A stretch of DNA of 64,000 nt, taken from NCBI GenBank assembly GCA_945860285.1, contig CAMAQB010000006.1, forward strand, positions 1 to 64,000. The letters run 5' to 3'. The notes under the pieces were generated by a model. That model was not told the DNA's origin, did no database searches, and saw nothing but the letters and a program-made list of their open reading frames with translations. A program made the translations under genes and the position numbers. This stretch comes from Akkermansia muciniphila (GTDB lineage Bacteria; Verrucomicrobiota; Verrucomicrobiia; Verrucomicrobiales; Akkermansiaceae). Position 1 is the first letter of the stretch. Every line of letters starts with the position of its first letter. Below are positions 1 to 64,000 of the stretch, one piece after another.

Positions 1-148
1 AAAACCTGGGAACGACACGAGGTCTGGCAATGAACTTGATCCGGCGGGAATCCACAAACAAAAGAGGAATCAAAGGACGAGTGAAGCGCGCAGGCTGGGA
101 TAACACCTACTTGGCGAAAATCCTCAAATTTTAAATGCGTTTGCCCTG
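1..148 (+). mobile_element. right end of an ISAs1-family-like insertion sequence (transposase C-terminus plus inverted repeat)
   Basis: The frame starting at base 3 is open from the window edge to a TAA at 132-134 and ends in residues such as GRVKRAGWDNTYLAKIL, a tail I associate with ISAs1-family DDE transposases. Fourteen bases after the stop the sequence reads TGCGTTTGCCCTG and ends at 148; read on the minus strand this starts CAGGG, the usual first bases of ISAs1-family terminal repeats. Only about 43 codons lie inside the window, so neither the catalytic residues nor the left end can be seen. The family call rests on the tail motif and the end sequence from memory. Whether the copy is intact depends on sequence to the left. 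Confidence 0.62.
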
Positions 149-204
149 CATTTGAGCCTATTTTAGCGTTGTAACTGCGGTTTCTAGGTTCATGATGTCG
201 AGTC

Positions 205-850
205 ATGAAACTTCTGCTTCAAGAACCTCTCCCTCACTTCCTCCTGCTGGGGGCCGCAATCTTTGTGGCCTAGCAGTCTGTCTGACTTAAAATTCCGCTC
301 AAAATCAATATGTGGACTTTCAGGTCGAGCTAACACTTGATTTGGTAGTTGATTTTCACTAATTTCTGAAATTAATGTATATCAGGATATCTAACGGTTA
401 GTATGGGGCCTTGCCGCCACAACATGCTGTATCGAAGGCGCTCAGACAGGCTTTATCTTTTGCTTTCTAAGTCCGACAGGCTGCTAAAGCTTCGTGTCGA
501 AACGTGCAGCGATGAACCGGGAAAAATCGTCATCACGCAGAGGCAGATCGATCACCTCGCGACCGGCTTCGCAAAGACCTGGCAGCGCCCGCCTGCGGAA
601 CAGGAGTTGACCGGCCTGATCCAAGAACATGTGCGCGAAGAGGTGTTCCGCCGTGAGGCGGTCGCGATGGGTATGGACAAGGACGACACCGTGATCCGAC
701 GGCGATTGCGGCAGAAGATGGAGTTTGTTTCCGACGACATCGCCGCGCAAACGGAACCGACCGAAGCCGACCTGAACGCTTATCTTCAAGAGCATGCCGA
801 TGCTTTTCGAATCGAACAACAGTTCACTTTCCAACAGGTCTATCTCAACC
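205..850 (+). pseudogene. parvulin-type (PpiC/SurA-like) peptidyl-prolyl isomerase, interrupted and truncated
   Basis: An ATG at 205 opens a membrane-anchor sequence (LLLQEPLPHFLLLGAAIFVA) typical of the start of a family of membrane-bound PpiC-type isomerases. It hits TAG exactly where a 216-bp palindrome-ended insert begins (271). After the insert the same frame resumes with SDEPGKIVITQRQIDHLA and a helical SurA_N-like region (LIQEHVREEVFRREAVAMGMDKDDTVIRRRLRQKMEF). It then reaches YLNPQKR near 850 and switches into unrelated sequence, so the catalytic parvulin domain is missing. Removing 271-486 restores an uninterrupted frame because 216 is divisible by three. The 290-residue ORF at 403-1275 is an artefact that reads out of the insert, through this remnant and into the HupE remnant. 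Function is certainly lost. Confidence 0.72.
271..486. mobile_element. 216-bp MITE-like insert with ~20-bp terminal inverted repeats
   Basis: The left end reads TAGCAGTCTGTCTGACTTA and the right end, on the other strand, TAGCAGCCTGTCGGACTTAG: 19-20 bp inverted repeats with two mismatches. The interior is AT-rich on its left half and holds no credible gene. Both ends carry TA, so a TA target duplication is possible, but precise removal of all 216 bp is what restores the host frame. The end sequence resembles ends I associate with IS1182-type elements; that assignment is uncertain. It is non-autonomous and would depend on a transposase encoded elsewhere. Confidence 0.66.
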
Positions 851-934
851 CGCAAAAGCGAAGCCAATCCCGACGGAGGGCTTCTTTCGATCGACGAACC
901 CGTTCACATCTCCAACGTCAAAAAACTGGGCTGA
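851..934 (+). pseudogene. fragment resembling the C-terminus of ribosomal protein L24
   Basis: In the frame CGC at 851 to TGA at 932-934 the translation is RKSEANPDGG then LLSIDEPVHISNVKKLG. This matches the conserved L24 ending (RK-S-NP-GG ... E-P-H-SNV). It overlaps in another frame with the end of the isomerase remnant, sharing the bases around CGCAAAAGCGA. It has no start and only 27 codons, so it is a displaced gene tail and not a working rplX. It was recognised by motif only; a chance match cannot be excluded without a search. Confidence 0.5.
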
Positions 935-954
935 ATTCCCCGTCGTTCCCCGGA

Positions 955-1268
955 ACGACAGGATTTTCCGCCCGCGCTCCTTGGCTGGTCGCATTCAGCT
1001 TTGGACTGATGCACGGTCTCGGTTTTGCCGGCGGCCTGAGCGAAGCAGGATTGCCCGTCGGTCATATACCCACTGCGTTGGCTTTCTTCAGCCTGGGCGT
1101 GGAGATCGGTCATTTTTTGTTCATCTCAACGGTTCTCGCTGTGACCGCTCTTATCCGCCGCATCCGGGTCACGATTCCCCGCTGGACAGAACTGATTTCA
1201 CCCTATACAATCGGCGGCGCGCGATGTTCTGGTTTCTGGAACGGAGTTTTTCCTTCGCCACTTTTTAA
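955..1268 (+). pseudogene. HupE/UreJ-family membrane protein remnant, 5'-truncated and frameshifted
   Basis: Residues such as WLVAFSFGLMHGLGFAGGL and GVEIGHFLFISTVLAVTALIRR are the C-terminal half of a HupE/UreJ-type integral membrane protein, a family of putative nickel or cobalt transporters. The start is missing, and upstream sequence belongs to other remnants. The frame follows the 403-1275 ORF to about 1225 (PYTIGGA). The natural ending (MFWFLERSFSFATF) is only found in the +1-shifted ORF ending at 1268, so there is also a frameshift. HupE-like genes often sit beside membrane-anchored PpiC genes, so the two remnants probably come from one decayed locus. Confidence 0.7.
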
Positions 1269-1271
1269 ATC

Positions 1272-2054
1272 ATGAAAACATACACAAGCCTTGTCATTGC
1301 CACACTTGCCGCGATCTCCGCAAGTCACGCGGAGGATTCCGATCTTGCCATGAAGTTGTCAAATCCCGTGGCCGACTTGATCAGTGTGCCGCTGCAGGGA
1401 AATTTCGAATCCGGCATTGGTCCAAGCGATGGCAATCGATTCACCTTGAACTTCCAGCCGGTCATTCCTATTTCCCTGAACAACGATTGGAATGTCATCT
1501 CCCGCACCATTCTTCCTTTCATCGACCAAAGTGGCATTCTCTCGAGCGGCGCGGCGGATGCCACGGGGCTCGGTGATACCGTGCAAAGCTTTTTCTTCTC
1601 GCCGAAATCCAGCGATCCGATCTGGGGCATCGGGCCGGTTTTCCTGCTTCCCACAGCGACCGACAATCTTCTTGGTGCCGATCAATTCGGTGTCGGTCCG
1701 ACAGCCGTGGTGCTCAAGCAGGACAAGGCCTGGACTTATGGCATTTTGGCAAACCACATCTGGGGTGTCGCCGGCGATGACGACGGTCCGGAAGTCAATG
1801 CCACCTTCCTGCAACCATTCGTATCCTACGCTCTAACGCCAACTACGATTCTAACATTCAACAGCGAATCCACCTATGACTGGGATAACGAGCAGTGGAC
1901 CATTCCCCTCTATCTGGGAATCAGCCAGATCATAAAGCTCGGAGATCAACCCGTAAGCATCTTCGGCGGCTTCCGTTATTTCGTCGAAAAGCCCACTGGC
2001 GCACCTGACTGGGGCATCCGCCTGGGCATGACATTCCTGTTTCCCAATAGCTGA
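1272..2054 (+). CDS. outer-membrane beta-barrel protein (transporter-like)
   Basis: The 260-residue protein begins with a cleavable signal peptide (MKTYTSLVIATLAAISASHA). It then shows alternating hydrophobic/aromatic beta-strand segments (FTLNFQPVIPISL, WGIGPVFLLPTATD, VSIFGGFRYFVEK) and closes with a terminal strand ending in F (WGIRLGMTFLFPNS). This pattern is that of the small outer-membrane barrels annotated as transporter or phenol-degradation MetA-like proteins; the substrate cannot be read from the sequence. It starts four bases after the HupE remnant and is followed 41 bp later by a second barrel gene. It looks intact. Family identity is moderate; outer-membrane location is well supported. 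Confidence 0.7.
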   Translation: MKTYTSLVIATLAAISASHAEDSDLAMKLSNPVADLISVPLQGNFESGIGPSDGNRFTLNFQPVIPISLNNDWNVISRTILPFIDQSGILSSGAADATGLGDTVQSFFFSPKSSDPIWGIGPVFLLPTATDNLLGADQFGVGPTAVVLKQDKAWTYGILANHIWGVAGDDDGPEVNATFLQPFVSYALTPTTILTFNSESTYDWDNEQWTIPLYLGISQIIKLGDQPVSIFGGFRYFVEKPTGAPDWGIRLGMTFLFPNS

Positions 2055-2095
2055 GATCAACCACAATCAACACACAAACCGACCGACAACAATCC

Positions 2096-2860
2096 ATGAA
2101 AGCGTCATCATTCACCGCCGCCCTGATCGCTCTCACTGCAGCACCCGTCCTGGCGGGAACAAGCACGGCGGTTGCACCGATCACTCCTGCTCCGGAGGAT
2201 ACATCCTGGCAGGTCCGCACCGCCATGTATGGCTGGGCGCAAGGACTGGAAGGCGACATCGGCATCAAGGCCATCACCACTCCGGTAGACATCGGCTTCG
2301 ACGACATCCTCGAAAACCTCGACATGGCATTCATGGGTGTGGTCGAAGTGAATCATGGTCGATGGGGCTTTCTCGCCGATCTGAACTATGCGAAAATCAG
2401 CGATAGTTTCGCGACACCGGCAGGCTACATCGCGCCGAGCCTCAAGTTTGAACAGAAGCAGTTCATGGGCAATTTTTTCCTAACCTATCAGGCTTACAAG
2501 GACGACAAGATGAGCCTTGGCATATTCGGCGGGGTCCGCGTGAACTCCCTGGATGTGAATTTCGCTCTCGATACCATCAGCCGCTCGTTTGACGACACCT
2601 GGGTGGATCCGGTCATCGGCGTCCGGTTCCAAAACGAACTCGGCGGCGGGTTCTTTTTCCGCGCCGTCGGCGACATTGGCGGTTTCGGTGTTTCCTCCGA
2701 ATTCACATGGCAAGCTATGGCGGCCCTTGGATACCGGACTTCGGAAAACAGCTCACTTCTTTTGGGCTATCGGGCGATCGGCACCGATTACACGAATGAT
2801 GGCTTTACCTACGACATCGTCGCCCACGGCGTGGCGTTGGGTTTTGAATACACATTCTGA
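2096..2860 (+). CDS. outer-membrane beta-barrel protein, function unknown
   Basis: The 254-residue product has an N-terminal signal (MKASSFTAALIALTAAPVLA) followed by repeated amphipathic beta strands (WQVRTAMYGWAQGLEGDIGI, MAFMGVVEVNHGRWGFLADLNYAKI, MSLGIFGGVRVNSLDVNF). The last strand, GVALGFEYTF, ends in phenylalanine as expected for recognition by the BAM assembly machinery. It resembles eight-to-ten-strand outer-membrane proteins. It follows the previous barrel gene with a short spacer and precedes another secreted protein at 3003, so the three may form one envelope transcription unit. No ligand can be inferred. Confidence 0.68.
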   Translation: MKASSFTAALIALTAAPVLAGTSTAVAPITPAPEDTSWQVRTAMYGWAQGLEGDIGIKAITTPVDIGFDDILENLDMAFMGVVEVNHGRWGFLADLNYAKISDSFATPAGYIAPSLKFEQKQFMGNFFLTYQAYKDDKMSLGIFGGVRVNSLDVNFALDTISRSFDDTWVDPVIGVRFQNELGGGFFFRAVGDIGGFGVSSEFTWQAMAALGYRTSENSSLLLGYRAIGTDYTNDGFTYDIVAHGVALGFEYTF

Positions 2861-3002
2861 TCCGCCCGGAACAAAAAATTTTACTGCATTGCAAAAATTC
2901 TGTGCTATTTCTTGGTGGCAAATGGCTCAGAGCGTCATCCCCTACTTGTCTCACAGGCAAGAGGATTGGTATTGTGGACTCAAACAAGAAACCGACAAAC
3001 AA

Positions 3003-3950
3003 ATGAAACGACAACAACAACTGAAACTCGGCATCGCGATCGCGATGTTCGCCTGTCCCGTACTCCGGGCTGAGGAGCCGGAAGCCAAAGCCGCAGAAAC
3101 GGTCGAGGAAACATCACCTGAAATCGCGGGCCTTGAAAAAACGGCGGCCGACTTCATCGTGGCCTACAACAACAACGATGCCGCCGCCCTCGCCGGCCTT
3201 TTCACAGAACAAGGGGAAGTGGCCGATCTTGAAGCAAAGGATGTGACCACCGGACGCAAGCAAATCCAGGCCCGTTACGAAGAAATTTTTGCTGAAGAAA
3301 AGGTCCCCGCACTGGCGATCGAAGTGGAGTCGGTGCGACTGGTCGGCACCAATCTGGCTTTGGAGGACGGCACGCTGCACTTCACGGCAGAGGGAGAGGA
3401 TGCCCCTGCGAAATCAGCAACCTACTCCGCCGTGTTGCAAAAAAATGCAGAGGGAGCATGGCAGATTGCCAGCACCCGACAACTGCAGGATGTCACCAGC
3501 CCTGCCGGACACCTGGCCGATCTGGCTTCAAGTCTCAAGGGAGATTGGACCGGTCAAAAAGATGGCACCCGCCTCGATCTCGCCTTCGGCTGGGACGATT
3601 CCGGCCAAGCGGTGACGGGCCTGCTTCTCGTCAGCAAAGCCGATGCTAAACCCATCAAAACAAACATTCGTTTCGCGTGGGATGCGGCACGCAAAACGAT
3701 TTCTTGCTGGACTTTTGACGACGCCGGCGGCTTTGCCAAGGCCGACTGGACGCCAATCGAAGGCGGTTGGCAAATCCGCACCGAGGGCACCACAGCCGAC
3801 GGCGAAACCATGAGCGCGAATCAAACGCTGGTTTTCGAAGGCAAGGATGCCTACAACTGGTCAGGCAAGGATCGTTTGATCGACGGCCAGAGCCAGCCCG
3901 ACACGAGTGTGCGGATCGTCCGCCAGAGCCCCGAACCCGCCGCCGAATAA
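3003..3950 (+). CDS. secreted protein with an NTF2/SnoaL-like domain
   Basis: The ORF track starts at 2589 inside the upstream gene. The ATG at 3003 is preferred because it begins a clean signal peptide (MKRQQQLKLGIAIAMFACPVLRA), giving 315 residues. Residues about 40-165 (FIVAYNNNDAAALAGLFTEQGEV to WQIASTRQL) have the layout of a SnoaL/NTF2-like fold, seen in periplasmic proteins annotated as SgcJ/EcaC family oxidoreductase-like. The C-terminal ~150 residues (GDWTGQKDGTRLDLAFGW...) form a second beta-rich domain I do not recognise. It probably acts in the periplasm. No catalytic motif is visible, so no reaction is proposed. Confidence 0.68.
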   Translation: MKRQQQLKLGIAIAMFACPVLRAEEPEAKAAETVEETSPEIAGLEKTAADFIVAYNNNDAAALAGLFTEQGEVADLEAKDVTTGRKQIQARYEEIFAEEKVPALAIEVESVRLVGTNLALEDGTLHFTAEGEDAPAKSATYSAVLQKNAEGAWQIASTRQLQDVTSPAGHLADLASSLKGDWTGQKDGTRLDLAFGWDDSGQAVTGLLLVSKADAKPIKTNIRFAWDAARKTISCWTFDDAGGFAKADWTPIEGGWQIRTEGTTADGETMSANQTLVFEGKDAYNWSGKDRLIDGQSQPDTSVRIVRQSPEPAAE

Positions 3951-3974
3951 ACACCTTCAACTTCCCGCTGAATT

Positions 3975-6140
3975 ATGAAACTTATCATTACAACCCTGTC
4001 CGCAATCCTTGGACTTTCCTGCTTTGCCCAAACCGCGGAAGCCCGTTCTTTCGGAGGTTCAGGATCGAGCGGGCGTTCGGCCTCGGCCAGCCGCCCCTCT
4101 TCGTCCAACCGTTCCGCATCGACCAGTCGCAGTCCTTCTACCGGTTCGAAAATCGAACGTCCGACGAGTCGTCCCGCTCCAAAACCGGCTACGCAGATCT
4201 CCTCGCAACCATCCACCCGCCCCGCTTCGAAACCTGCGACTCTGCCTAGTTCCCGACCATCAGTCGAACGTCCATCGCCCCAGCCCAGCACCAGGCCTTC
4301 AACCGAACGGCCTACCACGCTTCCCAGCAATCGCCCTTCACCCGAACGGCCTACCACGCTTCCCGGCAATCGCCCTTCACCCGATCGGCCTACCACGCTT
4401 CCAGGCAATCGCCCTTCACCCGATCGGCCTACCACGCTTCCCGGCAATCGCCCTTCACCCGATCGGCCTACCACGCTTCCCAGCAATCGCCCATCACCCG
4501 AACGGCCTTCCACGCTTCCCGGCAACCGCCCTTTGCCGGAACGGCCTTCCACCTTGCCTGGCCAGGTTCCGGACCGATATCCGAACCTCAACCGACCAGG
4601 CAACGGCGGCGATGCCCCACTGGCCAATCGCCCGAATCAAAATCGTCCGGCCACTCTGCCAGGTATGGTCACCTACCCCAACCGCCCCGGCATTGACAAT
4701 GGCTTCAACAACGGCAACCGCCCGAACATCGGGAATATCAATCGTCCCAACAACGACATCGTCAACATCAACAAAGGCGGCAACACCTTTAACAAAGGCG
4801 GCAACACCTATAACAATGTCCATATCGACAAGGTCAACGTCGGTGGTCACAACGTCGGCCTCAACCGCCCGGTGACTCTGCCGGCTAATACGGGACGATG
4901 GGACAACAACAAATGGGGCGGCAACAGCGGTGTCTGGGGCAACAATGTGAACATCGGCAACAATGTGAACATCAACGTCAACAACAATTTCCACCACAAC
5001 GTCAACTATTCCTATCGTCCCAACTACTGGGGCAATCGACCCTGGTGGGGTGCCGGAGACTGCCACAACTGGCACCATGGCCACTGGGGTTACGGCTGGA
5101 ACAGCAACTACTATCACAATCACTGGTACTACCATAACGACAATGACTTCGCCAGCGGCTTCATGTGGGGCATCGCGGTCTGGAGTCTCGGCAACATGGT
5201 TTACGACATGGGCTACCAGTCGTACAAGAATCCCTATCCCGCCCCAACGGTGCAATACAACGATTCCAAGTCGACGATCAACTACAGCCAACCGGTGTCG
5301 GTTGTTGCCGCCGCCAATCCCCCGGGCGACGAACAAACCACGAAGATCGCCGAAGCAAAGTCGACCGAAGCGATGAACCGCTCGCGCGCCGCTTTCAAGA
5401 AAGGCGATTACGTATCCGCGATGTCCGCTGTGGATGAAGCCCTCGGCCACACGCCGGGAGATGTCACCCTGCACGAATACCGCGCCCTGGTGCTTTTCGC
5501 ACTGGGCAAATACGCCGATGCCGCCGGAGTGCTCAACCCTGTGCTCGCCTCCGGCCCGGGTTGGGGCTGGGAAACGATGGTGGACTTCTACAACTCATCC
5601 ACCACCTACAGCGACCAACTGCGCAAGCTCGAAGCCTATGTGAAGGCGAAACCGGACGGAGCCGAGGGTCATTTCCTGCTCGGCTACCACTACCTGGTCT
5701 CCGATTACATGGAGCAAGCCTATGAGCAATTCGACAAGACCGCGAAATTGCAGCCGGCTGATTCCATCGCCCGCCAGCTCCGCGATCTGACCAAGAGTTC
5801 CCTGCCCGACAACGGCGACACCGACACAGCTCCGCCTGTCAAACCACCGACGGTTGCCAGCGAGAAACTTGTCGGAACATGGGTAAGTGATCGTGGCAAG
5901 GATGGCAAGGTCACCTTCACCATGGTAGCCGACGGCAACTACACCTGGTCTTACATGAACGAAGGCAAGTCGACCGAGCTCAAAGGCACCTATGGTCTCA
6001 ATGACAAGGGCCTGCTGGTCCTCAGTTCGGACGATTCGCAAATGATCTCGGAAGTAACGATGCCCAGCGATAAGCAGATGCAGTTCGTCCTCATTGGCGC
6101 TCCCGACGGCGACCCTGGTCTGGCATTCGTGAAAAACTGA
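3975..6140 (+). CDS. secreted Pro/Asn-rich repeat protein with TPR region
   Basis: The 721-residue protein has a signal peptide (MKLIITTLSAILGLSCFAQTAEA) and then a long low-complexity region: Ser/Arg/Pro-rich, then six 13-residue repeats of the type NRPSPDRPTTLPG (about residues 119-196). Asn/Gly-rich and His/Trp/Tyr-rich stretches follow (NNVNIGNNVNINVNNNFHHN, WHHGHWGYGW). Residues about 455-600 form tetratricopeptide-like helices (AFKKGDYVSAMSAVDEALGHTPGDVTLHEYRALV), and the last ~90 residues resemble a small lipocalin-like barrel (LVGTWVSDRGKDGKVTFTM). The architecture suggests an extracytoplasmic scaffold or matrix protein; TPRs bind other proteins. It starts 24 bp after the previous stop and is followed by a hairpin terminator. 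Confidence 0.68.
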   Translation: MKLIITTLSAILGLSCFAQTAEARSFGGSGSSGRSASASRPSSSNRSASTSRSPSTGSKIERPTSRPAPKPATQISSQPSTRPASKPATLPSSRPSVERPSPQPSTRPSTERPTTLPSNRPSPERPTTLPGNRPSPDRPTTLPGNRPSPDRPTTLPGNRPSPDRPTTLPSNRPSPERPSTLPGNRPLPERPSTLPGQVPDRYPNLNRPGNGGDAPLANRPNQNRPATLPGMVTYPNRPGIDNGFNNGNRPNIGNINRPNNDIVNINKGGNTFNKGGNTYNNVHIDKVNVGGHNVGLNRPVTLPANTGRWDNNKWGGNSGVWGNNVNIGNNVNINVNNNFHHNVNYSYRPNYWGNRPWWGAGDCHNWHHGHWGYGWNSNYYHNHWYYHNDNDFASGFMWGIAVWSLGNMVYDMGYQSYKNPYPAPTVQYNDSKSTINYSQPVSVVAAANPPGDEQTTKIAEAKSTEAMNRSRAAFKKGDYVSAMSAVDEALGHTPGDVTLHEYRALVLFALGKYADAAGVLNPVLASGPGWGWETMVDFYNSSTTYSDQLRKLEAYVKAKPDGAEGHFLLGYHYLVSDYMEQAYEQFDKTAKLQPADSIARQLRDLTKSSLPDNGDTDTAPPVKPPTVASEKLVGTWVSDRGKDGKVTFTMVADGNYTWSYMNEGKSTELKGTYGLNDKGLLVLSSDDSQMISEVTMPSDKQMQFVLIGAPDGDPGLAFVKN
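4329..4562 (+). repeat. six tandem 39-bp in-frame repeats
   Basis: Six consecutive copies of a 39-bp unit (consensus start AATCGCCCTTCACCCGATCG) encode NRPS/LP-D/E-RPTTLPG. The central copies are nearly identical at DNA level, while the first and last carry substitutions (E for D, S for T, LP for SP). The unit length is a multiple of three, so gain or loss of copies keeps the frame. High identity between neighbouring copies makes this a likely site of copy-number variation between strains. Confidence 0.9.
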
Positions 6141-6175
6141 GCTTCACGTCAGGCCGGCTGCAACGGCACAATCAG

Positions 6176-6215
6176 GCATGCCCATCGTGCACCGGCGGAT
6201 GGGCATGCTTCATTT
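6176..6215 (+). terminator. probable intrinsic terminator after the repeat/TPR gene
   Basis: GCATGCCCATC (6176-6186) and GATGGGCATGC (6198-6208) form a perfect 11-bp stem with an 11-nt loop, followed by TTCATTT. It starts 36 bp after the stop at 6140 and ends 36 bp before the next ATG. The T-tract is short and interrupted, so termination may be partial. Confidence 0.6.
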
Positions 6216-6250
6216 AGAAAATTCAATTCTTCCATCACTGTTCTACTCAA

Positions 6251-7897
6251 ATGAAAATAAGCAAACGACCACTCCCTCTTCTCCTGGCAACAATCTGCAC
6301 CCTCACCGTGGTGGCATGCTCCGACTATTCCTCCGTCACGCTGTGCCGCCCGAAATACAAACCTGTGACTGTTGTCGGCCAATCCATCGCCCGGGCTTTT
6401 GAGCACGACCAAAGCCAGCCGATGGTGGCACTGGGAGAATACCTCGACGCAGTGAAAACGTCGTCGCGCATCCTGCAGAAAAATCCGGGCGATAACCATG
6501 CGCGCAATGATTACAATTTCGCCGTCGGCCGCATCGTCACCACCATCAGTGACTACAAGCTGGATCCCTGGCATCAACCGTTGCGCGTTCCCGCACCCGC
6601 TGGAGGTGAATATGTTCTTACGCACAAGCTCGATCCGCGCCCACAGCGGAATCCCGCACTATATGATTTCACCTCGGCCGATCAATTCGATGTCAAAGGC
6701 AAGTATGTGGATCAACGGGAAACAAAAACCGGAATCGGTGCGCCAGTGGTGGCGGTCGGACGAAACATCAACCAAGCCGCCCGCAATGATTTTGGCATGG
6801 ATAAAATTTACTACGGCATGACTGCCATAGCGCGTATTGATAGTGCGAACAAGTGTTACTTGTCCTTCGAAGATCCATTGAGCACGGAAACAGTGAGTCT
6901 CGACGGTCGCAGCTATCCATTGGCAGCGGACTACACGGTGCCCTTGGCCGTCATGCTGGCGCGCGAAGACCCGAAAAAGAGAGAGCTTGCGCGTCTGTTG
7001 GATCCTCAAAAATATGCGGATACCGCGCGCATTATGCGCCTGCAGCCCTATGACCCCTCAAAACAAGTGGTGCTATGCATCCACGGACTCAAGGACACCC
7101 CCGCCACGTGGACGCCGCTGCTCAACGCCATGCGGGCCGATCCGCAAATCCGCAAGCGCTATCAGTTCTGGTTCTACAGCTACCCCAGCGGCTACCCCTA
7201 TCCCTATTCTGCGGCGATCCTGAGGGACCAGCTGGATGGCATTGAAAAACGCTATCCGCTCAATCAAAAAATGGTGGTCATCGGCCACAGCATGGGGGGA
7301 ATGATCACCCGCCTGATGTTGACCGACAGCGGTGACACGCTGTGGAAGTCAACCATTGGCAAATCTCCGGAAAGCCTGAAATGTTCAGCGGAAACGCGGA
7401 AGCTGGTGACCGATTCGCTGATTTTCAAACATCGCCCGGAGGTGGGTCGCGCGATCTTCATCGCCTCACCTCACCGGGGCAGTGATCTGGCTTCCAATTG
7501 GATGGGGCGAATGGCCTCCAAGCTGGTGAAAAGCCCGTTCACAATCTTGAAAGCCGGCGCGGAAGTTCTCGGCTCGATCACCACCACACAAGGCGAAACG
7601 ATTCCCGCCAAGATGCCGAACAGCGTGGACACCCTGTCCCCGAACAACCGTTTTGTGGTGGCTGTCAACACCCTTCCCCTGACCAAGGGCGTGCCCTATC
7701 ACACGATCATGGGCGACCGCGGCAAGGGCGGCAACAAGGACCACACCAAACCGATCAGCAGCGATGGAATCGTGCCTTACTGGAGCAGCCATCTCGACGG
7801 GGCAAAAAGCGAGTTGATTGTTCCCTCCGGCCACGGGGCGCATCAAGATCCCCAGGCCATCCAAGAAGTGCGGAGGATTCTGCTACAGTCGCGATAA
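6251..7897 (+). CDS. putative lipoprotein alpha/beta hydrolase
   Basis: The 548-residue product starts with a lipoprotein signal ending in VVAC (Cys about residue 23), so it is probably lipid-anchored. Residues ~270 onward form an alpha/beta hydrolase: oxyanion-side motif VVLCIHGLKDTP, nucleophile elbow GHSMGG, and candidate acid and histidine in SSDGIVPYWSSH and PSGHGAHQDP near the C-terminus. The segment ASPHRGSDLAS resembles lipases and palmitoyl-thioesterase-like enzymes that act on bulky lipids. The N-terminal ~250 residues are less conserved and may be a lid or binding domain. Likely activity is ester hydrolysis at the envelope; the substrate is unknown. It is followed 31 bp later by a DUF4105 gene. 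Confidence 0.75.
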   Translation: MKISKRPLPLLLATICTLTVVACSDYSSVTLCRPKYKPVTVVGQSIARAFEHDQSQPMVALGEYLDAVKTSSRILQKNPGDNHARNDYNFAVGRIVTTISDYKLDPWHQPLRVPAPAGGEYVLTHKLDPRPQRNPALYDFTSADQFDVKGKYVDQRETKTGIGAPVVAVGRNINQAARNDFGMDKIYYGMTAIARIDSANKCYLSFEDPLSTETVSLDGRSYPLAADYTVPLAVMLAREDPKKRELARLLDPQKYADTARIMRLQPYDPSKQVVLCIHGLKDTPATWTPLLNAMRADPQIRKRYQFWFYSYPSGYPYPYSAAILRDQLDGIEKRYPLNQKMVVIGHSMGGMITRLMLTDSGDTLWKSTIGKSPESLKCSAETRKLVTDSLIFKHRPEVGRAIFIASPHRGSDLASNWMGRMASKLVKSPFTILKAGAEVLGSITTTQGETIPAKMPNSVDTLSPNNRFVVAVNTLPLTKGVPYHTIMGDRGKGGNKDHTKPISSDGIVPYWSSHLDGAKSELIVPSGHGAHQDPQAIQEVRRILLQSR

Positions 7898-7928
7898 TCC
7901 TCCATACCGGCAAAAATCACCAGCACCC

Positions 7929-8954
7929 ATGAGTCAACGGCGTTTTCCCAAGCTCATTCGCAGGACGTTGCGCGCTCTCGTCTGGGTGCTGCTCTGGCTC
8001 GTCGCTACCGGCTGCGCGCTTTGGGCTGTCGGCGCGTTCTACTACGATTTCCCCTGGGTTGGCGCGCGCAGCACCGCAGCAATCCTGCTCGCACTGGCTT
8101 TTGTCGCTGCGCTGGTTTTCATGCCCGGAAAATGGTTCAAGCTTGGCACAGTCGCGGCCGCTTTTCTGGCGATTGTCGTCTGGTGGTCGACCTTGCATCC
8201 CCGCAACGACCGCAACTGGAAACCCGAGGTGGCACAGACGGGATGGGCGGAAGTGCACGACGACGAGGTCGTTTTCCACAACCTGCGCAAGTTCGACTAT
8301 CGCTCGGAAACCGACTTCACCCCGCGCTGGGAAACCCGCACGGTACGGCTCTCGCAACTCACCGGCCTCGACCTCGCGATCAACTACTGGGGTTCGCCAT
8401 GGATGGCTCATCCGATTGCCAGTTTTCAATTCGCCGATTCTCCGCCGGTCTGCTTTTCGATCGAAACGCGCATGGAAGTCGGCGAGAGTTATTCACCCAT
8501 CGGCGGATTCTATCGACGCTACGAACTGACCTACATCGCAGCTGATGAATCGGATGTCATGCGGGTGCGCACGAACTTTCGCAAGGGTGAGGATATTTAC
8601 CTCTATCGCACCACCGCCTCCAAGGAACAGGCTCGTTCGATGTTTCTCGATTACGTAAAGGCGCTGAATGCCATTCACGAAAACCCCCGTTGGTACAATG
8701 CGATCACCACCAACTGCACGACCAGCATCCGCAACCAACGCACGCCGGCCCAGCGAAGCCGCTGGGACTGGCGCATGCTGCTCAATGGCCAGGCCGACGA
8801 GATGCTCTACGAACGCGGCGCGCTGGTCACCCGTGGACTTCCCTTCGCCGAGTTGAAGCAACAATCGCTGATCAACACGATCGCCCGGGAGTCGAACAAC
8901 GCCGACGATTTCACTTCACGCATTCGTCGGTCGATGACAATTCCTGCTCCATAA
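7929..8954 (+). CDS. DUF4105 (Lnb N-terminal domain-like) membrane protein
   Basis: The ORF runs from 7818, but that start overlaps the hydrolase gene. The ATG at 7929 gives 341 residues beginning with basic residues and then two or three membrane spans (ALVWVLLWLVATGCALWAV, AAILLALAFVAALVFMP, LGTVAAAFLAIVVWW). The soluble part carries DUF4105 hallmarks: WAEVHDDEVVFHNLRKFDYR, ISFEIR-type sequence, YVKALNAIHENPRWYNAITTNC and a conserved Cys in NCTTSI. DUF4105 relates to the Lnb N-terminal domain and is predicted to be a periplasmic or membrane thiol hydrolase-like domain; the substrate is unknown. The next gene, lipB, is convergent and starts one base later. Confidence 0.72.
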   Translation: MSQRRFPKLIRRTLRALVWVLLWLVATGCALWAVGAFYYDFPWVGARSTAAILLALAFVAALVFMPGKWFKLGTVAAAFLAIVVWWSTLHPRNDRNWKPEVAQTGWAEVHDDEVVFHNLRKFDYRSETDFTPRWETRTVRLSQLTGLDLAINYWGSPWMAHPIASFQFADSPPVCFSIETRMEVGESYSPIGGFYRRYELTYIAADESDVMRVRTNFRKGEDIYLYRTTASKEQARSMFLDYVKALNAIHENPRWYNAITTNCTTSIRNQRTPAQRSRWDWRMLLNGQADEMLYERGALVTRGLPFAELKQQSLINTIARESNNADDFTSRIRRSMTIPAP

Positions 8955-8955
8955 G

Positions 8956-9570
8956 TCACGTTGCGTTTTTCTTTTTCTCAAATGCCGCCACCACCACGTC
9001 GGCGAACTCCGACACCGATATCTCCCTGCCGGCTTCGTGACTGAGGCAGGTCATGGTCACGCCATCGATGCCGCACGGGGTGATGGCGAGAAATGGCGGC
9101 AGGCATTCCGGCGTGATATTGATCGCGAATCCGTGCATGCTGATCCACTTTTTCACTCCGACCCCGATGGATGCGAGTTTGTGATCGTGTACCCAAACTC
9201 CCGTGAGTGATTCCCTGCGCCCGGCCTCGACGCCGAATTCCCGACAGGCATTGATCAGCAGGTCTTCGATCCACCGCAGGTGCGCATGCAGGTCCTGACC
9301 GCGAACGCGCAAATCGAGAATCGGATAGCCAACCAACTGCCCCGGGCCGTGGTAGGTCGCCTGTCCCCCGCGATTGGTTTCCACCACCGGATGCGGCAAC
9401 CGCGAGGCGTCGCCAAGGGATGATTGATCGCGCAATCGGCCGATGGTGTAAACCGGCTGATGTTCTAACAAAATCAGCTTTTCAGCATCACCATTTTCCA
9501 ACAAACCGGTCACAGCTTGCTGCTGCATGAGCAGGCCGTCGGCGTAGGAGATGAATCCATGTTGCAGCAT
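8956..9570 (-). CDS. lipB: octanoyltransferase LipB
   Basis: LipB moves octanoyl from acyl carrier protein onto lipoyl domains of 2-oxoacid dehydrogenases and the glycine cleavage system in the cytoplasm. The signature RGGQATYHGPGQLVGYPIL lies at residues ~67-85. The catalytic pair is visible as Lys131 (HKLASIG) and Cys166 (TPCGIDG). The ORF track extends to 9672 into ruvC; ATG at 9570 is chosen because it starts MLQHGFISYADG and leaves 13 bp after the ruvC stop. The resulting 204 residues match the family length. It lies downstream of ruvC and the helicase on the same strand, probably co-transcribed. LipA is not in the window. Confidence 0.93.
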   Translation of the reverse strand: MLQHGFISYADGLLMQQQAVTGLLENGDAEKLILLEHQPVYTIGRLRDQSSLGDASRLPHPVVETNRGGQATYHGPGQLVGYPILDLRVRGQDLHAHLRWIEDLLINACREFGVEAGRRESLTGVWVHDHKLASIGVGVKKWISMHGFAINITPECLPPFLAITPCGIDGVTMTCLSHEAGREISVSEFADVVVAAFEKKKNAT

Positions 9571-9583
9571 GAAAAAATTTATT

Positions 9584-10087
9584 TTAGAGCAAACGTCGGT
9601 CGAGCAATTTGGCGCGCAGCGGATCGCCGGCCTGCAGGTGTGCCATTGCGATCGCCAGCGCGTCGGCGGCATCTGCGGCCGGGGTTTCGGAAAGCTGCAA
9701 CAGAGCCCGGACCATGAATGCGACCTGCGATTTGTCGGCAGTCCCTTTCCCGACCACCGCCATTTTCACCTTGCGCGGTGCGTATTCATAAATCTTCAGT
9801 CCGTGGTCGGCGGCCGCGATCAGCGCGGCGGCCCGTGCCGCGCCCATGCTGATTGCGGTTTTGTGCGACTGCACATAGATGATGCCCTCGACCGCGACTT
9901 CATCGGGTTGCCACTTTTTGATCAGGTTGTAGAGATGACTGCGCACCGCAGCCAAGGCCACCGATTGCGCCTGGGTTGCCGGAATACTGATCACCCCGTA
10001 ATCGAGGACCTTCGGGCTCCGGGCATCGCCCTCCAGCACCGCGTAGCCGGTATTGCGCACTGCAGGATCCACGGCGAGCACACGCAT
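9584..10087 (-). CDS. ruvC: crossover junction endodeoxyribonuclease RuvC
   Basis: RuvC cuts Holliday junctions made by RuvAB branch migration. The 167-residue length is standard. The acidic metal-binding set is present: Asp7 (LAVDPAVRNTGYAV), Glu67 (VAVEGIIY), and Asp139 and Asp142 (AADAADALAIA). The GAARAAAL helix and the KVKMAVVGKGTADKSQV segment are typical. It starts 18 bp after the helicase stop and precedes lipB by 13 bp on the minus strand, so the three likely share a transcript. No ruvA or ruvB gene is adjacent. Confidence 0.94.
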   Translation of the reverse strand: MRVLAVDPAVRNTGYAVLEGDARSPKVLDYGVISIPATQAQSVALAAVRSHLYNLIKKWQPDEVAVEGIIYVQSHKTAISMGAARAAALIAAADHGLKIYEYAPRKVKMAVVGKGTADKSQVAFMVRALLQLSETPAADAADALAIAMAHLQAGDPLRAKLLDRRLL

Positions 10088-10105
10088 GAATGATTTGCGG
10101 GAGAT

Positions 10106-11299
10106 TTACCGCCGCTTGCGCGGTCCGGACGACTTGCGGCGGATCTGCCGGATCGGATCTTCATCGAGCATCGCGGTGTAGGTATAGGGAAAATCGTCGA
10201 GCTTCTTCCGTGCAATACTATGACCTACATAGACCTCGACCGACTTCGCATAGTCGAGCTCATCCGCCGTGAGAATCGTGAAGGCATCGCCCTCCGCTTC
10301 CGCGCGACCCGTGCGACCGATGCGGTGCACGTAGTCTTCGGCATTTTCCGGAACGCGGTAGTTGATCACGTGCGAAACACCTGAGATATCGATGCCCCGT
10401 GCGGCGACATCGGTTGCGACCAATACGTCATACTTGCCATCACGGAACCCCTGCAGGGCCAACATCCGGTCTTTTTGCGAAACATCGCTGTGCATCGCCA
10501 CCACGTTCGGGTGGCCGTTCTCGATCAGCATGTCGGTAACTTGGTCGGCCTCCTTGCGGGTGCGGGTGAAGATCATCACGCTGTGCCATTCCGTGGCATT
10601 GAGAAGTCCGACCAACAATTCATCACGTTGGTCCATCGCCACCGGATAAAACGCATGGGTCACCGTGCTGGCGACGGCGCGACGGGCGATTTCCACGCTC
10701 AATGGATCCTTGAGGCACCACTGGGCAAAGGTCTGGATTGCCGCGGGCATGGTCGCCGAAAAGAACAAAGTCTGGCGCTCATCCCAGGGGCAGAGGTTGA
10801 CAATCTTGCGCACCTGGGGAAGAAATCCCATGTCGAGCATCCGATCCACCTCATCAAGCACGAGCATTTTCAGCGCGCCGAAGCGCATGGTGCCGCGATA
10901 AAAGTGATCGACCAACCGGCCCGGTGTCGCGACAACAACATCGGCACCTTCCTCCAAAGCCTTTGCCTGTTCGCCGTAGCCCACTCCGCCGTAAAGCAGC
11001 GCGGTTTTCAGTCCCGTGTGTTTGCCGTATTTGATGAACTGTTCGGCCACTTGGTGAGCGAGTTCGCGCGTCGGCTCGAGCACGAGGATCTGCGGTTTGC
11101 CGAGACGTTCGACTTTCGAAAGTGAAGGCAATGCGAAAGCCGCTGTTTTTCCCGTGCCGGTTTGCGAGGCTCCGATGACATCCCGCCCCTGCAGGATCAG
11201 CGGAATCGCCTGGGCCTGAATCGCGGTCGGAGTCTCGTAGCCCGATTCCGCCACGGCTTCCAAAACCGCAGCGCTCAAGCCCAATTGGTCAAATGTCAT
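10106..11299 (-). CDS. DEAD-box ATP-dependent RNA helicase (RhlE-like)
   Basis: The 397-residue protein has the full superfamily 2 helicase set: Q motif (MTFDQLGLSAAVLEAVAESGY ... PTAIQ), motif I ASQTGTGKT (~45-52), Ia PTRELA, Ib TPGRL, motif II at 149-152, motif III SAT (~181) and motif VI HRIGRTGR. Motif II reads DEVD instead of DEAD; the catalytic D-E and last D are kept, so ATP hydrolysis is expected. The basic tail (RRKSSGPRKRR) probably binds RNA, as in RhlE and CshA proteins. Likely roles are ribosome assembly or RNA turnover. It is the first gene of a probable helicase-ruvC-lipB operon. Confidence 0.9.
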   Translation of the reverse strand: MTFDQLGLSAAVLEAVAESGYETPTAIQAQAIPLILQGRDVIGASQTGTGKTAAFALPSLSKVERLGKPQILVLEPTRELAHQVAEQFIKYGKHTGLKTALLYGGVGYGEQAKALEEGADVVVATPGRLVDHFYRGTMRFGALKMLVLDEVDRMLDMGFLPQVRKIVNLCPWDERQTLFFSATMPAAIQTFAQWCLKDPLSVEIARRAVASTVTHAFYPVAMDQRDELLVGLLNATEWHSVMIFTRTRKEADQVTDMLIENGHPNVVAMHSDVSQKDRMLALQGFRDGKYDVLVATDVAARGIDISGVSHVINYRVPENAEDYVHRIGRTGRAEAEGDAFTILTADELDYAKSVEVYVGHSIARKKLDDFPYTYTAMLDEDPIRQIRRKSSGPRKRR

Positions 11300-11429
11300 G
11301 CGTTTCCCTAGGATGGAAACCCCGAATGGTCAAGGTTTTTAGCGAGGGTCGACAAAAAGAAGCAGGTGCTTGAAAGTGAGCGAGCAATCCCACGACACGT
11401 TGAAAAACGAAAAAAAATCACCTAACAAA

Positions 11430-11459
11430 TTGACAAGCTCGTCGCAATCATCTTATTTT
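11430..11459 (+). promoter_or_regulatory. candidate sigma70-type promoter upstream of tRNA-Cys
   Basis: A perfect TTGACA at 11430-11435 is followed, after 18 bp, by TATTTT at 11454-11459. It lies in the ~210-bp gap between the divergent helicase gene and tRNA-Cys, about 92 bp before the tRNA. The -10 match is weak, so the call is tentative. Confidence 0.35.
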
Positions 11460-11551
11460 CGTCTCTCCTTGCGGCACGCTGGCGACATTCCCTTGATCAG
11501 GAACCAGTCAAAGTGGCGCAAACAGTTTCAATTCCCGAGATTGCCGGCAAC

Positions 11552-11626
11552 GGCGGAGTAGCCAACTGGGAAGGCATTGGTCTGCAAAACCGACATGAAT
11601 GGGTTCGACTCCCATCTCCGCCTCCA
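11552..11626 (+). tRNA. tRNA-Cys (anticodon GCA)
   Basis: GGCGGAG pairs with CTCCGCC to form the 7-bp acceptor stem, followed by discriminator T and an encoded CCA. The anticodon arm reads TTGGTCTGCAAAACCGA, with GCA in the loop, which decodes UGC/UGU cysteine codons. The T-arm GGGTTCGACTCCC is canonical. It lies 45 bp upstream of purN on the same strand and may share its transcript. Confidence 0.96.
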
Positions 11627-11670
11627 GCAAATCCTGTTGCCTGGAATCAGCTGTTGCGATAGCGTGCGCC

Positions 11671-12255
11671 ATGCGAAAAATTCGTTTGGGCGTGCTCGGT
11701 TCCGGATCGGGCTCCAATTTTCAAGCTTTGCTCGATGCCAGCCAATCCGGCACGCTGGATGCACAAATCGTTCTTGTTCTGAGTGATGTCGTCGGTGCGG
11801 GAATCCTGGAACGGGCTCGCAATGCCAACATTCCCACGGGCCTGATCGACTGTCGTGGTTGCACCAGCAAGTTTCCCCTCGAAGCCCAACAGGAAACTGC
11901 CGGGACATTGAAAAAAGCCGCCGTGGACCTGGTCTGTCTGGCCGGTTTCATGCGAATGATCAAATCACCCTTGCTGGAGGCCTTTCCCGGCAGAATCATC
12001 AACATCCACCCTTCCCTGCTGCCCGCTTTTCCCGGTCTGGAAGCATGGAAACAAGCGCTCGACGCCGGGGTCGCCGAAACCGGCTGCACGGTGCATTATG
12101 TCGACGCCGGCATGGACAGCGGCGAAATCATTCTGCAAGCCGCGGTCCCGGTGTTGACCGACGACACGGCGACGACCCTTCACGCACGAATCCAGCTGCA
12201 GGAGCATCGAATTTATCCGCTGGCGGTCAACATAATCGCGGCGACAATCCCCTGA
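11671..12255 (+). CDS. purN: phosphoribosylglycinamide formyltransferase
   Basis: PurN transfers a formyl group from 10-formyl-tetrahydrofolate to GAR in the third step of purine synthesis. The ATG at 11671 starts MRKIRLGVLGSGSGSNFQAL, giving 194 residues; the ORF track start at 11599 lies inside the tRNA. The phosphate-binding GSGSGSN loop (10-16) is followed by NIHPSLLPAFPG, with Asn111 and His113, and by VDAGMDSG, with Asp149. These are equivalents of the catalytic Asn/His/Asp of the E. coli enzyme. The next gene begins one base after the stop. No other purine gene is adjacent. Confidence 0.93.
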   Translation: MRKIRLGVLGSGSGSNFQALLDASQSGTLDAQIVLVLSDVVGAGILERARNANIPTGLIDCRGCTSKFPLEAQQETAGTLKKAAVDLVCLAGFMRMIKSPLLEAFPGRIINIHPSLLPAFPGLEAWKQALDAGVAETGCTVHYVDAGMDSGEIILQAAVPVLTDDTATTLHARIQLQEHRIYPLAVNIIAATIP

Positions 12256-12256
12256 A

Positions 12257-13597
12257 ATGAACCGCCCCGGCACAACACCGCGGCGCTGGACGCTGCAAAA
12301 TCTGATCGACTTCGAGATCGCTGTCGCGGACAAGGACATGGCATCCCCGCGCGGTGAACTGATCCAGGAAATCCGCAAGATCAAAGGCGATTCGCTAACC
12401 CGCAAACGCCGGGGGCTGCTGCTTTGGACCACCGCCGAGGGCCGTCCTGCCATGGGCCAGCGGCTGACCGCCGCATTGTCACTGCTGACCGCGATGCTCT
12501 GCCTCGCTGCGTTCTTTACCGCGGCTGGCAGTGCTTGGGGAACCTACAACGCCGCGCACAACGGCATCCACGTGGTGCTGTTTCTGGCTCTAACACTTTT
12601 CCTGCCGTGGCTGATTTTCCTCTGCGGATTGCTGCTGATGATGTTTCGTCGAAAACTCACACCGCTCGGGATCGCGGGTGGCTTGATGATCAAATTCATC
12701 AAATCGCGGCTGTCAATTCCCGCAATGACCAGCGGACCTCTGCTCGAGAACAGCGGCATTCTCGCCTGGCGGATTTCGCGATCCCTGCAAATGATCGCCG
12801 TGGCCTATCATCTCGGCGCGATTGCAGCGTTGACTTTCCTGGTATTCTTCCGCCACATCCACTTTTATTGGGAATCGACCACGCATTTCGCCATGACCAG
12901 GATGCTCGAAAGTTGGGTGGCCGTGCTTTCCTCGCCCTGGGCGCGCTGGATTCCCCCGGCAGTGCCCGAAGTCAGCGCGACCCGTTGGATTCCCGGCCAG
13001 GTGCCGGATCATTCCGCCACCGACACCAATTGGTGGCCGTTTTTGATCCTCTGTCTGCTGGTATGGGGCATCGTGCCGCGTCTTGTGCTCGCGATTTTGT
13101 CGGGCCACCGAGAACGACGGTTGTTAGACAAGCTTCCTTTTCAGGCTCCACATCACCGCAAACTCTGGCGCACGCTCGACGGGGTCAAACGCGATGACCC
13201 CGTCGATGGTCCGCTCGACGGCGCGCTGGTGATCGATATCGGTGGCATCCACCCGGACCGGGAAGCCCTGCGCCCTTTCATGTTGCAACATCTGCGCATG
13301 AATCCCAAGTCGTGGGAAAGCACCGGAGTGCTCGATGAACAGCGAACTCAGGCCGCGCAGGCCGCGATCCGTCAAGCACCGGCGGGAATTGTTTTGCTCG
13401 CCGAATCATGGGCGCTCTCGCCACCGGAGATGCGTGCGATGATCGGAAAAATCCGCGCGCTGCATCCATTGAAGCGCATCGCCATCCTGTGCCTGTTTCA
13501 TGTTGAGAAATCCGACGAACTGAACCAGTGGCACGATTTCGTCGACAGCTTGAACGATCCACATATGGACATCGCCTTCTGCCAAATCCCGATATGA
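12257..13597 (+). CDS. DUF2868 membrane protein
   Basis: The 446-residue protein has an N-terminal segment typical of DUF2868 (TLQNLIDFEIAVADKDM) and hydrophobic spans around residues 75-100, 108-135, 185-205 and 255-280. A soluble C-terminal region follows (LDGALVIDIGGIHPDREALRPFM and an ALHPLKRIAILCLFHVEKSDEL ending). DUF2868 has no established biochemical role but is regularly paired with a DUF3482 GTPase. Here the last codons overlap that GTPase in an ATGA arrangement, so the two are translationally coupled. It also follows purN with almost no gap. Likely an inner-membrane partner of the GTPase; that is inference from coupling. Confidence 0.8.
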   Translation: MNRPGTTPRRWTLQNLIDFEIAVADKDMASPRGELIQEIRKIKGDSLTRKRRGLLLWTTAEGRPAMGQRLTAALSLLTAMLCLAAFFTAAGSAWGTYNAAHNGIHVVLFLALTLFLPWLIFLCGLLLMMFRRKLTPLGIAGGLMIKFIKSRLSIPAMTSGPLLENSGILAWRISRSLQMIAVAYHLGAIAALTFLVFFRHIHFYWESTTHFAMTRMLESWVAVLSSPWARWIPPAVPEVSATRWIPGQVPDHSATDTNWWPFLILCLLVWGIVPRLVLAILSGHRERRLLDKLPFQAPHHRKLWRTLDGVKRDDPVDGPLDGALVIDIGGIHPDREALRPFMLQHLRMNPKSWESTGVLDEQRTQAAQAAIRQAPAGIVLLAESWALSPPEMRAMIGKIRALHPLKRIAILCLFHVEKSDELNQWHDFVDSLNDPHMDIAFCQIPI

Positions 13598-15042
13598 AAA
13601 AGTGGATCAATGAAAACATTCCCTGTTTTGCCGTGGTAGGTCGTGTCAACATGGGCAAGTCCGCCGTGCTGGCCACGCTGCTGGAGATCGATGACGACGA
13701 AACGATCCGGGTCAGTCCGACACCGGGGGAAACCACCACCGTACAAATCCTGCCACTGATTCTCGATGGCATCGAACGGGTGCGCTTTCTCGATACTCCG
13801 GGATTCACTCGTCCGATCGATGCGATGAAGATCATCCAGTCGTTCGCAGGCAACCGCACGCCCGATCTGCACGATATCGAACGTTTCATCTCGACCTGTG
13901 CCGCGGAATTTCCCGACGAATGCAGACTGCTGCAACCACTTCTTCAAGGCGCGGGCATCCTTTACATCGTCGATCCCTCAAAACCGCTGCGCGATGCCTT
14001 TCTCGCGGAAATGGAAATCCTCCGCTGGACCGGTCGTCCGCGACTGGCCTTGCTGAATCATAAGGATGAAAGCTGTCCCGATGAAACAGGCTGGCGCAAC
14101 CGGCTGGGTGCGACATTCAATCTGGTGCGCACGTTCAACGCGCATCAGGCCCGATTTGATGAACGCTTGCGCCTGCTCCGCTCGTTGTTGGACATCGAGG
14201 AAAAATTCCGCGCGGTCCTGGAAACAAGCATCGGACTGATCGAACACGAATGGGAAATCCGTCAGCAGGACAGCGCGGAGATCATCGTCGATTTCCTCGA
14301 ATCATCCCTGCAACTGCGTGCGACCAAAACCATCGCGGCCCGCGAATTGCAATTGCCCGTGCGCAAGCAGAAGCTTTCGGAAATGCTCGAGAAAGATTAC
14401 TATCGGCGGTTGGCCCATCTTGAAAAAACCGCCACAGAAAAACTGCTGCGGCTCTATCGACACCATCTGCTCAAGGCGGATTTGCGCGAGCACGCCTACC
14501 AAGGGCTCGACTTGGAAAGCCAGGAAACCTGGCAGAAATGGGGGCTTTCGCGCATGCAGCTCACGGCGGCGGGAGCACTCACCGGATTGCTCGCGGGCGG
14601 CGGCATCGACCTCGGCACCGGCGGTCACACCCTCGGCATCGCCGCGACCATCGGAGCCATCACAGGTGCTGGAGCCGCGTATTTCAAAGGGGGCAAGCTG
14701 CCCAACCTCAAAGTCAGCCTGAGTGGAGTGAAACTGGAGAACTCGGAAAACAAATCGCTCAGTCTCGGCCCGCCCGGCGATCCGAATTTTCCCTGGATCC
14801 TGCTGGATTCGATCCTGCTGATCCACGCCCACATTCTCCGCCGCACCCACGGGCGCAGGGATCAGGAAACCTTGAACGTGGAGGGAGCCCAACACGCATT
14901 CAGCCGCGACTTCGAAAAAGAGCATCGCACAGTGTTGCAAAAGTGGTTTCTCTCCTGCCTGAAAAACTCCCCGGACCGCGGTCTGGAACCGGAGGTTTTT
15001 GAAATCATCTTTCACACCTTGCAGCAATTCGACGAATCGTAA
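13594..15042 (+). CDS. DUF3482-type GTPase
   Basis: Starting at the ATG that overlaps the DUF2868 stop, the protein is 482 residues; the ORF track start at 13528 lies inside the previous gene. An Era/TrmE-like G domain is seen: P-loop GRVNMGKSA (16-24), a Thr-rich switch (SPTPGETTTV), DTPG (67-70) and NHKDES as the G4 motif. Helical sequence follows, then a Gly/Ala-rich hydrophobic hairpin (LTAAGALTGLLAGGGIDLGTGGH ... AATIGAITGAGAAYF, ~350-395) that could insert in a membrane. This matches DUF3482 proteins, whose role is unknown. Coupling to DUF2868 suggests one membrane-linked GTPase complex. Confidence 0.82.
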   Translation: MKKWINENIPCFAVVGRVNMGKSAVLATLLEIDDDETIRVSPTPGETTTVQILPLILDGIERVRFLDTPGFTRPIDAMKIIQSFAGNRTPDLHDIERFISTCAAEFPDECRLLQPLLQGAGILYIVDPSKPLRDAFLAEMEILRWTGRPRLALLNHKDESCPDETGWRNRLGATFNLVRTFNAHQARFDERLRLLRSLLDIEEKFRAVLETSIGLIEHEWEIRQQDSAEIIVDFLESSLQLRATKTIAARELQLPVRKQKLSEMLEKDYYRRLAHLEKTATEKLLRLYRHHLLKADLREHAYQGLDLESQETWQKWGLSRMQLTAAGALTGLLAGGGIDLGTGGHTLGIAATIGAITGAGAAYFKGGKLPNLKVSLSGVKLENSENKSLSLGPPGDPNFPWILLDSILLIHAHILRRTHGRRDQETLNVEGAQHAFSRDFEKEHRTVLQKWFLSCLKNSPDRGLEPEVFEIIFHTLQQFDES

Positions 15043-15404
15043 TGTGTCGTTCAGGCATGGCAGCGGATGCTGCGTCAGTCTTGTGCTTGTGAAACGATTC
15101 AGCATCTCCCTTGCCCGAACGATGGGTACATCGATGTGCAATTGATGGATGTCGATTTGAGAACTGTGATCCATCAAAAAATCGTGATTCAAAAATCGCA
15201 AATCGTAATCCACCCAAATACCATCCCGGCAACCAACTCCGGAATCCTTCCCATCCTGATCCGGACGGCTTCAACCAAAGCTTTTTATCATCCAATTTCC
15301 CGCAGAAATCGTCCATCCAAAAGCAAAAACTTTTCCGTCGTCTTGTGCGCCAGAGCCTTGGCGAAGTTGCAATCTACGGCGCAGGAGGCGCGCTGCTCTT
15401 CTAT
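15043..15404. other. intergenic region without a recognised gene
   Basis: About 360 bp between the DUF3482 stop and the REP palindrome. It contains AT-rich near-repeats of the ATCAAAAATCG / AAATCGTAAT type at 15170-15210. I see no RNA gene or credible coding sequence; the small ORFs here are not conserved-looking. Confidence 0.5.
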
Positions 15405-15464
15405 AAGGAGTCGCAGCATTCTGCTGCGTTGTCTTCCCTTCGCAGCAGAATGCTGCGACTCCTT
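15405..15464. repeat. REP-like palindrome next to the RAYT gene
   Basis: A 24-bp arm starting AAGGAGTCGCAGCATTCTGC (15405-15428) and its exact inverse (15441-15464) flank a 12-bp loop. The arm is itself partly palindromic (GCAGCATTCTGCTGC). The stop codon of the RAYT transposase on the minus strand begins 8 bp downstream. The same arm recurs three times on the other side of that gene. Confidence 0.92.
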
Positions 15465-15471
15465 GGATTCC

Positions 15472-16068
15472 TTACTTCACTGCGGCTGCCAACTCACCCT
15501 CCCACAACGTAAACGTCCCGGCCCGTAACTTCCTCGGATTTCTCCTCACATACCGCACCGCATTCTGGAAATGCTCTTCATCTCGGATCAAGGTATCTCG
15601 GTAGTTTCGCTGCCAAATGCTACCCCGCCCCAACTTGCGGGCGGAGTGGCTTTTCCATATCCCCACAAGCTCTTCTATCGGTTGCAGCGGGGTGAAAATG
15701 AGGTGCACGTGATTCGGCATCATCACCCATGAGTGGTGGATCACCCGGCTTCCTTGGAATTTCATCAGCACCTCCTCCATCACCGTGCGCACCGCCGCAT
15801 CCGCCAACAGGCAAGAGCCATGACCTTGATCCAGCCAGTATTCCAGCCGGGCTGTGAATCTCCGGTGATATTCTTGCTCCTGCATCGTGCTCCACGGCGG
15901 TGGATTTGCCCTTTGCCAGATTTCGCGCCGCTCGCGCCAGACGCGAAGTTTTTCAGCCGGCATCGCATCGCCCAGCCGAAAAGTCACAAACTGCATTGCC
16001 GTGCCTTGTTGCCAGTGCGGCAGAAGATTCCGGTGCTTATCGATTTCCGTATCCCGGCGCAAAAACAT
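15472..16068 (-). CDS. REP-associated tyrosine transposase (RAYT, Y1 HUH family)
   Basis: The 198-residue protein carries the HUH motif as His120-Val-His122 in MMPNHVHLIF and a candidate nucleophile Tyr156 in SIWQRNYRDTLIRDEEHF, followed by VRYVRRNPRKL. This is the TnpA_REP/RAYT form of the IS200 transposase superfamily, single-copy domesticated-like enzymes that nick REP hairpin DNA and are thought to spread it. The gene is flanked on both sides by the 22-24 bp palindrome arm, the usual arrangement for a RAYT and its substrate. No standard IS ends are seen. It looks intact and possibly active. Confidence 0.9.
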   Translation of the reverse strand: MFLRRDTEIDKHRNLLPHWQQGTAMQFVTFRLGDAMPAEKLRVWRERREIWQRANPPPWSTMQEQEYHRRFTARLEYWLDQGHGSCLLADAAVRTVMEEVLMKFQGSRVIHHSWVMMPNHVHLIFTPLQPIEELVGIWKSHSARKLGRGSIWQRNYRDTLIRDEEHFQNAVRYVRRNPRKLRAGTFTLWEGELAAAVK

Positions 16069-16131
16069 GTACGAGTCGATATGATTTTCCCGCCCCTGAC
16101 GTCAAGCCATCAATCGTTTAAGGAGCCCTTT

Positions 16132-16251
16132 AAGGAGTCGCAGCATTCTGCTGCGGTTCTATTCGGAAAGAGAAGAACGCAGCAGAATGCTGCGACTCCT
16201 TATGAGAAGATTAGGCACCCGCAACGTATGGAGTCGCAGCATTCTGCTGCG
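16132..16251. repeat. REP-like palindrome cluster (BIME-like) upstream of the RAYT gene
   Basis: Arms at 16132-16155 (+) and 16178-16201 (inverted) form a long hairpin with a 22-bp loop. A third, direct copy of the GGAGTCGCAGCATTCTGCTGCG core lies at 16230-16251. The alternating orientation is that of bacterial interspersed mosaic elements. The arms are identical to those at 15405-15464. Confidence 0.9.
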
Positions 16252-16601
16252 TTGGTTCTGGATCCTTTTTTAATTTGGCTGCCGCGATGAGATGGAACGA
16301 ATTTACGATTGTCGATTGTTTGGTAGGCGGTCAAGGTGAGCTTATACTGTGTGTTCGAACCTCGCAGTTTTTTTCACGAAGGTATAAAGTATAGGACATT
16401 TTTTGAAATCATTCTGCAATTCTTGCATCGTAGTGAATCAAACTAAGAAGATCGCTTTCGATTCAATAAGCACAATCGTAGCGGCTTTGATTCTTTTCAG
16501 AAAAATTGTCTTGCGTTCGCGCCGCCCCTTGATAGGTTGACGACTACATTGTCAATACTGAAACAAAGTTCCCTCTTCCATCACCGCAGATCAGAATTTA
16601 A
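16252..16601. other. intergenic leader region of the pilin-like gene
   Basis: About 350 bp of AT-richer sequence between the REP cluster and the ATG at 16602. It probably holds the promoter of the pilin-like gene; TTGACG at about 16537 is a possible -35 box, but no convincing -10 follows. No coding signal was seen. Confidence 0.4.
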
Positions 16602-19600
16602 ATGAAAACTCTTCCCTTGCTGACTTCCCGGAACAAAGGATTTACCCTGATTCTGACGATCACCCTGATGGTGTTGATCACGCTGGTGACGGTTGGATTG
16701 TTAACCCTCTCCAGCGTCTCGCTGCGATCTTCGGTGCAGGCGGATGCGGCATCGACGGCGCGGGCCAATGCCAAAATGTCCTTGATGCTGGCGATCGGCG
16801 AATTGCAGCGGCAAACCGGTGCGGACACGCGAGTCACTGCCCGCGCCGATGTCCTCGACGCCTACAATCCACCGGTCTTGGGTGTGTGGAAAAGTTGGCA
16901 AGGCGGCGACCATGAAACCAGTGGCCCGAATGCGGCACGTCCGAAACCTCCGATCAGCAATTATCGAACGACAAAAAATTCCCGCTTTCTGGCTTGGCTG
17001 ACCTCCGCGAATTTTCGAAATGCAGCGACTCTCCCCGACACCGCACCGGGCACCGACAAAGTAACTCTGGTGGGCAAGGGTTCGGTCACCAGCAAAACCG
17101 AACCCGAGAAACTGCAGATTCATTTGACCCCGACACCGGTCGTGTCGACCAACCGTCAGGGAAATCTGGCGTGGTGGATCGGTGGCGAAAACCAAAAGGC
17201 GCGTTTGCCGAAACCGTACAAACCCGACAACGCCGCTTCGGTGGCTCGCTGGTCGGTGCATGCAAAATCGCACGCAATCGCCGACACCGAACCCTTTCGT
17301 ATGGACGGCCTGTTGACCGATGCCGCGCCAGCCGACAAAGCGATCTCGCTGCGTCAGGCTGACCTTGTCGCGGTCAAGGGCGCGGGAGAAGCCGCGGTGG
17401 CGACCGACTATTTCCACGACCTCTCGGCCGTTTCGGTCGGTCTGTTGACCAACACGGCCAACGGCGGTTGGCGCAAGGATTTTTCCCTGCTATCCGAAAG
17501 CTGGAGCAAGCAGCCGTCATCGGGATTGCCATTGTTCCGCGTTACCCCATCGTCGGACATTTCATACCGTCGCCCCGCGCCGGGCAATGCGGTGCCTGCG
17601 ACCTCGATGTTCTATCCCTGGGCGGCCTATCGAGGCGGCGACACCATTCCGATCTACCAGCACGGTCCGGTGACCAGTTGGGAAAATCTGATGGACTACG
17701 CGACATTTTACAAACGGGTATCCGCCAGCAGTTCCGGAAACTTCTCCACCTCGCACTATGCGATTTCCATCGGTGGCGACAGCTACAGCTTCCTGCACAA
17801 GGTGCGCATTCTACCGGTCATTGCACGCATGCAATGGATCTTTTCGCACAGCGCCGGTCCCGCGACTCCTCCCGACCCGTCTGGCACCAAGCTGGCCCCG
17901 CGCCTGCTGGTGACTCCGGTGATCACCATGTGGAACCCTTACAACGTAGAGGTAACCACACCATCGATTTCCTTCGGCATTCCCAAACCACTACCCACCG
18001 CCCTGCGATACACAATCAACGGCTTGGCCAACTCCAATTACAACAGCGTGATGGGGGGTGGCTACAACTACTCCCCGGCGATGGGCTCCGGCAACATCAA
18101 TTTTTCCATCAACGAGCCACTGGTTCTCAAACCCGGCGAGTCCCGGGTTTTCAGCCCCGAATCCAACATCCCCGTGTCTTCCAATTCATCACTCAACCTG
18201 AAAGTCGGCTATCGCAGCGGCGGCGGTCACTTTTTCCCGATCTTGAACAACAGCGGTGTCGCAATCCAGTCATTGCCCGCGTCCTCGACGATCAAGGCGG
18301 ATGCCAAGTTTGATAGTTACTATGTTGACAGAGGTCAGGACGGAGTAGGCATCTATCTGGACGCCGTGTTTGGTGGCAGTTGGGATCTGGCATATCGCAT
18401 GGTTTATACGCCCGCTGTCGCCAATGTCGTTTACAAACCGCTGACACAGCTGGCATCCGCCACGCTCAATCAGTGCAAAACCAACCCGATTCCCTTCCTC
18501 TCGACCATGTTCGGCACCCGCACGGCCAGCCGCACCCATCTCGCCGCCAAGGGCTTAGTGCAATCCAGTCCCTTTGTCTATTACACCAACATGGGCTTCA
18601 AGGACTTGGCGGACATCGGTCGCCACTACGGTGGTACCGGCCACCCCGTCAATTCCCCCTTCGACTATAGCTTCGTCAAACACGCCCCGGGTGGCGACAG
18701 CCTGCTGCCGAATGCCAACGATACCACCGGTCGCGGTTACATCGTCACCGGCTTCACCGCCGCCGAAGGACTCTCCCGCTGCGTGGTTTGCGAACTGCCC
18801 TGCCGACCGATCAACTCCATCGGCGAACTTGTCAACTGGGACCTCCGCTATGAAAATTCGGTTCCTCCGTTCGCCTTCAATTTGATCGGCAACTCGGATG
18901 CCACTCCCGTCATTCCTGCGAATGCGGTGGTGAACAGTGTCGATGCAAACTTCGCCGAAAACCTCCAGCACGATGATTCCTACTGCGCGAACCACCTGTT
19001 GTTCGACGACTGGTTCGCCTCCTCGATCGCGCCCGACCCCACCAATTTCGGTTCCAGTGGCAAAAGCCAGCAAGTGGTCTTCAATGAATTTGTCACCGGC
19101 AAAACCCCGCTGCAGAACCGCGCCTATCGTCCGCTGCCCGTCGATCAGGCCACGGCGCTTTCCAGCACCAGCAAGGCCACCAAATTGTTCACCGACCATG
19201 TGTCGAAGGACGATTCATGGAAATCGATCGCCTCGCGACTGCAGGTGGAAGGCATGTTCAACGTCAACTCCACCTCGGTCACCGCCTGGCGCGCTTTGCT
19301 CGGCCACGCCCGCAACCAGCGCGTGCCTTATGTTCGCGAAACCGCCACCACCTGGGACACCGGGCTATCGAATGAAACGAACTACGCATTCACCCGTTTC
19401 AGCATCGCCGGGGATGCGAAGGCCGGCACGCCGAGCACCTCGGGAGTGTTCCCCGAAGCCAACGAGTTCGCCGGATACCGCACCGTCGATGACAAATTCC
19501 TCGATGCCCTGGCCGAAAAAGTTGTCGATCAAATCCGCAAACGCGGTCCATTCCTTTCCCTCGCCGAGTTCGTCAACCGCCAGTTGTCCTCGGGCGACCT

Positions 19601-20057
19601 CGCCCTCGCCGGCACCATCCAGGCCGCCCTCAACGAAGTCGCCAAGTCGCCCGCGACCAACATCTTCGCCAAAATGGAGGCGCTCTCCACCACTGCCGTG
19701 GCCGTGCCCGAACGCGCGGCGGATGCCGAATACAAATTCCCCGCCGCCGCCGTGGGCAAGAGCGCCTACGGCATGCCCGGCTGGACCCGCCAGGCCGACA
19801 TCCTGCGGCCGCTGTTTCCCATTCTCTCGGCCCGCGATGACACCTTCACCGTCCGCGGTTACGGCGACGCGCGCGACGCCGCCGGCAAGATCATCGCCAG
19901 GGCCGTCTGCGAAGGCATGGTGCGCCGCAGTCGCGATTTCGTGAACCCGATCGATCCGGCGGACAGCTTCAAGGAACCGGTGAGAGCCGACAACAAGTAC
20001 TTCGGTCGCCGCTATCAAATCATCTCGTTCCGCTGGCTGGCGCCCGATGAGGTGTGA
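16602..20057 (+). CDS. large type IV pilin-like protein, Verru_Chthon cassette protein A type
   Basis: The 1151-residue protein starts with a prepilin-like leader: basic residues, then KGFTLILTITLMVLITLVTVGLLTLSSVSLRSS and a helix ARANAKMSLMLAIGELQRQTG. That is the pattern of the Verru_Chthon cassette A proteins known from Verrucomicrobia. After the expected cleavage at G|F, position five is Leu instead of the usual Glu. The remaining ~1100 residues are an exported, Ser/Thr/Asn/Pro-rich body without motifs I can name. Proteins B, C and D of the classical cassette are not adjacent; only a small secreted protein follows. Likely a surface or pseudopilus-associated protein. Confidence 0.72.
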   Translation: MKTLPLLTSRNKGFTLILTITLMVLITLVTVGLLTLSSVSLRSSVQADAASTARANAKMSLMLAIGELQRQTGADTRVTARADVLDAYNPPVLGVWKSWQGGDHETSGPNAARPKPPISNYRTTKNSRFLAWLTSANFRNAATLPDTAPGTDKVTLVGKGSVTSKTEPEKLQIHLTPTPVVSTNRQGNLAWWIGGENQKARLPKPYKPDNAASVARWSVHAKSHAIADTEPFRMDGLLTDAAPADKAISLRQADLVAVKGAGEAAVATDYFHDLSAVSVGLLTNTANGGWRKDFSLLSESWSKQPSSGLPLFRVTPSSDISYRRPAPGNAVPATSMFYPWAAYRGGDTIPIYQHGPVTSWENLMDYATFYKRVSASSSGNFSTSHYAISIGGDSYSFLHKVRILPVIARMQWIFSHSAGPATPPDPSGTKLAPRLLVTPVITMWNPYNVEVTTPSISFGIPKPLPTALRYTINGLANSNYNSVMGGGYNYSPAMGSGNINFSINEPLVLKPGESRVFSPESNIPVSSNSSLNLKVGYRSGGGHFFPILNNSGVAIQSLPASSTIKADAKFDSYYVDRGQDGVGIYLDAVFGGSWDLAYRMVYTPAVANVVYKPLTQLASATLNQCKTNPIPFLSTMFGTRTASRTHLAAKGLVQSSPFVYYTNMGFKDLADIGRHYGGTGHPVNSPFDYSFVKHAPGGDSLLPNANDTTGRGYIVTGFTAAEGLSRCVVCELPCRPINSIGELVNWDLRYENSVPPFAFNLIGNSDATPVIPANAVVNSVDANFAENLQHDDSYCANHLLFDDWFASSIAPDPTNFGSSGKSQQVVFNEFVTGKTPLQNRAYRPLPVDQATALSSTSKATKLFTDHVSKDDSWKSIASRLQVEGMFNVNSTSVTAWRALLGHARNQRVPYVRETATTWDTGLSNETNYAFTRFSIAGDAKAGTPSTSGVFPEANEFAGYRTVDDKFLDALAEKVVDQIRKRGPFLSLAEFVNRQLSSGDLALAGTIQAALNEVAKSPATNIFAKMEALSTTAVAVPERAADAEYKFPAAAVGKSAYGMPGWTRQADILRPLFPILSARDDTFTVRGYGDARDAAGKIIARAVCEGMVRRSRDFVNPIDPADSFKEPVRADNKYFGRRYQIISFRWLAPDEV

Positions 20058-20134
20058 CAAGCCACCGATTGCTTTTGCCTATTGGCGCAATTTTTGTTCT
20101 AGTCCCTGTTCCTCCCAACATAACCACCATCTTC

Positions 20135-20836
20135 ATGATCCATTTCCTAAAAATTCTTCCCTTGCTGTTGTTGCTCCCGAACCCGTCGCTCGCGCAAAAG
20201 CCAAGCGAACACACCTGCCGGATTTTGTTTCTCAACGGTCCGGACAACGCGCCGGAAAAACTTCATCTGTTTGATGGTGTCAAATCGCGCGAAGTGGAAT
20301 TGCCACGCATGAACTTTTCCATGGTTTATGAACTTCCCCCGGGTGCGTTGAATCTCCGCCTGCTGTCCTCTCCCGCTCTTGATCCGACAAAGATCCCCGC
20401 CGGAGCCCCGTCGGCCGCTGTTGCCGAAACGATGACGGATTTCTATCTGCTACTCACCAGCGACCCCACCAACACGGTCGCCCCGGTGCGAATGCAGGTC
20501 ATCAACGCCGGTGCCGACAAATTGAAAGCAGGCCAGACCCTGTGGTTCAACCTCACCCAGAATACCGTGGGCGACACGCTCGGTACCCAGAAACTGACAA
20601 TCCAGGCTGGGGCGCGCGAAACTCTCGATGCGCCGACCTCGGGCAATCAGAATTATCAGGTCAAACTCGCCTTCCGCATACCCGGCGACGAACAAATCTA
20701 CCCACTTTGCGAAACGCAATGGCTGCACGACCCGCGCAGCCGCAGTGTGGCATTCATCATCAATGAAAACGGCGCCCGCAGCCCGCGCGTGCTCGTCTTT
20801 CCCGACTTCCGTGAACCGAAGCCGGAAAAACCCTGA
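20135..20836 (+). CDS. secreted hypothetical protein
   Basis: The ORF opens at 20054 within the end of the upstream gene, but ATG at 20135 begins a good signal peptide (MIHFLKILPLLLLLPNPSLAQ), giving 233 residues. The mature part is beta-rich (CRILFLNGPDNAPEKLHLFD, WFNLTQNTVGDTLGTQKL, VKLAFRIPGDEQIYPLCETQW) and carries no catalytic motif that I recognise. It follows the pilin-like gene by 77 bp on the same strand, so it may be its accessory protein; that is inference. It is convergent with bioA. Confidence 0.6.
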   Translation: MIHFLKILPLLLLLPNPSLAQKPSEHTCRILFLNGPDNAPEKLHLFDGVKSREVELPRMNFSMVYELPPGALNLRLLSSPALDPTKIPAGAPSAAVAETMTDFYLLLTSDPTNTVAPVRMQVINAGADKLKAGQTLWFNLTQNTVGDTLGTQKLTIQAGARETLDAPTSGNQNYQVKLAFRIPGDEQIYPLCETQWLHDPRSRSVAFIINENGARSPRVLVFPDFREPKPEKP

Positions 20837-20851
20837 GCAAGCCGAAGCTTC

Positions 20852-22132
20852 TCAATCCACATCATCCAGCGCGGAGCGCAGCGCGACCAGAGCATATCGC
20901 AATTCCTCCGGCGTGCTGCACAACGGCGGCATGAATACGATCGTATCCTTGATCGGTCGCGTCAGCAGCCCGTATTTTCGCGCCGCCAGGCAGATTTTTG
21001 CCCCCCTCATCTGTGCGACATCGAAACAACGCCCGTCGGACTGTCGAACTTCGATTCCCGCGATCATCCCGCACTGACGGATCTGAAATACGTGTGGAGA
21101 GGTGCCAACCAGCTCCGTCAGCAATTTCTGCAAAACCCCCGCCTTTTCCTGAATCATCTCCATGGTGGTTTCCAACTCGAACAGCGCCAGATTCGCCAGC
21201 GCCGCGGCACAGCCCAGCGGGTTGGCGGTATAACTATGACCATAGTAGAAAACATTGTCGCGGCCCAGAAACGCCCGATAGATCGCATCTGTGGTCAGGG
21301 TGGCGGCGAGCGGCAGATAACCACCCGTTAGACCTTTGGCCAGGCAGAGAAAGTCGGGAATCACCTGCTCCTGCTGGCAGGCGAACATCGTGCCGGTCCG
21401 ACCGAAACCGGTCATCACTTCATCGAGAATCAAATGAACCCCCTGTTGATCGCACCAGTCGCGCAGCGAGCGCAGCATTCCCGCCGGCCAGTTGCGCATT
21501 TCATTCACTCCCTGGATCAGCGGCTCGATGATCACGGCGGCGATTTCACCCGCTTGCAAGGCCGCAAGTTCCTCGAGCGAACCGACAAAATCCACCGCCA
21601 GTCCGAACTTGCGAAAGCGTTCGAAAAACAAGTCCATTCCGCCGAGCGATGCCGCGCCCATGGTGTCGCCGTGATAACCATTCGCAAAGGCCACAATCCG
21701 GTTCCGTTGCGGCGAACCGGTCTGCATGCGGTATTGCAGGGCCATTTTCAAGGCGCACTCCACCGCGGTGGAGCCGTCGTCGGAAAAAAACACCCGCTCC
21801 AGCGTGCGATTGGGAAAATACCCGCACAACTTCGCCGCCAGCTCGGAGGCGCGGGCATTGCCGAAGCCCAGATACGAGCTGTGCGCGATTTCTCCCAACT
21901 GCCGATTCAGCGCCTCATTGATCCGGGGATGCGCGTGACCGTGGATGTTGGTCCAGATCGACGAATTGCCATCGAAGTACTTCCGCCCTTCGGAGTCCCA
22001 CAACCACACACCCTCGCCGCGGGTGATGATCAGGCGCTCACAGGAAGGATCGCACCAATCGGCCTGATTGGTGAAGGGATGCCAGCAATGCTGTTGATCC
22101 CATGCCAGCCACTGCGCTGATTGCTCATTCAT
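20852..22132 (-). CDS. bioA: adenosylmethionine-8-amino-7-oxononanoate aminotransferase
   Basis: BioA is a class III PLP aminotransferase that makes 7,8-diaminopelargonate from KAPA with SAM as amino donor. Visible features are the N-terminal WHPFTN motif (17-22), the SDDGSTAVE phosphate-binding segment (~117-125), LILDEVMTGFGRTG (~234-247) and the PLP lysine Lys266 in CLAKGLTGGYLPLAAT. ATG at 22132 gives 426 residues, the family length; the track start at 22240 overlaps the upstream small gene. The start overlaps the end of that small gene by 8 bp. No other biotin gene lies in the window. Confidence 0.9.
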   Translation of the reverse strand: MNEQSAQWLAWDQQHCWHPFTNQADWCDPSCERLIITRGEGVWLWDSEGRKYFDGNSSIWTNIHGHAHPRINEALNRQLGEIAHSSYLGFGNARASELAAKLCGYFPNRTLERVFFSDDGSTAVECALKMALQYRMQTGSPQRNRIVAFANGYHGDTMGAASLGGMDLFFERFRKFGLAVDFVGSLEELAALQAGEIAAVIIEPLIQGVNEMRNWPAGMLRSLRDWCDQQGVHLILDEVMTGFGRTGTMFACQQEQVIPDFLCLAKGLTGGYLPLAATLTTDAIYRAFLGRDNVFYYGHSYTANPLGCAAALANLALFELETTMEMIQEKAGVLQKLLTELVGTSPHVFQIRQCGMIAGIEVRQSDGRCFDVAQMRGAKICLAARKYGLLTRPIKDTIVFMPPLCSTPEELRYALVALRSALDDVD

Positions 22133-22397
22133 CCTTCGGTTTGATAATGATGCCGAATTCCTTTTCGCACAACTTGTCGATTGCCTCAATGATCGCCCAG
22201 GCCCCCCGCTTGCGCTGGTATCGTTTCCAGAGAATGTCACGCAGCGTCAGCCACAGATCCGCATCCGGATAAGGAATCTGCTCCCACTCCGGATCGGTTT
22301 TCAGAGTCGTTTGGAACCTCCAGCCGCCGGCGTGATGCGTCGCCCGGAAATACCTGGTTCCCTCCTCGCCCTTCTCATTCCATTCGTGTGCCTCCAT
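22125..22397 (-). CDS. small conserved hypothetical protein upstream of bioA
   Basis: From ATG at 22397 the product is 90 residues (MEAHEWNEKGEEGTRYFRATHHAGGW ... CEKEFGIIIKPKDE). ATG at 22430 (MSMGGAWHDPRMEAHEW) is an alternative start. It contains FRATHHAGGWRFQTTLKTDPEWE and LWLTLRDILWKRYQRKR. I recall similar small proteins of unknown function in Verrucomicrobia, but cannot name a domain. Its stop overlaps the bioA start by 8 bp, implying coupling. No metal-binding or membrane signature is visible. Confidence 0.62.
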   Translation of the reverse strand: MEAHEWNEKGEEGTRYFRATHHAGGWRFQTTLKTDPEWEQIPYPDADLWLTLRDILWKRYQRKRGAWAIIEAIDKLCEKEFGIIIKPKDE

Positions 22398-22513
22398 GCG
22401 CGGATCATGCCACGCCCCACCCATGGACATGCAATCTATTTTTTGAAAACGAGCCGGAATCGATGCCGAAAAACCATTTGCATTTCGCCGATCCCGCACG
22501 AGAGTCGTGGTTC

Positions 22514-23098
22514 ATGAATTTCAAAACTATTGTAAGCACCGCACTGCTGGCACCGGGCCTGTTGTTCGGAATTGAAAAGCCCGCCTATGAAACCATCGAA
22601 AAAGAAGGGAAGTTCGAGATCCGCAAGTACGAGGCCATTCCGGTGGTCTCGGCTCCGATGGACAACATGGGGCAGCGCGACCAGAGTTTTCGCAAACTTT
22701 TTCAATACATCAGCGGCGCGAATGAGAAAAAGCAGAAAATCGCGATGACATCGCCGGTCTTCATGGAAGGGAAAGCCGATGACAAGGGCGAGAATCCGAA
22801 TGGCCGCATGAGCTTTGTGGTGCCCGCCGCGATCGCCAAAACAGGAACCCCGCAACCGGATGGCGAGGGCTTGAAAACCAATGAAATCAAGGGCGGCAAG
22901 GTCGCCATACTGCGGTTTTCCGGATGGGACAACGAGGCCAATCGGAAAAAGGCCGTTACCGATCTCAGCACTTTCACCACAGCAAAAAAACTCAAAACCC
23001 GTGGCGATGCGTTTTTCGCCATCTATGATCCGCCGTGGACACCGGAATTCATGCGTCGCAACGAAGTCTGGATCAAGCTCGACGAATTGAACAAATAA
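22514..23098 (+). CDS. SOUL-family heme-binding-like protein, exported
   Basis: ATG at 22514 starts a signal-like segment (MNFKTIVSTALLAPGLLFG) and leaves 194 residues. The mature part shows the SOUL/HBP pattern: YETIEKEGKFEIRKYEAIPVVSA near the start, FRKLFQYISGANEKKQKIAMTSPVFME in the middle, and a closing RRNEVWIKLD. SOUL proteins bind heme or porphyrin in eukaryotes; bacterial copies are largely uncharacterised, so heme binding is inferred from family only. It is followed nine bases later by an exported EEP-family gene on the same strand. Confidence 0.83.
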   Translation: MNFKTIVSTALLAPGLLFGIEKPAYETIEKEGKFEIRKYEAIPVVSAPMDNMGQRDQSFRKLFQYISGANEKKQKIAMTSPVFMEGKADDKGENPNGRMSFVVPAAIAKTGTPQPDGEGLKTNEIKGGKVAILRFSGWDNEANRKKAVTDLSTFTTAKKLKTRGDAFFAIYDPPWTPEFMRRNEVWIKLDELNK

Positions 23099-23107
23099 AC
23101 GGAGCTG

Positions 23108-24211
23108 ATGAAACCAGCTGCCTTCCTGCTGTCGTGTGCGCTTCTCGGGACGGTCGAAGCAAAGGAACTGCGCATCGCCACGTTGAATGCATCCCTCTTC
23201 CGCCCCGGCGCGGGAGAGTTGATCGCTGACACGGCGAAGAAGGATCAGGAACAACTGTTGGCAGTGACCGCGATCATTCGGAAGATCGATGCGGATGTGC
23301 TGCTGCTGAATGAGTTTGACTATGATGAAAAGAAACAAGCTCTGGGAAATTTCCAGACGAATTACCTTCATGATCTGTATCCCTATCATTTCTCTGCTCC
23401 TGTGAACACCGGAGTTCCCAGCGGCATGGATCTCAACCACGATGGGGACACCACCGACCCTCAGGATGCCTTTGGTTATGGGACCCACCCCGGTCAATAT
23501 GGCATGGTGCTCTTTTCCAAGTTTCCGCTGCAAACGGATTCAATCCGCACATTTCAAAAACTGCTGTGGCGCGATCTGCCGGGCAATATGATTCCAAAAT
23601 CGTATTACACCGCCGGGCAGGTTGAGAAGCTGCGGCTGTCATCCAAAAGCCATTGGGATGTTCCCATCACGGTGGAAAACCAGACCGTGCATGTCCTCTG
23701 CAGCCACCCGACACCACCGACATTTGACGACGGACGGCTTGTCAACCTCTCCGACACCTCGCCGGTCGATTGGAACGGCCGCCGCAACCACGATGAAATC
23801 CGCTTCTGGGCGGAATACATCAGCCATGCCGACGCACAATGGATCGTTGATGACAAAGTCCACACCGGCGGTCTCGCGGCTGGATCGCGATTCGTGGTTC
23901 TCGGTGATTTGAATGCGGATCCCGACGACGGTGACACCGTGGCGGGAGCTGTCCGACAACTGCTGGAGCATCCGTTGGTCAATGCATCCATTGTCCCCAC
24001 AAGCAAAGGCGCCATTGCGAATGTTCCGCCATCCTATAAAAACAGGGAAAGCAAGACATCCCATTTCCACTTGCGCTGCGACTACGTGCTGCCATCCCGA
24101 CAAGGTTTCGAAGTCACCAGCGGCGCGGTGCATTGGCCGGAGAATGATGCGTCGCTCGACAAGGCCAGCGATCACCGCGCGGTGTGGATGGAAATGAAAA
24201 TCATACCCTGA
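23108..24211 (+). CDS. secreted endonuclease/exonuclease/phosphatase (EEP) family protein
   Basis: The 367-residue product has a short signal peptide (MKPAAFLLSCALLGTVEA) and an EEP fold. Visible motifs are LRIATLNAS at the first strand, LLLNEFDYD with the metal-binding Glu, CSHPTPPTFDD, VVLGDLNADPDDGD and the C-terminal SDHRAVWMEM catalytic Asp-His. Bacterial secreted members act as nucleases or phosphodiesterases; substrate specificity cannot be told here. It begins nine bases after the SOUL gene and probably shares its transcript. The next gene is convergent. Confidence 0.82.
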   Translation: MKPAAFLLSCALLGTVEAKELRIATLNASLFRPGAGELIADTAKKDQEQLLAVTAIIRKIDADVLLLNEFDYDEKKQALGNFQTNYLHDLYPYHFSAPVNTGVPSGMDLNHDGDTTDPQDAFGYGTHPGQYGMVLFSKFPLQTDSIRTFQKLLWRDLPGNMIPKSYYTAGQVEKLRLSSKSHWDVPITVENQTVHVLCSHPTPPTFDDGRLVNLSDTSPVDWNGRRNHDEIRFWAEYISHADAQWIVDDKVHTGGLAAGSRFVVLGDLNADPDDGDTVAGAVRQLLEHPLVNASIVPTSKGAIANVPPSYKNRESKTSHFHLRCDYVLPSRQGFEVTSGAVHWPENDASLDKASDHRAVWMEMKIIP

Positions 24212-24259
24212 AAAGACCGCGCAGCCGTGACCCTCGCCCGTTGTCTGTTAGAGATTGTT

Positions 24260-25426
24260 TCAATGCTCGCGGCAGAAGCTCTCGAAGCGATTCAGGCCTT
24301 CGGCGAGAACGTCGAGGGTCGTGCAGTAGCTAAGCCGAATGCCATCGTCGTAGCCAAAAGCAATGCCGGGAACGGCCGCAACTTTGTAGCGGGCCAGCAA
24401 CTTGTCGCATAGGTTGACGGATTTCAATCCGAGTTTGCCGGTGTAAACAAAGAAGTAAAACGCGCCCTTGGGTTCGACGACGCGGATGTTGGTGATCGCG
24501 CGCAGCCGGGCGAGCATGAATTGGCGGCGCACGTCGTACTCCGCGGCCATGTCGTTGACGAATGTCTGGTCGCCGGTCAGGGCGGCGAGCGCTCCGTACT
24601 GGGCGAACGAGCAGGCATTGGAAACCGTGTGGTTCTGGATTTTCTCGATGGCATCGGCAATGGCGCGCGGGGCGGCGGTGTAACCGAGACGCCAGCCGGT
24701 CATTGAATAGCCCTTGGAAAAGCCGTTCACAGTGATCGTGATGTTGTAAAGGTCCTGGCTCAATGACGCGATCGACACGTGTTTCTCTTCGCCGTAAACC
24801 AGTTTTTCATAAATCTCGTCGGATAGAATCGTAATGTCCTCCGAGAGCGCGATTTCCCCCAGCGCGGCTAGTTCCGCCGCCGAGTAGACCGCTCCGGTGG
24901 GATTGCCGGGGGAATTGATGATGACCATCTTGGTGCGCGGTGTCATCGCGTCCTCGAATTGTTCCGCCGTCATTTTCCAACCTGTGGCTTCCGTGGTTTC
25001 GATAACCACCGGAATGCCACCGGCCAGAAGAACCATTTCCGGATAGCTGACCCAGTAGGGCGCGGGGATGATCACCTCGTCGCCTTCCTCCACCATCGCC
25101 AGAATCGCCATGTAACAAGCCATTTTGGCTCCTGCGGTCACACAGATGTCCTTGGCATCGTATTCGAGATTGTTGTCCGCCTTGAGTTTGGCGACAAGCG
25201 CCTCACGCAGTTCGGGAATGCCGGCCGCCGGGGTGTATTTTGTGAATCCGGCCATCAGCGCTGCCGCACCGGCCTGTTTGATGTGTTCGGGCGTATCCAT
25301 TTCCGGCTCGCCGCCAGCGAGGCCATACACTTCCTCCCCCTTGGCTTTCATGGCCTTGGCCTGATTGGTGATCGACAGGGTGAGGGACGGGGAAACTTTG
25401 TGGATTCGGGATGAGATGCTTTCCAT
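24260..25426 (-). CDS. class I PLP aminotransferase (aspartate aminotransferase type)
   Basis: ATG at 25426 begins MESISSRIHKVSPSLTLSITNQAKAMKAKG, the usual start of the I-gamma aspartate/prephenate aminotransferase group; the track's 25612 start adds 62 unlikely residues. In 388 residues it shows Asn175 in NSPGNPTGAV, Asp203/Tyr206 in LSDEIYEKLVY, PLP-lysine Lys238 in NGFSKGYSMTGWRLGY and the C-terminal substrate arginine (DGIRLSYC). The reaction is transfer of an amino group between aspartate or a related amino acid and 2-oxoglutarate. It stands alone between convergent and same-strand genes. Confidence 0.88.
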   Translation of the reverse strand: MESISSRIHKVSPSLTLSITNQAKAMKAKGEEVYGLAGGEPEMDTPEHIKQAGAAALMAGFTKYTPAAGIPELREALVAKLKADNNLEYDAKDICVTAGAKMACYMAILAMVEEGDEVIIPAPYWVSYPEMVLLAGGIPVVIETTEATGWKMTAEQFEDAMTPRTKMVIINSPGNPTGAVYSAAELAALGEIALSEDITILSDEIYEKLVYGEEKHVSIASLSQDLYNITITVNGFSKGYSMTGWRLGYTAAPRAIADAIEKIQNHTVSNACSFAQYGALAALTGDQTFVNDMAAEYDVRRQFMLARLRAITNIRVVEPKGAFYFFVYTGKLGLKSVNLCDKLLARYKVAAVPGIAFGYDDGIRLSYCTTLDVLAEGLNRFESFCREH

Positions 25427-25592
25427 GGCTGCGCGCGGTGTATGTTGGTGCCCCTCAAACGAGCAACGATCTGTAAAACGCGCGTTGCCTGCGGTGCGGG
25501 GACGCACCTTTTGCCCATTCCTTTCCGGCAAGGCAAGCGCAATGAGCAAGGAGGCTGTTTTTTTTCGCTGTCGCCCTGCTTTTCCCGTCAAT

Positions 25593-26447
25593 TCACCGAT
25601 CCACGAGATCATTCATCCAGGCTCCGCGGGCCGTAACCCACTTGCCTTTGCGGACCACAACGGGAAAACCAAACCCATGCGCCGCAGCAGCCGTGAAAAC
25701 ATCCCATGCCTGACTCGCCAAAATGCCGGAAATCACCAATTCGCCGCCGGGTTTGACCAGTTGGGCAATGACCGGAAACGCCTGGATCAGTATGGTGCTG
25801 AACAAGTTCGCGACCACAACATCGTATCTCTTGCGCGGCTTCCAGTGAAGCACGTCTTTTTCCTCGAGCTTCACTCCGACAATCGAGTTGCGATCAAAAT
25901 TCCCCTGCGTGGCCTTGACGGAAAAAGGGTCGAAGTCGCATGCATACGCATCACCCGCACCGAGTTTTTTTGCCGCGATCACCAGCAAGCCGGTGCCGGT
26001 GCCGAGGTCTGCCACCGACCAACCGGGCTCGTGATCTCGGGAAATATCGACCAACATTCGCAGGCAGGTCGAGGTAGTTGCGTGGTCGCCTGTGCCAAAC
26101 GCCATTTCCGCCGGGATGGAAATCAACTCACGAAGGGGATGCGCACGGCGGATTTTCGCGAGTTTCTTCTCGTCCGACTCCGTAGTGACAAGAATCGCAT
26201 CGCGAATTTTCAGCAGCGGGGGCTCCGCGGATGCCGCAGCGGTCCAATCCGCCTTGCGTATTTTTCGCACCGAACCGCCGAATTGCCCGACGATGGTCTT
26301 GGCCTCCTTTTCCGTCGAGCAATAAACTTTGACGCGGGTCGATTTGCCCCCCTTGAGAATATCGATCACAAAATTAGGATTGCCGCGGAAGCGATCCTCC
26401 CAGGCATCCATCCATTGCAAAGCGGACAATTTCGACCATTCATACAT
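25593..26447 (-). CDS. prmA: ribosomal protein L11 methyltransferase
   Basis: PrmA trimethylates lysines and the N-terminus of ribosomal protein L11 with SAM. The 284-residue protein has an N-terminal substrate-recognition half and then the PrmA-specific MAFGTGDHATTSTCLRML. SAM motif I VADLGTGTGLLVIAAKKLG follows, then ACDFDPFSVKAT and VVANLFSTIL as the NPPY-like position. Length and motif order match the family, although the N-terminal half is divergent. It lies downstream of tRNA-Gly on the same strand, separated by a terminator. Confidence 0.82.
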   Translation of the reverse strand: MYEWSKLSALQWMDAWEDRFRGNPNFVIDILKGGKSTRVKVYCSTEKEAKTIVGQFGGSVRKIRKADWTAAASAEPPLLKIRDAILVTTESDEKKLAKIRRAHPLRELISIPAEMAFGTGDHATTSTCLRMLVDISRDHEPGWSVADLGTGTGLLVIAAKKLGAGDAYACDFDPFSVKATQGNFDRNSIVGVKLEEKDVLHWKPRKRYDVVVANLFSTILIQAFPVIAQLVKPGGELVISGILASQAWDVFTAAAAHGFGFPVVVRKGKWVTARGAWMNDLVDR

Positions 26448-26474
26448 ACTGTTCCAACCATCAATTCAGCCACA

Positions 26475-26509
26475 AATGAAAATGCCTGTGCAATACTTCA
26501 CACAGGCAT
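26475..26509 (-). terminator. intrinsic terminator after tRNA-Gly
   Basis: On the minus strand ATGCCTGTG (26509-26501) and CACAGGCAT (26490-26482) form a perfect 9-bp stem with a 10-nt loop, followed by TTTTCATTT. It begins 8 bp after the tRNA 3' end and precedes prmA on the same strand. Confidence 0.72.
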
Positions 26510-26516
26510 GATAAAA

Positions 26517-26591
26517 TGGAGCGGGCGATGAGATTCGAACTCACGACATCCACCTTGGCAAGGTGGCGCTCTACCACTGAGCTACGCCCGC
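26517..26591 (-). tRNA. tRNA-Gly (anticodon GCC)
   Basis: Read on the minus strand GCGGGCG pairs with CGCCCGC as a perfect 7-bp acceptor stem, with discriminator T and encoded CCA. The anticodon arm CACCTTGCCAAGGTG has a 5-bp stem and GCC in the loop, decoding GGC/GGU. The T-arm GAGTTCGAATCTC is canonical. Confidence 0.96.
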
Positions 26592-26623
26592 TTTCGCGTC
26601 ACACGAAAAATCGCGTGGGGGCT

Positions 26624-26651
26624 TTTGTAATGTTTTTTGCGGACGCGGCAA
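26624..26651 (-). promoter_or_regulatory. candidate promoter of tRNA-Gly
   Basis: On the minus strand TTGCCG (26651-26646) and TACAAA (26629-26624) are separated by 16 bp and end about 32 bp before the tRNA. Both boxes match consensus at four positions only, so this is a weak call based mainly on placement. Confidence 0.3.
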
Positions 26652-26729
26652 GCAAAAATAGGGAAAAAGATCATTTTTTCTCTCACTCCTTGCCCTGAAC
26701 CGCGATTCGCGCTTTGATGCCCTCGCACA

Positions 26730-27521
26730 ATGTCCGACAAACTCGCGCAAATCATCGAAACCAAACGTCGTGAGGTAGCGGCCCTGCTTCCGCGCGCGGC
26801 TCATCTGAAAGCAGCCGCGCTGCAGCGCAACGATTTCCGGGGCTTCCGCTCCGCCCTCGACCGCGGGCCGCATCAACTGGGCGTGATCGCCGAGGTGAAA
26901 AAAGCCTCGCCCTCGGTGGGGGTGATCGACCCTTCATTCGACCCCGTGCAGCAGGCGCAACTCTATCTCGACGGAGGCGTCTCCTGCATGTCGATCCTTA
27001 CCGACGAGGAGTATTTCCAGGGATCGCTCGCTTATCTAACGAAAATATCCGGATTCTCCGCCGCCCCGCTGCTGCGCAAGGACTTCATCATTCACGAAGT
27101 GCAGATTCACGAGGCGATCATTGCCGGGGCGGATGCAGTGCTTTTGATCGTTGCGGCACTGGATGATCCATTGCTGAAACATCTCTACGACACCGCCAAG
27201 GATCTGCTTTTGGACGTGCTGGTCGAAGTTCACGATCTAAGCGAAATGGAACGCGCCATCGATCTCGGCGCCGATCTGATCGGCATCAACAACCGGAATT
27301 TGAAAACCTTCACCATCGACCTCGCCACCACCGAAGCACTGGTCGGCGAAGTGCCCGACGACGTGCTGCTGGTCAGCGAATCCGGCATCAAAACCCTGGC
27401 AGACGCCCAACGCGTGCTCGATGCCGGTGCCAACGCCGTGCTCATCGGCGAGTCGCTCATGCGCGCCGCCGATCCCGCGGCCGAAATCCAGGCCTATCTG
27501 GAGCTTGTTGCGGCGGAGTGA
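26730..27521 (+). CDS. trpC: indole-3-glycerol phosphate synthase
   Basis: TrpC closes the indole ring from CdRP in tryptophan synthesis. The 263-residue TIM barrel starts with LAQIIETKRREVAALL and contains GVIAEVKKASPSVGVI with the catalytic lysine pair region. DEEYFQGSLAYL, LLRKDFIIHEVQI, LLDVLVEVHDLSEMERAIDLGADLIGINNRNLKTF and LVSESGIKT follow, with a phosphate-binding NAVLIGESLMRA near the end. The order and length are standard. No other trp gene is adjacent, so the pathway is dispersed in this genome. It is divergent from tRNA-Gly. Confidence 0.95.
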   Translation: MSDKLAQIIETKRREVAALLPRAAHLKAAALQRNDFRGFRSALDRGPHQLGVIAEVKKASPSVGVIDPSFDPVQQAQLYLDGGVSCMSILTDEEYFQGSLAYLTKISGFSAAPLLRKDFIIHEVQIHEAIIAGADAVLLIVAALDDPLLKHLYDTAKDLLLDVLVEVHDLSEMERAIDLGADLIGINNRNLKTFTIDLATTEALVGEVPDDVLLVSESGIKTLADAQRVLDAGANAVLIGESLMRAADPAAEIQAYLELVAAE

Positions 27522-27575
27522 GGATACGGGTCTGCTTTGCGCCGCTCAGCTAGTGAATCCTGGCAGGCTCCGCGG

Positions 27576-27941
27576 TTATGGGATATCAAACCAATCGAAG
27601 AGGGATGATAAATCAATATCCGGCCACTCCAGCCAAGAAAGGTCAATGTCGGGCACCGAAAAACCACCCCCGGATGCCAAGTCAGAAAGCAATTCGGTCT
27701 TCATGGCAACGTAGTCACAAGCCTCTCCCGCAGCATCGTGTAGCGCATCGAAGTCAGAAGGTGACGAGAAGAAGCAGTAGGCCCAGCAGTGAATGTCAAT
27801 GGGGTAGCCACAACTTTCGGCGGCCCGCCGAACCTCGGTAGTCTTGTAGTACTTCTTCTTTCCGTTGGACCGAACCAACTCTTTTCCGACGGCGCTGATA
27901 AAAACCTTCTTGTCGGCGGGCTTAATGTGGCAGGCTGGCAT
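27576..27941 (-). CDS. small conserved hypothetical protein
   Basis: The 121-residue product starts MPACHIKPADKKVFISAVGKELVRSNGKKKYYKTTEVRRA and ends with an acidic aromatic segment (LSWLEWPDIDLSSLFDWFDIP). The middle has HCWAYCFFSSPSDFDALHD and MKTELLSDLASGGGFS, patterns I have seen in small bacterial hypothetical proteins of unknown role. There is no signal peptide or membrane span. It sits on the minus strand just before another minus-strand hypothetical gene with a 62-bp gap. I cannot name its family. Confidence 0.6.
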   Translation of the reverse strand: MPACHIKPADKKVFISAVGKELVRSNGKKKYYKTTEVRRAAESCGYPIDIHCWAYCFFSSPSDFDALHDAAGEACDYVAMKTELLSDLASGGGFSVPDIDLSWLEWPDIDLSSLFDWFDIP

Positions 27942-28003
27942 GGCGGATGGTTAGTTTGGTTTGAGAGAATGTTTGAGCGATGCAGACGCGTTGTTGTGTT
28001 GAG

Positions 28004-28768
28004 TTAGTGGGGCGGTTGAGGGGCTTCTGGCGTTTTACCATCAGCGGGTTGTTCAACTTTCGGCTGAGTAGTGTTTGGCGGGTGGATGGATTTCGAACAA
28101 TCCGACTGCTCCGTGGCGTGCGACGGCTCTTTGTCCCTTTCTTTCCGGATGCGATCCAATACGAGCGATTGCAGCACTTCATTGGAACTGGGCTTTCCAG
28201 CCTTGCTGGCTTCATCCCAGTGACTTTCTATAACAAGAATCTTCTTGTCACCATTGTAAAAGTACAATCCCTGATGACACCCATGGCCTGTCACATAGTT
28301 GATTTTGATGGTGGCATTTTGGAACCCGGCATCAGCAGCGAGACGAACGAATCGTAACATCTTCAGAGACGAACGTGAATTGTTGCGATATGCCGCCACC
28401 CAAAGTGAGATCTCCGCCGGATCCTCAATCGCAAACCAAATGTAACCGTCTGGCGGGACAGTGGGATCGCCGAATTCAATTTTCGTTACCCCAGAAAGCG
28501 GACGTTCCTCGGGAGGAATCGGCTTCCAATCGCTCTCGACAACACAATAGCCAACGACCTTTTCTTTACGTTGAAATACGGTCATGGAACCGAGTTCCGT
28601 CGTTGTCAATCCTTCCAACGACCACCCAAGATCCTTCATTGTTTGCTGAATGAGCGCAGGCTCTTTGATCTTGATGTTTTCGTCCATGTTTTCGTCCATT
28701 GCGGGCTCGGATGCAGCTAAGCTGGATGCAAGAATAAAGACGAATGGCATGAAGGTGTGGATTTTCAT
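28004..28768 (-). CDS. secreted hypothetical protein
   Basis: The 254-residue product begins with a signal peptide (MKIHTFMPFVFILASSLAASEP) and a short duplicated MDENMDEN. A mixed alpha/beta body (LIQQTMKDLGWSLEGLTTTELG, FAIEDPAEISLWVAAYRNNSR) and a Pro/Lys/Gln-rich tail follow. I recognise no domain; the tail suggests a flexible periplasmic end. Codon usage looks less regular than in neighbouring housekeeping genes. It may be transcribed with the 27576-27941 gene downstream. No function proposed. Confidence 0.52.
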   Translation of the reverse strand: MKIHTFMPFVFILASSLAASEPAMDENMDENIKIKEPALIQQTMKDLGWSLEGLTTTELGSMTVFQRKEKVVGYCVVESDWKPIPPEERPLSGVTKIEFGDPTVPPDGYIWFAIEDPAEISLWVAAYRNNSRSSLKMLRFVRLAADAGFQNATIKINYVTGHGCHQGLYFYNGDKKILVIESHWDEASKAGKPSSNEVLQSLVLDRIRKERDKEPSHATEQSDCSKSIHPPNTTQPKVEQPADGKTPEAPQPPH

Positions 28769-29221
28769 CTTGGTCTAACGATAAATTTGCTCAGTCGACG
28801 ATGATATCGATCCTGCCAAAAATGGGAAGGCCATTTTTGGGGAACACTCAAAAAATCGAGCATCAATGGTTTGTGAACCATGTTAGGATAGATTGGTTTT
28901 TGGGAACATGAATTGATTCATACGAGGCTTCTCTAACAGATATCAGGCAGTTGAAGTGTTGAATGTTACGAACATGAATATGTCATAATCACTGATTGAG
29001 AGGAATTGGCAGCAGATGAAGGTTGAAATTCGGCCAAAATGAGAGTTCTGCGGGCCGCGCGAATCTGAATATTGATCGCACCACCAAACAATCAAACGTC
29101 CCCCGGCGACGAAAGCTTGATGATCAATGAGGGTTTCACCCCATTGAGATAAAGATGCGATGAACCACAGTCGTTTTGCATGGGGTGATCAAATGATCGT
29201 CTTCATCGCCAAACAAACATT
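28769..29221. other. intergenic region between divergent genes
   Basis: About 450 bp of relatively AT-rich sequence containing the back-to-back promoter regions of the secreted hypothetical protein (minus) and the fasciclin gene (plus). A short inverted repeat, GGAAGGCCATTTTTGGG with CCAAAAATGG just before it (28817-28841), could be a hairpin. No gene or RNA family is recognised. Confidence 0.45.
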
Positions 29222-29782
29222 ATGAAAACAAAACACATCAGACAAATCCTGCTGCTTCTCAGCATGGCCGCATTGACACCTGCCACGTATTCGAAAGAGG
29301 TAGTCGCGGAAAAAACCCCGGTCGTTGAAAAAGAAACCCTACAGAAGGGATCATTGACCTCGATGATTCACGACAGCGTTACCTTTTCCACACTGAGCAA
29401 AGCGCTGGCCGCTGCAGAGTTGGACATGACCCTTGGCAACAAAGGCGAGTTCACCATCTTCGCGCCGACCGATGACGCGTTCGGCAAGTTGCCCGCCGCG
29501 GTTCTCGCCAAACTGTTGCTGCCCGAAAACAAGGAAAAGCTTCGTTCGCTGCTTCTCTATCACGTCGTGGCCGGAAAAGTGCTCGCCGCGGAACTGAAAG
29601 ATGGCGAAGTCAAAACCATGAACGGTGAGAAAATCACCGTCGCCATTTCACGAGATACCATCAAGATCAACAGCGAAAAAGTGTTCAGCGCCGATGTCGC
29701 AGCCAACAACGGCGTGATGCACTCGATCGGCACCGTGTTGATTCCCAAGTCCCTCGAAGGATTTGCCGGCCTCAGCAAATGA
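29222..29782 (+). CDS. secreted fasciclin (FAS1) domain protein
   Basis: The 186-residue protein has a signal peptide (MKTKHIRQILLLLSMAALTPATYS) and one FAS1 domain. The hallmarks are H1-type FTIFAPTDDAFGKLPAAVLAKLL and H2-type LLLYHVVAGKVLAAEL, followed by VFSADVAANNGVMHSIGTVLIPKSL. FAS1 domains mediate adhesion to matrix or cell-surface partners. The single domain and the signal peptide suggest a small secreted adhesion factor. It stands alone with divergent and convergent neighbours. Confidence 0.88.
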   Translation: MKTKHIRQILLLLSMAALTPATYSKEVVAEKTPVVEKETLQKGSLTSMIHDSVTFSTLSKALAAAELDMTLGNKGEFTIFAPTDDAFGKLPAAVLAKLLLPENKEKLRSLLLYHVVAGKVLAAELKDGEVKTMNGEKITVAISRDTIKINSEKVFSADVAANNGVMHSIGTVLIPKSLEGFAGLSK

Positions 29783-29848
29783 CATGCCCACCTCCAACCC
29801 ACCATCTGCGGCGTGCCGCTGGTGTTTTTTTGTGCCATGAACATGCGT

Positions 29849-30268
29849 TCACACGCCCGACACCATTGCAACGATCTGGCGATGATGGGGTGCGCGACGG
29901 TGTTCGAACAAAAACACCCCCTGCCAGGTTCCCAGCGCCATTTCGCCCTGGAGGATCGGAATCACCTCGCTGGTGCGGGTGAGCGCCATGCGGATGTGGC
30001 TCGGCATGTCATCGACCCCTTCACAGGTATGGGTGAACCATGATGTGCCTTCAGGGACCAGACGTTCGAAAAACTCCTCCAGATCACGGCGCGCATCGGG
30101 GTCGGCGTTTTCCATGATCACCAGGCTGGCGCTGGTATGCTTGACAAAAACAGTGACCGTTCCCTCCCGCACGCCACTGCGCGAAACCAGCGCGGTCAGT
30201 TTTCCCGTTAGATCGTAGGTCCCCTTTCCGCTCGTGCGGACATCGAAAATTTCACTGCAGGTTTTCAT
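29849..30268 (-). CDS. YjbQ-family protein (UPF0047)
   Basis: From ATG at 30268 the protein is 139 residues. The YjbQ hallmarks are VTVFVKHTSASLVIMENADPDARRDLEEFF, then SWFTHTCEGVDDMPSHIRMAL and the closing ALGTWQGVFLFEHR, which contain the conserved His/Glu cluster. Family members complement thiamine-phosphate synthase mutants weakly and are annotated as secondary thiamine-phosphate synthase; the true physiological role is unsettled. The start overlaps the end of the upstream dehydrogenase gene by 17 bp, so the pair is coupled. Confidence 0.88.
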   Translation of the reverse strand: MKTCSEIFDVRTSGKGTYDLTGKLTALVSRSGVREGTVTVFVKHTSASLVIMENADPDARRDLEEFFERLVPEGTSWFTHTCEGVDDMPSHIRMALTRTSEVIPILQGEMALGTWQGVFLFEHRRAPHHRQIVAMVSGV

Positions 30269-31277
30269 CGCGATCCTCAGCAAGTGAAAGCACCCATTTC
30301 CCCACCGCGGTGCCCGATTCCATCAAGGCGTGGGCTTTGCGCAGGGTTTCCACAGAAACCGACCCGCCGTGCCCTGTCATCGAGTGACGGATGATTCCCT
30401 GATCGACCCAGGCCGACAGTTGTTCGAGAATTTCCCCCTGCCGGGCCATGTCGGCGGTTTGAAACCTGGCGCGTGCGAACATGAATTCCCAATGGATCGA
30501 AACGCATTTCGCTTTGAGCGGGTCGCCCAATCGCAGATGCGTACGCGGCTCGACGATGAGCAGCAGCGATCCCTGCGGCGCGATGAGTTCCGCCATCAAA
30601 TCCCAGTAGGCCTCGGTGTTGACAAAATTGGCGATGTTGTCGACCGAAGCATGCCCCGCCGATCGACATTGCTCTAACAAATCTTTGGAATGATCGATGA
30701 CCAGATCGGCCCCCATCTCCCGGCACCAGGCGGCCGACTCCGAACGCGAGGCCGTGGCGATCACGGTGAGCCCCTCGTGTTTCGCGAGTTGTATGGCAAT
30801 CGAGCCCACCCCGCCGGCACCGCCGATGATCAGCAGTGTTTGCCCGGATTTCACCCGCATGCGGTCGAACAAGCCTTCCCACGCGGTCAGCGCGGTGAGC
30901 GGCAGGGAGGCGGCCTGCGAAAATGTCAGACTCTGCGGTTTGGGACCAACGATTCGTTCATCGACGCATTGAAATTCCGCATTGCAGCCGGGACGGGTGA
31001 TGTCCCCGGCGTAGTAAACCGCATCACCGACGCGAAAAGATCGCACTTCAGATCCCACCGCTTCGACAACGCCTGCCGCATCCCAGCCGAGGATTCGCGG
31101 TGGTTCGACCGGTGACATCTGCATGGCGCGGACTTTCGCATCGACCGGGTTCACCGCAACCGCGCGAACCCTGACCAGCAGGTCGCGCGGTCCCGGCACC
31201 GGTCGGGCGGTTTCAAAACAAACGAAACAATCCTCTTCGCCGACTCCTTTCGCCCTGTTTATGCCGTACGCAATCAT
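30252..31277 (-). CDS. zinc-independent alcohol dehydrogenase/quinone oxidoreductase family protein
   Basis: ATG at 31277 gives 341 residues beginning MIAYGINRAKGVGEEDC. The GroES-like N-terminal half has AVAVNPVDAKVRAM and ILGWDAAGVVEAVGSEV. The Rossmann half carries LLIIGGAGGVGSIAIQLAK for NADP binding. The catalytic zinc ligands of classical alcohol dehydrogenases are absent, as in the zinc-binding-alcohol-dehydrogenase-like (ZADH/QOR) subfamily that reduces enones or quinones. It is coupled to the downstream yjbQ-type gene. Substrate cannot be assigned. Confidence 0.82.
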   Translation of the reverse strand: MIAYGINRAKGVGEEDCFVCFETARPVPGPRDLLVRVRAVAVNPVDAKVRAMQMSPVEPPRILGWDAAGVVEAVGSEVRSFRVGDAVYYAGDITRPGCNAEFQCVDERIVGPKPQSLTFSQAASLPLTALTAWEGLFDRMRVKSGQTLLIIGGAGGVGSIAIQLAKHEGLTVIATASRSESAAWCREMGADLVIDHSKDLLEQCRSAGHASVDNIANFVNTEAYWDLMAELIAPQGSLLLIVEPRTHLRLGDPLKAKCVSIHWEFMFARARFQTADMARQGEILEQLSAWVDQGIIRHSMTGHGGSVSVETLRKAHALMESGTAVGKWVLSLAEDRDENLQ

Positions 31278-31340
31278 CGCCGTCCATAATTCACACGAAC
31301 GGCAATTGGGCAAATGAATAGATGAGAATTCGGGGACCTC

Positions 31341-31799
31341 TCAGTCCATGTCCTTTTTCTCCAGCGCCGTTTTGAGATGGGCGAGGAATTTTTCCGTGGT
31401 GGGATGTTCCGAGGCGAAGAAGCGAGTGAACTCCTTGCCGGAGGAATCGAGCAGGATCACCGTGGGGAATCCTTCGATTTTGTATTTGGTGGCGAGCGGA
31501 TCGTTTTTCTTTTTCAATTCCTCGTCGCCCTTGGGGAAGTCAAGCTCCACCAGAATGAAATTCTTGGATGCCGCCTCGACGAATTCTTTTTTGGAAAAAA
31601 CATTCTTGCGCATGGCAATGCAGGGCGGGCACCAGTCCGAGCCGGTGAATTCCACCAGAACGGATTTTTTGTCCTTCTTCGCCTGCTCCAGCGCCTTGTC
31701 GAGATCAGCTCCCCAGCCTTCCAACTCGGCGAAACTCACTCCCATCATGGTCACGCCGGCACAAAGAGCGGCGACAATTTTTTTGCATGTTTTCATCAC
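31341..31799 (-). CDS. exported thioredoxin-family protein
   Basis: The 152-residue protein has a signal peptide (MMKTCKKIVAALCAGVTMMGVSFA) and a thioredoxin fold with the active site WCPPC in EFTGSDWCPPCIAMRKNVF. The cis-Pro loop GFPTVILLDSSGK follows. The family (thioredoxin_7/DUF255-like) acts in the periplasm as a disulfide reductase or isomerase. Its insertion of a charged segment (KGDEELKKKNDPLATKYKI) is common in the group. It is divergent from rdgB with a 60-bp gap. Confidence 0.87.
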   Translation of the reverse strand: MMKTCKKIVAALCAGVTMMGVSFAELEGWGADLDKALEQAKKDKKSVLVEFTGSDWCPPCIAMRKNVFSKKEFVEAASKNFILVELDFPKGDEELKKKNDPLATKYKIEGFPTVILLDSSGKEFTRFFASEHPTTEKFLAHLKTALEKKDMD

Positions 31800-31859
31800 A
31801 AGGCCAACGTAGCACGGATGGAATTTTGTTTAAAAAACGTTCGCCAGAAGAACCGCACG

Positions 31860-32486
31860 ATGGCAGAATCGCGTGCCTTGAATGCCCCATTGATCATCGC
31901 CACGCGCAATCCGCACAAGACCATGGAAATCCGCCAAATGCTTGGCGGCAGATGCGCGGTGCTCGATGCCTCGGACTTCCCGGACTGGCCCGAAGTGGCG
32001 GAAACGGGCACGACATTTCTGGAAAACGCCACGCTGAAAGCCGAAACAATCAGCGCCAGGGTGTCCGGCCTGGTGCTGGCTGACGATTCGGGATTGATGG
32101 TCGATGCTCTGCACGGCGCGCCCGGCGTTTACTCCTCAGGCTATGGCGGGCAGGAAGGCAACCACGCGATGAACAATCAAAAGCTGCTGCGGGAATTGCA
32201 CGATGTGCCTGCGGAAAATCGCGCGGCGCGTTTCGTTTGCACGATGGTTATCGCCCGGGAGGGAAAATCCCTGGCTCACTTCTGCGGCGAAGTGGAAGGC
32301 CGGATCCTCAGCACGGCTGGCGGAGCGGGCGGCTTTGGCTACGATCCACTATTCGCACCGACCGGCTACGATCAGTCCTTCGCCGAACTGGGCAGCAAAG
32401 TGAAAAACGCCCTCAGCCATCGTGGCCGCGCCCTGGCAAAAGTCATCACATGGCTCGAACAAAAATCCCTCGTTTCCACTCCATGA
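31860..32486 (+). CDS. rdgB: XTP/dITP pyrophosphatase (RdgB/HAM1)
   Basis: This enzyme removes non-canonical purine triphosphates (XTP, dITP) from the nucleotide pool. ATG at 31860 gives 208 residues; the track start at 31377 lies antisense to the thioredoxin gene. Motifs in order: IIATRNPHKTMEIRQML, LADDSGLMVDALHGAPGVYSSGY, GGFGYDPLF and SHRGRALAK. All conserved substrate and metal residues visible in these motifs are kept. Its stop overlaps the next start as ATGA. Confidence 0.94.
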   Translation: MAESRALNAPLIIATRNPHKTMEIRQMLGGRCAVLDASDFPDWPEVAETGTTFLENATLKAETISARVSGLVLADDSGLMVDALHGAPGVYSSGYGGQEGNHAMNNQKLLRELHDVPAENRAARFVCTMVIAREGKSLAHFCGEVEGRILSTAGGAGGFGYDPLFAPTGYDQSFAELGSKVKNALSHRGRALAKVITWLEQKSLVSTP

Positions 32487-32998
32487 AACGCCTGCTCATC
32501 GGCATCCTGCTCACATTGCTGACCCTCAGCCAGAACTCCTGCTTCCAGGTTCGGGCCAAGGAACCCGTGGTCTACCATTTCGTGCCAGGCCGGACGGCGA
32601 TGCTGAAAGACGGACTGGCCTACGCGCCGAAACGAGCGCCGCGAGCGGTGATTGCCGCCATCGCCGCAGGCAACCGCCTGCAAGGCATGCCCTATAAGTG
32701 GGGCGGCGGTCATGCCCGCGAAAACGACAGCGGCTACGATTGTTCGGGCACCGTCTCCTATGTGCTCCGCGAGGCAGGTTTGCTCAAGGGCAGCATGCCG
32801 TCGAAAGGCTTCCTGAATTACGGCAAACGCGGCGAGGGCGACTGGATCACCATCTACTCGCGCCACGGCCATGTTTTCGTGACCGTCGCGGGTCTGCGGC
32901 TCGATACCGGAGGCGACGGCTCCCGTTCCGGCCCGAAATGGAAACCGTGGCGGCGCGGCGTGAAGGGCTATATCATGCGCCATCCCGCAGGGTATTGA
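32483..32998 (+). CDS. NlpC/P60-like exported hydrolase
   Basis: ATG at 32483 overlaps the rdgB stop; the product is 171 residues with a signal or lipoprotein-like leader (MKRLLIGILLTLLTLSQNSC). The NlpC/P60-type core has LQGMPYKWGGGHARENDSGYDCSGTVSYVLREAG with the presumed catalytic Cys in DCSG, and a His in SRHGHVFVTVAGL. Family members cut peptidoglycan peptides; this copy is short and may have a different substrate. Its 3' end overlaps the convergent HAD phosphatase by 26 bp. Confidence 0.75.
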   Translation: MKRLLIGILLTLLTLSQNSCFQVRAKEPVVYHFVPGRTAMLKDGLAYAPKRAPRAVIAAIAAGNRLQGMPYKWGGGHARENDSGYDCSGTVSYVLREAGLLKGSMPSKGFLNYGKRGEGDWITIYSRHGHVFVTVAGLRLDTGGDGSRSGPKWKPWRRGVKGYIMRHPAGY

Positions 32999-33692
32999 TG
33001 ACTTCCCAAAGCGAACCGTGCACCCGGTCCGCTCCTTCGAAGTTCAAACAACGGGTCACACGATTCGGCACGGCCCAGACTCGCATGCCCGCCTCCCGGG
33101 CGGAAATCAGGCCGTTGTGGGAATCCTCGATCACCAGAATATCGCCCGACTCCACCGCGAACCGTTTCGCCGCTTCCAGCCACAAGTCCGGCGCGGGTTT
33201 GATGCGCGGCGCATCACCCCGACAAACCACGTGTTCGAAAAATCCTGCGAGTCCCAACCGCTCCAGCCAGCCGTCCACCCAATGATGTGAGGAACTCGAC
33301 ACCACACCCATCGGCATGCCGATGCGGCGAAGTTCCTGGATCAATTCCGCCGCTCCGGGCATCGCCCCTTCGTCGGCCAGTTCGGCGACGATTTCCTGTT
33401 GCCGAACGACATCGAGCGACTCCCAATCGAAGGTTTTTCCCGTCAACACCTCGAGGTGGGTTTTCGGCGACCATGTCGCAAAGTCGCTGCCGATGCAGCG
33501 GGTATAGATTTCCAGCGGCAATTCCTGCTCATGCTGCTGATAACAGTTCCGCCAGGCCGAATAAATCGCCCATTCGGTATCGACCAGAATTCCATCGAAA
33601 TCGAACAATACCAGTTTAGCGTTTTGCACGACCCTGCTTTGCCAAGATCCGGCGGCGATGGCAATCAAAACATCATCGCGCGGCACGTCCAT
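32973..33692 (-). CDS. HAD-superfamily hydrolase (beta-phosphoglucomutase-like)
   Basis: The 239-residue protein has the HAD motifs LVLFDFDGILVDTE (nucleophile Asp and acid/base Asp), GVVSSSSHHW (motif II), RIKPAPD (motif III Lys) and LVIEDSHNGLISAREAG (motif IV). A helical cap inserted after motif I places it in the phosphoglucomutase/phosphatase subgroup. The annotated first ~25 residues before VQNAK are not typical, and a GTG start nearer the first motif is possible. The likely reaction is dephosphorylation or isomerisation of a sugar phosphate. Confidence 0.82.
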   Translation of the reverse strand: MDVPRDDVLIAIAAGSWQSRVVQNAKLVLFDFDGILVDTEWAIYSAWRNCYQQHEQELPLEIYTRCIGSDFATWSPKTHLEVLTGKTFDWESLDVVRQQEIVAELADEGAMPGAAELIQELRRIGMPMGVVSSSSHHWVDGWLERLGLAGFFEHVVCRGDAPRIKPAPDLWLEAAKRFAVESGDILVIEDSHNGLISAREAGMRVWAVPNRVTRCLNFEGADRVHGSLWEVINTLRDGA

Positions 33693-33741
33693 CAGTCAAT
33701 GCGCACATGACCACGCTTGCCATGCCATTGAATTTCCTGCA

Positions 33742-34683
33742 ATGTCGATTCCGGTAATGAACGGCGAGTCCCTGCGAAAATCCTACCACGAGCAAATGAC
33801 CGTCATGCTGGTCTCGCTGGCGGTTTCAGTAGTCCTGCTCGGCCTCAAGGTGTGGGCGGCGGAAATCACCAACTCGTCGGCGCTGTATTCGGATGCCGCG
33901 GAATCGATCGTGCACCTGATCGCCGTTGCCATCGCGGTTCGCGCCCTGCAACTCGCCCACAAACCCGCCGACCAGGAGCATCAGTTCGGTCACGACAAAG
34001 CGGCATTCCTTTCCGCCGGGTTCGAAGGTGCGATGATCTCTACCGCCGCGTTGCTAATCTACTACGAAACCGGGCGCAGCCTGCTGACCGGACCGCACAT
34101 GGAAAAAATCGGCATCGGCCTGACGCTTGCCGGCGTCGCGACCGCCATCAATCTGGTGCTCGGACTGATCCTGCTGCGGGTCGGCAGGAAACCTCAGTCA
34201 CCGGTCCTCCGCGCCAATGGCCAGCATGTGTTGTCGGACGTCTACACCAGCGTCGCCGTATTGATCGCCCTGGCACTGGTCCATTTCACCGGCTGGCCGT
34301 GGTGGGATCCGATCATGGCGGTTCTCGCCGCCACCAACATCCTGTTCACCGGCATCAAACTGATCAAGGAGAGTCTCGGCGGTCTGATGGATGCCGCGGA
34401 GCCTGCGACAGAGGCGAAAATCCGTGAACTATTGGATGGCCTGAAAACCGAACTACCTTTCCGCTATCACCACCTGCGCCACCGCCATTCGGGCCACACC
34501 CACTGGGTCGAACTGCATTTGGTTTTCGACGATCAAACCACGGTGCTTGATGCCCACGAGACCGCCACGCTGGTGGAGGAGAAAATCAGCGCGTTGCTGG
34601 CTCCGAACGGTCGCATCATCACTCACCTCGAACCCCGCTCCGCCGAAGAAAAGGACGAAATTTGGGAGGGACCGCGGGCCTAA
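33742..34683 (+). CDS. cation diffusion facilitator family transporter
   Basis: ATG at 33742 gives 313 residues with six membrane helices. It shows SSALYSDAAESIVHLIAVAIAV in TM2, FGHDKAAFLSAGFEG before TM3, and HVLSDVYTSVAVLIALALVH in TM5, whose His/Asp positions form the metal site. The C-terminal cytoplasmic domain contains a His-rich HHLRHRHSGHTHWVELHLVF. CDF proteins export Zn2+, Co2+, Fe2+ or similar by proton antiport. Metal specificity cannot be read. The gene is complete, and the next sequence is a gene remnant. Confidence 0.88.
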   Translation: MSIPVMNGESLRKSYHEQMTVMLVSLAVSVVLLGLKVWAAEITNSSALYSDAAESIVHLIAVAIAVRALQLAHKPADQEHQFGHDKAAFLSAGFEGAMISTAALLIYYETGRSLLTGPHMEKIGIGLTLAGVATAINLVLGLILLRVGRKPQSPVLRANGQHVLSDVYTSVAVLIALALVHFTGWPWWDPIMAVLAATNILFTGIKLIKESLGGLMDAAEPATEAKIRELLDGLKTELPFRYHHLRHRHSGHTHWVELHLVFDDQTTVLDAHETATLVEEKISALLAPNGRIITHLEPRSAEEKDEIWEGPRA

Positions 34684-34846
34684 TCATTTCGGCATCGTCC
34701 ATCGCATCCTCAACGCCCCGGCCGAGCGGGTTTACCGCGCGTTCATCGATCCCACAGCGCTGAGCAAGTGGCTGGCAGCCAGCGGCTTCACCGGAACAGT
34801 TCATCACGTGGATGCGAAAATCGGGGGCGGATTCAATGTGCATGTC
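34682..34846 (+). pseudogene. AHSA1/SRPBCC-domain protein remnant
   Basis: Immediately after the CDF stop the sequence encodes HFGIVHRILNAPAERVYRAF, then DPTALSKWLAASGFTG and VDAKIGGGF, the N-terminal ~55 residues of an AHSA1/START-like domain protein. There is no start codon, and the match stops at about 34846, after which the frame runs into unrelated sequence. It is a fragment at the edge of a disturbed ~860-bp region. Confidence 0.62.
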
Positions 34847-34916
34847 GTCGGGGAACTTTCCTGGGCCACCTTCCGAAATTGGAAATGCCCCGGAGGTGCG
34901 GTGGAACTCCCCGCGA

Positions 34917-35183
34917 TCACCAAAGAAACCGCTCGTAGGATTCCACGCCGCCGCGCGATGGATTCGCGAACGGCATTCCGTTGCGATGCACCAACCGTGG
35001 CGGAGGCGTCTCGCCTCCCTGCCATGCAAACCTGCGCCCACCGATTTCCTCATGCACCCATCGGGAAGACACCGCTTTCACATCACACACCACGTCTGCG
35101 AGGCACGCAGTAGCGATAGTGGGTGTCCGGTCCTTGGTGCTGAACACGACGTGATAATAGAGTGAGCGCTGTGTCGATGGCAT
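34917..35183 (-). pseudogene. IS200-like/Y1 transposase remnant with internal deletion
   Basis: Read from 35183 the product starts MPSTQRSLYYHVVFSTKDRTPTIA, the standard opening of a Y1-type transposase. It jumps directly to CLADVVCDVKAVSSRWVHEEIGGRRFAWQGG, and later ends in GGVESYERFLW like the family tail. The HUH-containing segment between the first two blocks is gone, as is most of the C-terminal part. The upstream sequence (35190-35330) has the GC-rich complementary blocks often found near such elements. The gene is inactive. Confidence 0.68.
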
Positions 35184-35547
35184 GGCGATCATTTTCCCGC
35201 GCCCCTGCCGGGGCGCAATCTTTTCATTATGCATCCCGGTGGCTGACGCCGCCGGCTCATTTCCATTGCCCCTCCGGGCCATCTGAGCGTGCATACGGCC
35301 TAAAACTTTGTCTGTTCGCATCTTATGATCAACCACTATTCCATCGCGTGCTCTTGCCAGTGTATGGCTCGTAGTGAGTCGCGATGACAAGAACCGACGC
35401 GGATGATGCGATGCAGGTGCCTAATCAAAATTGACATTTGCAATATTCCGGATTCTCCAGTTGCCTTCTTTTCCGCGCATGCGATGTTCGCCATTTCCTT
35501 TCCCATGCAGTCCGACTCCAACGAGAAAATTTTCCACGCCCCGTCCC
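35184..35547. other. non-coding stretch with GC-rich complementary blocks
   Basis: Contains CGCCCCTGCCGGGGCG (35201-35216), a 6-bp stem hairpin, and CCGGTGGCTGACGCCGCCGG (35238-35257), which look like the residual ends of the neighbouring transposase remnant. No gene seen. The promoter of the polyketide synthase operon is expected at its right end. Confidence 0.45.
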
Positions 35548-36189
35548 ATGCGACAAGTTTTGCCAGAACTCCTCGACTCGCTGCCCCATGATGATCCTGC
35601 GGCACTGCGCAGTCGTGGCGAATTGCTCATGATCAACCGACTCATGGGCAATCACCACTGGCTTTGCAGAACATTGCAACAACCGGATCTCAAAGGTCGG
35701 CATGTGTTGGAACTGGGGGCCGGTGATGGCGCGCTCGCACAACGCGCCTGGCGCGAGGGCGCTTCCCAACCTGCCTGTTGGAGCGCCATCGATCTAGCTC
35801 CCATGCCTGCGGAATGGCCCAGCGAAGCTTCATGGCATCAACGCGATTTATTCTCACTTCAGGAGTTGCCGGATGCGGAGATCGTCGTGACCAATCTTTT
35901 TCTGCACCACTTCCACAACCATCAGTTGGCGATGCTGGGCGGGCGACTGCCTGCTTCCTGTCGGACGTTCATTGCCTGCGAACCGGCACGCCGCAGGGTG
36001 CATTCACTGCAAAGTCGGTTGCTTTCGGTGCTGGCAGGGCTCAGTCAGGTCACGCGCCACGACATGCTCGTAAGCATCCGCGCGGGTTTCACCGGCAATG
36101 AACTGTCGAACGCGCTCCGTTTGCAAGGCTGGCAAACGGAAACATCCACCACCACTTTGGGGGCTTATCGATTCAAGGCATGGCGATGA
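35548..36189 (+). CDS. class I SAM-dependent methyltransferase (type III PKS operon)
   Basis: ATG at 35548 gives 213 residues starting MRQVLPELLDSLPHDDPAALRSRGEL; the track start at 35431 lacks family-like sequence. SAM motif I is HVLELGAGDGALAQRA, followed by WSAIDLAPMP and DAEIVVTNLFLHHFHNHQL as the post-motif strand. Small methyltransferases in this operon setting methylate a hydroxyl or carbon of the aromatic product of the polyketide synthase. It overlaps the next gene by 10 bp, so the three genes form one unit. Confidence 0.76.
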   Translation: MRQVLPELLDSLPHDDPAALRSRGELLMINRLMGNHHWLCRTLQQPDLKGRHVLELGAGDGALAQRAWREGASQPACWSAIDLAPMPAEWPSEASWHQRDLFSLQELPDAEIVVTNLFLHHFHNHQLAMLGGRLPASCRTFIACEPARRRVHSLQSRLLSVLAGLSQVTRHDMLVSIRAGFTGNELSNALRLQGWQTETSTTTLGAYRFKAWR

Positions 36190-37196
36190 AACCGCTGACG
36201 ATTGCAGGAGGAGGACTCGCCGGGCTGGCCCTCGGTATCGCCCTGCGCCGACGCTCCATTCCTGTGCGGATTATGGAAGCAGCGTCCTTCCCCCGCCATC
36301 GGGTGTGTGGAGAGTTCATCTCGGGAATCAAGGCGGATGAACTCATCGCACTGAATATTGATGATTTGTTTGAGCCCGCTGAAAGGCACCGGGAGATCGC
36401 CTGGTTCGACGGTGCCCGCCCCATGCTGCGGGCCACGTTGCCGGAGGCGGCGTATGGACTGAGCCGTCATCATTTGGACGGAGCTCTCGCCGAACGCTTC
36501 ATCGGGCTGGGCGGCGAACTTCATACCGGCTCCCGTTTCCTCGGCGATGCCAGCGAAGGCACCGTGATCGCCACAGGCAGACCACGGCGCGCGTCACCAT
36601 GGCTGGGTCTGAAGGCACACTTTAAAGACCTCGCACTCGATGCTGATTTGGAAATTCACTTGGCTACTGGAGCTTACATCGGGCTCACCCGAGTCGAAGA
36701 TCATCGCGTGAATGTAAGCGGCTTGTTTCATCGCTCGACTCCCCTGAAAGGCGGCGGGCACGTACTGGCAGGAGCCGCGGAGGATGCCGGACTGCAGGAG
36801 CTGGCCCACCGGTTGCGAGCGGCGCGCGTTGACTCCGCATCGATCAAGGGCGTGAACCGATTTCACCTCGGCTGGCAGTTGCAGCAGGACGATTCGGTGC
36901 GCATCGGCGATGCGGCGGTGATGATACCACCCTTCACGGGCAACGGCATGACCATGGCGCTGCAAGGCGCGCTCAGTGCTGTGGAACCGCTCACGAAATG
37001 GAGTTCTGGCGAGTGCTCCTGGAGCACCACGGCCGCTGACATTCGCAAAAACCAAAGGCGAATGTTCACATCACGACTGCGCTGGGCGCGGTCCTTGCAG
37101 TGGCTGCTGATGAAGCCAATGGGGCGCCGATTTTGCGCCGTCGCAATCAACAAACGATGGGTCTCGTTTGAGACCCTCTACCGGAGGGTGAGGTAG
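36180..37196 (+). CDS. FAD-dependent oxidoreductase (geranylgeranyl-reductase/hydroxylase-like)
   Basis: The 338-residue protein begins with a Rossmann FAD motif (LTIAGGGLAGLALGIALRRR). HRVCGEFISG follows, typical of the geranylgeranyl reductase and aromatic hydroxylase group, and then the second FAD motif VRIGDAAVMIPPFTGNGMTMALQGALSA. Flavoproteins of this kind hydroxylate or reduce polyketide or isoprenoid products. It overlaps the methyltransferase gene and lies 5 bp before the polyketide synthase, so a role in tailoring the PKS product is the natural reading. ATG at 36186 is an alternative start. Confidence 0.8.
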   Translation: MAMKPLTIAGGGLAGLALGIALRRRSIPVRIMEAASFPRHRVCGEFISGIKADELIALNIDDLFEPAERHREIAWFDGARPMLRATLPEAAYGLSRHHLDGALAERFIGLGGELHTGSRFLGDASEGTVIATGRPRRASPWLGLKAHFKDLALDADLEIHLATGAYIGLTRVEDHRVNVSGLFHRSTPLKGGGHVLAGAAEDAGLQELAHRLRAARVDSASIKGVNRFHLGWQLQQDDSVRIGDAAVMIPPFTGNGMTMALQGALSAVEPLTKWSSGECSWSTTAADIRKNQRRMFTSRLRWARSLQWLLMKPMGRRFCAVAINKRWVSFETLYRRVR

Positions 37197-37201
37197 CGTT
37201 C

Positions 37202-38224
37202 ATGTTTCTCCGAAGTCTCTCTTCCGCCCTGCCGCAGCGCGCCTGGACCCAGTCGGAGTGCTGGCAATCCCTCCGGCGTTCGAGCGTGATGGGCACATTG
37301 AAACCGCGTTCGCGTTTGTTGCTTGAAAAAGTGCTGTGCGGCAACAATGGCATAGACACCCGCTACTTCGCCACGGATTGCCTGGAAAGCCTTTTCACAA
37401 GACCAGCACAGGCGCTCAATGAATCGTTCGAACGCGAGGCGACAACCCTTGCCGCACAGGCATTGCGCAAAGCGTTGGCCAAGGCCGATCTCGGTGAAGT
37501 GGATGCGCTCTTCATCTGCACCTGCACCGGCTATCTTTGCCCGGGCCTCACGAGTCATGTGGCCGAAGCACTGGAACTGCCGGCGAGCACGTACTTGGTC
37601 GACGTGACCGGTGCCGGCTGCGGGGCGGCCCTGCCCACTTTGCGCGCCGCGTGCAACTATTTGAAAGCGCATCCCACGCATCGCGCGGCCATCATTGCGG
37701 TGGAGATCTGCTCGTCGGCTTTTTATGTTAGCGATGACCCCGGCGTACTGATCAGCTTATGCCTTTTCGGCGATGGCGCCGCCGCCATCGTGCTCGATGG
37801 CGAGGACGTGCGCCGCAGCGAATTGCATTTTTCCAACTTCAACACACTGCATCAACCCGAACATCGTGAGAAAGTCCGCTTTGTGAATCGCGATGGCAAA
37901 CTCTGCAATCAACTGCATCGCGCCGTGCCCGAGGTCGCCGCTGCGACGGTTCACCAGTTGTATCAAAATCACAATCGATCCTCAGACCATGTGATCTGTC
38001 ATGCCGGTGGTCGCGACGTGCTCGCTGCCATTCACGCGAGGTTGCCGCAGCACAAAATGGCTGAGGCCCATGAGGTTCTCCTGCAATGCGGCAACATGAG
38101 CAGTCCTTCGGTGTTCTTCGCGCTAGAGCGTTCCCTCGCGCGGGACAACGCTCCACCCTTCTGGCTCACGTCCTTTGGCGCAGGTTTCGCTTGTCATTCA
38201 TGCACACTCAGTGGCCCGTCATGA
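37202..38224 (+). CDS. type III polyketide synthase (chalcone/stilbene synthase family)
   Basis: The 340-residue protein condenses an acyl-CoA starter with malonyl-CoA units to give resorcinols, pyrones or similar. The catalytic triad is complete: Cys140 in TGAGCGAALPTLRAA, His267 in VICHAGGRDVL and Asn298 in LLQCGNMSSPSVFFALE. The usual GFGPG loop near the C-terminus appears as SFGAGFACHS. The upstream methyltransferase and flavoprotein suggest a methylated, oxidised phenolic or quinone lipid, as in the Streptomyces Srs system; the starter unit is unknown. Confidence 0.9.
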   Translation: MFLRSLSSALPQRAWTQSECWQSLRRSSVMGTLKPRSRLLLEKVLCGNNGIDTRYFATDCLESLFTRPAQALNESFEREATTLAAQALRKALAKADLGEVDALFICTCTGYLCPGLTSHVAEALELPASTYLVDVTGAGCGAALPTLRAACNYLKAHPTHRAAIIAVEICSSAFYVSDDPGVLISLCLFGDGAAAIVLDGEDVRRSELHFSNFNTLHQPEHREKVRFVNRDGKLCNQLHRAVPEVAAATVHQLYQNHNRSSDHVICHAGGRDVLAAIHARLPQHKMAEAHEVLLQCGNMSSPSVFFALERSLARDNAPPFWLTSFGAGFACHSCTLSGPS

Positions 38225-38389
38225 TCCAGACCGCACTGCTGAAAGCATCACCATCGACGCATCCGGTTGCCCGGCGGAAAAATTCCAGTCAGTAATTCTT
38301 GACCAGGTGCATAGGAAAATTATCATCACATTCGAAGAATTTTCCGTTCGGCGGGCATCGCAATTTTTCCCTCAAAAATACGAAATCAG

Positions 38390-41356
38390 ATGACAAAACA
38401 ACCAACAAAAAAAATCGCGCTCCTTTTTCTTGCGCTTCTGCCCGCCGCCTCCGCTCAATACCAGGGTTGGCAGCACGCAGGCCCGCTTTCCATTCTCACC
38501 ACACCCGATGGTGCGAACCTGCCGGCCACGGCTTCCGAGGAAAACTTCCCGCTGTTGGTCCGATTGAAAAAAGAAACGTTCGACTTCAGCCAGGCAAAGC
38601 CCCTCGGCGAGGACCTTCGATTCTCCGCCGCGGGCAAACCACTCGCCTATCAGATCGAACAATGGGACGCGGCGCTGGGGACTGCCAGCATCTGGGTGCG
38701 CATCCCGCTCATCAAGGGCAATGCCCAGCAGGAAATCAACCTGCACTGGGGCAAGGCGGAAGCCGCATCGGAGTCAAACGGCAAAGCGGTGTTCAATGAG
38801 TCCAACGGATTTGTCACGGTCATGCACCTGGACGATCCGAAGGAACCCCGGGATGAAACCGGCACGCTGGCTCCGATCAATCTCGGTGCGACATCGTGCG
38901 ACGGCATGATCGGCAAGGCGCTGAATTTCGTCTATGGTCGGCCGGGAGTGGTCGGCGGCGAGAACATCACCAACTACCCGAGCGGCAACAGTCCCTCGTC
39001 CACCGAAGTGTGGTTCAAGGACAACAAACTTCCCGGCCCGTGGGGCACCCGGTTCGCCTGTTGGGGCAATGAAGGCAAGGGCAGCAAATTGCTGATCGGC
39101 GTGCTCAGTCCGCTGCATATCAGCTGCGGGGTGGAATGTCCGGGGCCGGTTTCCCTGAACCAATGGTATCACGTGGTGCACACCTACCAGACCGATGGCA
39201 CACAGAAAGCCTATGTCAATGGCCAGCTCGTGGCTTCGAAGAATGCGCCGATGGATGTCAAAAGTCCCTGCCGCATGTATGTAGCGAACTGGTATCGCAA
39301 CTGGGAAACCGATGCCGATGTCGATGAAGTGCGGATCTCCAAGGTCACCCGGTCCGCCGATTGGATCCGCTTGTGTTATGAAAACCAAAACCCGCAGCAA
39401 ACACTTGTGGGCATTCTTCCGCAGGCAGGAAAGGAGTTTTCCGTTTCCAGTTCCACGGTCCAAATCGATGAAGGAAAAAGCACGGAAGTAACCGCCATGG
39501 CCGGTGGTGCGAGGAAGCTCTATTGGATCGTCAAACGCGGCGGCAGTGAAACCGTGGTCGCGGTCGATCAGGTTCGCTATGCCATCAATGCGGAACGTGT
39601 CGCGGCGGATGCCTCCTATGTTTTGCAGTTCAAGGCGGTCTATGCGGACGGAGTCAAAACCAAGGAGATCGCCGTGTCCGTGAAGAACTCGATTCCCGAT
39701 CCGGTATTCACACTCAAGGCGCCCGCGAAATGGAATGGCCGCAATACCATCGAGGTGGTTCCGGAAATCAGCAATCTCAGCGAGATGAAGGCAAGTGGCG
39801 CTGGCGAAATAAATTACACCTGGTCGGTCACCGGTGGCGCGATCATCAAGGAAACCGCCCCTGACCGATTGATTCTCAAACGCTCGCAATTCAGCGGCCC
39901 GCTCTCCGTGAAAGCGGTCATCGACAATGGCGGTGCGCCCCAGGAAGCAAAAGCGATGCTTCAAGTGACGGAACCCAAGAGCGACCCGTGGGTCGAGAGA
40001 ACACCGGAAAAAGACGAGAAACCTGAGGACGGTCAATTCTTCGCCCGGGATGACAACAACACAGGCACACTTTTTTACAACGGAACCCTCGAGCAGATTG
40101 CCGATTCGGTATTCCTGAAACTGTATGCCGACGACAAGCTCATCAAGACCGAATCGCAGCAGCCCGCCGCCGACAAAAGCTACGCTTTCACCCTCAAACT
40201 CAAGCCGGGGCTGATCAAATACAAGGTCGAGCTCGGAACGAAATCCGGCGGCACCGAAACGCTGGTGCAAACGATCAACAATCTGGTTTGCGGCGACGCG
40301 TTTCTCATCGACGGACAATCCAACGCCCTGGCCACAGATACCGGCGAGAAGTCGCCTGCGGAAACCAACGAATGGATTCGCAGCTACGGCAAACCCGAGG
40401 GCGAAGCGAAAGGCCCGCGGAAGAATTTGTGGTGCAATCCGGTATGGAAGGCCGAGAAAGGAGATAAAGCGGAACTCGGTTACTGGGGCATGGAACTCGC
40501 CAAACGGCTGGTGTCGAGTCAGAAGATGCCGATCTTCATCATCAATGGCGCGGTCGGTGGAAGCCGCATCGACCAACACCAGCGCAACGAGACCAAACCC
40601 ACCGACCTGACGACGATCTACGGGAGGATCCTGTGGCGCGTCCAACAAGCCCGGCTGACCCACGGCATCCGCGCGGTGCTGTGGCACCAGGGGGAAAACA
40701 ACCAGGGCATGGCGGGGCCCACCGGCGATTTCGACTGGAAATCCTATCAACAGTTTTTCATGGAAATGTCCGCCGCATGGAAACAGGATTTCCCCAACCT
40801 CCGGAACTACTACCTTTTCCAAATCTGGCCGGGAGCCTGCTCGATGGGCGATGGCAACATGATCCGCGAGATGCAACGGACCATGCCGAATCTGTATTCG
40901 AACATGATCGTGATGCCTACATTGGGCATCAAGCCGGCGGGCACCTGCCATTATCCCTTGGCGGGCTGGGCGGAATTCGCGACCTTGATGCAGCCGTTGA
41001 TCGAACGGGATGTGTATGGCAAGATGTTTGCCGACCCGATCACGGCACCGAATCTCAAGAAAGCGACTTATGCCAACGCGGCCAAGGACACGATCACCCT
41101 GGAGTTCGACCAACCGGTGGTCTGGCAGGATGCGCTGGCCGACCAGTTCACCCTCGACAGCGAAAGGGGCAAAGTGGCTTCGGGAGCCGCGAGCGGCAAT
41201 ATGATCACGCTCAAACTGAAAAGCCCCTCCGAAGCATCGAAGATCACCTACCCAGGACCCAACTGGAACCAAAACGACTTGATCTTCGGCAACACCGGCA
41301 TTACCGCGCTGACGTTTTGCGATGTGCCGATTGAAGCCACGAAACCGGCACCCTGA
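38390..41356 (+). CDS. secreted multidomain sialate O-acetylesterase-type protein
   Basis: The 988-residue protein has a signal peptide (MTKQPTKKIALLFLALLPAASAQ), then a DUF2341-like domain (NFPLLVRLKKETFDFSQAK ... INLHWGKA). A LamG-like jelly roll follows (STEVWFKDNKLPG ... LNQWYHVVHTYQTDGTQKAYVNGQLV ... DEVRISKVTRS, ~190-330), then Ig-like segments (~350-530). The C-terminal SGNH/SASA esterase domain has nucleophile IDGQSNA (~644), RAVLWHQGENNQG and catalytic His in GTCHYPLAGWAEF. It probably removes acetyl esters from extracellular polysaccharide or sialic-type sugars. It starts 166 bp after the PKS stop. Confidence 0.85.
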   Translation: MTKQPTKKIALLFLALLPAASAQYQGWQHAGPLSILTTPDGANLPATASEENFPLLVRLKKETFDFSQAKPLGEDLRFSAAGKPLAYQIEQWDAALGTASIWVRIPLIKGNAQQEINLHWGKAEAASESNGKAVFNESNGFVTVMHLDDPKEPRDETGTLAPINLGATSCDGMIGKALNFVYGRPGVVGGENITNYPSGNSPSSTEVWFKDNKLPGPWGTRFACWGNEGKGSKLLIGVLSPLHISCGVECPGPVSLNQWYHVVHTYQTDGTQKAYVNGQLVASKNAPMDVKSPCRMYVANWYRNWETDADVDEVRISKVTRSADWIRLCYENQNPQQTLVGILPQAGKEFSVSSSTVQIDEGKSTEVTAMAGGARKLYWIVKRGGSETVVAVDQVRYAINAERVAADASYVLQFKAVYADGVKTKEIAVSVKNSIPDPVFTLKAPAKWNGRNTIEVVPEISNLSEMKASGAGEINYTWSVTGGAIIKETAPDRLILKRSQFSGPLSVKAVIDNGGAPQEAKAMLQVTEPKSDPWVERTPEKDEKPEDGQFFARDDNNTGTLFYNGTLEQIADSVFLKLYADDKLIKTESQQPAADKSYAFTLKLKPGLIKYKVELGTKSGGTETLVQTINNLVCGDAFLIDGQSNALATDTGEKSPAETNEWIRSYGKPEGEAKGPRKNLWCNPVWKAEKGDKAELGYWGMELAKRLVSSQKMPIFIINGAVGGSRIDQHQRNETKPTDLTTIYGRILWRVQQARLTHGIRAVLWHQGENNQGMAGPTGDFDWKSYQQFFMEMSAAWKQDFPNLRNYYLFQIWPGACSMGDGNMIREMQRTMPNLYSNMIVMPTLGIKPAGTCHYPLAGWAEFATLMQPLIERDVYGKMFADPITAPNLKKATYANAAKDTITLEFDQPVVWQDALADQFTLDSERGKVASGAASGNMITLKLKSPSEASKITYPGPNWNQNDLIFGNTGITALTFCDVPIEATKPAP

Positions 41357-41434
41357 AATACGCACAGCGTTATCACACACATGGACGGCACTGCCCCTGT
41401 TTTTATCTAACAAGAATCACTACGCAACCATTGC

Positions 41435-41891
41435 ATGAACTCCTCCATCGAACCCACAGTCAGCATTTCCCTGACCTTCAAGCGCGCCGCTGATGCCCTT
41501 GACTTCTACTCGAAGGCATTCGGTGCTGTTGAACTCTTCCGCATGTCACCGGCAGAGGGCGTCGTATCTCATGCCGAGTTCATGATTGGCAACACGCACA
41601 TGCTGATGTCCGACGAATCGCCGATGTGGCAGGCAAGCGCCATGCCCGAGGGCACCATGGCATCGTGTCTCTTTGCCATCAATGTGGACAATGTTGACGA
41701 AGCCTTTGCCAAAGCCATCGAAGCAGGAGCCACACCACTCAGCCCCCCCCGAGGATCAGTTCTGGGGCAAGCGCACCGGCATTGTCTGCGATCCATTTGG
41801 CTATCGTTGGAATCTGCGTCAACATATCGAGGACGTTTCGCCGGAAGAAATGATGAAACGAGCCCAGGCCTTCATGTCCGGACCGCCATGA
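41435..41891 (+). pseudogene. VOC/PhnB-like glyoxalase-fold protein, frameshifted at a C8 tract
   Basis: The first ~103 residues (PTVSISLTFKRAADALDFYSKAFGAVELFRM, HMLMSDE, TMASCLFAINVDNVDEAFAKAIEAGAT) are a typical VOC-fold PhnB-type protein. The run AG followed by eight C at 41741-41750 shifts the frame. The proper ending (DQFWGKRTGIVCDPFGYRWNLRQHIEDVSPEEMMKR) continues only in the ORF that ends at 41891. One C fewer would restore a ~151-residue protein. This is either an inactivating insertion, a slippery or phase-variable tract, or a sequencing error. Confidence 0.82.
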
Positions 41892-41937
41892 TTTTTTGCG
41901 AATGGCGCAGCCATCCTCCCGCACGCTGACCACAAGG

Positions 41938-42113
41938 CAAATTCGTGGCAGTCCCCGCCCACGGATTTTGCGGATGAGCTGAATTCCCCTTCCCTGTTTC
42001 CACTTTCCCCCTAGAATGCCGCCATGCGCAACAGCTTTTACAACGCATGGGACACCGCGCGCTGGTCGGGGAAACCCGACGACGGCGATTACCGCTCGGC
42101 ATTCCAGATCGAC
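41938..42113 (+). repeat. 176-bp direct repeat, left copy (dgt 5' region)
   Basis: Matches 50144-50319 with about five substitutions, roughly 97 percent by eye. Differences include CGTGG/CGAGG, GAGCTGA/GAGCCGG, GTCGG/GTCCG and AAACCC/AAATCC. It begins at CAAATTCG and ends at CAGATCGAC, within codon 30 of the truncated dgt copy. Confidence 0.95.
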
Positions 42114-42176
42114 TGCCTGGTCTATGACCTCTATGGACTAACAGAAGTGGAAATCGCGCTGGTCGAAGGCGCTTGA
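42024..42176 (+). pseudogene. in-frame chimera of dgt start and type IIG restriction enzyme tail (50 codons)
   Basis: ATG at 42024 encodes 30 residues identical, except Pro for Ser at residue 18, to the start of the dGTPase at 50230 (MRNSFYNAWDTARW ... SAFQID). Without a frame break it then continues as CLVYDLYGLTEVEIALVEGA and a stop, which is the C-terminus of the restriction enzyme at 43908-46826 (LVYDLYGLTEEEITLVEGA). The junction falls in CCAGATCGAC, present in both parent genes. Too short for the ORF track. Probably not functional, but it records the recombination. Confidence 0.9.
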
Positions 42177-42194
42177 TCTAATCTCTCGCACCTC

Positions 42195-42542
42195 ATGGCC
42201 TTCACCCCACAACAAACCGCCGACATCGAAGCCGCCATGGCGGACTTCATGACCAAACGCCGCCCACCTGAAGAAATTCGCGACAAACTCGACTTGAGCT
42301 GGCGCATCGAAGGACAAAGTGTGGTGATATTTTCCATCCGCCCGATGTGGCGGGACGAGAGACAGAAGATCGAGGAACCAGCAGCCAAGGCGACGTTTGT
42401 TCGCACGACGAACCGCTGGAAAATCTATTGGATGCGTGCGGACTTGAAATGGCACTCCTATCCACTGCTGCCAGAGGCCGTGTTTTTCGATGAGTTTCTT
42501 GCCGAAGTGAATGAGGATGATGCTTGCTGTTTCTGGGGGTGA
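42195..42542 (+). CDS. DUF3024 family protein
   Basis: The 115-residue product has the DUF3024 pattern: IEAAMADFMTKRRPPEEIRDKLDLSWRIEGQSVVIFSIRPMWRD, then AKATFVRTTNRWKIYWMRADLKWHSYPLLPE. The domain is frequent in accessory regions and near restriction systems; its molecular role is unknown. It begins 18 bp after the chimera stop, as it would if the restriction-gene tail and DUF3024 had been neighbours before the rearrangement. It precedes the XRE regulator by about 165 bp. Confidence 0.78.
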   Translation: MAFTPQQTADIEAAMADFMTKRRPPEEIRDKLDLSWRIEGQSVVIFSIRPMWRDERQKIEEPAAKATFVRTTNRWKIYWMRADLKWHSYPLLPEAVFFDEFLAEVNEDDACCFWG

Positions 42543-42670
42543 AAGCGAGAAGACGTAGCACTCAACCATCAAATCCAGTTTCACCGCCTACGTGTACGAG
42601 TCAGGATACCAGGGATGCGTCCTTCATCCTGACGGCTATTCAAAAATTCTTATGGCAGGGCCTTGACGTC

Positions 42671-42690
42671 TGTGGTATAATTCTACCACA
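42671..42690. promoter_or_regulatory. palindromic operator overlapping the xre promoter
   Basis: TGTGGTA-TAATTC-TACCACA is a perfect 7-bp inverted repeat with a 6-bp spacer, and it contains a consensus TATAAT (42676-42681). It lies 16 bp before the xre ATG. A regulator binding here would block the -10 box, so this is the probable autoregulatory site of the XRE protein. TTGACG at 42663 is too close to serve as -35 for this -10. Confidence 0.7.
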
Positions 42691-42706
42691 CCAACCAAAA
42701 CACACT

Positions 42707-43078
42707 ATGTTTAATGAAACCGTCAAATCCTTACGCCTTCAAAAACGACTCACACTCAGGGACTTCTGTTCCCAAGCCGGGCTGGATCCAAGCAACTGGA
42801 GCAAGGTCGAACGGGGCGTGAACCCGCCCCCGGGAGATGTCGGTCTGCTTGAACGTTTGGCCAACTTTTTCGGTCTAACTGGGGCCGACAAACTGGCATT
42901 CATCGACGAAGCAGCCATCCAGAGGCGGGAGATCCCTGCGGATGTAGCGGAGAACGCAATCTTGCAAAAGGCGTTGCCTGCCTTTTTTCGCGCGGCAAGA
43001 GGGCACGAACTCACAGAGCAGGAGCTTCTCAGCTTCGCGGAAGACATCCGTAAGCTCCACACCCCTGACGCGCAATAA
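42707..43078 (+). CDS. XRE-family helix-turn-helix regulator
   Basis: ATG at 42707 (the ORF track starts earlier, upstream of the promoter) gives 123 residues. The N-terminal HTH reads VKSLRLQKRLTLRDFCSQAGLDPSNWSKVERGVNPPPGD, close to the XRE/Cro signature. The C-terminal part (AILQKALPAFFRAARGHELTEQELLSFAEDIRK) is helical. It probably represses its own promoter through the palindrome 16 bp upstream, and controls the ImmA gene that begins 8 bp later and perhaps the restriction gene. It resembles antitoxin or control proteins in XRE-ImmA pairs. Confidence 0.85.
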   Translation: MFNETVKSLRLQKRLTLRDFCSQAGLDPSNWSKVERGVNPPPGDVGLLERLANFFGLTGADKLAFIDEAAIQRREIPADVAENAILQKALPAFFRAARGHELTEQELLSFAEDIRKLHTPDAQ

Positions 43079-43086
43079 GGCTGACC

Positions 43087-43689
43087 ATGGAACACATCTG
43101 GAGCAAAATCGAGGAACTGAGGGCTGAATATGACCTGTTGAAGGAGGATCGTACGCCCATCGATGTGTTCACCTTTCTTGAGGTGGATTTGGGACTGGAT
43201 CCCATTCCCTTCGATGATCTTGTGTCAAAATACCGGGTGGAAGCCGCGATCAAGGCGGATTTCAGCGGCATTTACATGGATGCCGAGCAATACGTCCTGA
43301 TGGAGAAGGCGCCGGAGTGGAAGCTCAATCGTCTCCGTTTCACAGTGGCTCATGAACTGGCCCACTATTTCCTCCACCAGAATCTCCCGCAGACCTCCCA
43401 CTTCGCCAGTCTCCCAGATTTCGCCAAGTGGACGGCGAACTATCATGGCCGCAAATACACAGCGGAACAGGAAGCCAATGAGTTTGCTGGGCGTCTACTG
43501 GTACCGGAGACTCGACTTGGTCAATTATTCGACGATTTTGCCAGTGAAGCGAACCGGTTGATGCCCAATTTCATGAGCAGCGGGCAACTTCGCGACAAAT
43601 TCGCGGAGAGGGTCGCACCTCGCTTCGGAGTCAATGCACAAGTCATTGCCATCCGTTTGGATCGGGATGGTATTTGGCCTGCGTCATGA
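43087..43689 (+). CDS. ImmA/IrrE-family metallo-endopeptidase
   Basis: The 200-residue protein has the zinc-protease motif His89-Glu90-Leu-Ala-His93 in FTVAHELAHYFLH, with a downstream acidic helix (YTAEQEANEFAGRLLVPET) supplying the third ligand. ImmA/IrrE proteases cleave XRE-type repressors in response to DNA damage or other signals, which fits the XRE gene 8 bp upstream. The pair may act as a toxin-antitoxin unit or as a switch controlling the restriction gene downstream. It ends about 220 bp before that gene. Confidence 0.88.
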   Translation: MEHIWSKIEELRAEYDLLKEDRTPIDVFTFLEVDLGLDPIPFDDLVSKYRVEAAIKADFSGIYMDAEQYVLMEKAPEWKLNRLRFTVAHELAHYFLHQNLPQTSHFASLPDFAKWTANYHGRKYTAEQEANEFAGRLLVPETRLGQLFDDFASEANRLMPNFMSSGQLRDKFAERVAPRFGVNAQVIAIRLDRDGIWPAS

Positions 43690-43707
43690 CTGTGAACACC
43701 CTCACAG

Positions 43708-43738
43708 ATCAAAATCACACCTGTCTCACCGCTTCGTA
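43708..43738 (+). repeat. 31-bp direct repeat, left copy (trmL-tail-like)
   Basis: CAAAATC, A or C, then CACCTGTCTCACCGCTTCG is shared with 49976-50006 with one mismatch over 31 bp. On the minus strand it reads YEAVRQV-stop, equivalent to the end of the TrmL fragment at the right copy. The two copies bracket the restriction/HEPN/TIGR04255 block. A TATAAT lies just downstream at 43754-43759 and could serve the restriction gene. Confidence 0.8.
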
Positions 43739-43907
43739 TGGCAAGTTCTATTGTATAATTCAGATGGCAAACATACCTGCTGAGCTATATTTGGCTTGCG
43801 ATGCAATAAGAATCGATGCATGGTTTTTTCCCGTTAGAGTTTCGATTCGCCTATTCAAAATAGCTATTAAATCGCTGTTACTTTTCACCGCACCACTTCT
43901 CGCTCTG

Positions 43908-46826
43908 ATGCCTGCACCTGACCCAGTCCAAAAACTCTGCGAAACCTTCGCCGAACACCGCGAACACTTCCGTTCGGGCAATTATAATGAGTTCCAGTTG
44001 CGCAAACAATTCCTTGACCCGCTGTTTGATGCCCTCGGATGGGACATGGCCAATTCTCAAGGTATCGCCCCGCAGTATCGCGATGTCATTCACGAGGATG
44101 CCATCAAGATTGGCACGCATGTCAAGGCACCGGACTACGCTTTCACGATTCATGGACAAAGGAAGTTTTTCCTCGAAGCGAAAAAGCCTTCGGTGAATAT
44201 TAAGGCCGATATTGCTCCCGCTTACCAACTCCGTCGCTACGCGTGGTCAGCGAAACTTCCTCTATCAATTCTCTCGGATTTCGAAGAATTCGCCATTTAC
44301 GACACACGCATCAAACCAGCCCTGGGCGATCCCCCATCGAAGGCGCGGATCTTTTATTGCACCTTCGATCAATACGCGGAAAAGTGGGATGAGATCGCCT
44401 CGATCTTCGCGCGCGATTCCATCCTTAAAGGTTCATTCGATAAATTCGCCGACTCTGCGAAAAAGAAAAAAGGCACCGCCGAAGTCGATACGGCTTTTCT
44501 GGAGGAAATCGAGCGCTGGCGCGATCTGCTCGCTCGCAATTTCGCACTGCGCAACCCTTCTCTCACGGTGCGTGATCTCAATTTTGCTGTGCAGAAAACC
44601 ATCGATCGTCTTGTTTTCCTGCGTATCTGCGAGGATCGAGGCACGGAGGACTACGGACGCCTGCGCACCATCGCCAGTGGCACACAGACTTATCCACGCT
44701 TGTTAGAACTTTTTCGCGCAGCGGATGCCCGCTACAACTCTGGTCTATTCCATTTCTCCAAAGAAAAGGACCAAGCAGAGCAACCAGATACGCTCACCCC
44801 GAATCTCGCTCTCGATGACAAGACCCTCAAGGACATCATCGCCCACCTTTATTATCCCGACAGCCCTTACGAGTTCTCCGTCCTACCCGCCGATATCCTC
44901 GGCTCAGTTTACGAACGATTTCTCGGCAAGACCATTCGCCTCACAGATGGACACCAAGCGAAGATCGAGGAAAAACCAGAAGTCCGCAAAGCGGGCGGCG
45001 TCTATTATACTCCCTCCTACATCGTGGATTACATCGTCGAGAACACCCTCGGCAAGCTCCTCACACCGGAGACGGAGAAACCCATATCCCTTCCGGAAGC
45101 CGCGAAGCTCAAAGTGGTCGATCCCGCCTGTGGTTCCGGTTCTTTCCTCATCGTCGCCTATCAGTTCTTGCTCGACTGGCATCGCGACCGCTACGCCGAT
45201 AACCCGGAAAGATGGAGCAAGGGCAAAACCGCCACGCTGTATCAAGCCAAGGGCGACGAGTGGCGACTCACCACTGCCGAGAAAAAGCGCATCCTCCTCA
45301 ACAACATCCACGGCGTGGACATCGACGCCGCCGCCGTGGAAGTCACCAAACTCTCCCTGCTGCTGAAAGTCCTCGAAGGAGAAACTGGCGAGATCGCCCA
45401 GCGCGACTTCCTCAAGGAACGCGAGCGCATCTTGCCCGACCTTGCCAGCAACATCAAATGCGGTAACTCGCTTATCGGCCCGGATTTCTATGACCAACCA
45501 GAAATGGATCTGTTAGACGACGAGACACGCTACCGCGTCAATGTTTTCGACTGGAAAACTGGCTTCCCTGAGGTGTTCAAGCAGGGTGGTTTTGACTGCG
45601 TGATTGGAAATCCGCCGTATGTGATTCTCTCCAAGGAATTCCTTACGGTTCAAGAGATCAACTATCTAAATAAATATGAGGTAGCCCAGTATAAAACAGA
45701 CCTTTTCCACTTATTTATTCAGCAAGGCGCAACCCGAATAAGAAAGGGTGGAAAACTTGGATTCATCGTTCCGAGTCCATGGCTCACAACTCAGTTCACT
45801 TCAAAACTACGTGAGTTTCTTCTCAAGCGCATGCAGCTTGATGAACTCGTATTGTTCAATCATCTGGTGTTCGCTGAAGCAAACGTCTTCACTATGTTGC
45901 TTTTTGTCACAAATGAGATCCCTAACAAGGAATTGATGACATCGGTTCGTCTTGCCAAAGACGTTCACTCCGCATCTGGAATTACGGAAACGTCTTCTGT
46001 TGCGCTCCCTCAACACACGTGGCTGCACAGCGAAAATCAAGTCATCGAAGTTCGTCAACACGAACCAAATGGGCGCCTAGCATCTAAGATCATTAACGCT
46101 TTCCCTCCCCTCACAGAATTGGCAATCGCATCATTAGGTTGCCAAGCCTATAATTCCAGCAAGCATTCTAAAGACCAAATTAAGAACCGCGTCTTTCACT
46201 CAATGGAAAAACTGAGCGAAGAATACCTACCCGAATTGGCGGGAAGTGACGTGGATCGCTACCAGTTTGAGCGCAAGAGGGGTCAATGGATCAAGTATGG
46301 CTCATGGCTTCATGACTATAGGCCAATGGAAATCCTTACAGGACCCCGAGTTTTGATACGGGAGATCCCAGGGAAACCACCAAGGGCAATTTTAGCCTGT
46401 TATGTCGAGGAAACTTACTGCCATTACAAAACGATCTTGAATGTAAATCCGAAGAAAGGAGGAACCATTAGCATGAAATTCATGACTGGCCTCCTAAACT
46501 CATCTCTGCTTTCATTCGTATTCCCATACTGCTCGAACAAGATTGTCGCACAGGCGTTTCCCCGCCTTTCGGTCGGTGATCTAAAACGCCTTCCCATCCG
46601 TCCCATCGACTTCACCAACTCTGCTGATGTCGAGAAACATGACCGCATGGTTTTCCTCGTGGAAAGAATGCTCTCCCTCGTTCCAAAACGTCGAACCGAA
46701 TCCAACCCACAGGCCGCAGCACAACTTGAGGCCCAGATCGCCGCCACCGACCGCCAGATCGACCGCCTCGTCTATGACCTCTACGGCCTAACCGAAGAGG
46801 AAATCACGCTGGTCGAAGGCGCTTGA
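43908..46826 (+). CDS. Eco57I-like type IIG restriction-modification enzyme
   Basis: ATG at 43908 gives 972 residues; the track's extra 78 N-terminal residues are translated leader. The N-terminal nuclease has a PD-ExK site: Pro75-Asp76 (KAPDYAFTI) and Glu90-x-Lys92 (FFLEAKKPS). The central N6-adenine methylase has motif I Asp405-PACGSGS and catalytic NPPY at 568 (VIGNPPYVIL). The C-terminal ~350 residues, AT-richer, are the target-recognition part and end in the DLYGLTEEE tail. One polypeptide would both methylate and cut DNA. It lies downstream of XRE-ImmA and upstream of the HEPN-like gene. Confidence 0.9.
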   Translation: MPAPDPVQKLCETFAEHREHFRSGNYNEFQLRKQFLDPLFDALGWDMANSQGIAPQYRDVIHEDAIKIGTHVKAPDYAFTIHGQRKFFLEAKKPSVNIKADIAPAYQLRRYAWSAKLPLSILSDFEEFAIYDTRIKPALGDPPSKARIFYCTFDQYAEKWDEIASIFARDSILKGSFDKFADSAKKKKGTAEVDTAFLEEIERWRDLLARNFALRNPSLTVRDLNFAVQKTIDRLVFLRICEDRGTEDYGRLRTIASGTQTYPRLLELFRAADARYNSGLFHFSKEKDQAEQPDTLTPNLALDDKTLKDIIAHLYYPDSPYEFSVLPADILGSVYERFLGKTIRLTDGHQAKIEEKPEVRKAGGVYYTPSYIVDYIVENTLGKLLTPETEKPISLPEAAKLKVVDPACGSGSFLIVAYQFLLDWHRDRYADNPERWSKGKTATLYQAKGDEWRLTTAEKKRILLNNIHGVDIDAAAVEVTKLSLLLKVLEGETGEIAQRDFLKERERILPDLASNIKCGNSLIGPDFYDQPEMDLLDDETRYRVNVFDWKTGFPEVFKQGGFDCVIGNPPYVILSKEFLTVQEINYLNKYEVAQYKTDLFHLFIQQGATRIRKGGKLGFIVPSPWLTTQFTSKLREFLLKRMQLDELVLFNHLVFAEANVFTMLLFVTNEIPNKELMTSVRLAKDVHSASGITETSSVALPQHTWLHSENQVIEVRQHEPNGRLASKIINAFPPLTELAIASLGCQAYNSSKHSKDQIKNRVFHSMEKLSEEYLPELAGSDVDRYQFERKRGQWIKYGSWLHDYRPMEILTGPRVLIREIPGKPPRAILACYVEETYCHYKTILNVNPKKGGTISMKFMTGLLNSSLLSFVFPYCSNKIVAQAFPRLSVGDLKRLPIRPIDFTNSADVEKHDRMVFLVERMLSLVPKRRTESNPQAAAQLEAQIAATDRQIDRLVYDLYGLTEEEITLVEGA

Positions 46827-46855
46827 TCACATAGTAATTCCAACAGTCTCGAACC

Positions 46856-47872
46856 ATGTCCCTTGAATCAACTCATGAGATCAGCACCGTTCAGGATGGT
46901 TCAAAAAAGCCTCTTTTCGGGATCGTCAAGTTCTCGCCATCGCTGTGTTGCGCGGCTAATGCTCTTGGCTGTAGTGTTGACGTTTCTGTAGGTGGAATCA
47001 AAGGCACCTTGACCCTGCCATCGCCTCCCGACTGGGGAATAAAAGAGGATGATCCGCTTCATATGCCCCTTTTGGGTCCAGGTCAGGCGCGAACTTGGAA
47101 GCAGGGGGGAAATCTAATGTTCTGGGGAAAGCCTCATTCATATCCAGATGGGGAGTCCGCAGTCGAGCAGGCTCTATTTCAATTTCAATTAGATCCTGAG
47201 TATTTCGAGAGTGACGCAGAGCGCATCTACAACGGCTTCGGCCCATGGCTTGATCTCTTTGAGAAGTATGTGATCTTACTGAGCACGCAAGGCAGGTGCT
47301 CCCGAGTAACAGTGAAGCACCCCAGAGCAAATCAAATTCATCTCCTTCACCACGAAGAATCCAAACTGGGCTTTAATCACATCACATATCCTCAAAGTGT
47401 TGCCGTAAATATCGCTACTGGAGGCGACCTTCAACGGGAACAGTTTGAAGAAATATCTCGGATGAGTTCGGAACTTCTTCCTCCGCGTCTGGAATACATT
47501 TTGCTACTGGAAGCATATATGGCCCGTAAAGATAAGGATTACCGAAAATCTATTATTGAAGCTGCCAATGCTCTGGAAGTTTCTCTCACGAATCGAATTT
47601 TAGAAGAATTCAAATCTCAGGGGGTTGTTTATGGAGAGAAGATTTTGGAAAAATACCGCATGCTCGGCGGAAGATTTGAGTTGGCGAAAACTGTGGGTAT
47701 CCCACTACCAGATAAGGACTACAAAAAGCTAGTCATGGAACCTAGAAACAATGTGGTTCACAAGGCGGGATTTCCCGATGAAAATCTCGCTCGTCAAGTT
47801 ATTTCAGAGGTGGAGGAAGTTCTACAATTATTGTCGCCGATGATCAATGAAACCACCCCATTGAAAGTCTGA
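46856..47872 (+). CDS. uncharacterised protein with HEPN-like C-terminus
   Basis: The 338-residue product has an N-terminal beta-rich part (GIVKFSPSLCCAANALGCSVDVSVGGIKGTLTLPSPPDW) and a helical C-terminus. The latter contains KSIIEAANALEVSLTNRILEE and EPRNNVVHKAGFPDENLARQVISEVEEVLQLL. Arg297-x4-His302 fits the Rx4-6H ribonuclease motif of HEPN domains, common in abortive-infection and toxin proteins. The gene is clearly AT-richer than the flanking chromosome. It starts 29 bp after the restriction gene, suggesting co-transcription. Function is inferred from the motif only. Confidence 0.62.
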   Translation: MSLESTHEISTVQDGSKKPLFGIVKFSPSLCCAANALGCSVDVSVGGIKGTLTLPSPPDWGIKEDDPLHMPLLGPGQARTWKQGGNLMFWGKPHSYPDGESAVEQALFQFQLDPEYFESDAERIYNGFGPWLDLFEKYVILLSTQGRCSRVTVKHPRANQIHLLHHEESKLGFNHITYPQSVAVNIATGGDLQREQFEEISRMSSELLPPRLEYILLLEAYMARKDKDYRKSIIEAANALEVSLTNRILEEFKSQGVVYGEKILEKYRMLGGRFELAKTVGIPLPDKDYKKLVMEPRNNVVHKAGFPDENLARQVISEVEEVLQLLSPMINETTPLKV

Positions 47873-47948
47873 TAAAGAAATCCTTTCTCAATATTTTGGA
47901 CGCAATGTTCTCAGAACATAAATTCATACCCATCGCCCCATCATTCAA

Positions 47949-48716
47949 ATGAGCTCAGAAAACCAGCCTATTCCAAGCGCGCCCATCATCGAAGCGATCG
48001 TAGATATCGATTGCGATCTTCCGCCTAGTCTGGATCTGCAAAGCCTGCGCGAGGCAGCCGGAGATGCGTTGCGTGATCGCTATCCAAAATTTCGCCAGCA
48101 GTTAATTCAGGAACACGTTTTCACGAAAGAAGGTGATGCACCGCCGGAGTTCCGCATCAATCAAGGCCAGGGTGCCATGCAGTTTCTGACCCAAGACGAG
48201 AAGCAACTCATTCAATTCCGCCCAAACGGCTTTTCCTTCAACCGACTGGCCCCCTATGGCAGTCTGGACGACTATCTGACGGAGATCGAGTCAAGCTGGA
48301 GAACCTTTCTCCAGCTTGCGCAGCCTGTCATGGTTCGCAAGATTGGCATCCGGATGATCAACCGGATTTTGCTGCCGATGGATGCCGGAAGATTGGATTT
48401 TGGGGATTTCCTGAGGGTGACACCCCGCCTGCCTGAAACGGGATCGCCTCTGGGCTTCCTTGGATTCCTTGACCAGCAAATGGCCTTGGACAGCGACACG
48501 GGAAACCGCGCCAACATTATCAAAACGACCGAATTGCCGCAAGGTGACCAACTCCCGCTGATTCTGGACATTGACGTTTTCCATTCCTCTGAAATCCCTC
48601 CCGCCGACTGGTCGCTGATCCGAGATCGTTTGGATTCAATAAGAAGCTTGAAAAACCGGATTTTTCGGAATACATTAACTCCGCAATGCCTGAACCTCTT
48701 ATCTCTGCAGGTCTGA
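47949..48716 (+). CDS. TIGR04255-family protein
   Basis: The 255-residue protein begins PIPSAPIIEAIVDIDCDLPP, has FRPNGFSFNRLAPYGSLDDYLTEIESSWRTFLQLAQPVMVRKIGIRMINRI in the middle and ends ...IRDRLDSIRSLKNRIFRNTLTPQCLNLLSL. These are hallmarks of the sporadically distributed TIGR04255 family, which has no known biochemical function. Its last 31 bp overlap the start of the next gene. I recall TIGR04255 genes followed by two small genes like those here, so this looks like a recurring three-gene module. Confidence 0.78.
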   Translation: MSSENQPIPSAPIIEAIVDIDCDLPPSLDLQSLREAAGDALRDRYPKFRQQLIQEHVFTKEGDAPPEFRINQGQGAMQFLTQDEKQLIQFRPNGFSFNRLAPYGSLDDYLTEIESSWRTFLQLAQPVMVRKIGIRMINRILLPMDAGRLDFGDFLRVTPRLPETGSPLGFLGFLDQQMALDSDTGNRANIIKTTELPQGDQLPLILDIDVFHSSEIPPADWSLIRDRLDSIRSLKNRIFRNTLTPQCLNLLSLQV

Positions 48717-49228
48717 TGCTGGCTGGTTACACTGCTGCGGTAGCCCTGTCCCGTCCACGTTCCGCTGTTTCTGCTGAGGCGGAGTCGGTGAGATTGAACG
48801 CGTCAATTGTGGTCGAGCAGGTTCACCGCTCGGTCGCGCTCTTCGGCCCTAAGGCCACTCTCATTTCTTCCCTTTCCGTCCTCGGTAAGGAATGCCGTGA
48901 GCCGAATTGGGATGGCTACGTTGCTGAGCCGGTTAGTCTGCGTGCCCTGCGTCGCGCCGAAGATCTGATCGCATCGTTTCCGGATGACATTCCTCTGCCG
49001 GAGTGCTCCATTGAACCGGATGGCTGTGTATCGCTGGACTGGATGCCCGCTCCCTACCGCACCTTGACGGTGAGCGTGGGCGAATCCGACAGGTTGCCCT
49101 ATGCATGGGTGGATGGCACAGACAGGGGACATGCCGTAGCCAGACTCGTGGACGGCCAACTTCCACCCCGTATTCTTGCCGAAATCCGCCGATTCACCAG
49201 CCATGATCCTTCCGTCCGGGCTGCCTGA
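48686..49228 (+). CDS. second gene of the TIGR04255 module, hypothetical
   Basis: The 180-residue product contains ECREPNWDGYVAEPVSLRALRRAEDLIASFPDDIPLPECSIEPDGCVSLDW, then LPYAWVDGTDRGHAVARLVDGQLPPRI, strongly patterned sequence typical of a conserved family. No catalytic motif or membrane span is clear apart from a mildly hydrophobic N-terminus (LISAGLMLAGYTAAVAL). It overlaps the previous gene by 31 bp and the next by 26 bp, so the three are translated as a coupled set. Function unknown. Confidence 0.7.
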   Translation: MPEPLISAGLMLAGYTAAVALSRPRSAVSAEAESVRLNASIVVEQVHRSVALFGPKATLISSLSVLGKECREPNWDGYVAEPVSLRALRRAEDLIASFPDDIPLPECSIEPDGCVSLDWMPAPYRTLTVSVGESDRLPYAWVDGTDRGHAVARLVDGQLPPRILAEIRRFTSHDPSVRAA

Positions 49229-49616
49229 ACGTGTCGCCGATGACGAGGATTTGGCAAGGTTTCTCACCTCGTCCGGACACTACAACGCGTCAGCGGCGAG
49301 ACCCGCAGCTTTCATGCCCAACCCCAAAAATGGAGAGACCTCCGTCTTCCGGCATGGAGCGGAGCCGCTTGAGCAACTGAAGTCCGTCGCGCAAGCAGAA
49401 GTTGGCGCAGACCGCCACATCCATGGAGCCTCCATCGTCAAAGTCAGCGTAATCAGGGAGGCGCAGCTGGAAGTCCGCGCCAAAGAACCACCGCCGCGTC
49501 ATGCTGACATCATCGGCTGGCCATGGTCCAAAGACGATCCTGACTTCGGGAAGGCACAGCAGAAAGAACTGGCGACGCTGATCGCCCAAAAAGCGGGTTC
49601 GCCACTGCGGTTTTAA
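49203..49616 (+). CDS. third gene of the TIGR04255 module, hypothetical
   Basis: From ATG at 49203, 137 residues: PERVADDEDLARFLTSSGHYNASAARPAAFMPNPKNGETSVFRHGAEPLEQL, then IHGASIVKVSVIREAQLEVRAKEPPPRHADIIGWP, and KAQQKELATLIAQKAG. The pattern is that of a small conserved soluble protein without a named function. It overlaps the second gene by 26 bp and ends the island's coding part. ATG at 49176 is possible but would extend the overlap. Confidence 0.68.
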   Translation: MILPSGLPERVADDEDLARFLTSSGHYNASAARPAAFMPNPKNGETSVFRHGAEPLEQLKSVAQAEVGADRHIHGASIVKVSVIREAQLEVRAKEPPPRHADIIGWPWSKDDPDFGKAQQKELATLIAQKAGSPLRF

Positions 49617-49976
49617 ACTTAATTGGCCCCAGGAGCCGAGGTTCCGACCCATTCGGGCTGCCGCTCGTGAGAGTGGCCTCTACATCTCCCGCGCTCGCCG
49701 AGAGGAATTTGCCAAAGCAGCACTCTGACGTCAATTAGGAGTTTTGCCGATGTCGCAAATTCTCCTGATGCCCCCAGTACGAGCAACCCGCGCTGGACCG
49801 TCAGATTGCCGTCACCAAAGGTTTAACGTACGCTATTCGCGTGGAAGTTTTTCACTATGCTAACACGCATCAAAATTTGTGAAACCGTAATACAATCAAG
49901 AAAGTTTAAAAACGAAAAAATTGACACTGGGAGATGGTTTTTTTTGACATTTTTTCTAACAGAATAGCAGAATTAA
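49617..49976. other. intergenic region with a hairpin, no gene recognised
   Basis: About 360 bp after the TIGR04255 module. AGGAGTTTTGC (49737-49747) and GCAAATTCTCCT (49755-49766) form an imperfect hairpin. The right half is AT-rich with T-runs (TGGTTTTTTTTGACATTTTTT, about 49935-49955), which could contain a terminator or a promoter. No conserved coding signal was seen. Confidence 0.5.
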
Positions 49977-50006
49977 TCAAAATCCCACCTGTCTCACCGC
50001 TTCGTA
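49976..50006 (+). repeat. 31-bp direct repeat, right copy
   Basis: Matches 43708-43738 with one mismatch (C for A at the ninth base). Here it is the 3' end of the trmL fragment on the minus strand; past the repeat the trmL frame continues. Confidence 0.8.
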
Positions 50007-50143
50007 AAACACGATGGCTACGGCAGTGGAAAGATTCAAGCTGCATGTGCTATCTGCTTTCGTCGGAATTGCGACGGCTTGCTCCCCCGCCCCATAGACA
50101 ATGTTCTCTCGAAAACCTCTGCCTTCTCATCCAAAAATCAGAT
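49977..50143 (-). pseudogene. trmL: 3' fragment of a trmL-type tRNA 2'-O-methyltransferase gene
   Basis: The minus strand encodes DLIFG-stop-EGRGF, then GEQAVAIPTKADS, SLNLSTAVAIVFYEAVRQVGF and stop, which follows the TrmL C-terminus (FGxExxGLP ... IPxxxxxRSLNLSxAVxxVxYEAxRQ). An in-frame TGA at 50129-50127 replaces the Arg/Pro codon after FG. Upstream, the gene is lost where the 176-bp repeat starts (50144). TrmL methylates the wobble base of some tRNAs. Only about 55 codons remain, so it is inactive. Confidence 0.75.
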
Positions 50144-50319
50144 CAAATTCGAGGCAGTCCCCGCCCACGGATTTTGCGGATGAGCCGGATTCCCCTTCCC
50201 TGTTTCCACTTTCCCCCTAGAATGCCGCCATGCGCAACAGCTTTTACAACGCATGGGACACCGCGCGCTGGTCCGGGAAATCCGACGACGGCGATTACCG
50301 CTCGGCATTCCAGATCGAC
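50144..50319 (+). repeat. 176-bp direct repeat, right copy (native dgt 5' region)
   Basis: Runs from CAAATTCG, directly next to the trmL fragment, through the presumed promoter and ribosome-binding region of dgt to its 30th codon. It is the counterpart of 41938-42113 and continues into intact dgt, so it is likely the native copy. Confidence 0.95.
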
Positions 50320-51522
50320 CGCGACCGCGTATTGCACACGCCGACATTCCGTCGGCTGCAAAACAAAACACAGGTGTTCTGGAGCGGTGAATACGATTTC
50401 TATCGCACCCGGCTGACCCATTCGCTCGAGGTCGCACAGATCGGTCGTTCCATTTGTCACTGGCTGCTTTCCCAAGCAGACGGACCGCTCGCGCCGGATC
50501 ATTTCATCGACCCCGACCTCGTCGAGGCCTCCTGTCTGTCGCACGACCTCGGTCACCCTCCTTTTGGTCATGCCGGCGAACGCAGTCTGAACCACCTGAT
50601 GCAGGAGCACGGTGGATTCGAAGGCAACGCCCAGACCCTGCGCATTCTAACGGAACGAATTTTTTCCTCCCGACGCAGCGGCATGGACCCGAGTCGTGCG
50701 TTTGTTGATGGCATTCTGAAATACAAATCGCTGTGGACCGAGCTGAAATCCACCACCGGAAAAATCCCGCACAACCATTTCCTCTACGACGACCAGCAGT
50801 CGATCCTCGATTGGGTGATCGGCGGCAATGATTTCCCGCTCGAACTCCCCGCGGGCAGGGCGCGCGATTCCTTCAAGTCGATCGAATGCCAGATCATGGA
50901 CTGGGCCGACGACACTGCCTATTCGCTCAATGACATCTCCGACAGCGTGCGCGCCGGATTCCTTGGTTCCGACAAAATCATCCCGTGGGCGGAGCAAAAC
51001 AACATCCCCTGTGGCGAGGGCACCCCGCTCGGCGACCTGCTCCGCGCCATCCAAAAACGCCGCGTCGATCCCTTTGTCGGCAAGCGCATCGGCCTCTACA
51101 TCCGCGCCACCCGGCTCACCGAGCAGGTCAATTTCCTTTCCCATCAAAGCCAACGCTACCGCTACCAGTTGCTCGTCGATCCCGCCGTGAGCGCGGAGTC
51201 GGAGCTGTTCAAAAAACTCGCCTTCGACCTCGTTTTTCTCTCCCCGCAACTCAAGCAGCTCGAACACAAGGGCAACCACATGTTGCGCGCGCTCTGGGAA
51301 CTGTTGGAGAAACGCTACATCGCGCCCGGCCACATCGACGGCCAGCATTTCCAAATCCTCTCCGCCGACAGCGCCAGCGAGATCGAGCAGGCCGGGGACC
51401 CCGCTGTGAAAGCCCGGCTGATCTGCGACTTCCTCGCCGGCATGACCGACGGTTACGCCAGCCGCATGTACAAAAGGCTTTTCCTCCCCGATTTCGGTTC
51501 GATCAACGACTTGATCGGCTGA
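50230..51522 (+). CDS. dgt: dGTPase-family deoxynucleoside triphosphate triphosphohydrolase
   Basis: The 430-residue enzyme hydrolyses dGTP (or dNTPs) to nucleoside and triphosphate. HD-domain metal ligands are visible: His in RTRLTHSLEVAQIGR, His105-Asp106 in LSHDLGHPPFGHAGE, and a later Asp in MDWADDTAYSLNDI. The N-terminal FYNAWDTARWSGKSDDGDYRSAFQIDRDRVLHTPTFRRLQNKTQVF matches dGTPase-like proteins. Dgt enzymes can restrict phages by depleting dNTPs, so its position at the island edge may be meaningful. The gene is complete despite the duplication of its 5' end. Confidence 0.92.
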   Translation: MRNSFYNAWDTARWSGKSDDGDYRSAFQIDRDRVLHTPTFRRLQNKTQVFWSGEYDFYRTRLTHSLEVAQIGRSICHWLLSQADGPLAPDHFIDPDLVEASCLSHDLGHPPFGHAGERSLNHLMQEHGGFEGNAQTLRILTERIFSSRRSGMDPSRAFVDGILKYKSLWTELKSTTGKIPHNHFLYDDQQSILDWVIGGNDFPLELPAGRARDSFKSIECQIMDWADDTAYSLNDISDSVRAGFLGSDKIIPWAEQNNIPCGEGTPLGDLLRAIQKRRVDPFVGKRIGLYIRATRLTEQVNFLSHQSQRYRYQLLVDPAVSAESELFKKLAFDLVFLSPQLKQLEHKGNHMLRALWELLEKRYIAPGHIDGQHFQILSADSASEIEQAGDPAVKARLICDFLAGMTDGYASRMYKRLFLPDFGSINDLIG

Positions 51523-51625
51523 ACAGCACCGATTGCGGGGCGCATTTTTTTTAGACAAATTCCCCCACTGCTGCCGCTAAAGCGATGCGGTTCTGCAGAA
51601 CCTCCAGCAATTAACAACCCGTCCC

Positions 51626-52363
51626 ATGATCGAAGTTGCAAATCTAACCAAACATTTCGGTGCCAAGTTCGCCGTTAAGGATCTGTCGTTCACTGTCAAA
51701 CCCGGCGAGGTATTGGGTTTCCTGGGGCCCAACGGCGCGGGCAAGTCCACCACCATGCGGATGATCACCGGTTTCATCACCCCCTCGTCCGGCGATGCCA
51801 GGGTGTGCGGCCACTCCATCATCGACGAACCGTTTCTTGCCAAGCAAAAGATCGGCTATCTGCCCGAATCCGCGCCGCTCTACAACGACATGACGGTTAC
51901 CGGATTTCTCCGCTTTTGCGCCGACGTGCGCGAACTGAAAGGCAGCGCGAAAAAGGATGCCGTCGAGCTGGCCATTGAAACCTGTTTCCTGCAAAGCGTG
52001 GCCAAGCAGTCGATCGACACCCTGTCCAAGGGCTACCGCCACCGCACCTGCCTGGCCCAGGCGATCCTGCACAACCCCGAAGTATTGATTCTCGATGAAC
52101 CGACCGACGGCCTGGATCCGAACCAAAAACATGAGGTGCGGGAATTGATCAAACGCCTCGGCCAAAACAAAACCATCCTGTTTTCCACCCACATCCTTGA
52201 GGAGGTCGATGCCGCATGCACACGCGCGGTGATCGTCGACCGCGGCATCATCGTCGCCGACGGTTCGCCCGAGGAACTCAAAAAGCTGAGCCCCACCGGA
52301 TCGCTGCACGACCTGTTCCGCGAGCTGACCACACACGACAGCGCTCATGGCAGCGCCGCGTGA
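51626..52363 (+). CDS. ABC transporter ATP-binding protein (GldA-like)
   Basis: The 245-residue ATPase has Walker A GPNGAGKST (~35), Q-loop region GYLPESAPLYNDMTV, signature LSKGYRHR, Walker B VLILDEPTDGLDP and switch His in LFSTHILEEVDA. It is closest in pattern to GldA and other ABC-2 exporter ATPases. It opens a four-gene operon with a permease, a GldG-like protein and a DUF4340 protein. In Bacteroidetes, GldA/F/G are linked to gliding; in Verrucomicrobia the homologous set is widespread without gliding, so only export can be inferred. Confidence 0.9.
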   Translation: MIEVANLTKHFGAKFAVKDLSFTVKPGEVLGFLGPNGAGKSTTMRMITGFITPSSGDARVCGHSIIDEPFLAKQKIGYLPESAPLYNDMTVTGFLRFCADVRELKGSAKKDAVELAIETCFLQSVAKQSIDTLSKGYRHRTCLAQAILHNPEVLILDEPTDGLDPNQKHEVRELIKRLGQNKTILFSTHILEEVDAACTRAVIVDRGIIVADGSPEELKKLSPTGSLHDLFRELTTHDSAHGSAA

Positions 52364-52394
52364 GACCCATTCAAACCCATCACTTTTCTTTCCC

Positions 52395-53129
52395 ATGAAA
52401 CACATCTGGACGATCTTCAAACGCGAACTGAATTCGTATTTCACCCAGCCGACAGCCTATGCGATCATCTTGATCTTCCTGGTCCTGTCGTTGTTGTTCA
52501 ACTTCACCTTCGGTCGGTTCATTCTGGCCGGCGATGCCAACCTGGAATGGTCCTTCTTGTTCTGGCATCCGTGGCTCTACATGCTGCTCGCACCAGCGGT
52601 CGGCATGAAACTATGGGCGGATGAGAAACGCACGGGCACCATCGAACTTCTCGGCACCTTTCCGATTCCGCCGTGGGCGATAATTCTCGGCAAGTATCTC
52701 GCCGCCGCCACTGTATGGCTGATCGCGCTCTCTCTAACATTTCCTCTCATCATCACCGTGAATTACCTCGGCGAGCCCGACAACTGGCGCATTTTCTCCG
52801 GTTACCTCGGTTCGTATCTGACATGCTGCGTGTTCCTCGCCATCACCATGTTGGTCAGCGCCTGCACCCGCGACCAGGTGGTGTGCCTGATCGTCTCGGT
52901 CAGCATCTGTGTGATAATGGTGCTCTGCGGCTATGAAGACTTCATCCGCGAGCTATCAAAATTCCGCGTCGATTATCTCGTCGAGGCGATGGTCTCTCTC
53001 GGCGTGTGGGATCACTTCCGCTCCCTCACCCGTGGACTGTTCCGCTACCAAGACATGGTATGGTTTGCCTCGATCATTTTCGCCTGCCTGGTCGGCACCT
53101 CCGCCATCCTGTCGGCAAAACGTGCCTGA
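52395..53129 (+). CDS. ABC-2 type permease (GldF-like)
   Basis: ATG at 52395 gives 244 residues with six hydrophobic helices. It begins MKHIWTIFKRELNSYFTQPTAYAIILIFLVLSLLF and contains MKLWADEKRTGTIELLGTFPIPPWAIILGKYLA, the standard ABC-2/GldF signature after TM2. It is the membrane partner of the ATPase 31 bp upstream and is followed 30 bp later by the GldG-like gene. The exported substrate is unknown. Confidence 0.9.
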   Translation: MKHIWTIFKRELNSYFTQPTAYAIILIFLVLSLLFNFTFGRFILAGDANLEWSFLFWHPWLYMLLAPAVGMKLWADEKRTGTIELLGTFPIPPWAIILGKYLAAATVWLIALSLTFPLIITVNYLGEPDNWRIFSGYLGSYLTCCVFLAITMLVSACTRDQVVCLIVSVSICVIMVLCGYEDFIRELSKFRVDYLVEAMVSLGVWDHFRSLTRGLFRYQDMVWFASIIFACLVGTSAILSAKRA

Positions 53130-53159
53130 TTCATTCCCAAAAAATCTAACATTTTTCTC

Positions 53160-55100
53160 ATGCATACTCCGAAAGTAACCCACCCCGTCGTTCGCGCCGC
53201 CTTTGGCATTGCGGCGCTCGTGCTCATCGCGTTCCTCGCCAACTGGCTGATTTCCCTGACCTCCTTTGGCACCAAGGGCGCGGATTTCACCGAGGACAAG
53301 GTGCACACGCTGTCCAAGGGAACCAAGTCGATCCTCGGCAAGCTCGATGCCCCGATTACCGTTCGTTATTATGCCTCCCGCAAAACCGAGGCACTGCCGC
53401 GCGAGACCAAGTTGTTCATCCGCCGGATCGACGACATCTTGAAAGAGTATGTCAACCTGTCGAAAGGCAAACTCCGCGTTGAAAACCTCGATCCCCAGCC
53501 CGACACCGATGCCGAGGACTCCGCCGGACTTGACGGCATTCAAACGCAGAACATCAACCAATACGAAAACGTCTCGCTCGGCCTGACGATTTCCTGCCTG
53601 GATCAGAACACCAGCATCAACATCAATCCCTTCGACACCCAGGCGCTCGACGAACAGGAGACGATGTTTGAATACACCCTTTCCCGTGCGCTTGGCGAGG
53701 TCTCCGCAGTGAAAAAACCGGTGATTGGCGTGATGTCCGCGCTCGATCTGAAGGGCGGTCCCGCCGGTATGCCCGGCCAGCAACCGAAGCAGGGCTGGGT
53801 GATCTATCAGCAACTCGCGCAGACATTTGAAATCAAGGACGTCGAGATGAATGCACCGGCGATTCCCGATGATGTCAAGGTGCTGCTGCTGATCCACCCC
53901 GCAGGCATCTCTCCCGAAGGAGAATTTGCCATCGACCAGTTCATCCTCAAAGGCGGCACCCTGATCGCCTGTCTGGATGCGTATTCTTTCGATGCCGCAC
54001 AGTCGGGTGGCAATCCGATGATGGGCGGCGGCGGCGGCACGCCGGTTTCCTCGACCCTTCCAACCTTGCTGCCTGCGTGGAACATCAGTTTCGAAAGCAC
54101 CCAAACGCTGGCCGATGGAAAATACCGCACGATGTTGCAAGGGAACCGCCCCGGATTGGCAATTCTCAGCCTGCCGGCCGAATCGATGCCCGACAAATCG
54201 GATGTGATCACCAAGAGCCTCAACGACCTGTTTTTTGTCCTTCCCGGCGCGATCACCAATCAAGGCAACAACGGTCTGGCCTCTTCGGCGCTCGTCAAGT
54301 CCTCGACGCAAGCGGGTCTGGTCAATGCGATGGAAGCCTCACAGTTCGGTCCGAATCTGGTGATCGAAAACCGCAGGTCCTACGATCTTGTGCTGCGCCT
54401 GTCCGGCAAATTCAAAACCGCCTTCCCGAATGGCAAACCCGGCGAGAAGAAAGAAGAGGCTGACAAGGAAAAGGACGAAGCGAAAGACAAGGACGCGGAG
54501 AAAAAAGCCGGGGAGAGCAAACCGACCTATCTGAAAGAGGGCGCGCAGGATTCCAATGTTTTCATCATCGCCGACACCGATGCCTTCTCCAACCAAGGTG
54601 CTTACCGCATGCAGAACCTCGGCGGCATGCAGGCCGCGATGCCCTACAATGGCAATTCCGTCCTGCTTCTCAACATACTCGACCAGGCCGCGTCGTCGGC
54701 CGACCTCATCGGCGCGCGCAGCCGGGCCTCGATCCGCAGGCCCTTCACCACCATCCGCGACATGGAAACCGCGGCGGAGGACAAGTTCGAAGAGAAACAA
54801 AAGGAATTGCGGGCCAAACAGAAAGCCGCTCAGCAACGGGTGAACGAGATCGCCAACCAGAAGAGCAGCAGCAAGGATCTGTATCTATCGCCGGAAATCC
54901 AGGCCGAGGAGAAAAAATTCCGCAAGGATTTGACCGATGCCAACAAGGAAATCCGCGAGGTCAACAAGGACCTGAAGCGCGACAAGGACAAACTTTCCGC
55001 CAAGATCATCTTCCTGAACATGGCGGTGGTTCCCGGGCTGGTCCTGCTCGCGGGAATCGTTGTCGCACTCTCCCGCCACCGCAGCTCGCGTGCACGCTGA
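53160..55100 (+). CDS. GldG-like ABC auxiliary protein
   Basis: The 646-residue protein has one N-terminal membrane helix (AAFGIAALVLIAFLANWLISL) and one near the C-terminus (IIFLNMAVVPGLVLLAGIVVAL). Between them is the large GldG-type periplasmic region: DFTEDKVHTLSKGTKSILGKLDAPITVRYYAS, LRVENLDPQPDTDAEDSAGLDGI, VLLLIHPAGISPEGEFAIDQFILKGGTLIACLD and VFIIADTDAFSN. A Lys/Glu/Asp-rich linker lies at ~425-455, and a coiled-coil-like segment precedes the last helix. It works with the ATPase and permease just upstream. Confidence 0.86.
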   Translation: MHTPKVTHPVVRAAFGIAALVLIAFLANWLISLTSFGTKGADFTEDKVHTLSKGTKSILGKLDAPITVRYYASRKTEALPRETKLFIRRIDDILKEYVNLSKGKLRVENLDPQPDTDAEDSAGLDGIQTQNINQYENVSLGLTISCLDQNTSININPFDTQALDEQETMFEYTLSRALGEVSAVKKPVIGVMSALDLKGGPAGMPGQQPKQGWVIYQQLAQTFEIKDVEMNAPAIPDDVKVLLLIHPAGISPEGEFAIDQFILKGGTLIACLDAYSFDAAQSGGNPMMGGGGGTPVSSTLPTLLPAWNISFESTQTLADGKYRTMLQGNRPGLAILSLPAESMPDKSDVITKSLNDLFFVLPGAITNQGNNGLASSALVKSSTQAGLVNAMEASQFGPNLVIENRRSYDLVLRLSGKFKTAFPNGKPGEKKEEADKEKDEAKDKDAEKKAGESKPTYLKEGAQDSNVFIIADTDAFSNQGAYRMQNLGGMQAAMPYNGNSVLLLNILDQAASSADLIGARSRASIRRPFTTIRDMETAAEDKFEEKQKELRAKQKAAQQRVNEIANQKSSSKDLYLSPEIQAEEKKFRKDLTDANKEIREVNKDLKRDKDKLSAKIIFLNMAVVPGLVLLAGIVVALSRHRSSRAR

Positions 55101-55144
55101 GTTGCTCCTGAAATCCCTTTTTCAACTATCACTTAATCAACACC

Positions 55145-56392
55145 ATGTCGAAAAAATCAGTCATCACTCTGTGGATCATCGCCGTATTGCTGGGATCTGG
55201 CGTGGCCCTGCTCAAGTTCCGCAAGCATGATACCGGCGAGGCCAAAACCCAACGCAGTCGCGGACAAACATTGCTGGAATCATTCCCGGCTGCCGATGTC
55301 GCGAAGATCCAAATCAAGGGCTTTGAGGAATCGGTTACCCTCGAGAAAAAGGACAAAAACTGGGTCGTGGCCGAACGCGCCGACTACCCCGCCAATGTCG
55401 CCACGGTCAATGCCTTGTTGCGCACCGTCGAAGAGGTGAAGATCAACAATGCCATCGAAGCCGGCCCAAGTTACGGCAAGCGGTTCGGCATCGACCTGAC
55501 CGCCACCAGCAAAGCCGATCATGGCACGGAATTGACCTTCCTCAATGCCAAGAACGAAAACATCAAAACCCTATTCCTGGGCAAGCAATCCGAGGGCGGC
55601 GGTCGTTTCATTCAAAACAGCGCGGACACCTCGGGCATCTACGTGACCAGCGAAAGTTTCCCCACGGCAACCGCCGATCCCAAAGCCTGGCTCGATGATT
55701 CATTCCTCAAGGTCGAAAAAATCAAGTCGATTTCCGTTAGTGCTGCGGGCAAGCCGGAGCAGCTCGATTGGAAGCTGAGCCGCGTCACCGAAACCGCCGA
55801 GTTCACTCTCGAGGGGGCGCAGGACAGCGAAAAACTCGATGCCGCCGCGACCTCGCCGATAAAGTCACTGCTCTCGATGGCCCGCTTTCAAGATGTCGGT
55901 CCGACAGCGGAAGTCGCCACTGTGGAAAAAGCGGCGGACCGACGGGTTGCCACGATTGAAACCGTCGATGGCTTCACCTACGTCATCACCTTGGCGGTCA
56001 AGGCCAAAGCCGACAAACCCGATGCGCCCAAGCCGGAAGATGGCCCTCCGCCCCAGGAGGATGCCTACAACATGGCGGTCAAAGTAACCGCCACTCTCGC
56101 CAAAGAGCGCACCAAGGCCGCCGATGAGAAACCCGAGGATGCCAAGGCCAAGGACGAGGAGTTCCAGACGAAAATCAAAGCACTGGAGGAAAAACTCAAA
56201 ACCGAGCAGGCCTTCCAGAACAACGTATTTGAGGTGTCGAAATACACCATCGACTCGCTGCTCAAATCGCGTGCCGACTTGCTTAGCAAAGCCGCGGACA
56301 ATGCCGGACCACAGGCCCCCCCCCCAGGTTTGACACCGCCGCCCTCCGGCTCGTTGGAAGCCGTGACCCCGCCGATTTCGATCGAGCAGTAA
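55145..56392 (+). CDS. DUF4340 domain protein of the Gld-type operon
   Basis: The 415-residue protein has an N-terminal membrane anchor (SVITLWIIAVLLGSGVALLKF) and DUF4340 sequence (LLESFPAADVAKIQIKGFEESVTLEKKDKNWVVAERADYPANVATVNALLRTVEE and GTELTFLNAKNENIKTLFLGKQ). A Lys/Glu/Ala-rich coiled-coil-like region follows at ~300-350, and then a Pro-rich tail. DUF4340 genes regularly close GldA/F/G operons. A run of ten C (56316-56325) lies near the 3' end, so slippage would change only the last ~25 residues. Confidence 0.85.
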   Translation: MSKKSVITLWIIAVLLGSGVALLKFRKHDTGEAKTQRSRGQTLLESFPAADVAKIQIKGFEESVTLEKKDKNWVVAERADYPANVATVNALLRTVEEVKINNAIEAGPSYGKRFGIDLTATSKADHGTELTFLNAKNENIKTLFLGKQSEGGGRFIQNSADTSGIYVTSESFPTATADPKAWLDDSFLKVEKIKSISVSAAGKPEQLDWKLSRVTETAEFTLEGAQDSEKLDAAATSPIKSLLSMARFQDVGPTAEVATVEKAADRRVATIETVDGFTYVITLAVKAKADKPDAPKPEDGPPPQEDAYNMAVKVTATLAKERTKAADEKPEDAKAKDEEFQTKIKALEEKLKTEQAFQNNVFEVSKYTIDSLLKSRADLLSKAADNAGPQAPPPGLTPPPSGSLEAVTPPISIEQ

Positions 56393-56509
56393 GATCGCTG
56401 TATCACCTGACGCCTTCGCCCGTGAGGACCGGCAGGAAAAAGCCCGTGTGGTCTCAAATCGGGACCACCCATCACAAGCTGGTACAAAACCTGCTGGACA
56501 GGACTGGCA

Positions 56510-56533
56510 TGCGACGGCGAATGGTCCGTCGCA
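56510..56533 (+). promoter_or_regulatory. hairpin in the gltB leader
   Basis: TGCGACGG (56510-56517) and CCGTCGCA (56526-56533) form a perfect 8-bp stem with an 8-nt loop, 118 bp after DUF4340 and 155 bp before gltB. No T-tract follows. It may be a weak terminator of the export operon or a leader structure for gltB. It does not match a riboswitch I know. Confidence 0.4.
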
Positions 56534-56687
56534 CCACCAAAATTACATGCTGAAAACCTAACAACAAATCAACCGCGTTTTTGCACGGGAAATATTTCAA
56601 GTTTCCGAAAATTTTTCGAATACTGGCTTGATTATCCGGCGATTGGACGGTTTATTCACCCCCCCCTATTTTTCACTACCTGATTCA

Positions 56688-59600
56688 ATGAGCAACAACG
56701 GACTTCCCGAAAAACAAGGACTTTACGACCCACAGTATGAGCACGATGCATGTGGTGTCGGCTTTATTTGCCAAATGAAAGGGAAGCGCAATCACGAGAT
56801 CATCGGTCAGGCGCTGACTGTGCTGGTGAACATGGACCATCGCGGAGCCTGCGGATGCGAAACCAACACCGGCGACGGGGCGGGAATTTTGATCCAGATT
56901 CCCCACAAGTTTCTGAAAAAGGCCACGGCTTCACTCGGATTCACACTGCCGGAAGCGGGCCGTTACGGGCTCGGCATGGTCTACCTCTCCCCCGACCCTC
57001 AGGTTCGCGCTCAGAGCGAACAATTGTTCGAATCGATCGCTTCACAAGAAGGGCTGGTAGTTCTGGGATGGCGTGACGTGCCCACCAACAACTCGACCTT
57101 GGGCAACTCCGCTCTCGCGAGCGAGCCGTTCATGCGCCAGGTATTCATCGAACGCAGTCCGGATTGCACGAATGATCTGGCCTTTGAACGCAAGCTCTAT
57201 GTGCTGAGAAAAATCAGCTATTTCCAGCTCCGCGCCAATGGTTCCGACAATTTCTGGTACTGCTCCAGCCTCTCCTGCCGCACCGCGATTTACAAGGGCA
57301 TGCTGATGCCGGAACAAGTCGGCCAGTATTTCCTCGATCTCGGCGATCCCGACATGGAAACCGCGCTGGCTCTGGTGCACTCGCGTTTCTCGACCAACAC
57401 CTTCCCAAGCTGGGAGCGCGCCCACCCGTTCCGCTACATCGCCCACAATGGCGAAATCAACACGCTGCGCGGCAATGTCAACTGGATGAACGCCCGGCAA
57501 CCGTTGTTGAACAGCCCTCTTTTTGGCGACGACATCAAAAAAATCCAGCCGATCATCAATGATCATGGGTCGGACTCCGCAAAATTCGACAACGTGTTCG
57601 AACTCCTCGTCATGGGCGGTCGTTCGCTGCCACACGCGATGATGATGATGATTCCGGAGCCCTGGTCCGGTCACGAGTCGATGAGCGACGAGAAAAAAGC
57701 GTTCTACCAATTTCACTCCTGCATGATGGAACCATGGGACGGCCCCGCTTCGGTGGCTTTTACCGATGGCACAATGATTGGCGCCACGCTGGACCGCAAC
57801 GGCCTTCGCCCCTCGCGTTACTATGTCACCAAGGACGACCTCGTGATCATGGCGTCCGAAGCCGGAGTGCTGCCGATTCCGCCCGAAAACATCGCCCACA
57901 AAGGCCGCTTGCAACCCGGCCGGATGTTCCTGGTCGACATGCAGGAGGGCCGCATCGTCGCAGACGACGAAATCAAACAGCGCATCGCCTCCGAACAACC
58001 CTACCGCGCGTGGCTCAACGAAAATTTGATCAAACTCGCTGATGTGAACGATGCCCCTCACGTCGCCGAGCCCGACCATGCAACCATCACCCAACGCCAA
58101 CACGCGTTTGGTTATACCTTCGAAGACCAGCGGAAAATCCTGCTGCCGATGGCCAAAGAAGGCGTCGAGGCCACTGGCGCGATGGGGACCGACATTCCCC
58201 TCGCGGTGCTGTCGAACAAATCGAAGCTTTTATACGACTATTTCAAGCAACTGTTCGCCCAGGTAACCAATCCGCCGATCGATTGCATTCGCGAGGAAAT
58301 CGTGACTTCTTCGGTGACGACCATCGGTCCGGAACGCAACCTGCTCGACCCAAAACCGGAGAGCGCGCACCTGATTGAACTGCAGACGCCGGTGATTTCC
58401 AACGAAGAACTCGCCAAGCTGAAACACGTGGCCGAAGGTGAGTTCCGCTCGGTCACGCTGCCGATCCTTTTCGACCCGAAACAGGGTGTCAAGGGCTTGG
58501 AAAGCGCGTTCGAGGAACTTTGCCGCCAGGCGACCCTGCAAATCGATGCGGGCATGAACATCATCATTCTCAGCGACCGCGGCGTGGACAAAAACAATGC
58601 CGCGATGCCGGCGCTGCTTGCGGTTTCGGGATTGCACCATTACTTGATCCGCGAGGGCAAACGTACGCTTGTCGGTCTGGTGCTGGAATCCGGCGAACCC
58701 CGCGAAGTCCACCACTTCTGCACTCTGGTGGGTTATGGCTGCGCCGCAATCAATCCCTATCTGGCTTTTGAAACGCTCGACGACATGATCCGCCAGAATT
58801 TGCTGGTCGGAGTGGATCATTACACCGCCTGCAAGAATTTCATCAAATCCGCCACCAAGGGCATTGTGAAGGTGGCATCGAAAATCGGCATCTCGACCAT
58901 CCAAAGTTACCTCGGCGCGCAGATTTTCGAATGCGTGGGCCTGCAAAAATCGCTGGTGGACAAATTTTTCACCGGAACCGCAAGCCGCATCGAGGGATCG
59001 GACCTGGAGGCCATTGCGATTGAGGCCATCGACCGCCATCAGCGAGCTTACTCGGACCGCAGTGGTCGCACCGAGGCTCTGGAAGTGGGCGGCGAGTATC
59101 AATGGCGCGCCGAGGGCGAGGCCCACTTGTTCAGTCCACAAGTCATTCACTCGCTGCAAAGCGCGGTGCGCACCGGCAATTACAAGACTTTCAAAACCTA
59201 CAGCGGTTTGGTGAACGAGCAGACGAAGCAGCATTTCACCCTGCGCGGCTTGCTGGATTTCAAACCCAGCACGGCCATCCCGATCGAGGAGGTGGAGTCG
59301 GTGGACGACATCCTCAAACGCTTCAAGTCGGGAGCGATGAGTTACGGATCGATTTCCGGCGAAGCCCACGAGGCACTGGCGATCGCAATGAACCGGATCG
59401 GCGGCAAATCCAACACCGGCGAAGGCGGGGAGGACCCCGACCGCTATACTTGGACCAATGAGCGCGGCGATTCGAAGAACAGCGCGATCAAACAAGTCGC
59501 GTCGGGTCGTTTCGGAGTCACCAGCCTTTATCTCACCCAGGCGCGCGAGTTGCAGATCAAGCTGGCCCAAGGCGCGAAACCCGGCGAGGGCGGACAGCTC

Positions 59601-61277
59601 CCCGGCGGAAAAGTGTATCCGTGGATCGCCAAAACCCGCCACTCGACTCCGGGTGTCGGCCTGATTTCCCCTCCCCCGCACCACGACATTTATTCGATCG
59701 AGGACCTCGCCGAATTGATCCACGATTTGAAAAACGCCAACCGCGCCGCGCGAATCAGCGTCAAGCTGGTCAGCGAGGTCGGTGTCGGCACCATCGCGGC
59801 GGGCGTCGCCAAGGCCCATGCGGATGTCGTGCTGATCTCGGGATTCGACGGCGGCACCGGAGCTTCGCCGCAGACCTCGATCAAACACGCAGGCCTGCCG
59901 TGGGAACTCGGGCTCGCCGAAACCCATCAGACTTTGGTGCTTAATAATCTCCGCTCGCGCATCGCGGTGGAGACCGACGGACAACTGAAAACCGGTCGCG
60001 ACGTGGTGATTGCCGCGTTGCTCGGTGCCGAGGAGTTTGGCTTTGCCACCGCACCGCTGGTTTCGCTCGGCTGCATCATGATGCGCGTTTGTCACCTCAA
60101 TACCTGCCCGGTCGGCGTGGCAACCCAGGACCCGGAACTGCGGAAAAAATTCACTGGCGACCCGGAACACGCGGTCAATTTCATGCGTTTCATCGCCACC
60201 GAAGTTCGCGAAATCATGGCTGAACTCGGATTCCGCAAGATCACCGACATGGTCGGTCGCACCGATGCGCTGGAGCCGAAACATGCCGTCGAACACTGGA
60301 AGGCGAAGGGAATCGATCTTTCCAGCATCCTCTACTCACCGCCGATGGGACCGGAAGTCGGACGTTTCTGCACCGATGCCCAGGATCACGGTTTGGAGAA
60401 AAGCATGGACATCACAACGCTGCTGGAGCTTTGCAAACCGGCGATCGAGCGCGGCGAAAAAGTCGAGGCAAAACTGCCGATCATGAACACCAACCGAGTT
60501 GTCGGTACAATCCTTGGCAATGAAATCACCAAGCGCCACTGGAACGGACTGCCGGACGACACGGTCTATCTGCAATTCCGCGGCTCGGCGGGTCAGAGCA
60601 TAGGCGCTTTCATGCCGAAGGGTGTCACCATCGAGGTCGAGGGCGATGCCAACGACTATGTGGGCAAGGGCCTCAGCGGTGGACGTTTGATCATTTACCC
60701 CGATGCGAAGGCGACATTCGCGGCGGAGGAAAACATCATCATCGGCAATGTCGCGCTCTACGGCGCCACCAGCGGCGAACTCTTCGTGCGCGGTGTCGCC
60801 GGCGAACGTTTTGCCGTGCGCAATTCCGGTGTCAATACCGTCGTCGAGGGCATCGGAGATCACGGCTGCGAATACATGACCGGTGGAAAAGTGGTCGTGC
60901 TCGGCACCACAGGTCGGAATTTCGCCGCAGGCATGAGCGGGGGGGTCGCCTACATCCTTGATGAACAGGGCGATTTCGCCAAGCACTGCAATACGCAGAT
61001 GGTCGCACTGGAATCGATCGACGACGAACAGGAAGCCGAATCCCTGCGCGCCTTGATTCAGAAACACGCCGATGCGACGTTGAGCCAGAAAGCCAACAAG
61101 GTGCTGGCGGGCTGGAAGGAATCCCTGCCGAAATTCGTGAAAGTCATGCCGCGCGATTACAAACGCGTGCTGCAGGCGATTGCCAAAGCCGAAGCCGACG
61201 GGTTGAGCGGCGACGAAGCGCTGGCTGCGGCCTTTGAGGCGAATGCCAGGGATGCCGCACGTGTCGGCGGCGGCTGA
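56688..61277 (+). CDS. gltB: glutamate synthase large subunit (NADPH-GOGAT alpha)
   Basis: GltB makes glutamate from glutamine and 2-oxoglutarate with electrons from GltD. ATG at 56688 gives 1529 residues. A short propeptide ends at EHDACGVGF, where the Cys becomes the N-terminal nucleophile of the glutaminase domain; [18 protein letters not shown] follows. The central domain and FMN-binding synthase domain contain [42 protein letters not shown] and [25 protein letters not shown] with iron-sulfur cysteines. The C-terminal beta-helix ([24 protein letters not shown]) completes it. GltD follows 46 bp later. Confidence 0.96.
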
Positions 61278-61323
61278 TGGCCGCGAGTCACACGAATGAT
61301 CTTCATTTCAAACTACACGCAAC

Positions 61324-62808
61324 ATGGGAAAACCTACCGGATTCATGGAATTTACCCGCGAGCTGCCCGCGGACCGCTCGCCTTTGGAACGCCTGGCTGA
61401 TTGGAGGGAAATCCACCTTCACATGCCGGAGGACAAGCTGCGCACTCAAGGATCGCGCTGCATGGACTGCGGCGTGCCGTTCTGCCATACGGGAAAACTG
61501 ATCAGCGGCATGGCCAGCGGTTGCCCGATCAACAACCTGATCCCGGAATTCAATGACCTCGTCTACCGCGGACTGTGGCGCGATGCCCTCGACCGCCTCC
61601 ACAAAACGAACAATTTCCCCGAGTTCACCGGTCGAGTCTGCCCCGCGCCCTGCGAGGGTTCCTGCGTGCTCGGCATCAACAACCCGCCGGTCACGATCAA
61701 GAACATCGAGGTTTCGATCATCGACAAGGGCTGGGACGAAGGCTGGGTTGTCGCCAACCCGCCGGACAAGCGCACCGGTAAAAAAGTCGCGGTGATCGGC
61801 TCCGGCCCCGCAGGATTAAGCGCGGCTGCCCAGCTCAATAGCGCCGGTCACACGGTGACGGTTTTCGAACGCGCCGACCGCCCGGGCGGACTGCTGATGT
61901 ATGGCATTCCCAACATGAAACTCGATAAAAACGAGGTCGTGCTGCGCCGAATCAGCCTGCTCGAAGACGAAGGCGTGAAATTTGTTTGCAATACCAACAT
62001 CGGCAGCGACTACGCCACGGCGGATCTGCTGAAAAATTTCGACGCGGTGGTTGTCTGCACCGGTGCCACCAAACCGCGCGATCTGTCGATCCCGGGCCGT
62101 GAATTGCACGGCATACATTTCGCCATGGAATTCCTCACCGCCAATACCCAGGCGGTGCTCGACGGCGAAGCGAGCGAAAATTTCATCGATGCCAAGGGGA
62201 AAAATGTCGTCATCATCGGCGGCGGCGACACCGGCACCGACTGCGTGGGCACCTCCCTGCGCCATGGCTGCACGACCGTCTGTCAACTCGAATTCCTGCC
62301 CAAACCGGCGTTGAGCCGTCAGTCCGACAATCCCTGGCCCGAATGGCCGAAGACCTACAAGGTCGATTACGGCCAGGAAGAAGCTGCGGCGAAATTCGGT
62401 CACGACCCGCGGATTTACACCACCACCGCCACCCACTTTGAAGGCGATCAAAACGGCGCGGTCAAAGCCGTGCATACCGTGCAGGTGGAGTGGAACAAAA
62501 ACGAAAACGGTCAGTTCGTGCCGAAAAACATCGAAGGCAGTGAGAAAATCATGCCCGCGGAACTGGTGCTGCTGGCGATGGGATTCCTCGGGCCCGAACA
62601 ACCCTTGCTCGACTCCCTGGGCATTGCCCGCGACGCCCGCAGCAACATTGCCGCCGAGCACGAGAAATACACCACCAACATCCCCGGTGTCTTTGCCGCC
62701 GGCGATTGCCGTCGTGGCCAAAGCCTCGTTGTGTGGGCCTTCAACGAAGGCCGCGGCGCCGCCCGTGAATGCGACCGTTATCTCATGGGCAACACCGACC
62801 TGCCCTGA
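61324..62808 (+). CDS. gltD: glutamate synthase small subunit (beta)
   Basis: GltD oxidises NAD(P)H and passes electrons through FAD and Fe-S clusters to GltB. The 494-residue protein shows the N-terminal cysteine clusters ([25 protein letters not shown]), FAD motif [25 protein letters not shown](P) motif [15 protein letters not shown] and the closing [26 protein letters not shown]. Length and order are standard. It is in an operon with gltB; the HU gene that follows is separated by about 150 bp. Confidence 0.96.
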
Positions 62809-62956
62809 CCCGCCCGGGTGGTAAAGATTGTCAAAAAACTCCTTGGCAAGCCCGGGAGATTGGCTACTCTGCGCCAATGTAGCTGACGGAAGTTTTCCGA
62901 CTTTCCAGTCCGCTGACAAAACCGCAACCAACACCGAGCAACCAACAACAGAAATC

Positions 62957-63229
62957 ATGAACAAATCCGACCTGATCAAAGTCATCGCCGAAGTGCCGGG
63001 CCTGAGCAAACAGCAAGCCGAACTCGCCTTGAAAGCCTTTTGCGATGCGATCACCAGCGCATTGAAGAGCGGCGACAAAGTGACGCTGCCCGAACTGGGC
63101 ACTTTTTCCGTCAGCGAGAGGGCCGAACGGCCCGGACGCAATCCGCGCACGGGAGTTGAAATGACCATCAAAGCCCGCCGCGTCCCCAAGTTCAAACCGG
63201 GCAAGGCATTGTCCGATACCGTCAATTGA
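62957..63229 (+). CDS. HU-family DNA-binding protein
   Basis: ATG at 62957 gives 90 residues, the usual HU size; the track's upstream 43 residues are leader. It begins MNKSDLIKVIAEVPGLSKQQAELALKAFCDAITSAL and has the beta-arm signature GTFSVSERAERPGRNPRTGVEMTIKARRVPKFKPGKAL. HU dimers bend and compact DNA in the nucleoid. A small hairpin (CCTGCG-ACCAT-CGCAGG, 63237-63253) follows the stop without a T-tract. Confidence 0.93.
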   Translation: MNKSDLIKVIAEVPGLSKQQAELALKAFCDAITSALKSGDKVTLPELGTFSVSERAERPGRNPRTGVEMTIKARRVPKFKPGKALSDTVN

Positions 63230-63344
63230 CCCGCCACCTGCGACCATCGCAGGAATCGACTAGCGACTAAACCAAGCCGGGGACGCTGTTTTCCCAAACG
63301 CGTCAGGAGCGGGGAACCTGTAGAGTTGCGCTGCGAAATGCCTT

Positions 63345-63541
63345 TTAGTTCCGCAGGAACGGCATATCTGTAGCAAACGATTTCACATGATTTCCAGCTC
63401 CGTAGGTGCGGCATTGGAGAAACTTGCCGCATCCACGGCATAGGGGCGGTTCCCCTCCCCAGGAAGGCGAAAGGCACTGCAAGTTTTTGCACCGGATTTG
63501 TCAACCGACGGAAGGCACTGCAAATATTTTCATCGGCATTT
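63345..63541. repeat. short dispersed repeat units between HU and hsdM
   Basis: Two related units, AGTTCCGCAGGAACGGCAT (about 63347) and AGCTCCGTAGGTGCGGCAT (about 63395), each hold a small CCG-AGGA-CGG-like palindrome. They are followed by two copies of AAGGCACTGCAAG/A-TTTT-CA-CGG-ATTT (63471-63500 and 63512-63541). They resemble interspersed palindromic repeats of this lineage and fill most of the 330-bp gene-free stretch. No RNA gene was recognised. Confidence 0.6.
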
Positions 63542-63558
63542 TCCGGCCACTGCCAGAA

Positions 63559-64000
63559 CTAGCGGCGCGGCAGCAGAGGCAATCCAAGCTCTTTCAGAAA
63601 ATCATTGTGCTTCCCGGTAGCTGTATTGATTGCTGCTTCGATCTCCACCAGGTCGGCATTGGTCTCTTCAAGGTCGATCTCTTTTTCGCCCACCGCCGTG
63701 CTGATGTAGCGGGAGATGTTCAGGTTGTAGCCGTTCTTCTCGATCTCGTCCATGTCCACCCGCCGGGAGTAGCGGGTCTCCTCCGTACGGTTCTGATAGG
63801 TATCGATGATCTTGGCGATGTGCTCAGGCGTCAGTTGGTTCTGGCGCTTGCCTTTCACGAAGTGCTCGGCGGCGTTGATGAAGAGCACGTCGTCCGGCTT
63901 CTTGCACTTCTTGAGGACGAGGATGCACACCGGGATGCCGGTGGAGTAGAAGAGGTTCGCGGGCAGGCCGACGACGGTGTCGATGTGGCCGTCCTTGAGC
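63559..64000 (-). CDS. hsdM: type I restriction-modification system M subunit (HsdM), C-terminal part
   Basis: The minus-strand frame is open from the window edge to the stop at 63559. It encodes LKDGHIDTVVGLPANLFYSTGIPVCILVLKKCKKPDDVLFINA, then KRQNQLTPEHIAKIIDTYQNR and NGYNLNISRYIS, the characteristic C-terminal third of HsdM N6-adenine methylases. The SAM and NPPF motifs lie outside the window. HsdM pairs with HsdS and HsdR in type I systems. Stop and frame are intact. The partner genes should lie to the right or have been lost. Confidence 0.9.
   Translation of the reverse strand, partial: LKDGHIDTVVGLPANLFYSTGIPVCILVLKKCKKPDDVLFINAAEHFVKGKRQNQLTPEHIAKIIDTYQNRTEETRYSRRVDMDEIEKNGYNLNISRYISTAVGEKEIDLEETNADLVEIEAAINTATGKHNDFLKELGLPLLPRR

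What the first reader, a model, noticed from the sequence alone, without database searches (positions are those of the whole stretch)
47949..49616. Three-gene overlapping module led by a TIGR04255 protein, candidate uncharacterised defence or conflict system
Three genes overlap by 31 and 26 bp and have conserved-looking but unnamed sequences. TIGR04255 proteins are sporadically distributed and lack a function. Placement inside a restriction island and strict overlap suggest a functional unit that moves as a cassette.
Basis: partly seen in the sequence, partly recalled or inferred. Interest (0 to 1): 0.7.

Follow-up and report, generated by a model that had tools for sequence, protein, structure and literature searches.

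The report
Three-gene toxin-antitoxin-like cassette beside restriction genes
Three tightly overlapping genes of unknown function turn out to be a widely shared, mobile set found next to DNA-restriction genes in several bacterial phyla, and their predicted shapes suggest a self-poisoning anti-virus device made of a sensor, an antidote and an enzyme-like toxin.

Summary
In detail: TIGR04255 (47949-48716) overlaps a 180-aa gene by 31 bp, which overlaps a 137-aa gene by 26 bp. All three are under purifying selection. The same ordered trio occurs at 20 compared loci, including Gemmatimonadota, Kiritimatiellales and Spirochaetes MAGs. In 289 genomes of the order, gene 3 occurs in 14: gene 2 is beside it in 14/14 and TIGR04255 in 12/14. 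Restriction genes lie within 5 kb at 10 of 18 trio loci against 0 of 18 control stretches, often inside one operon. All congeners searched lack the island. TIGR04255 also heads other pairs ending in PIN, HEPN or zeta toxins.

Gene 3 is confidently modelled. Its closest solved folds are KptA ADP-ribosyltransferase-type, with near-invariant R19, S47 and H100. TIGR04255 is modelled as a duplicated TATA-binding-protein-like fold.

Best reading (about 50%): a three-component toxin-antitoxin/abortive-infection module (sensor or regulator, antitoxin, ART-like toxin) backing up restriction. No activity is shown. No published account was found in the library at hand. Rated a new variant of a known kind.

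The parts
47949..48716 (+). gene 1: TIGR04255 protein, predicted duplicated TBP-like fold; proposed sensor/regulator
   Evidence: NCBIfam TIGR04255 E 2e-34; AlphaFold2 pLDDT 91.6; Foldseek top hits TATA-binding proteins, E 8e-4
48686..49228 (+). gene 2: 180 aa, C-terminal 'NWDGYxA...EPDGxIxLDW...' domain; proposed antitoxin
   Evidence: no family hits; directly upstream of gene 3 in 14/14 genomes with gene 3; purifying selection
49203..49616 (+). gene 3: 137 aa, predicted ADP-ribosyltransferase-like fold with R19/S47/H100; proposed toxin
   Evidence: AlphaFold2 pLDDT 95.4; Foldseek best hits KptA, prob 0.91, E 0.1; conservation in 25 homologues
43674..46826 (+). type IIG restriction enzyme-methyltransferase upstream of the trio
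   Evidence: PADLOC REase_MTase_IIG E 6e-195; Eco57I, HSDR_N, TaqI_C
46856..47872 (+). 338-aa ORF of unknown function between the IIG gene and the trio (GC 46%); not a trio part elsewhere
   Evidence: no families; GC; absent from the other trio loci
43087..43689 (+). M78/IrrE-like peptidase of the same island
   Evidence: PF06114 E 6e-12
42707..43078 (+). HTH (Xre-like) protein of the same island
   Evidence: PF13560 E 3.5e-9
41938..42116 (+). left copy of 179-nt direct repeat: dgt upstream region plus about 30 codons
   Evidence: 97% identical to 50144-50322; dgt match
50144..50322 (+). right copy of the 179-nt direct repeat at the native dgt gene
43708..43738 (+). left copy of 31-nt direct repeat bracketing IIG + 338 aa + trio
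   Evidence: only two copies in the genome
49976..50006 (+). right copy of the 31-nt direct repeat

Best explanation
The trio is a three-component toxin-antitoxin-like, probably abortive-infection, module that travels with restriction-modification genes. Gene 3 is the toxin, a small ADP-ribosyltransferase-like enzyme with a candidate R19-S47-H100 site that would use NAD+ to modify or degrade an essential host molecule. Gene 2 is its cognate antitoxin, made just before it by coupled translation. Gene 1 (TIGR04255, TBP-like fold) is the constant third component that senses a trigger or controls the pair, for example an attack on the neighbouring restriction enzyme. When triggered, gene 2 is released or lost and gene 3 stops growth. 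Shown: conservation, order, overlap, co-inheritance, restriction linkage, sporadic distribution. Predicted: both folds. Inferred: the antitoxin, sensor and trigger roles.
For: Ordered trio across phyla with correlated divergence. Gene 2 precedes gene 3 in 14/14 genomes, the usual antitoxin-toxin order, including two without gene 1. TIGR04255 heads other pairs whose last gene is a known toxin type: PIN (PF01850 E 2.8e-11), zeta (PF06414 E 3.1e-12), HEPN (PF05168 E 5e-4, just under its cut-off). Gene 3 model pLDDT 95 with KptA as top PDB folds and R19/S47/H100 kept in 23-25 of 25 homologues. Restriction genes near 10/18 trios, 0/18 controls; the trio sits between hsdS and hsdM in L099, directly after hsdR-hsdM/S in L092, and between a Mod-type methylase and a UvrD-type gene in L032/L042.
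Against: The fold match of gene 3 is not significant by E-value (0.1; TM 0.42), the viral library adds nothing named, and profile comparison with a KptA found no relation. H in place of the usual third ART residue leaves catalysis open. The TBP-like match of gene 1 has low TM (0.3-0.4). No structure was obtained for gene 2, and its antitoxin role rests on order and analogy. 8 of 18 trio loci had no restriction gene found within 5 kb. No hit in phage records or viral contigs with gene 1.
Confidence: 0.5

Rival explanations
1. The trio is an accessory of restriction-modification proper: it controls or assists the enzyme (DNA loading, protection of self DNA, dosage), and gene 3 is not a toxin.
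For: Embedded in type I and type III-like operons, next to IIG, ISP and DUF1156 genes; predicted TBP-like fold of gene 1 could bind DNA.
Against: About half of the loci show no restriction gene nearby; partners span unrelated restriction types; other TIGR04255 modules end in PIN, HEPN or zeta genes.
Confidence: 0.2
2. A plain addiction (toxin-antitoxin) module that stabilises the island and has no defence role of its own.
For: Island bounded by direct repeats, absent in congeners; antitoxin-toxin-like gene order; decayed copies elsewhere (L031, L049).
Against: A dedicated third gene kept with different pairs, and operon linkage to restriction genes, suggest more than maintenance.
Confidence: 0.2
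3. An ordinary enzyme or housekeeping complex that sits in the island by chance.
For: None of the three genes has a known function.
Against: TIGR04255 occurs in 12/289 genomes of the phylum sample and 24/289 of the order sample, in none of 14 control genomes and none of the listed congeners; linked to defence genes.
Confidence: 0.05

Closest known systems
TIGR04255 (sporadTIGR04255, NCBIfam)
   Same: Gene 1 is a clear member (119.6 bits against cut-off 30).
   Different: The family model carries no function; here it is shown to head several different three-gene modules.
Three-component toxin-antitoxin systems (omega-epsilon-zeta; toxin-antitoxin-chaperone)
   Same: A third protein plus an antitoxin-toxin-like pair; one TIGR04255 module ends in a zeta-type protein.
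   Different: Gene 1 has a TBP-like predicted fold, no relation shown to omega or SecB; toxicity untested.
PrrC-EcoprrI (anticodon nuclease guarded by a linked type I restriction enzyme; PMC2610378)
   Same: Suspected effector carried inside restriction operons.
   Different: Different proteins and fold; no anticodon nuclease; the link to restriction failure is inferred only.
DarTG and other ADP-ribosyltransferase toxin-antitoxin systems (review PMC9967889)
   Same: ART-fold toxin with its antidote encoded beside it is the proposed logic.
   Different: Gene 3 has no sequence relation found to named ART families, a candidate R-S-H site, and gene 2 has no recognised hydrolase (macrodomain) family.
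KptA/Tpt1 RNA 2'-phosphotransferase
   Same: Closest solved folds to the gene 3 model, same order of secondary-structure elements by my reading.
   Different: No sequence relation; lacks the KptA N-terminal lobe and its H-containing motifs.

Membership tests
TIGR04255 | score above the curated cut-off over the full model | tested here: met
   119.6 bits, cut-off 30, profile 2-251 of 252
Toxin-antitoxin system | two-gene core in fixed order and inseparable | tested here: met
   gene 2 directly upstream of gene 3 in 14/14 genomes of the order sample; gene 2 alone does occur
Toxin-antitoxin system | toxin harms the cell and antitoxin relieves it | not testable with these tools
   needs expression experiments
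ADP-ribosyltransferase superfamily | ART fold | tested here: inconclusive
   best PDB folds are KptA (prob 0.91, TM 0.42) but E 0.1
ADP-ribosyltransferase superfamily | conserved catalytic triad (R-S-E, H-Y-E/D or H-H-h) | tested here: inconclusive
   R19, S47 and H100 near-invariant and on strands 1, 2 and 5 of the model; the third residue is H, not E
KptA/Tpt1 | sequence homology to PF01885 members | tested here: not met
   profile comparison probability 0.2%; no Pfam hit
Known anti-phage systems in PADLOC-DB 2.0 | match to a PADLOC model | tested here: not met
   no family at E 0.1 for any of the three genes
Defence-island gene | enrichment next to restriction/defence genes | tested here: met
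   10/18 trio loci against 0/18 control stretches
TBP-like fold (gene 1) | duplicated beta-alpha-beta4-alpha fold | tested here: inconclusive
   Foldseek E 8e-4, prob 1.00 to TBP, but TM 0.30-0.43

The most novel reading that the evidence does not exclude
TIGR04255 is a TBP-fold sensor that defines a broad class of three-gene defence modules: one constant sensor with interchangeable antitoxin-toxin pairs (ART-like with an R-S-H site, PIN, HEPN, zeta, and two unnamed pairs), many of them built into restriction operons as a suicide back-up.
Probability: 0.3. Interest if true: 0.82.

Novelty: new variant of a known kind. Interest (0 to 1): 0.64.

Why it matters
TIGR04255 is named by NCBI as sporadic and without function. 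Showing that it heads several three-gene modules, that one of them travels with restriction genes across phyla, and that its last gene looks like an ADP-ribosyltransferase turns an unexplained family into a directly testable defence hypothesis, with named residues to mutate. If gene 1 senses restriction failure, it would be a new kind of guard on restriction enzymes.

Tried and rejected
Chance or spurious ORFs: rejected (dN/dS, recurrence). Carriage by phages or viruses: gene 1 gave no phage record and no confirmed viral contig. Plasmids: three distant TIGR04255 hits and none for gene 2. Solved relatives by sequence: none convincing for any of the three. KptA membership of gene 3: rejected at sequence level. 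The upstream 338-aa ORF as part of the unit: rejected, absent from the other trio loci and different in GC. A palindrome upstream of gene 1 as a conserved operator: not conserved. Literature: nothing for TIGR04255; searches on tripartite systems and TBP-like folds gave no description of this trio.

Full report
Observation. Gene 1 is TIGR04255. Genes 2 and 3 match nothing in Pfam, NCBIfam, PADLOC or PHROGs. Against the closest relative L028 (same contig as G306:C94, so counted once) dN is 0.14-0.20 with dS at 1.3-2.4 for each gene, so all three are maintained as proteins (dS is near saturation, so ratios are rough).

Conservation as a unit. With gene 1 as query, relatives in Gemmatimonadota, Kiritimatiellales and Spirochaetes MAGs carry all three genes in the same order; a Latescibacterota MAG carries a decayed copy. 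In the phylum sample of 289 genomes, gene 1 was found in 12 (family model) and, by single-sequence search, gene 2 in 11 and gene 3 in 7, with gene 3 next to gene 1 in 6 of 7. In the order sample of 289 genomes, profiles found gene 3 in 14, gene 2 in 21 and TIGR04255 in 24 genomes; gene 2 adjoins gene 3 in 14/14 and TIGR04255 in 12/14. Over 20 loci the pairwise distances of the three genes correlate at r 0.88-0.91 (Mantel p 0.0001); this shows joint descent but does not by itself separate horizontal from vertical passage. Horizontal passage is suggested because the Gemmatimonadota copy (47% in gene 1) is closer to the window than a copy from the same family, G252 (23%).

Distribution and island. 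The six genus-mates in the order sample lack TIGR04255. In nine congeners dgt was found; in the eight whose dgt surroundings were fetched there is no island gene beside it and no second copy of the dgt start. In this genome a 179-nt stretch covering the dgt upstream region and about 30 codons is repeated 8.2 kb upstream (97%). The left copy runs, through a shared CCAGATCGAC, into a 75-nt copy (91%) of the tail of the type IIG gene. A 31-nt repeat found only twice in the genome brackets the IIG gene, the 338-aa ORF and the trio. The IIG gene and the 338-aa ORF are low in GC (50%, 46%) while the trio matches the host (56%), so the island is a mosaic and the trio may have its own history.

Link to restriction. 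Pfam scans of 94 flanking ORFs from 18 trio loci give ResIII (6), N6_Mtase (4), Methylase_S (4), N6_N4_Mtase (3), SWI2_SNF2 (3), Eco57I, GmrSD and Fic (2 each); 94 ORFs from control stretches of genomes that also carry trio or TIGR04255 loci give no restriction family among the 25 listed. By locus, 10 of 18 trios have a restriction gene within 5 kb, against 0 of 18 control stretches searched with those same proteins (one-sided Fisher 1.7e-4, my arithmetic; cases were called from Pfam and controls by tblastn, so the two sides are not perfectly symmetrical). Several placements are inside one operon: hsdS-trio-hsdM (L099), hsdR-hsdM/S-trio (L092), methylase-trio-UvrD-type gene (L032, L042), trio-hsdR (L096). 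A diverged trio precedes an anti-phage-associated DUF1156 gene (L102; NF042963, 1308 bits).

Other TIGR04255 modules. The same leader gene is followed by other pairs: a 111-aa gene and a PIN protein (L051), a 167-aa gene and a HEPN-like protein (L050, below cut-off), an unnamed gene and a zeta-type protein on a Vibrio plasmid (L059), a small gene and a ~200-aa protein matching phrog_4575 (L066, L073), and an HTH protein with a ~260-aa protein (L075; L077 similar). The last gene is therefore repeatedly toxin-like, and the middle gene is in the antitoxin position.

Folds. Gene 3 is modelled at pLDDT 95.4. Its four best solved folds are all KptA entries (prob 0.77-0.92, TM 0.42, E 0.1-0.3), with other ART-fold proteins lower in the list (1s21, 2hw2). 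The order of strands and helices matches the KptA catalytic lobe by my reading. Across 25 homologues H100 is invariant, S47 is kept in 24 and R19 in 23 plus one H; they fall on strands 1, 2 and 5 of the model, as the R-S-E triad does in that class (general knowledge), but with H as third residue. Sequence profiles give no link to KptA. I take an ART-like fold as more likely than not and catalysis as open. Gene 1 is modelled at pLDDT 91.6; TATA-binding proteins lead the fold list (E 8e-4, prob 1.00, TM 0.30-0.43), and the model repeats a beta-alpha-beta4-alpha plan with parts of the second repeat reduced.

Mechanism. I propose toxin (gene 3), antitoxin (gene 2) and a sensor or regulator (gene 1), coupled to restriction as a second line of defence, at about 0.5. 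The comparison with PrrC, silenced by a linked type I enzyme and set free by a phage anti-restriction factor (PMC2610378, abstract), is an analogy. In G336, where gene 1 is missing, gene 2 has an N-terminal stretch (SARDLLHQVQALPAEEQRLFMEELRD, L181) that reminds me of addiction-module antitoxins; this is from memory and untested.

Novelty. No paper in the library names TIGR04255. I rate it a new variant of a known kind, three-component toxin-antitoxin or abortive-infection systems, with function untested.

Noticed in passing
window 41938-42116 and 50144-50322: 179-nt direct repeat (97%) of the dgt upstream region and start, 8206 bp apart, bounding the island; left copy fused to a 75-nt copy of the IIG gene tail at 42104-42178.
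   Followed up: partly
window 43708-43738 and 49976-50006: 31-nt direct repeat (97%), only two copies in the genome, bracketing IIG + 338 aa + trio.
   Followed up: partly
window 50230-51522: dGTPase next to the island scores 376 bits to NF041026 (anti-phage dGTPase, cut-off 400); it is present in all 10 genomes of the genus searched, so probably core.
   Followed up: partly
L057 14582-15806 (G000:C86): Second TIGR04255 locus in the same genome, with a gene 2 relative and a transposase-like ORF, near a contig end.
   Followed up: no
L188 757-3184 (G508, same genus): A 363-aa protein with a weak gene 2-like C-terminus, a following 152-aa gene 3-like protein (NPAHCHVDF), then a convergent gene that looks like a relative of the window's 338-aa ORF.
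   Followed up: no
L066 2500-3117 and L075 2951-3730: Two unnamed third-gene families of TIGR04255 modules share a motif like VLSNTCDI / LTQTCDC; the first matches phrog_4575 (E 2.9e-41).
   Followed up: no
window 47905-47919: Perfect 15-bp palindrome ATGTTCTcAGAACAT about 30 bp upstream of gene 1 (about 1% by shuffling); not found upstream of gene 1 at other loci.
   Followed up: yes
window 38390-41356: 988-aa protein with 10 matches in this genome, the long ones at 48-64% identity: a large paralogous family, unidentified here.
   Followed up: no
L031 5953-6682: Decayed trio in a Latescibacterota MAG: front of gene 1 runs into the end of gene 3.
   Followed up: no
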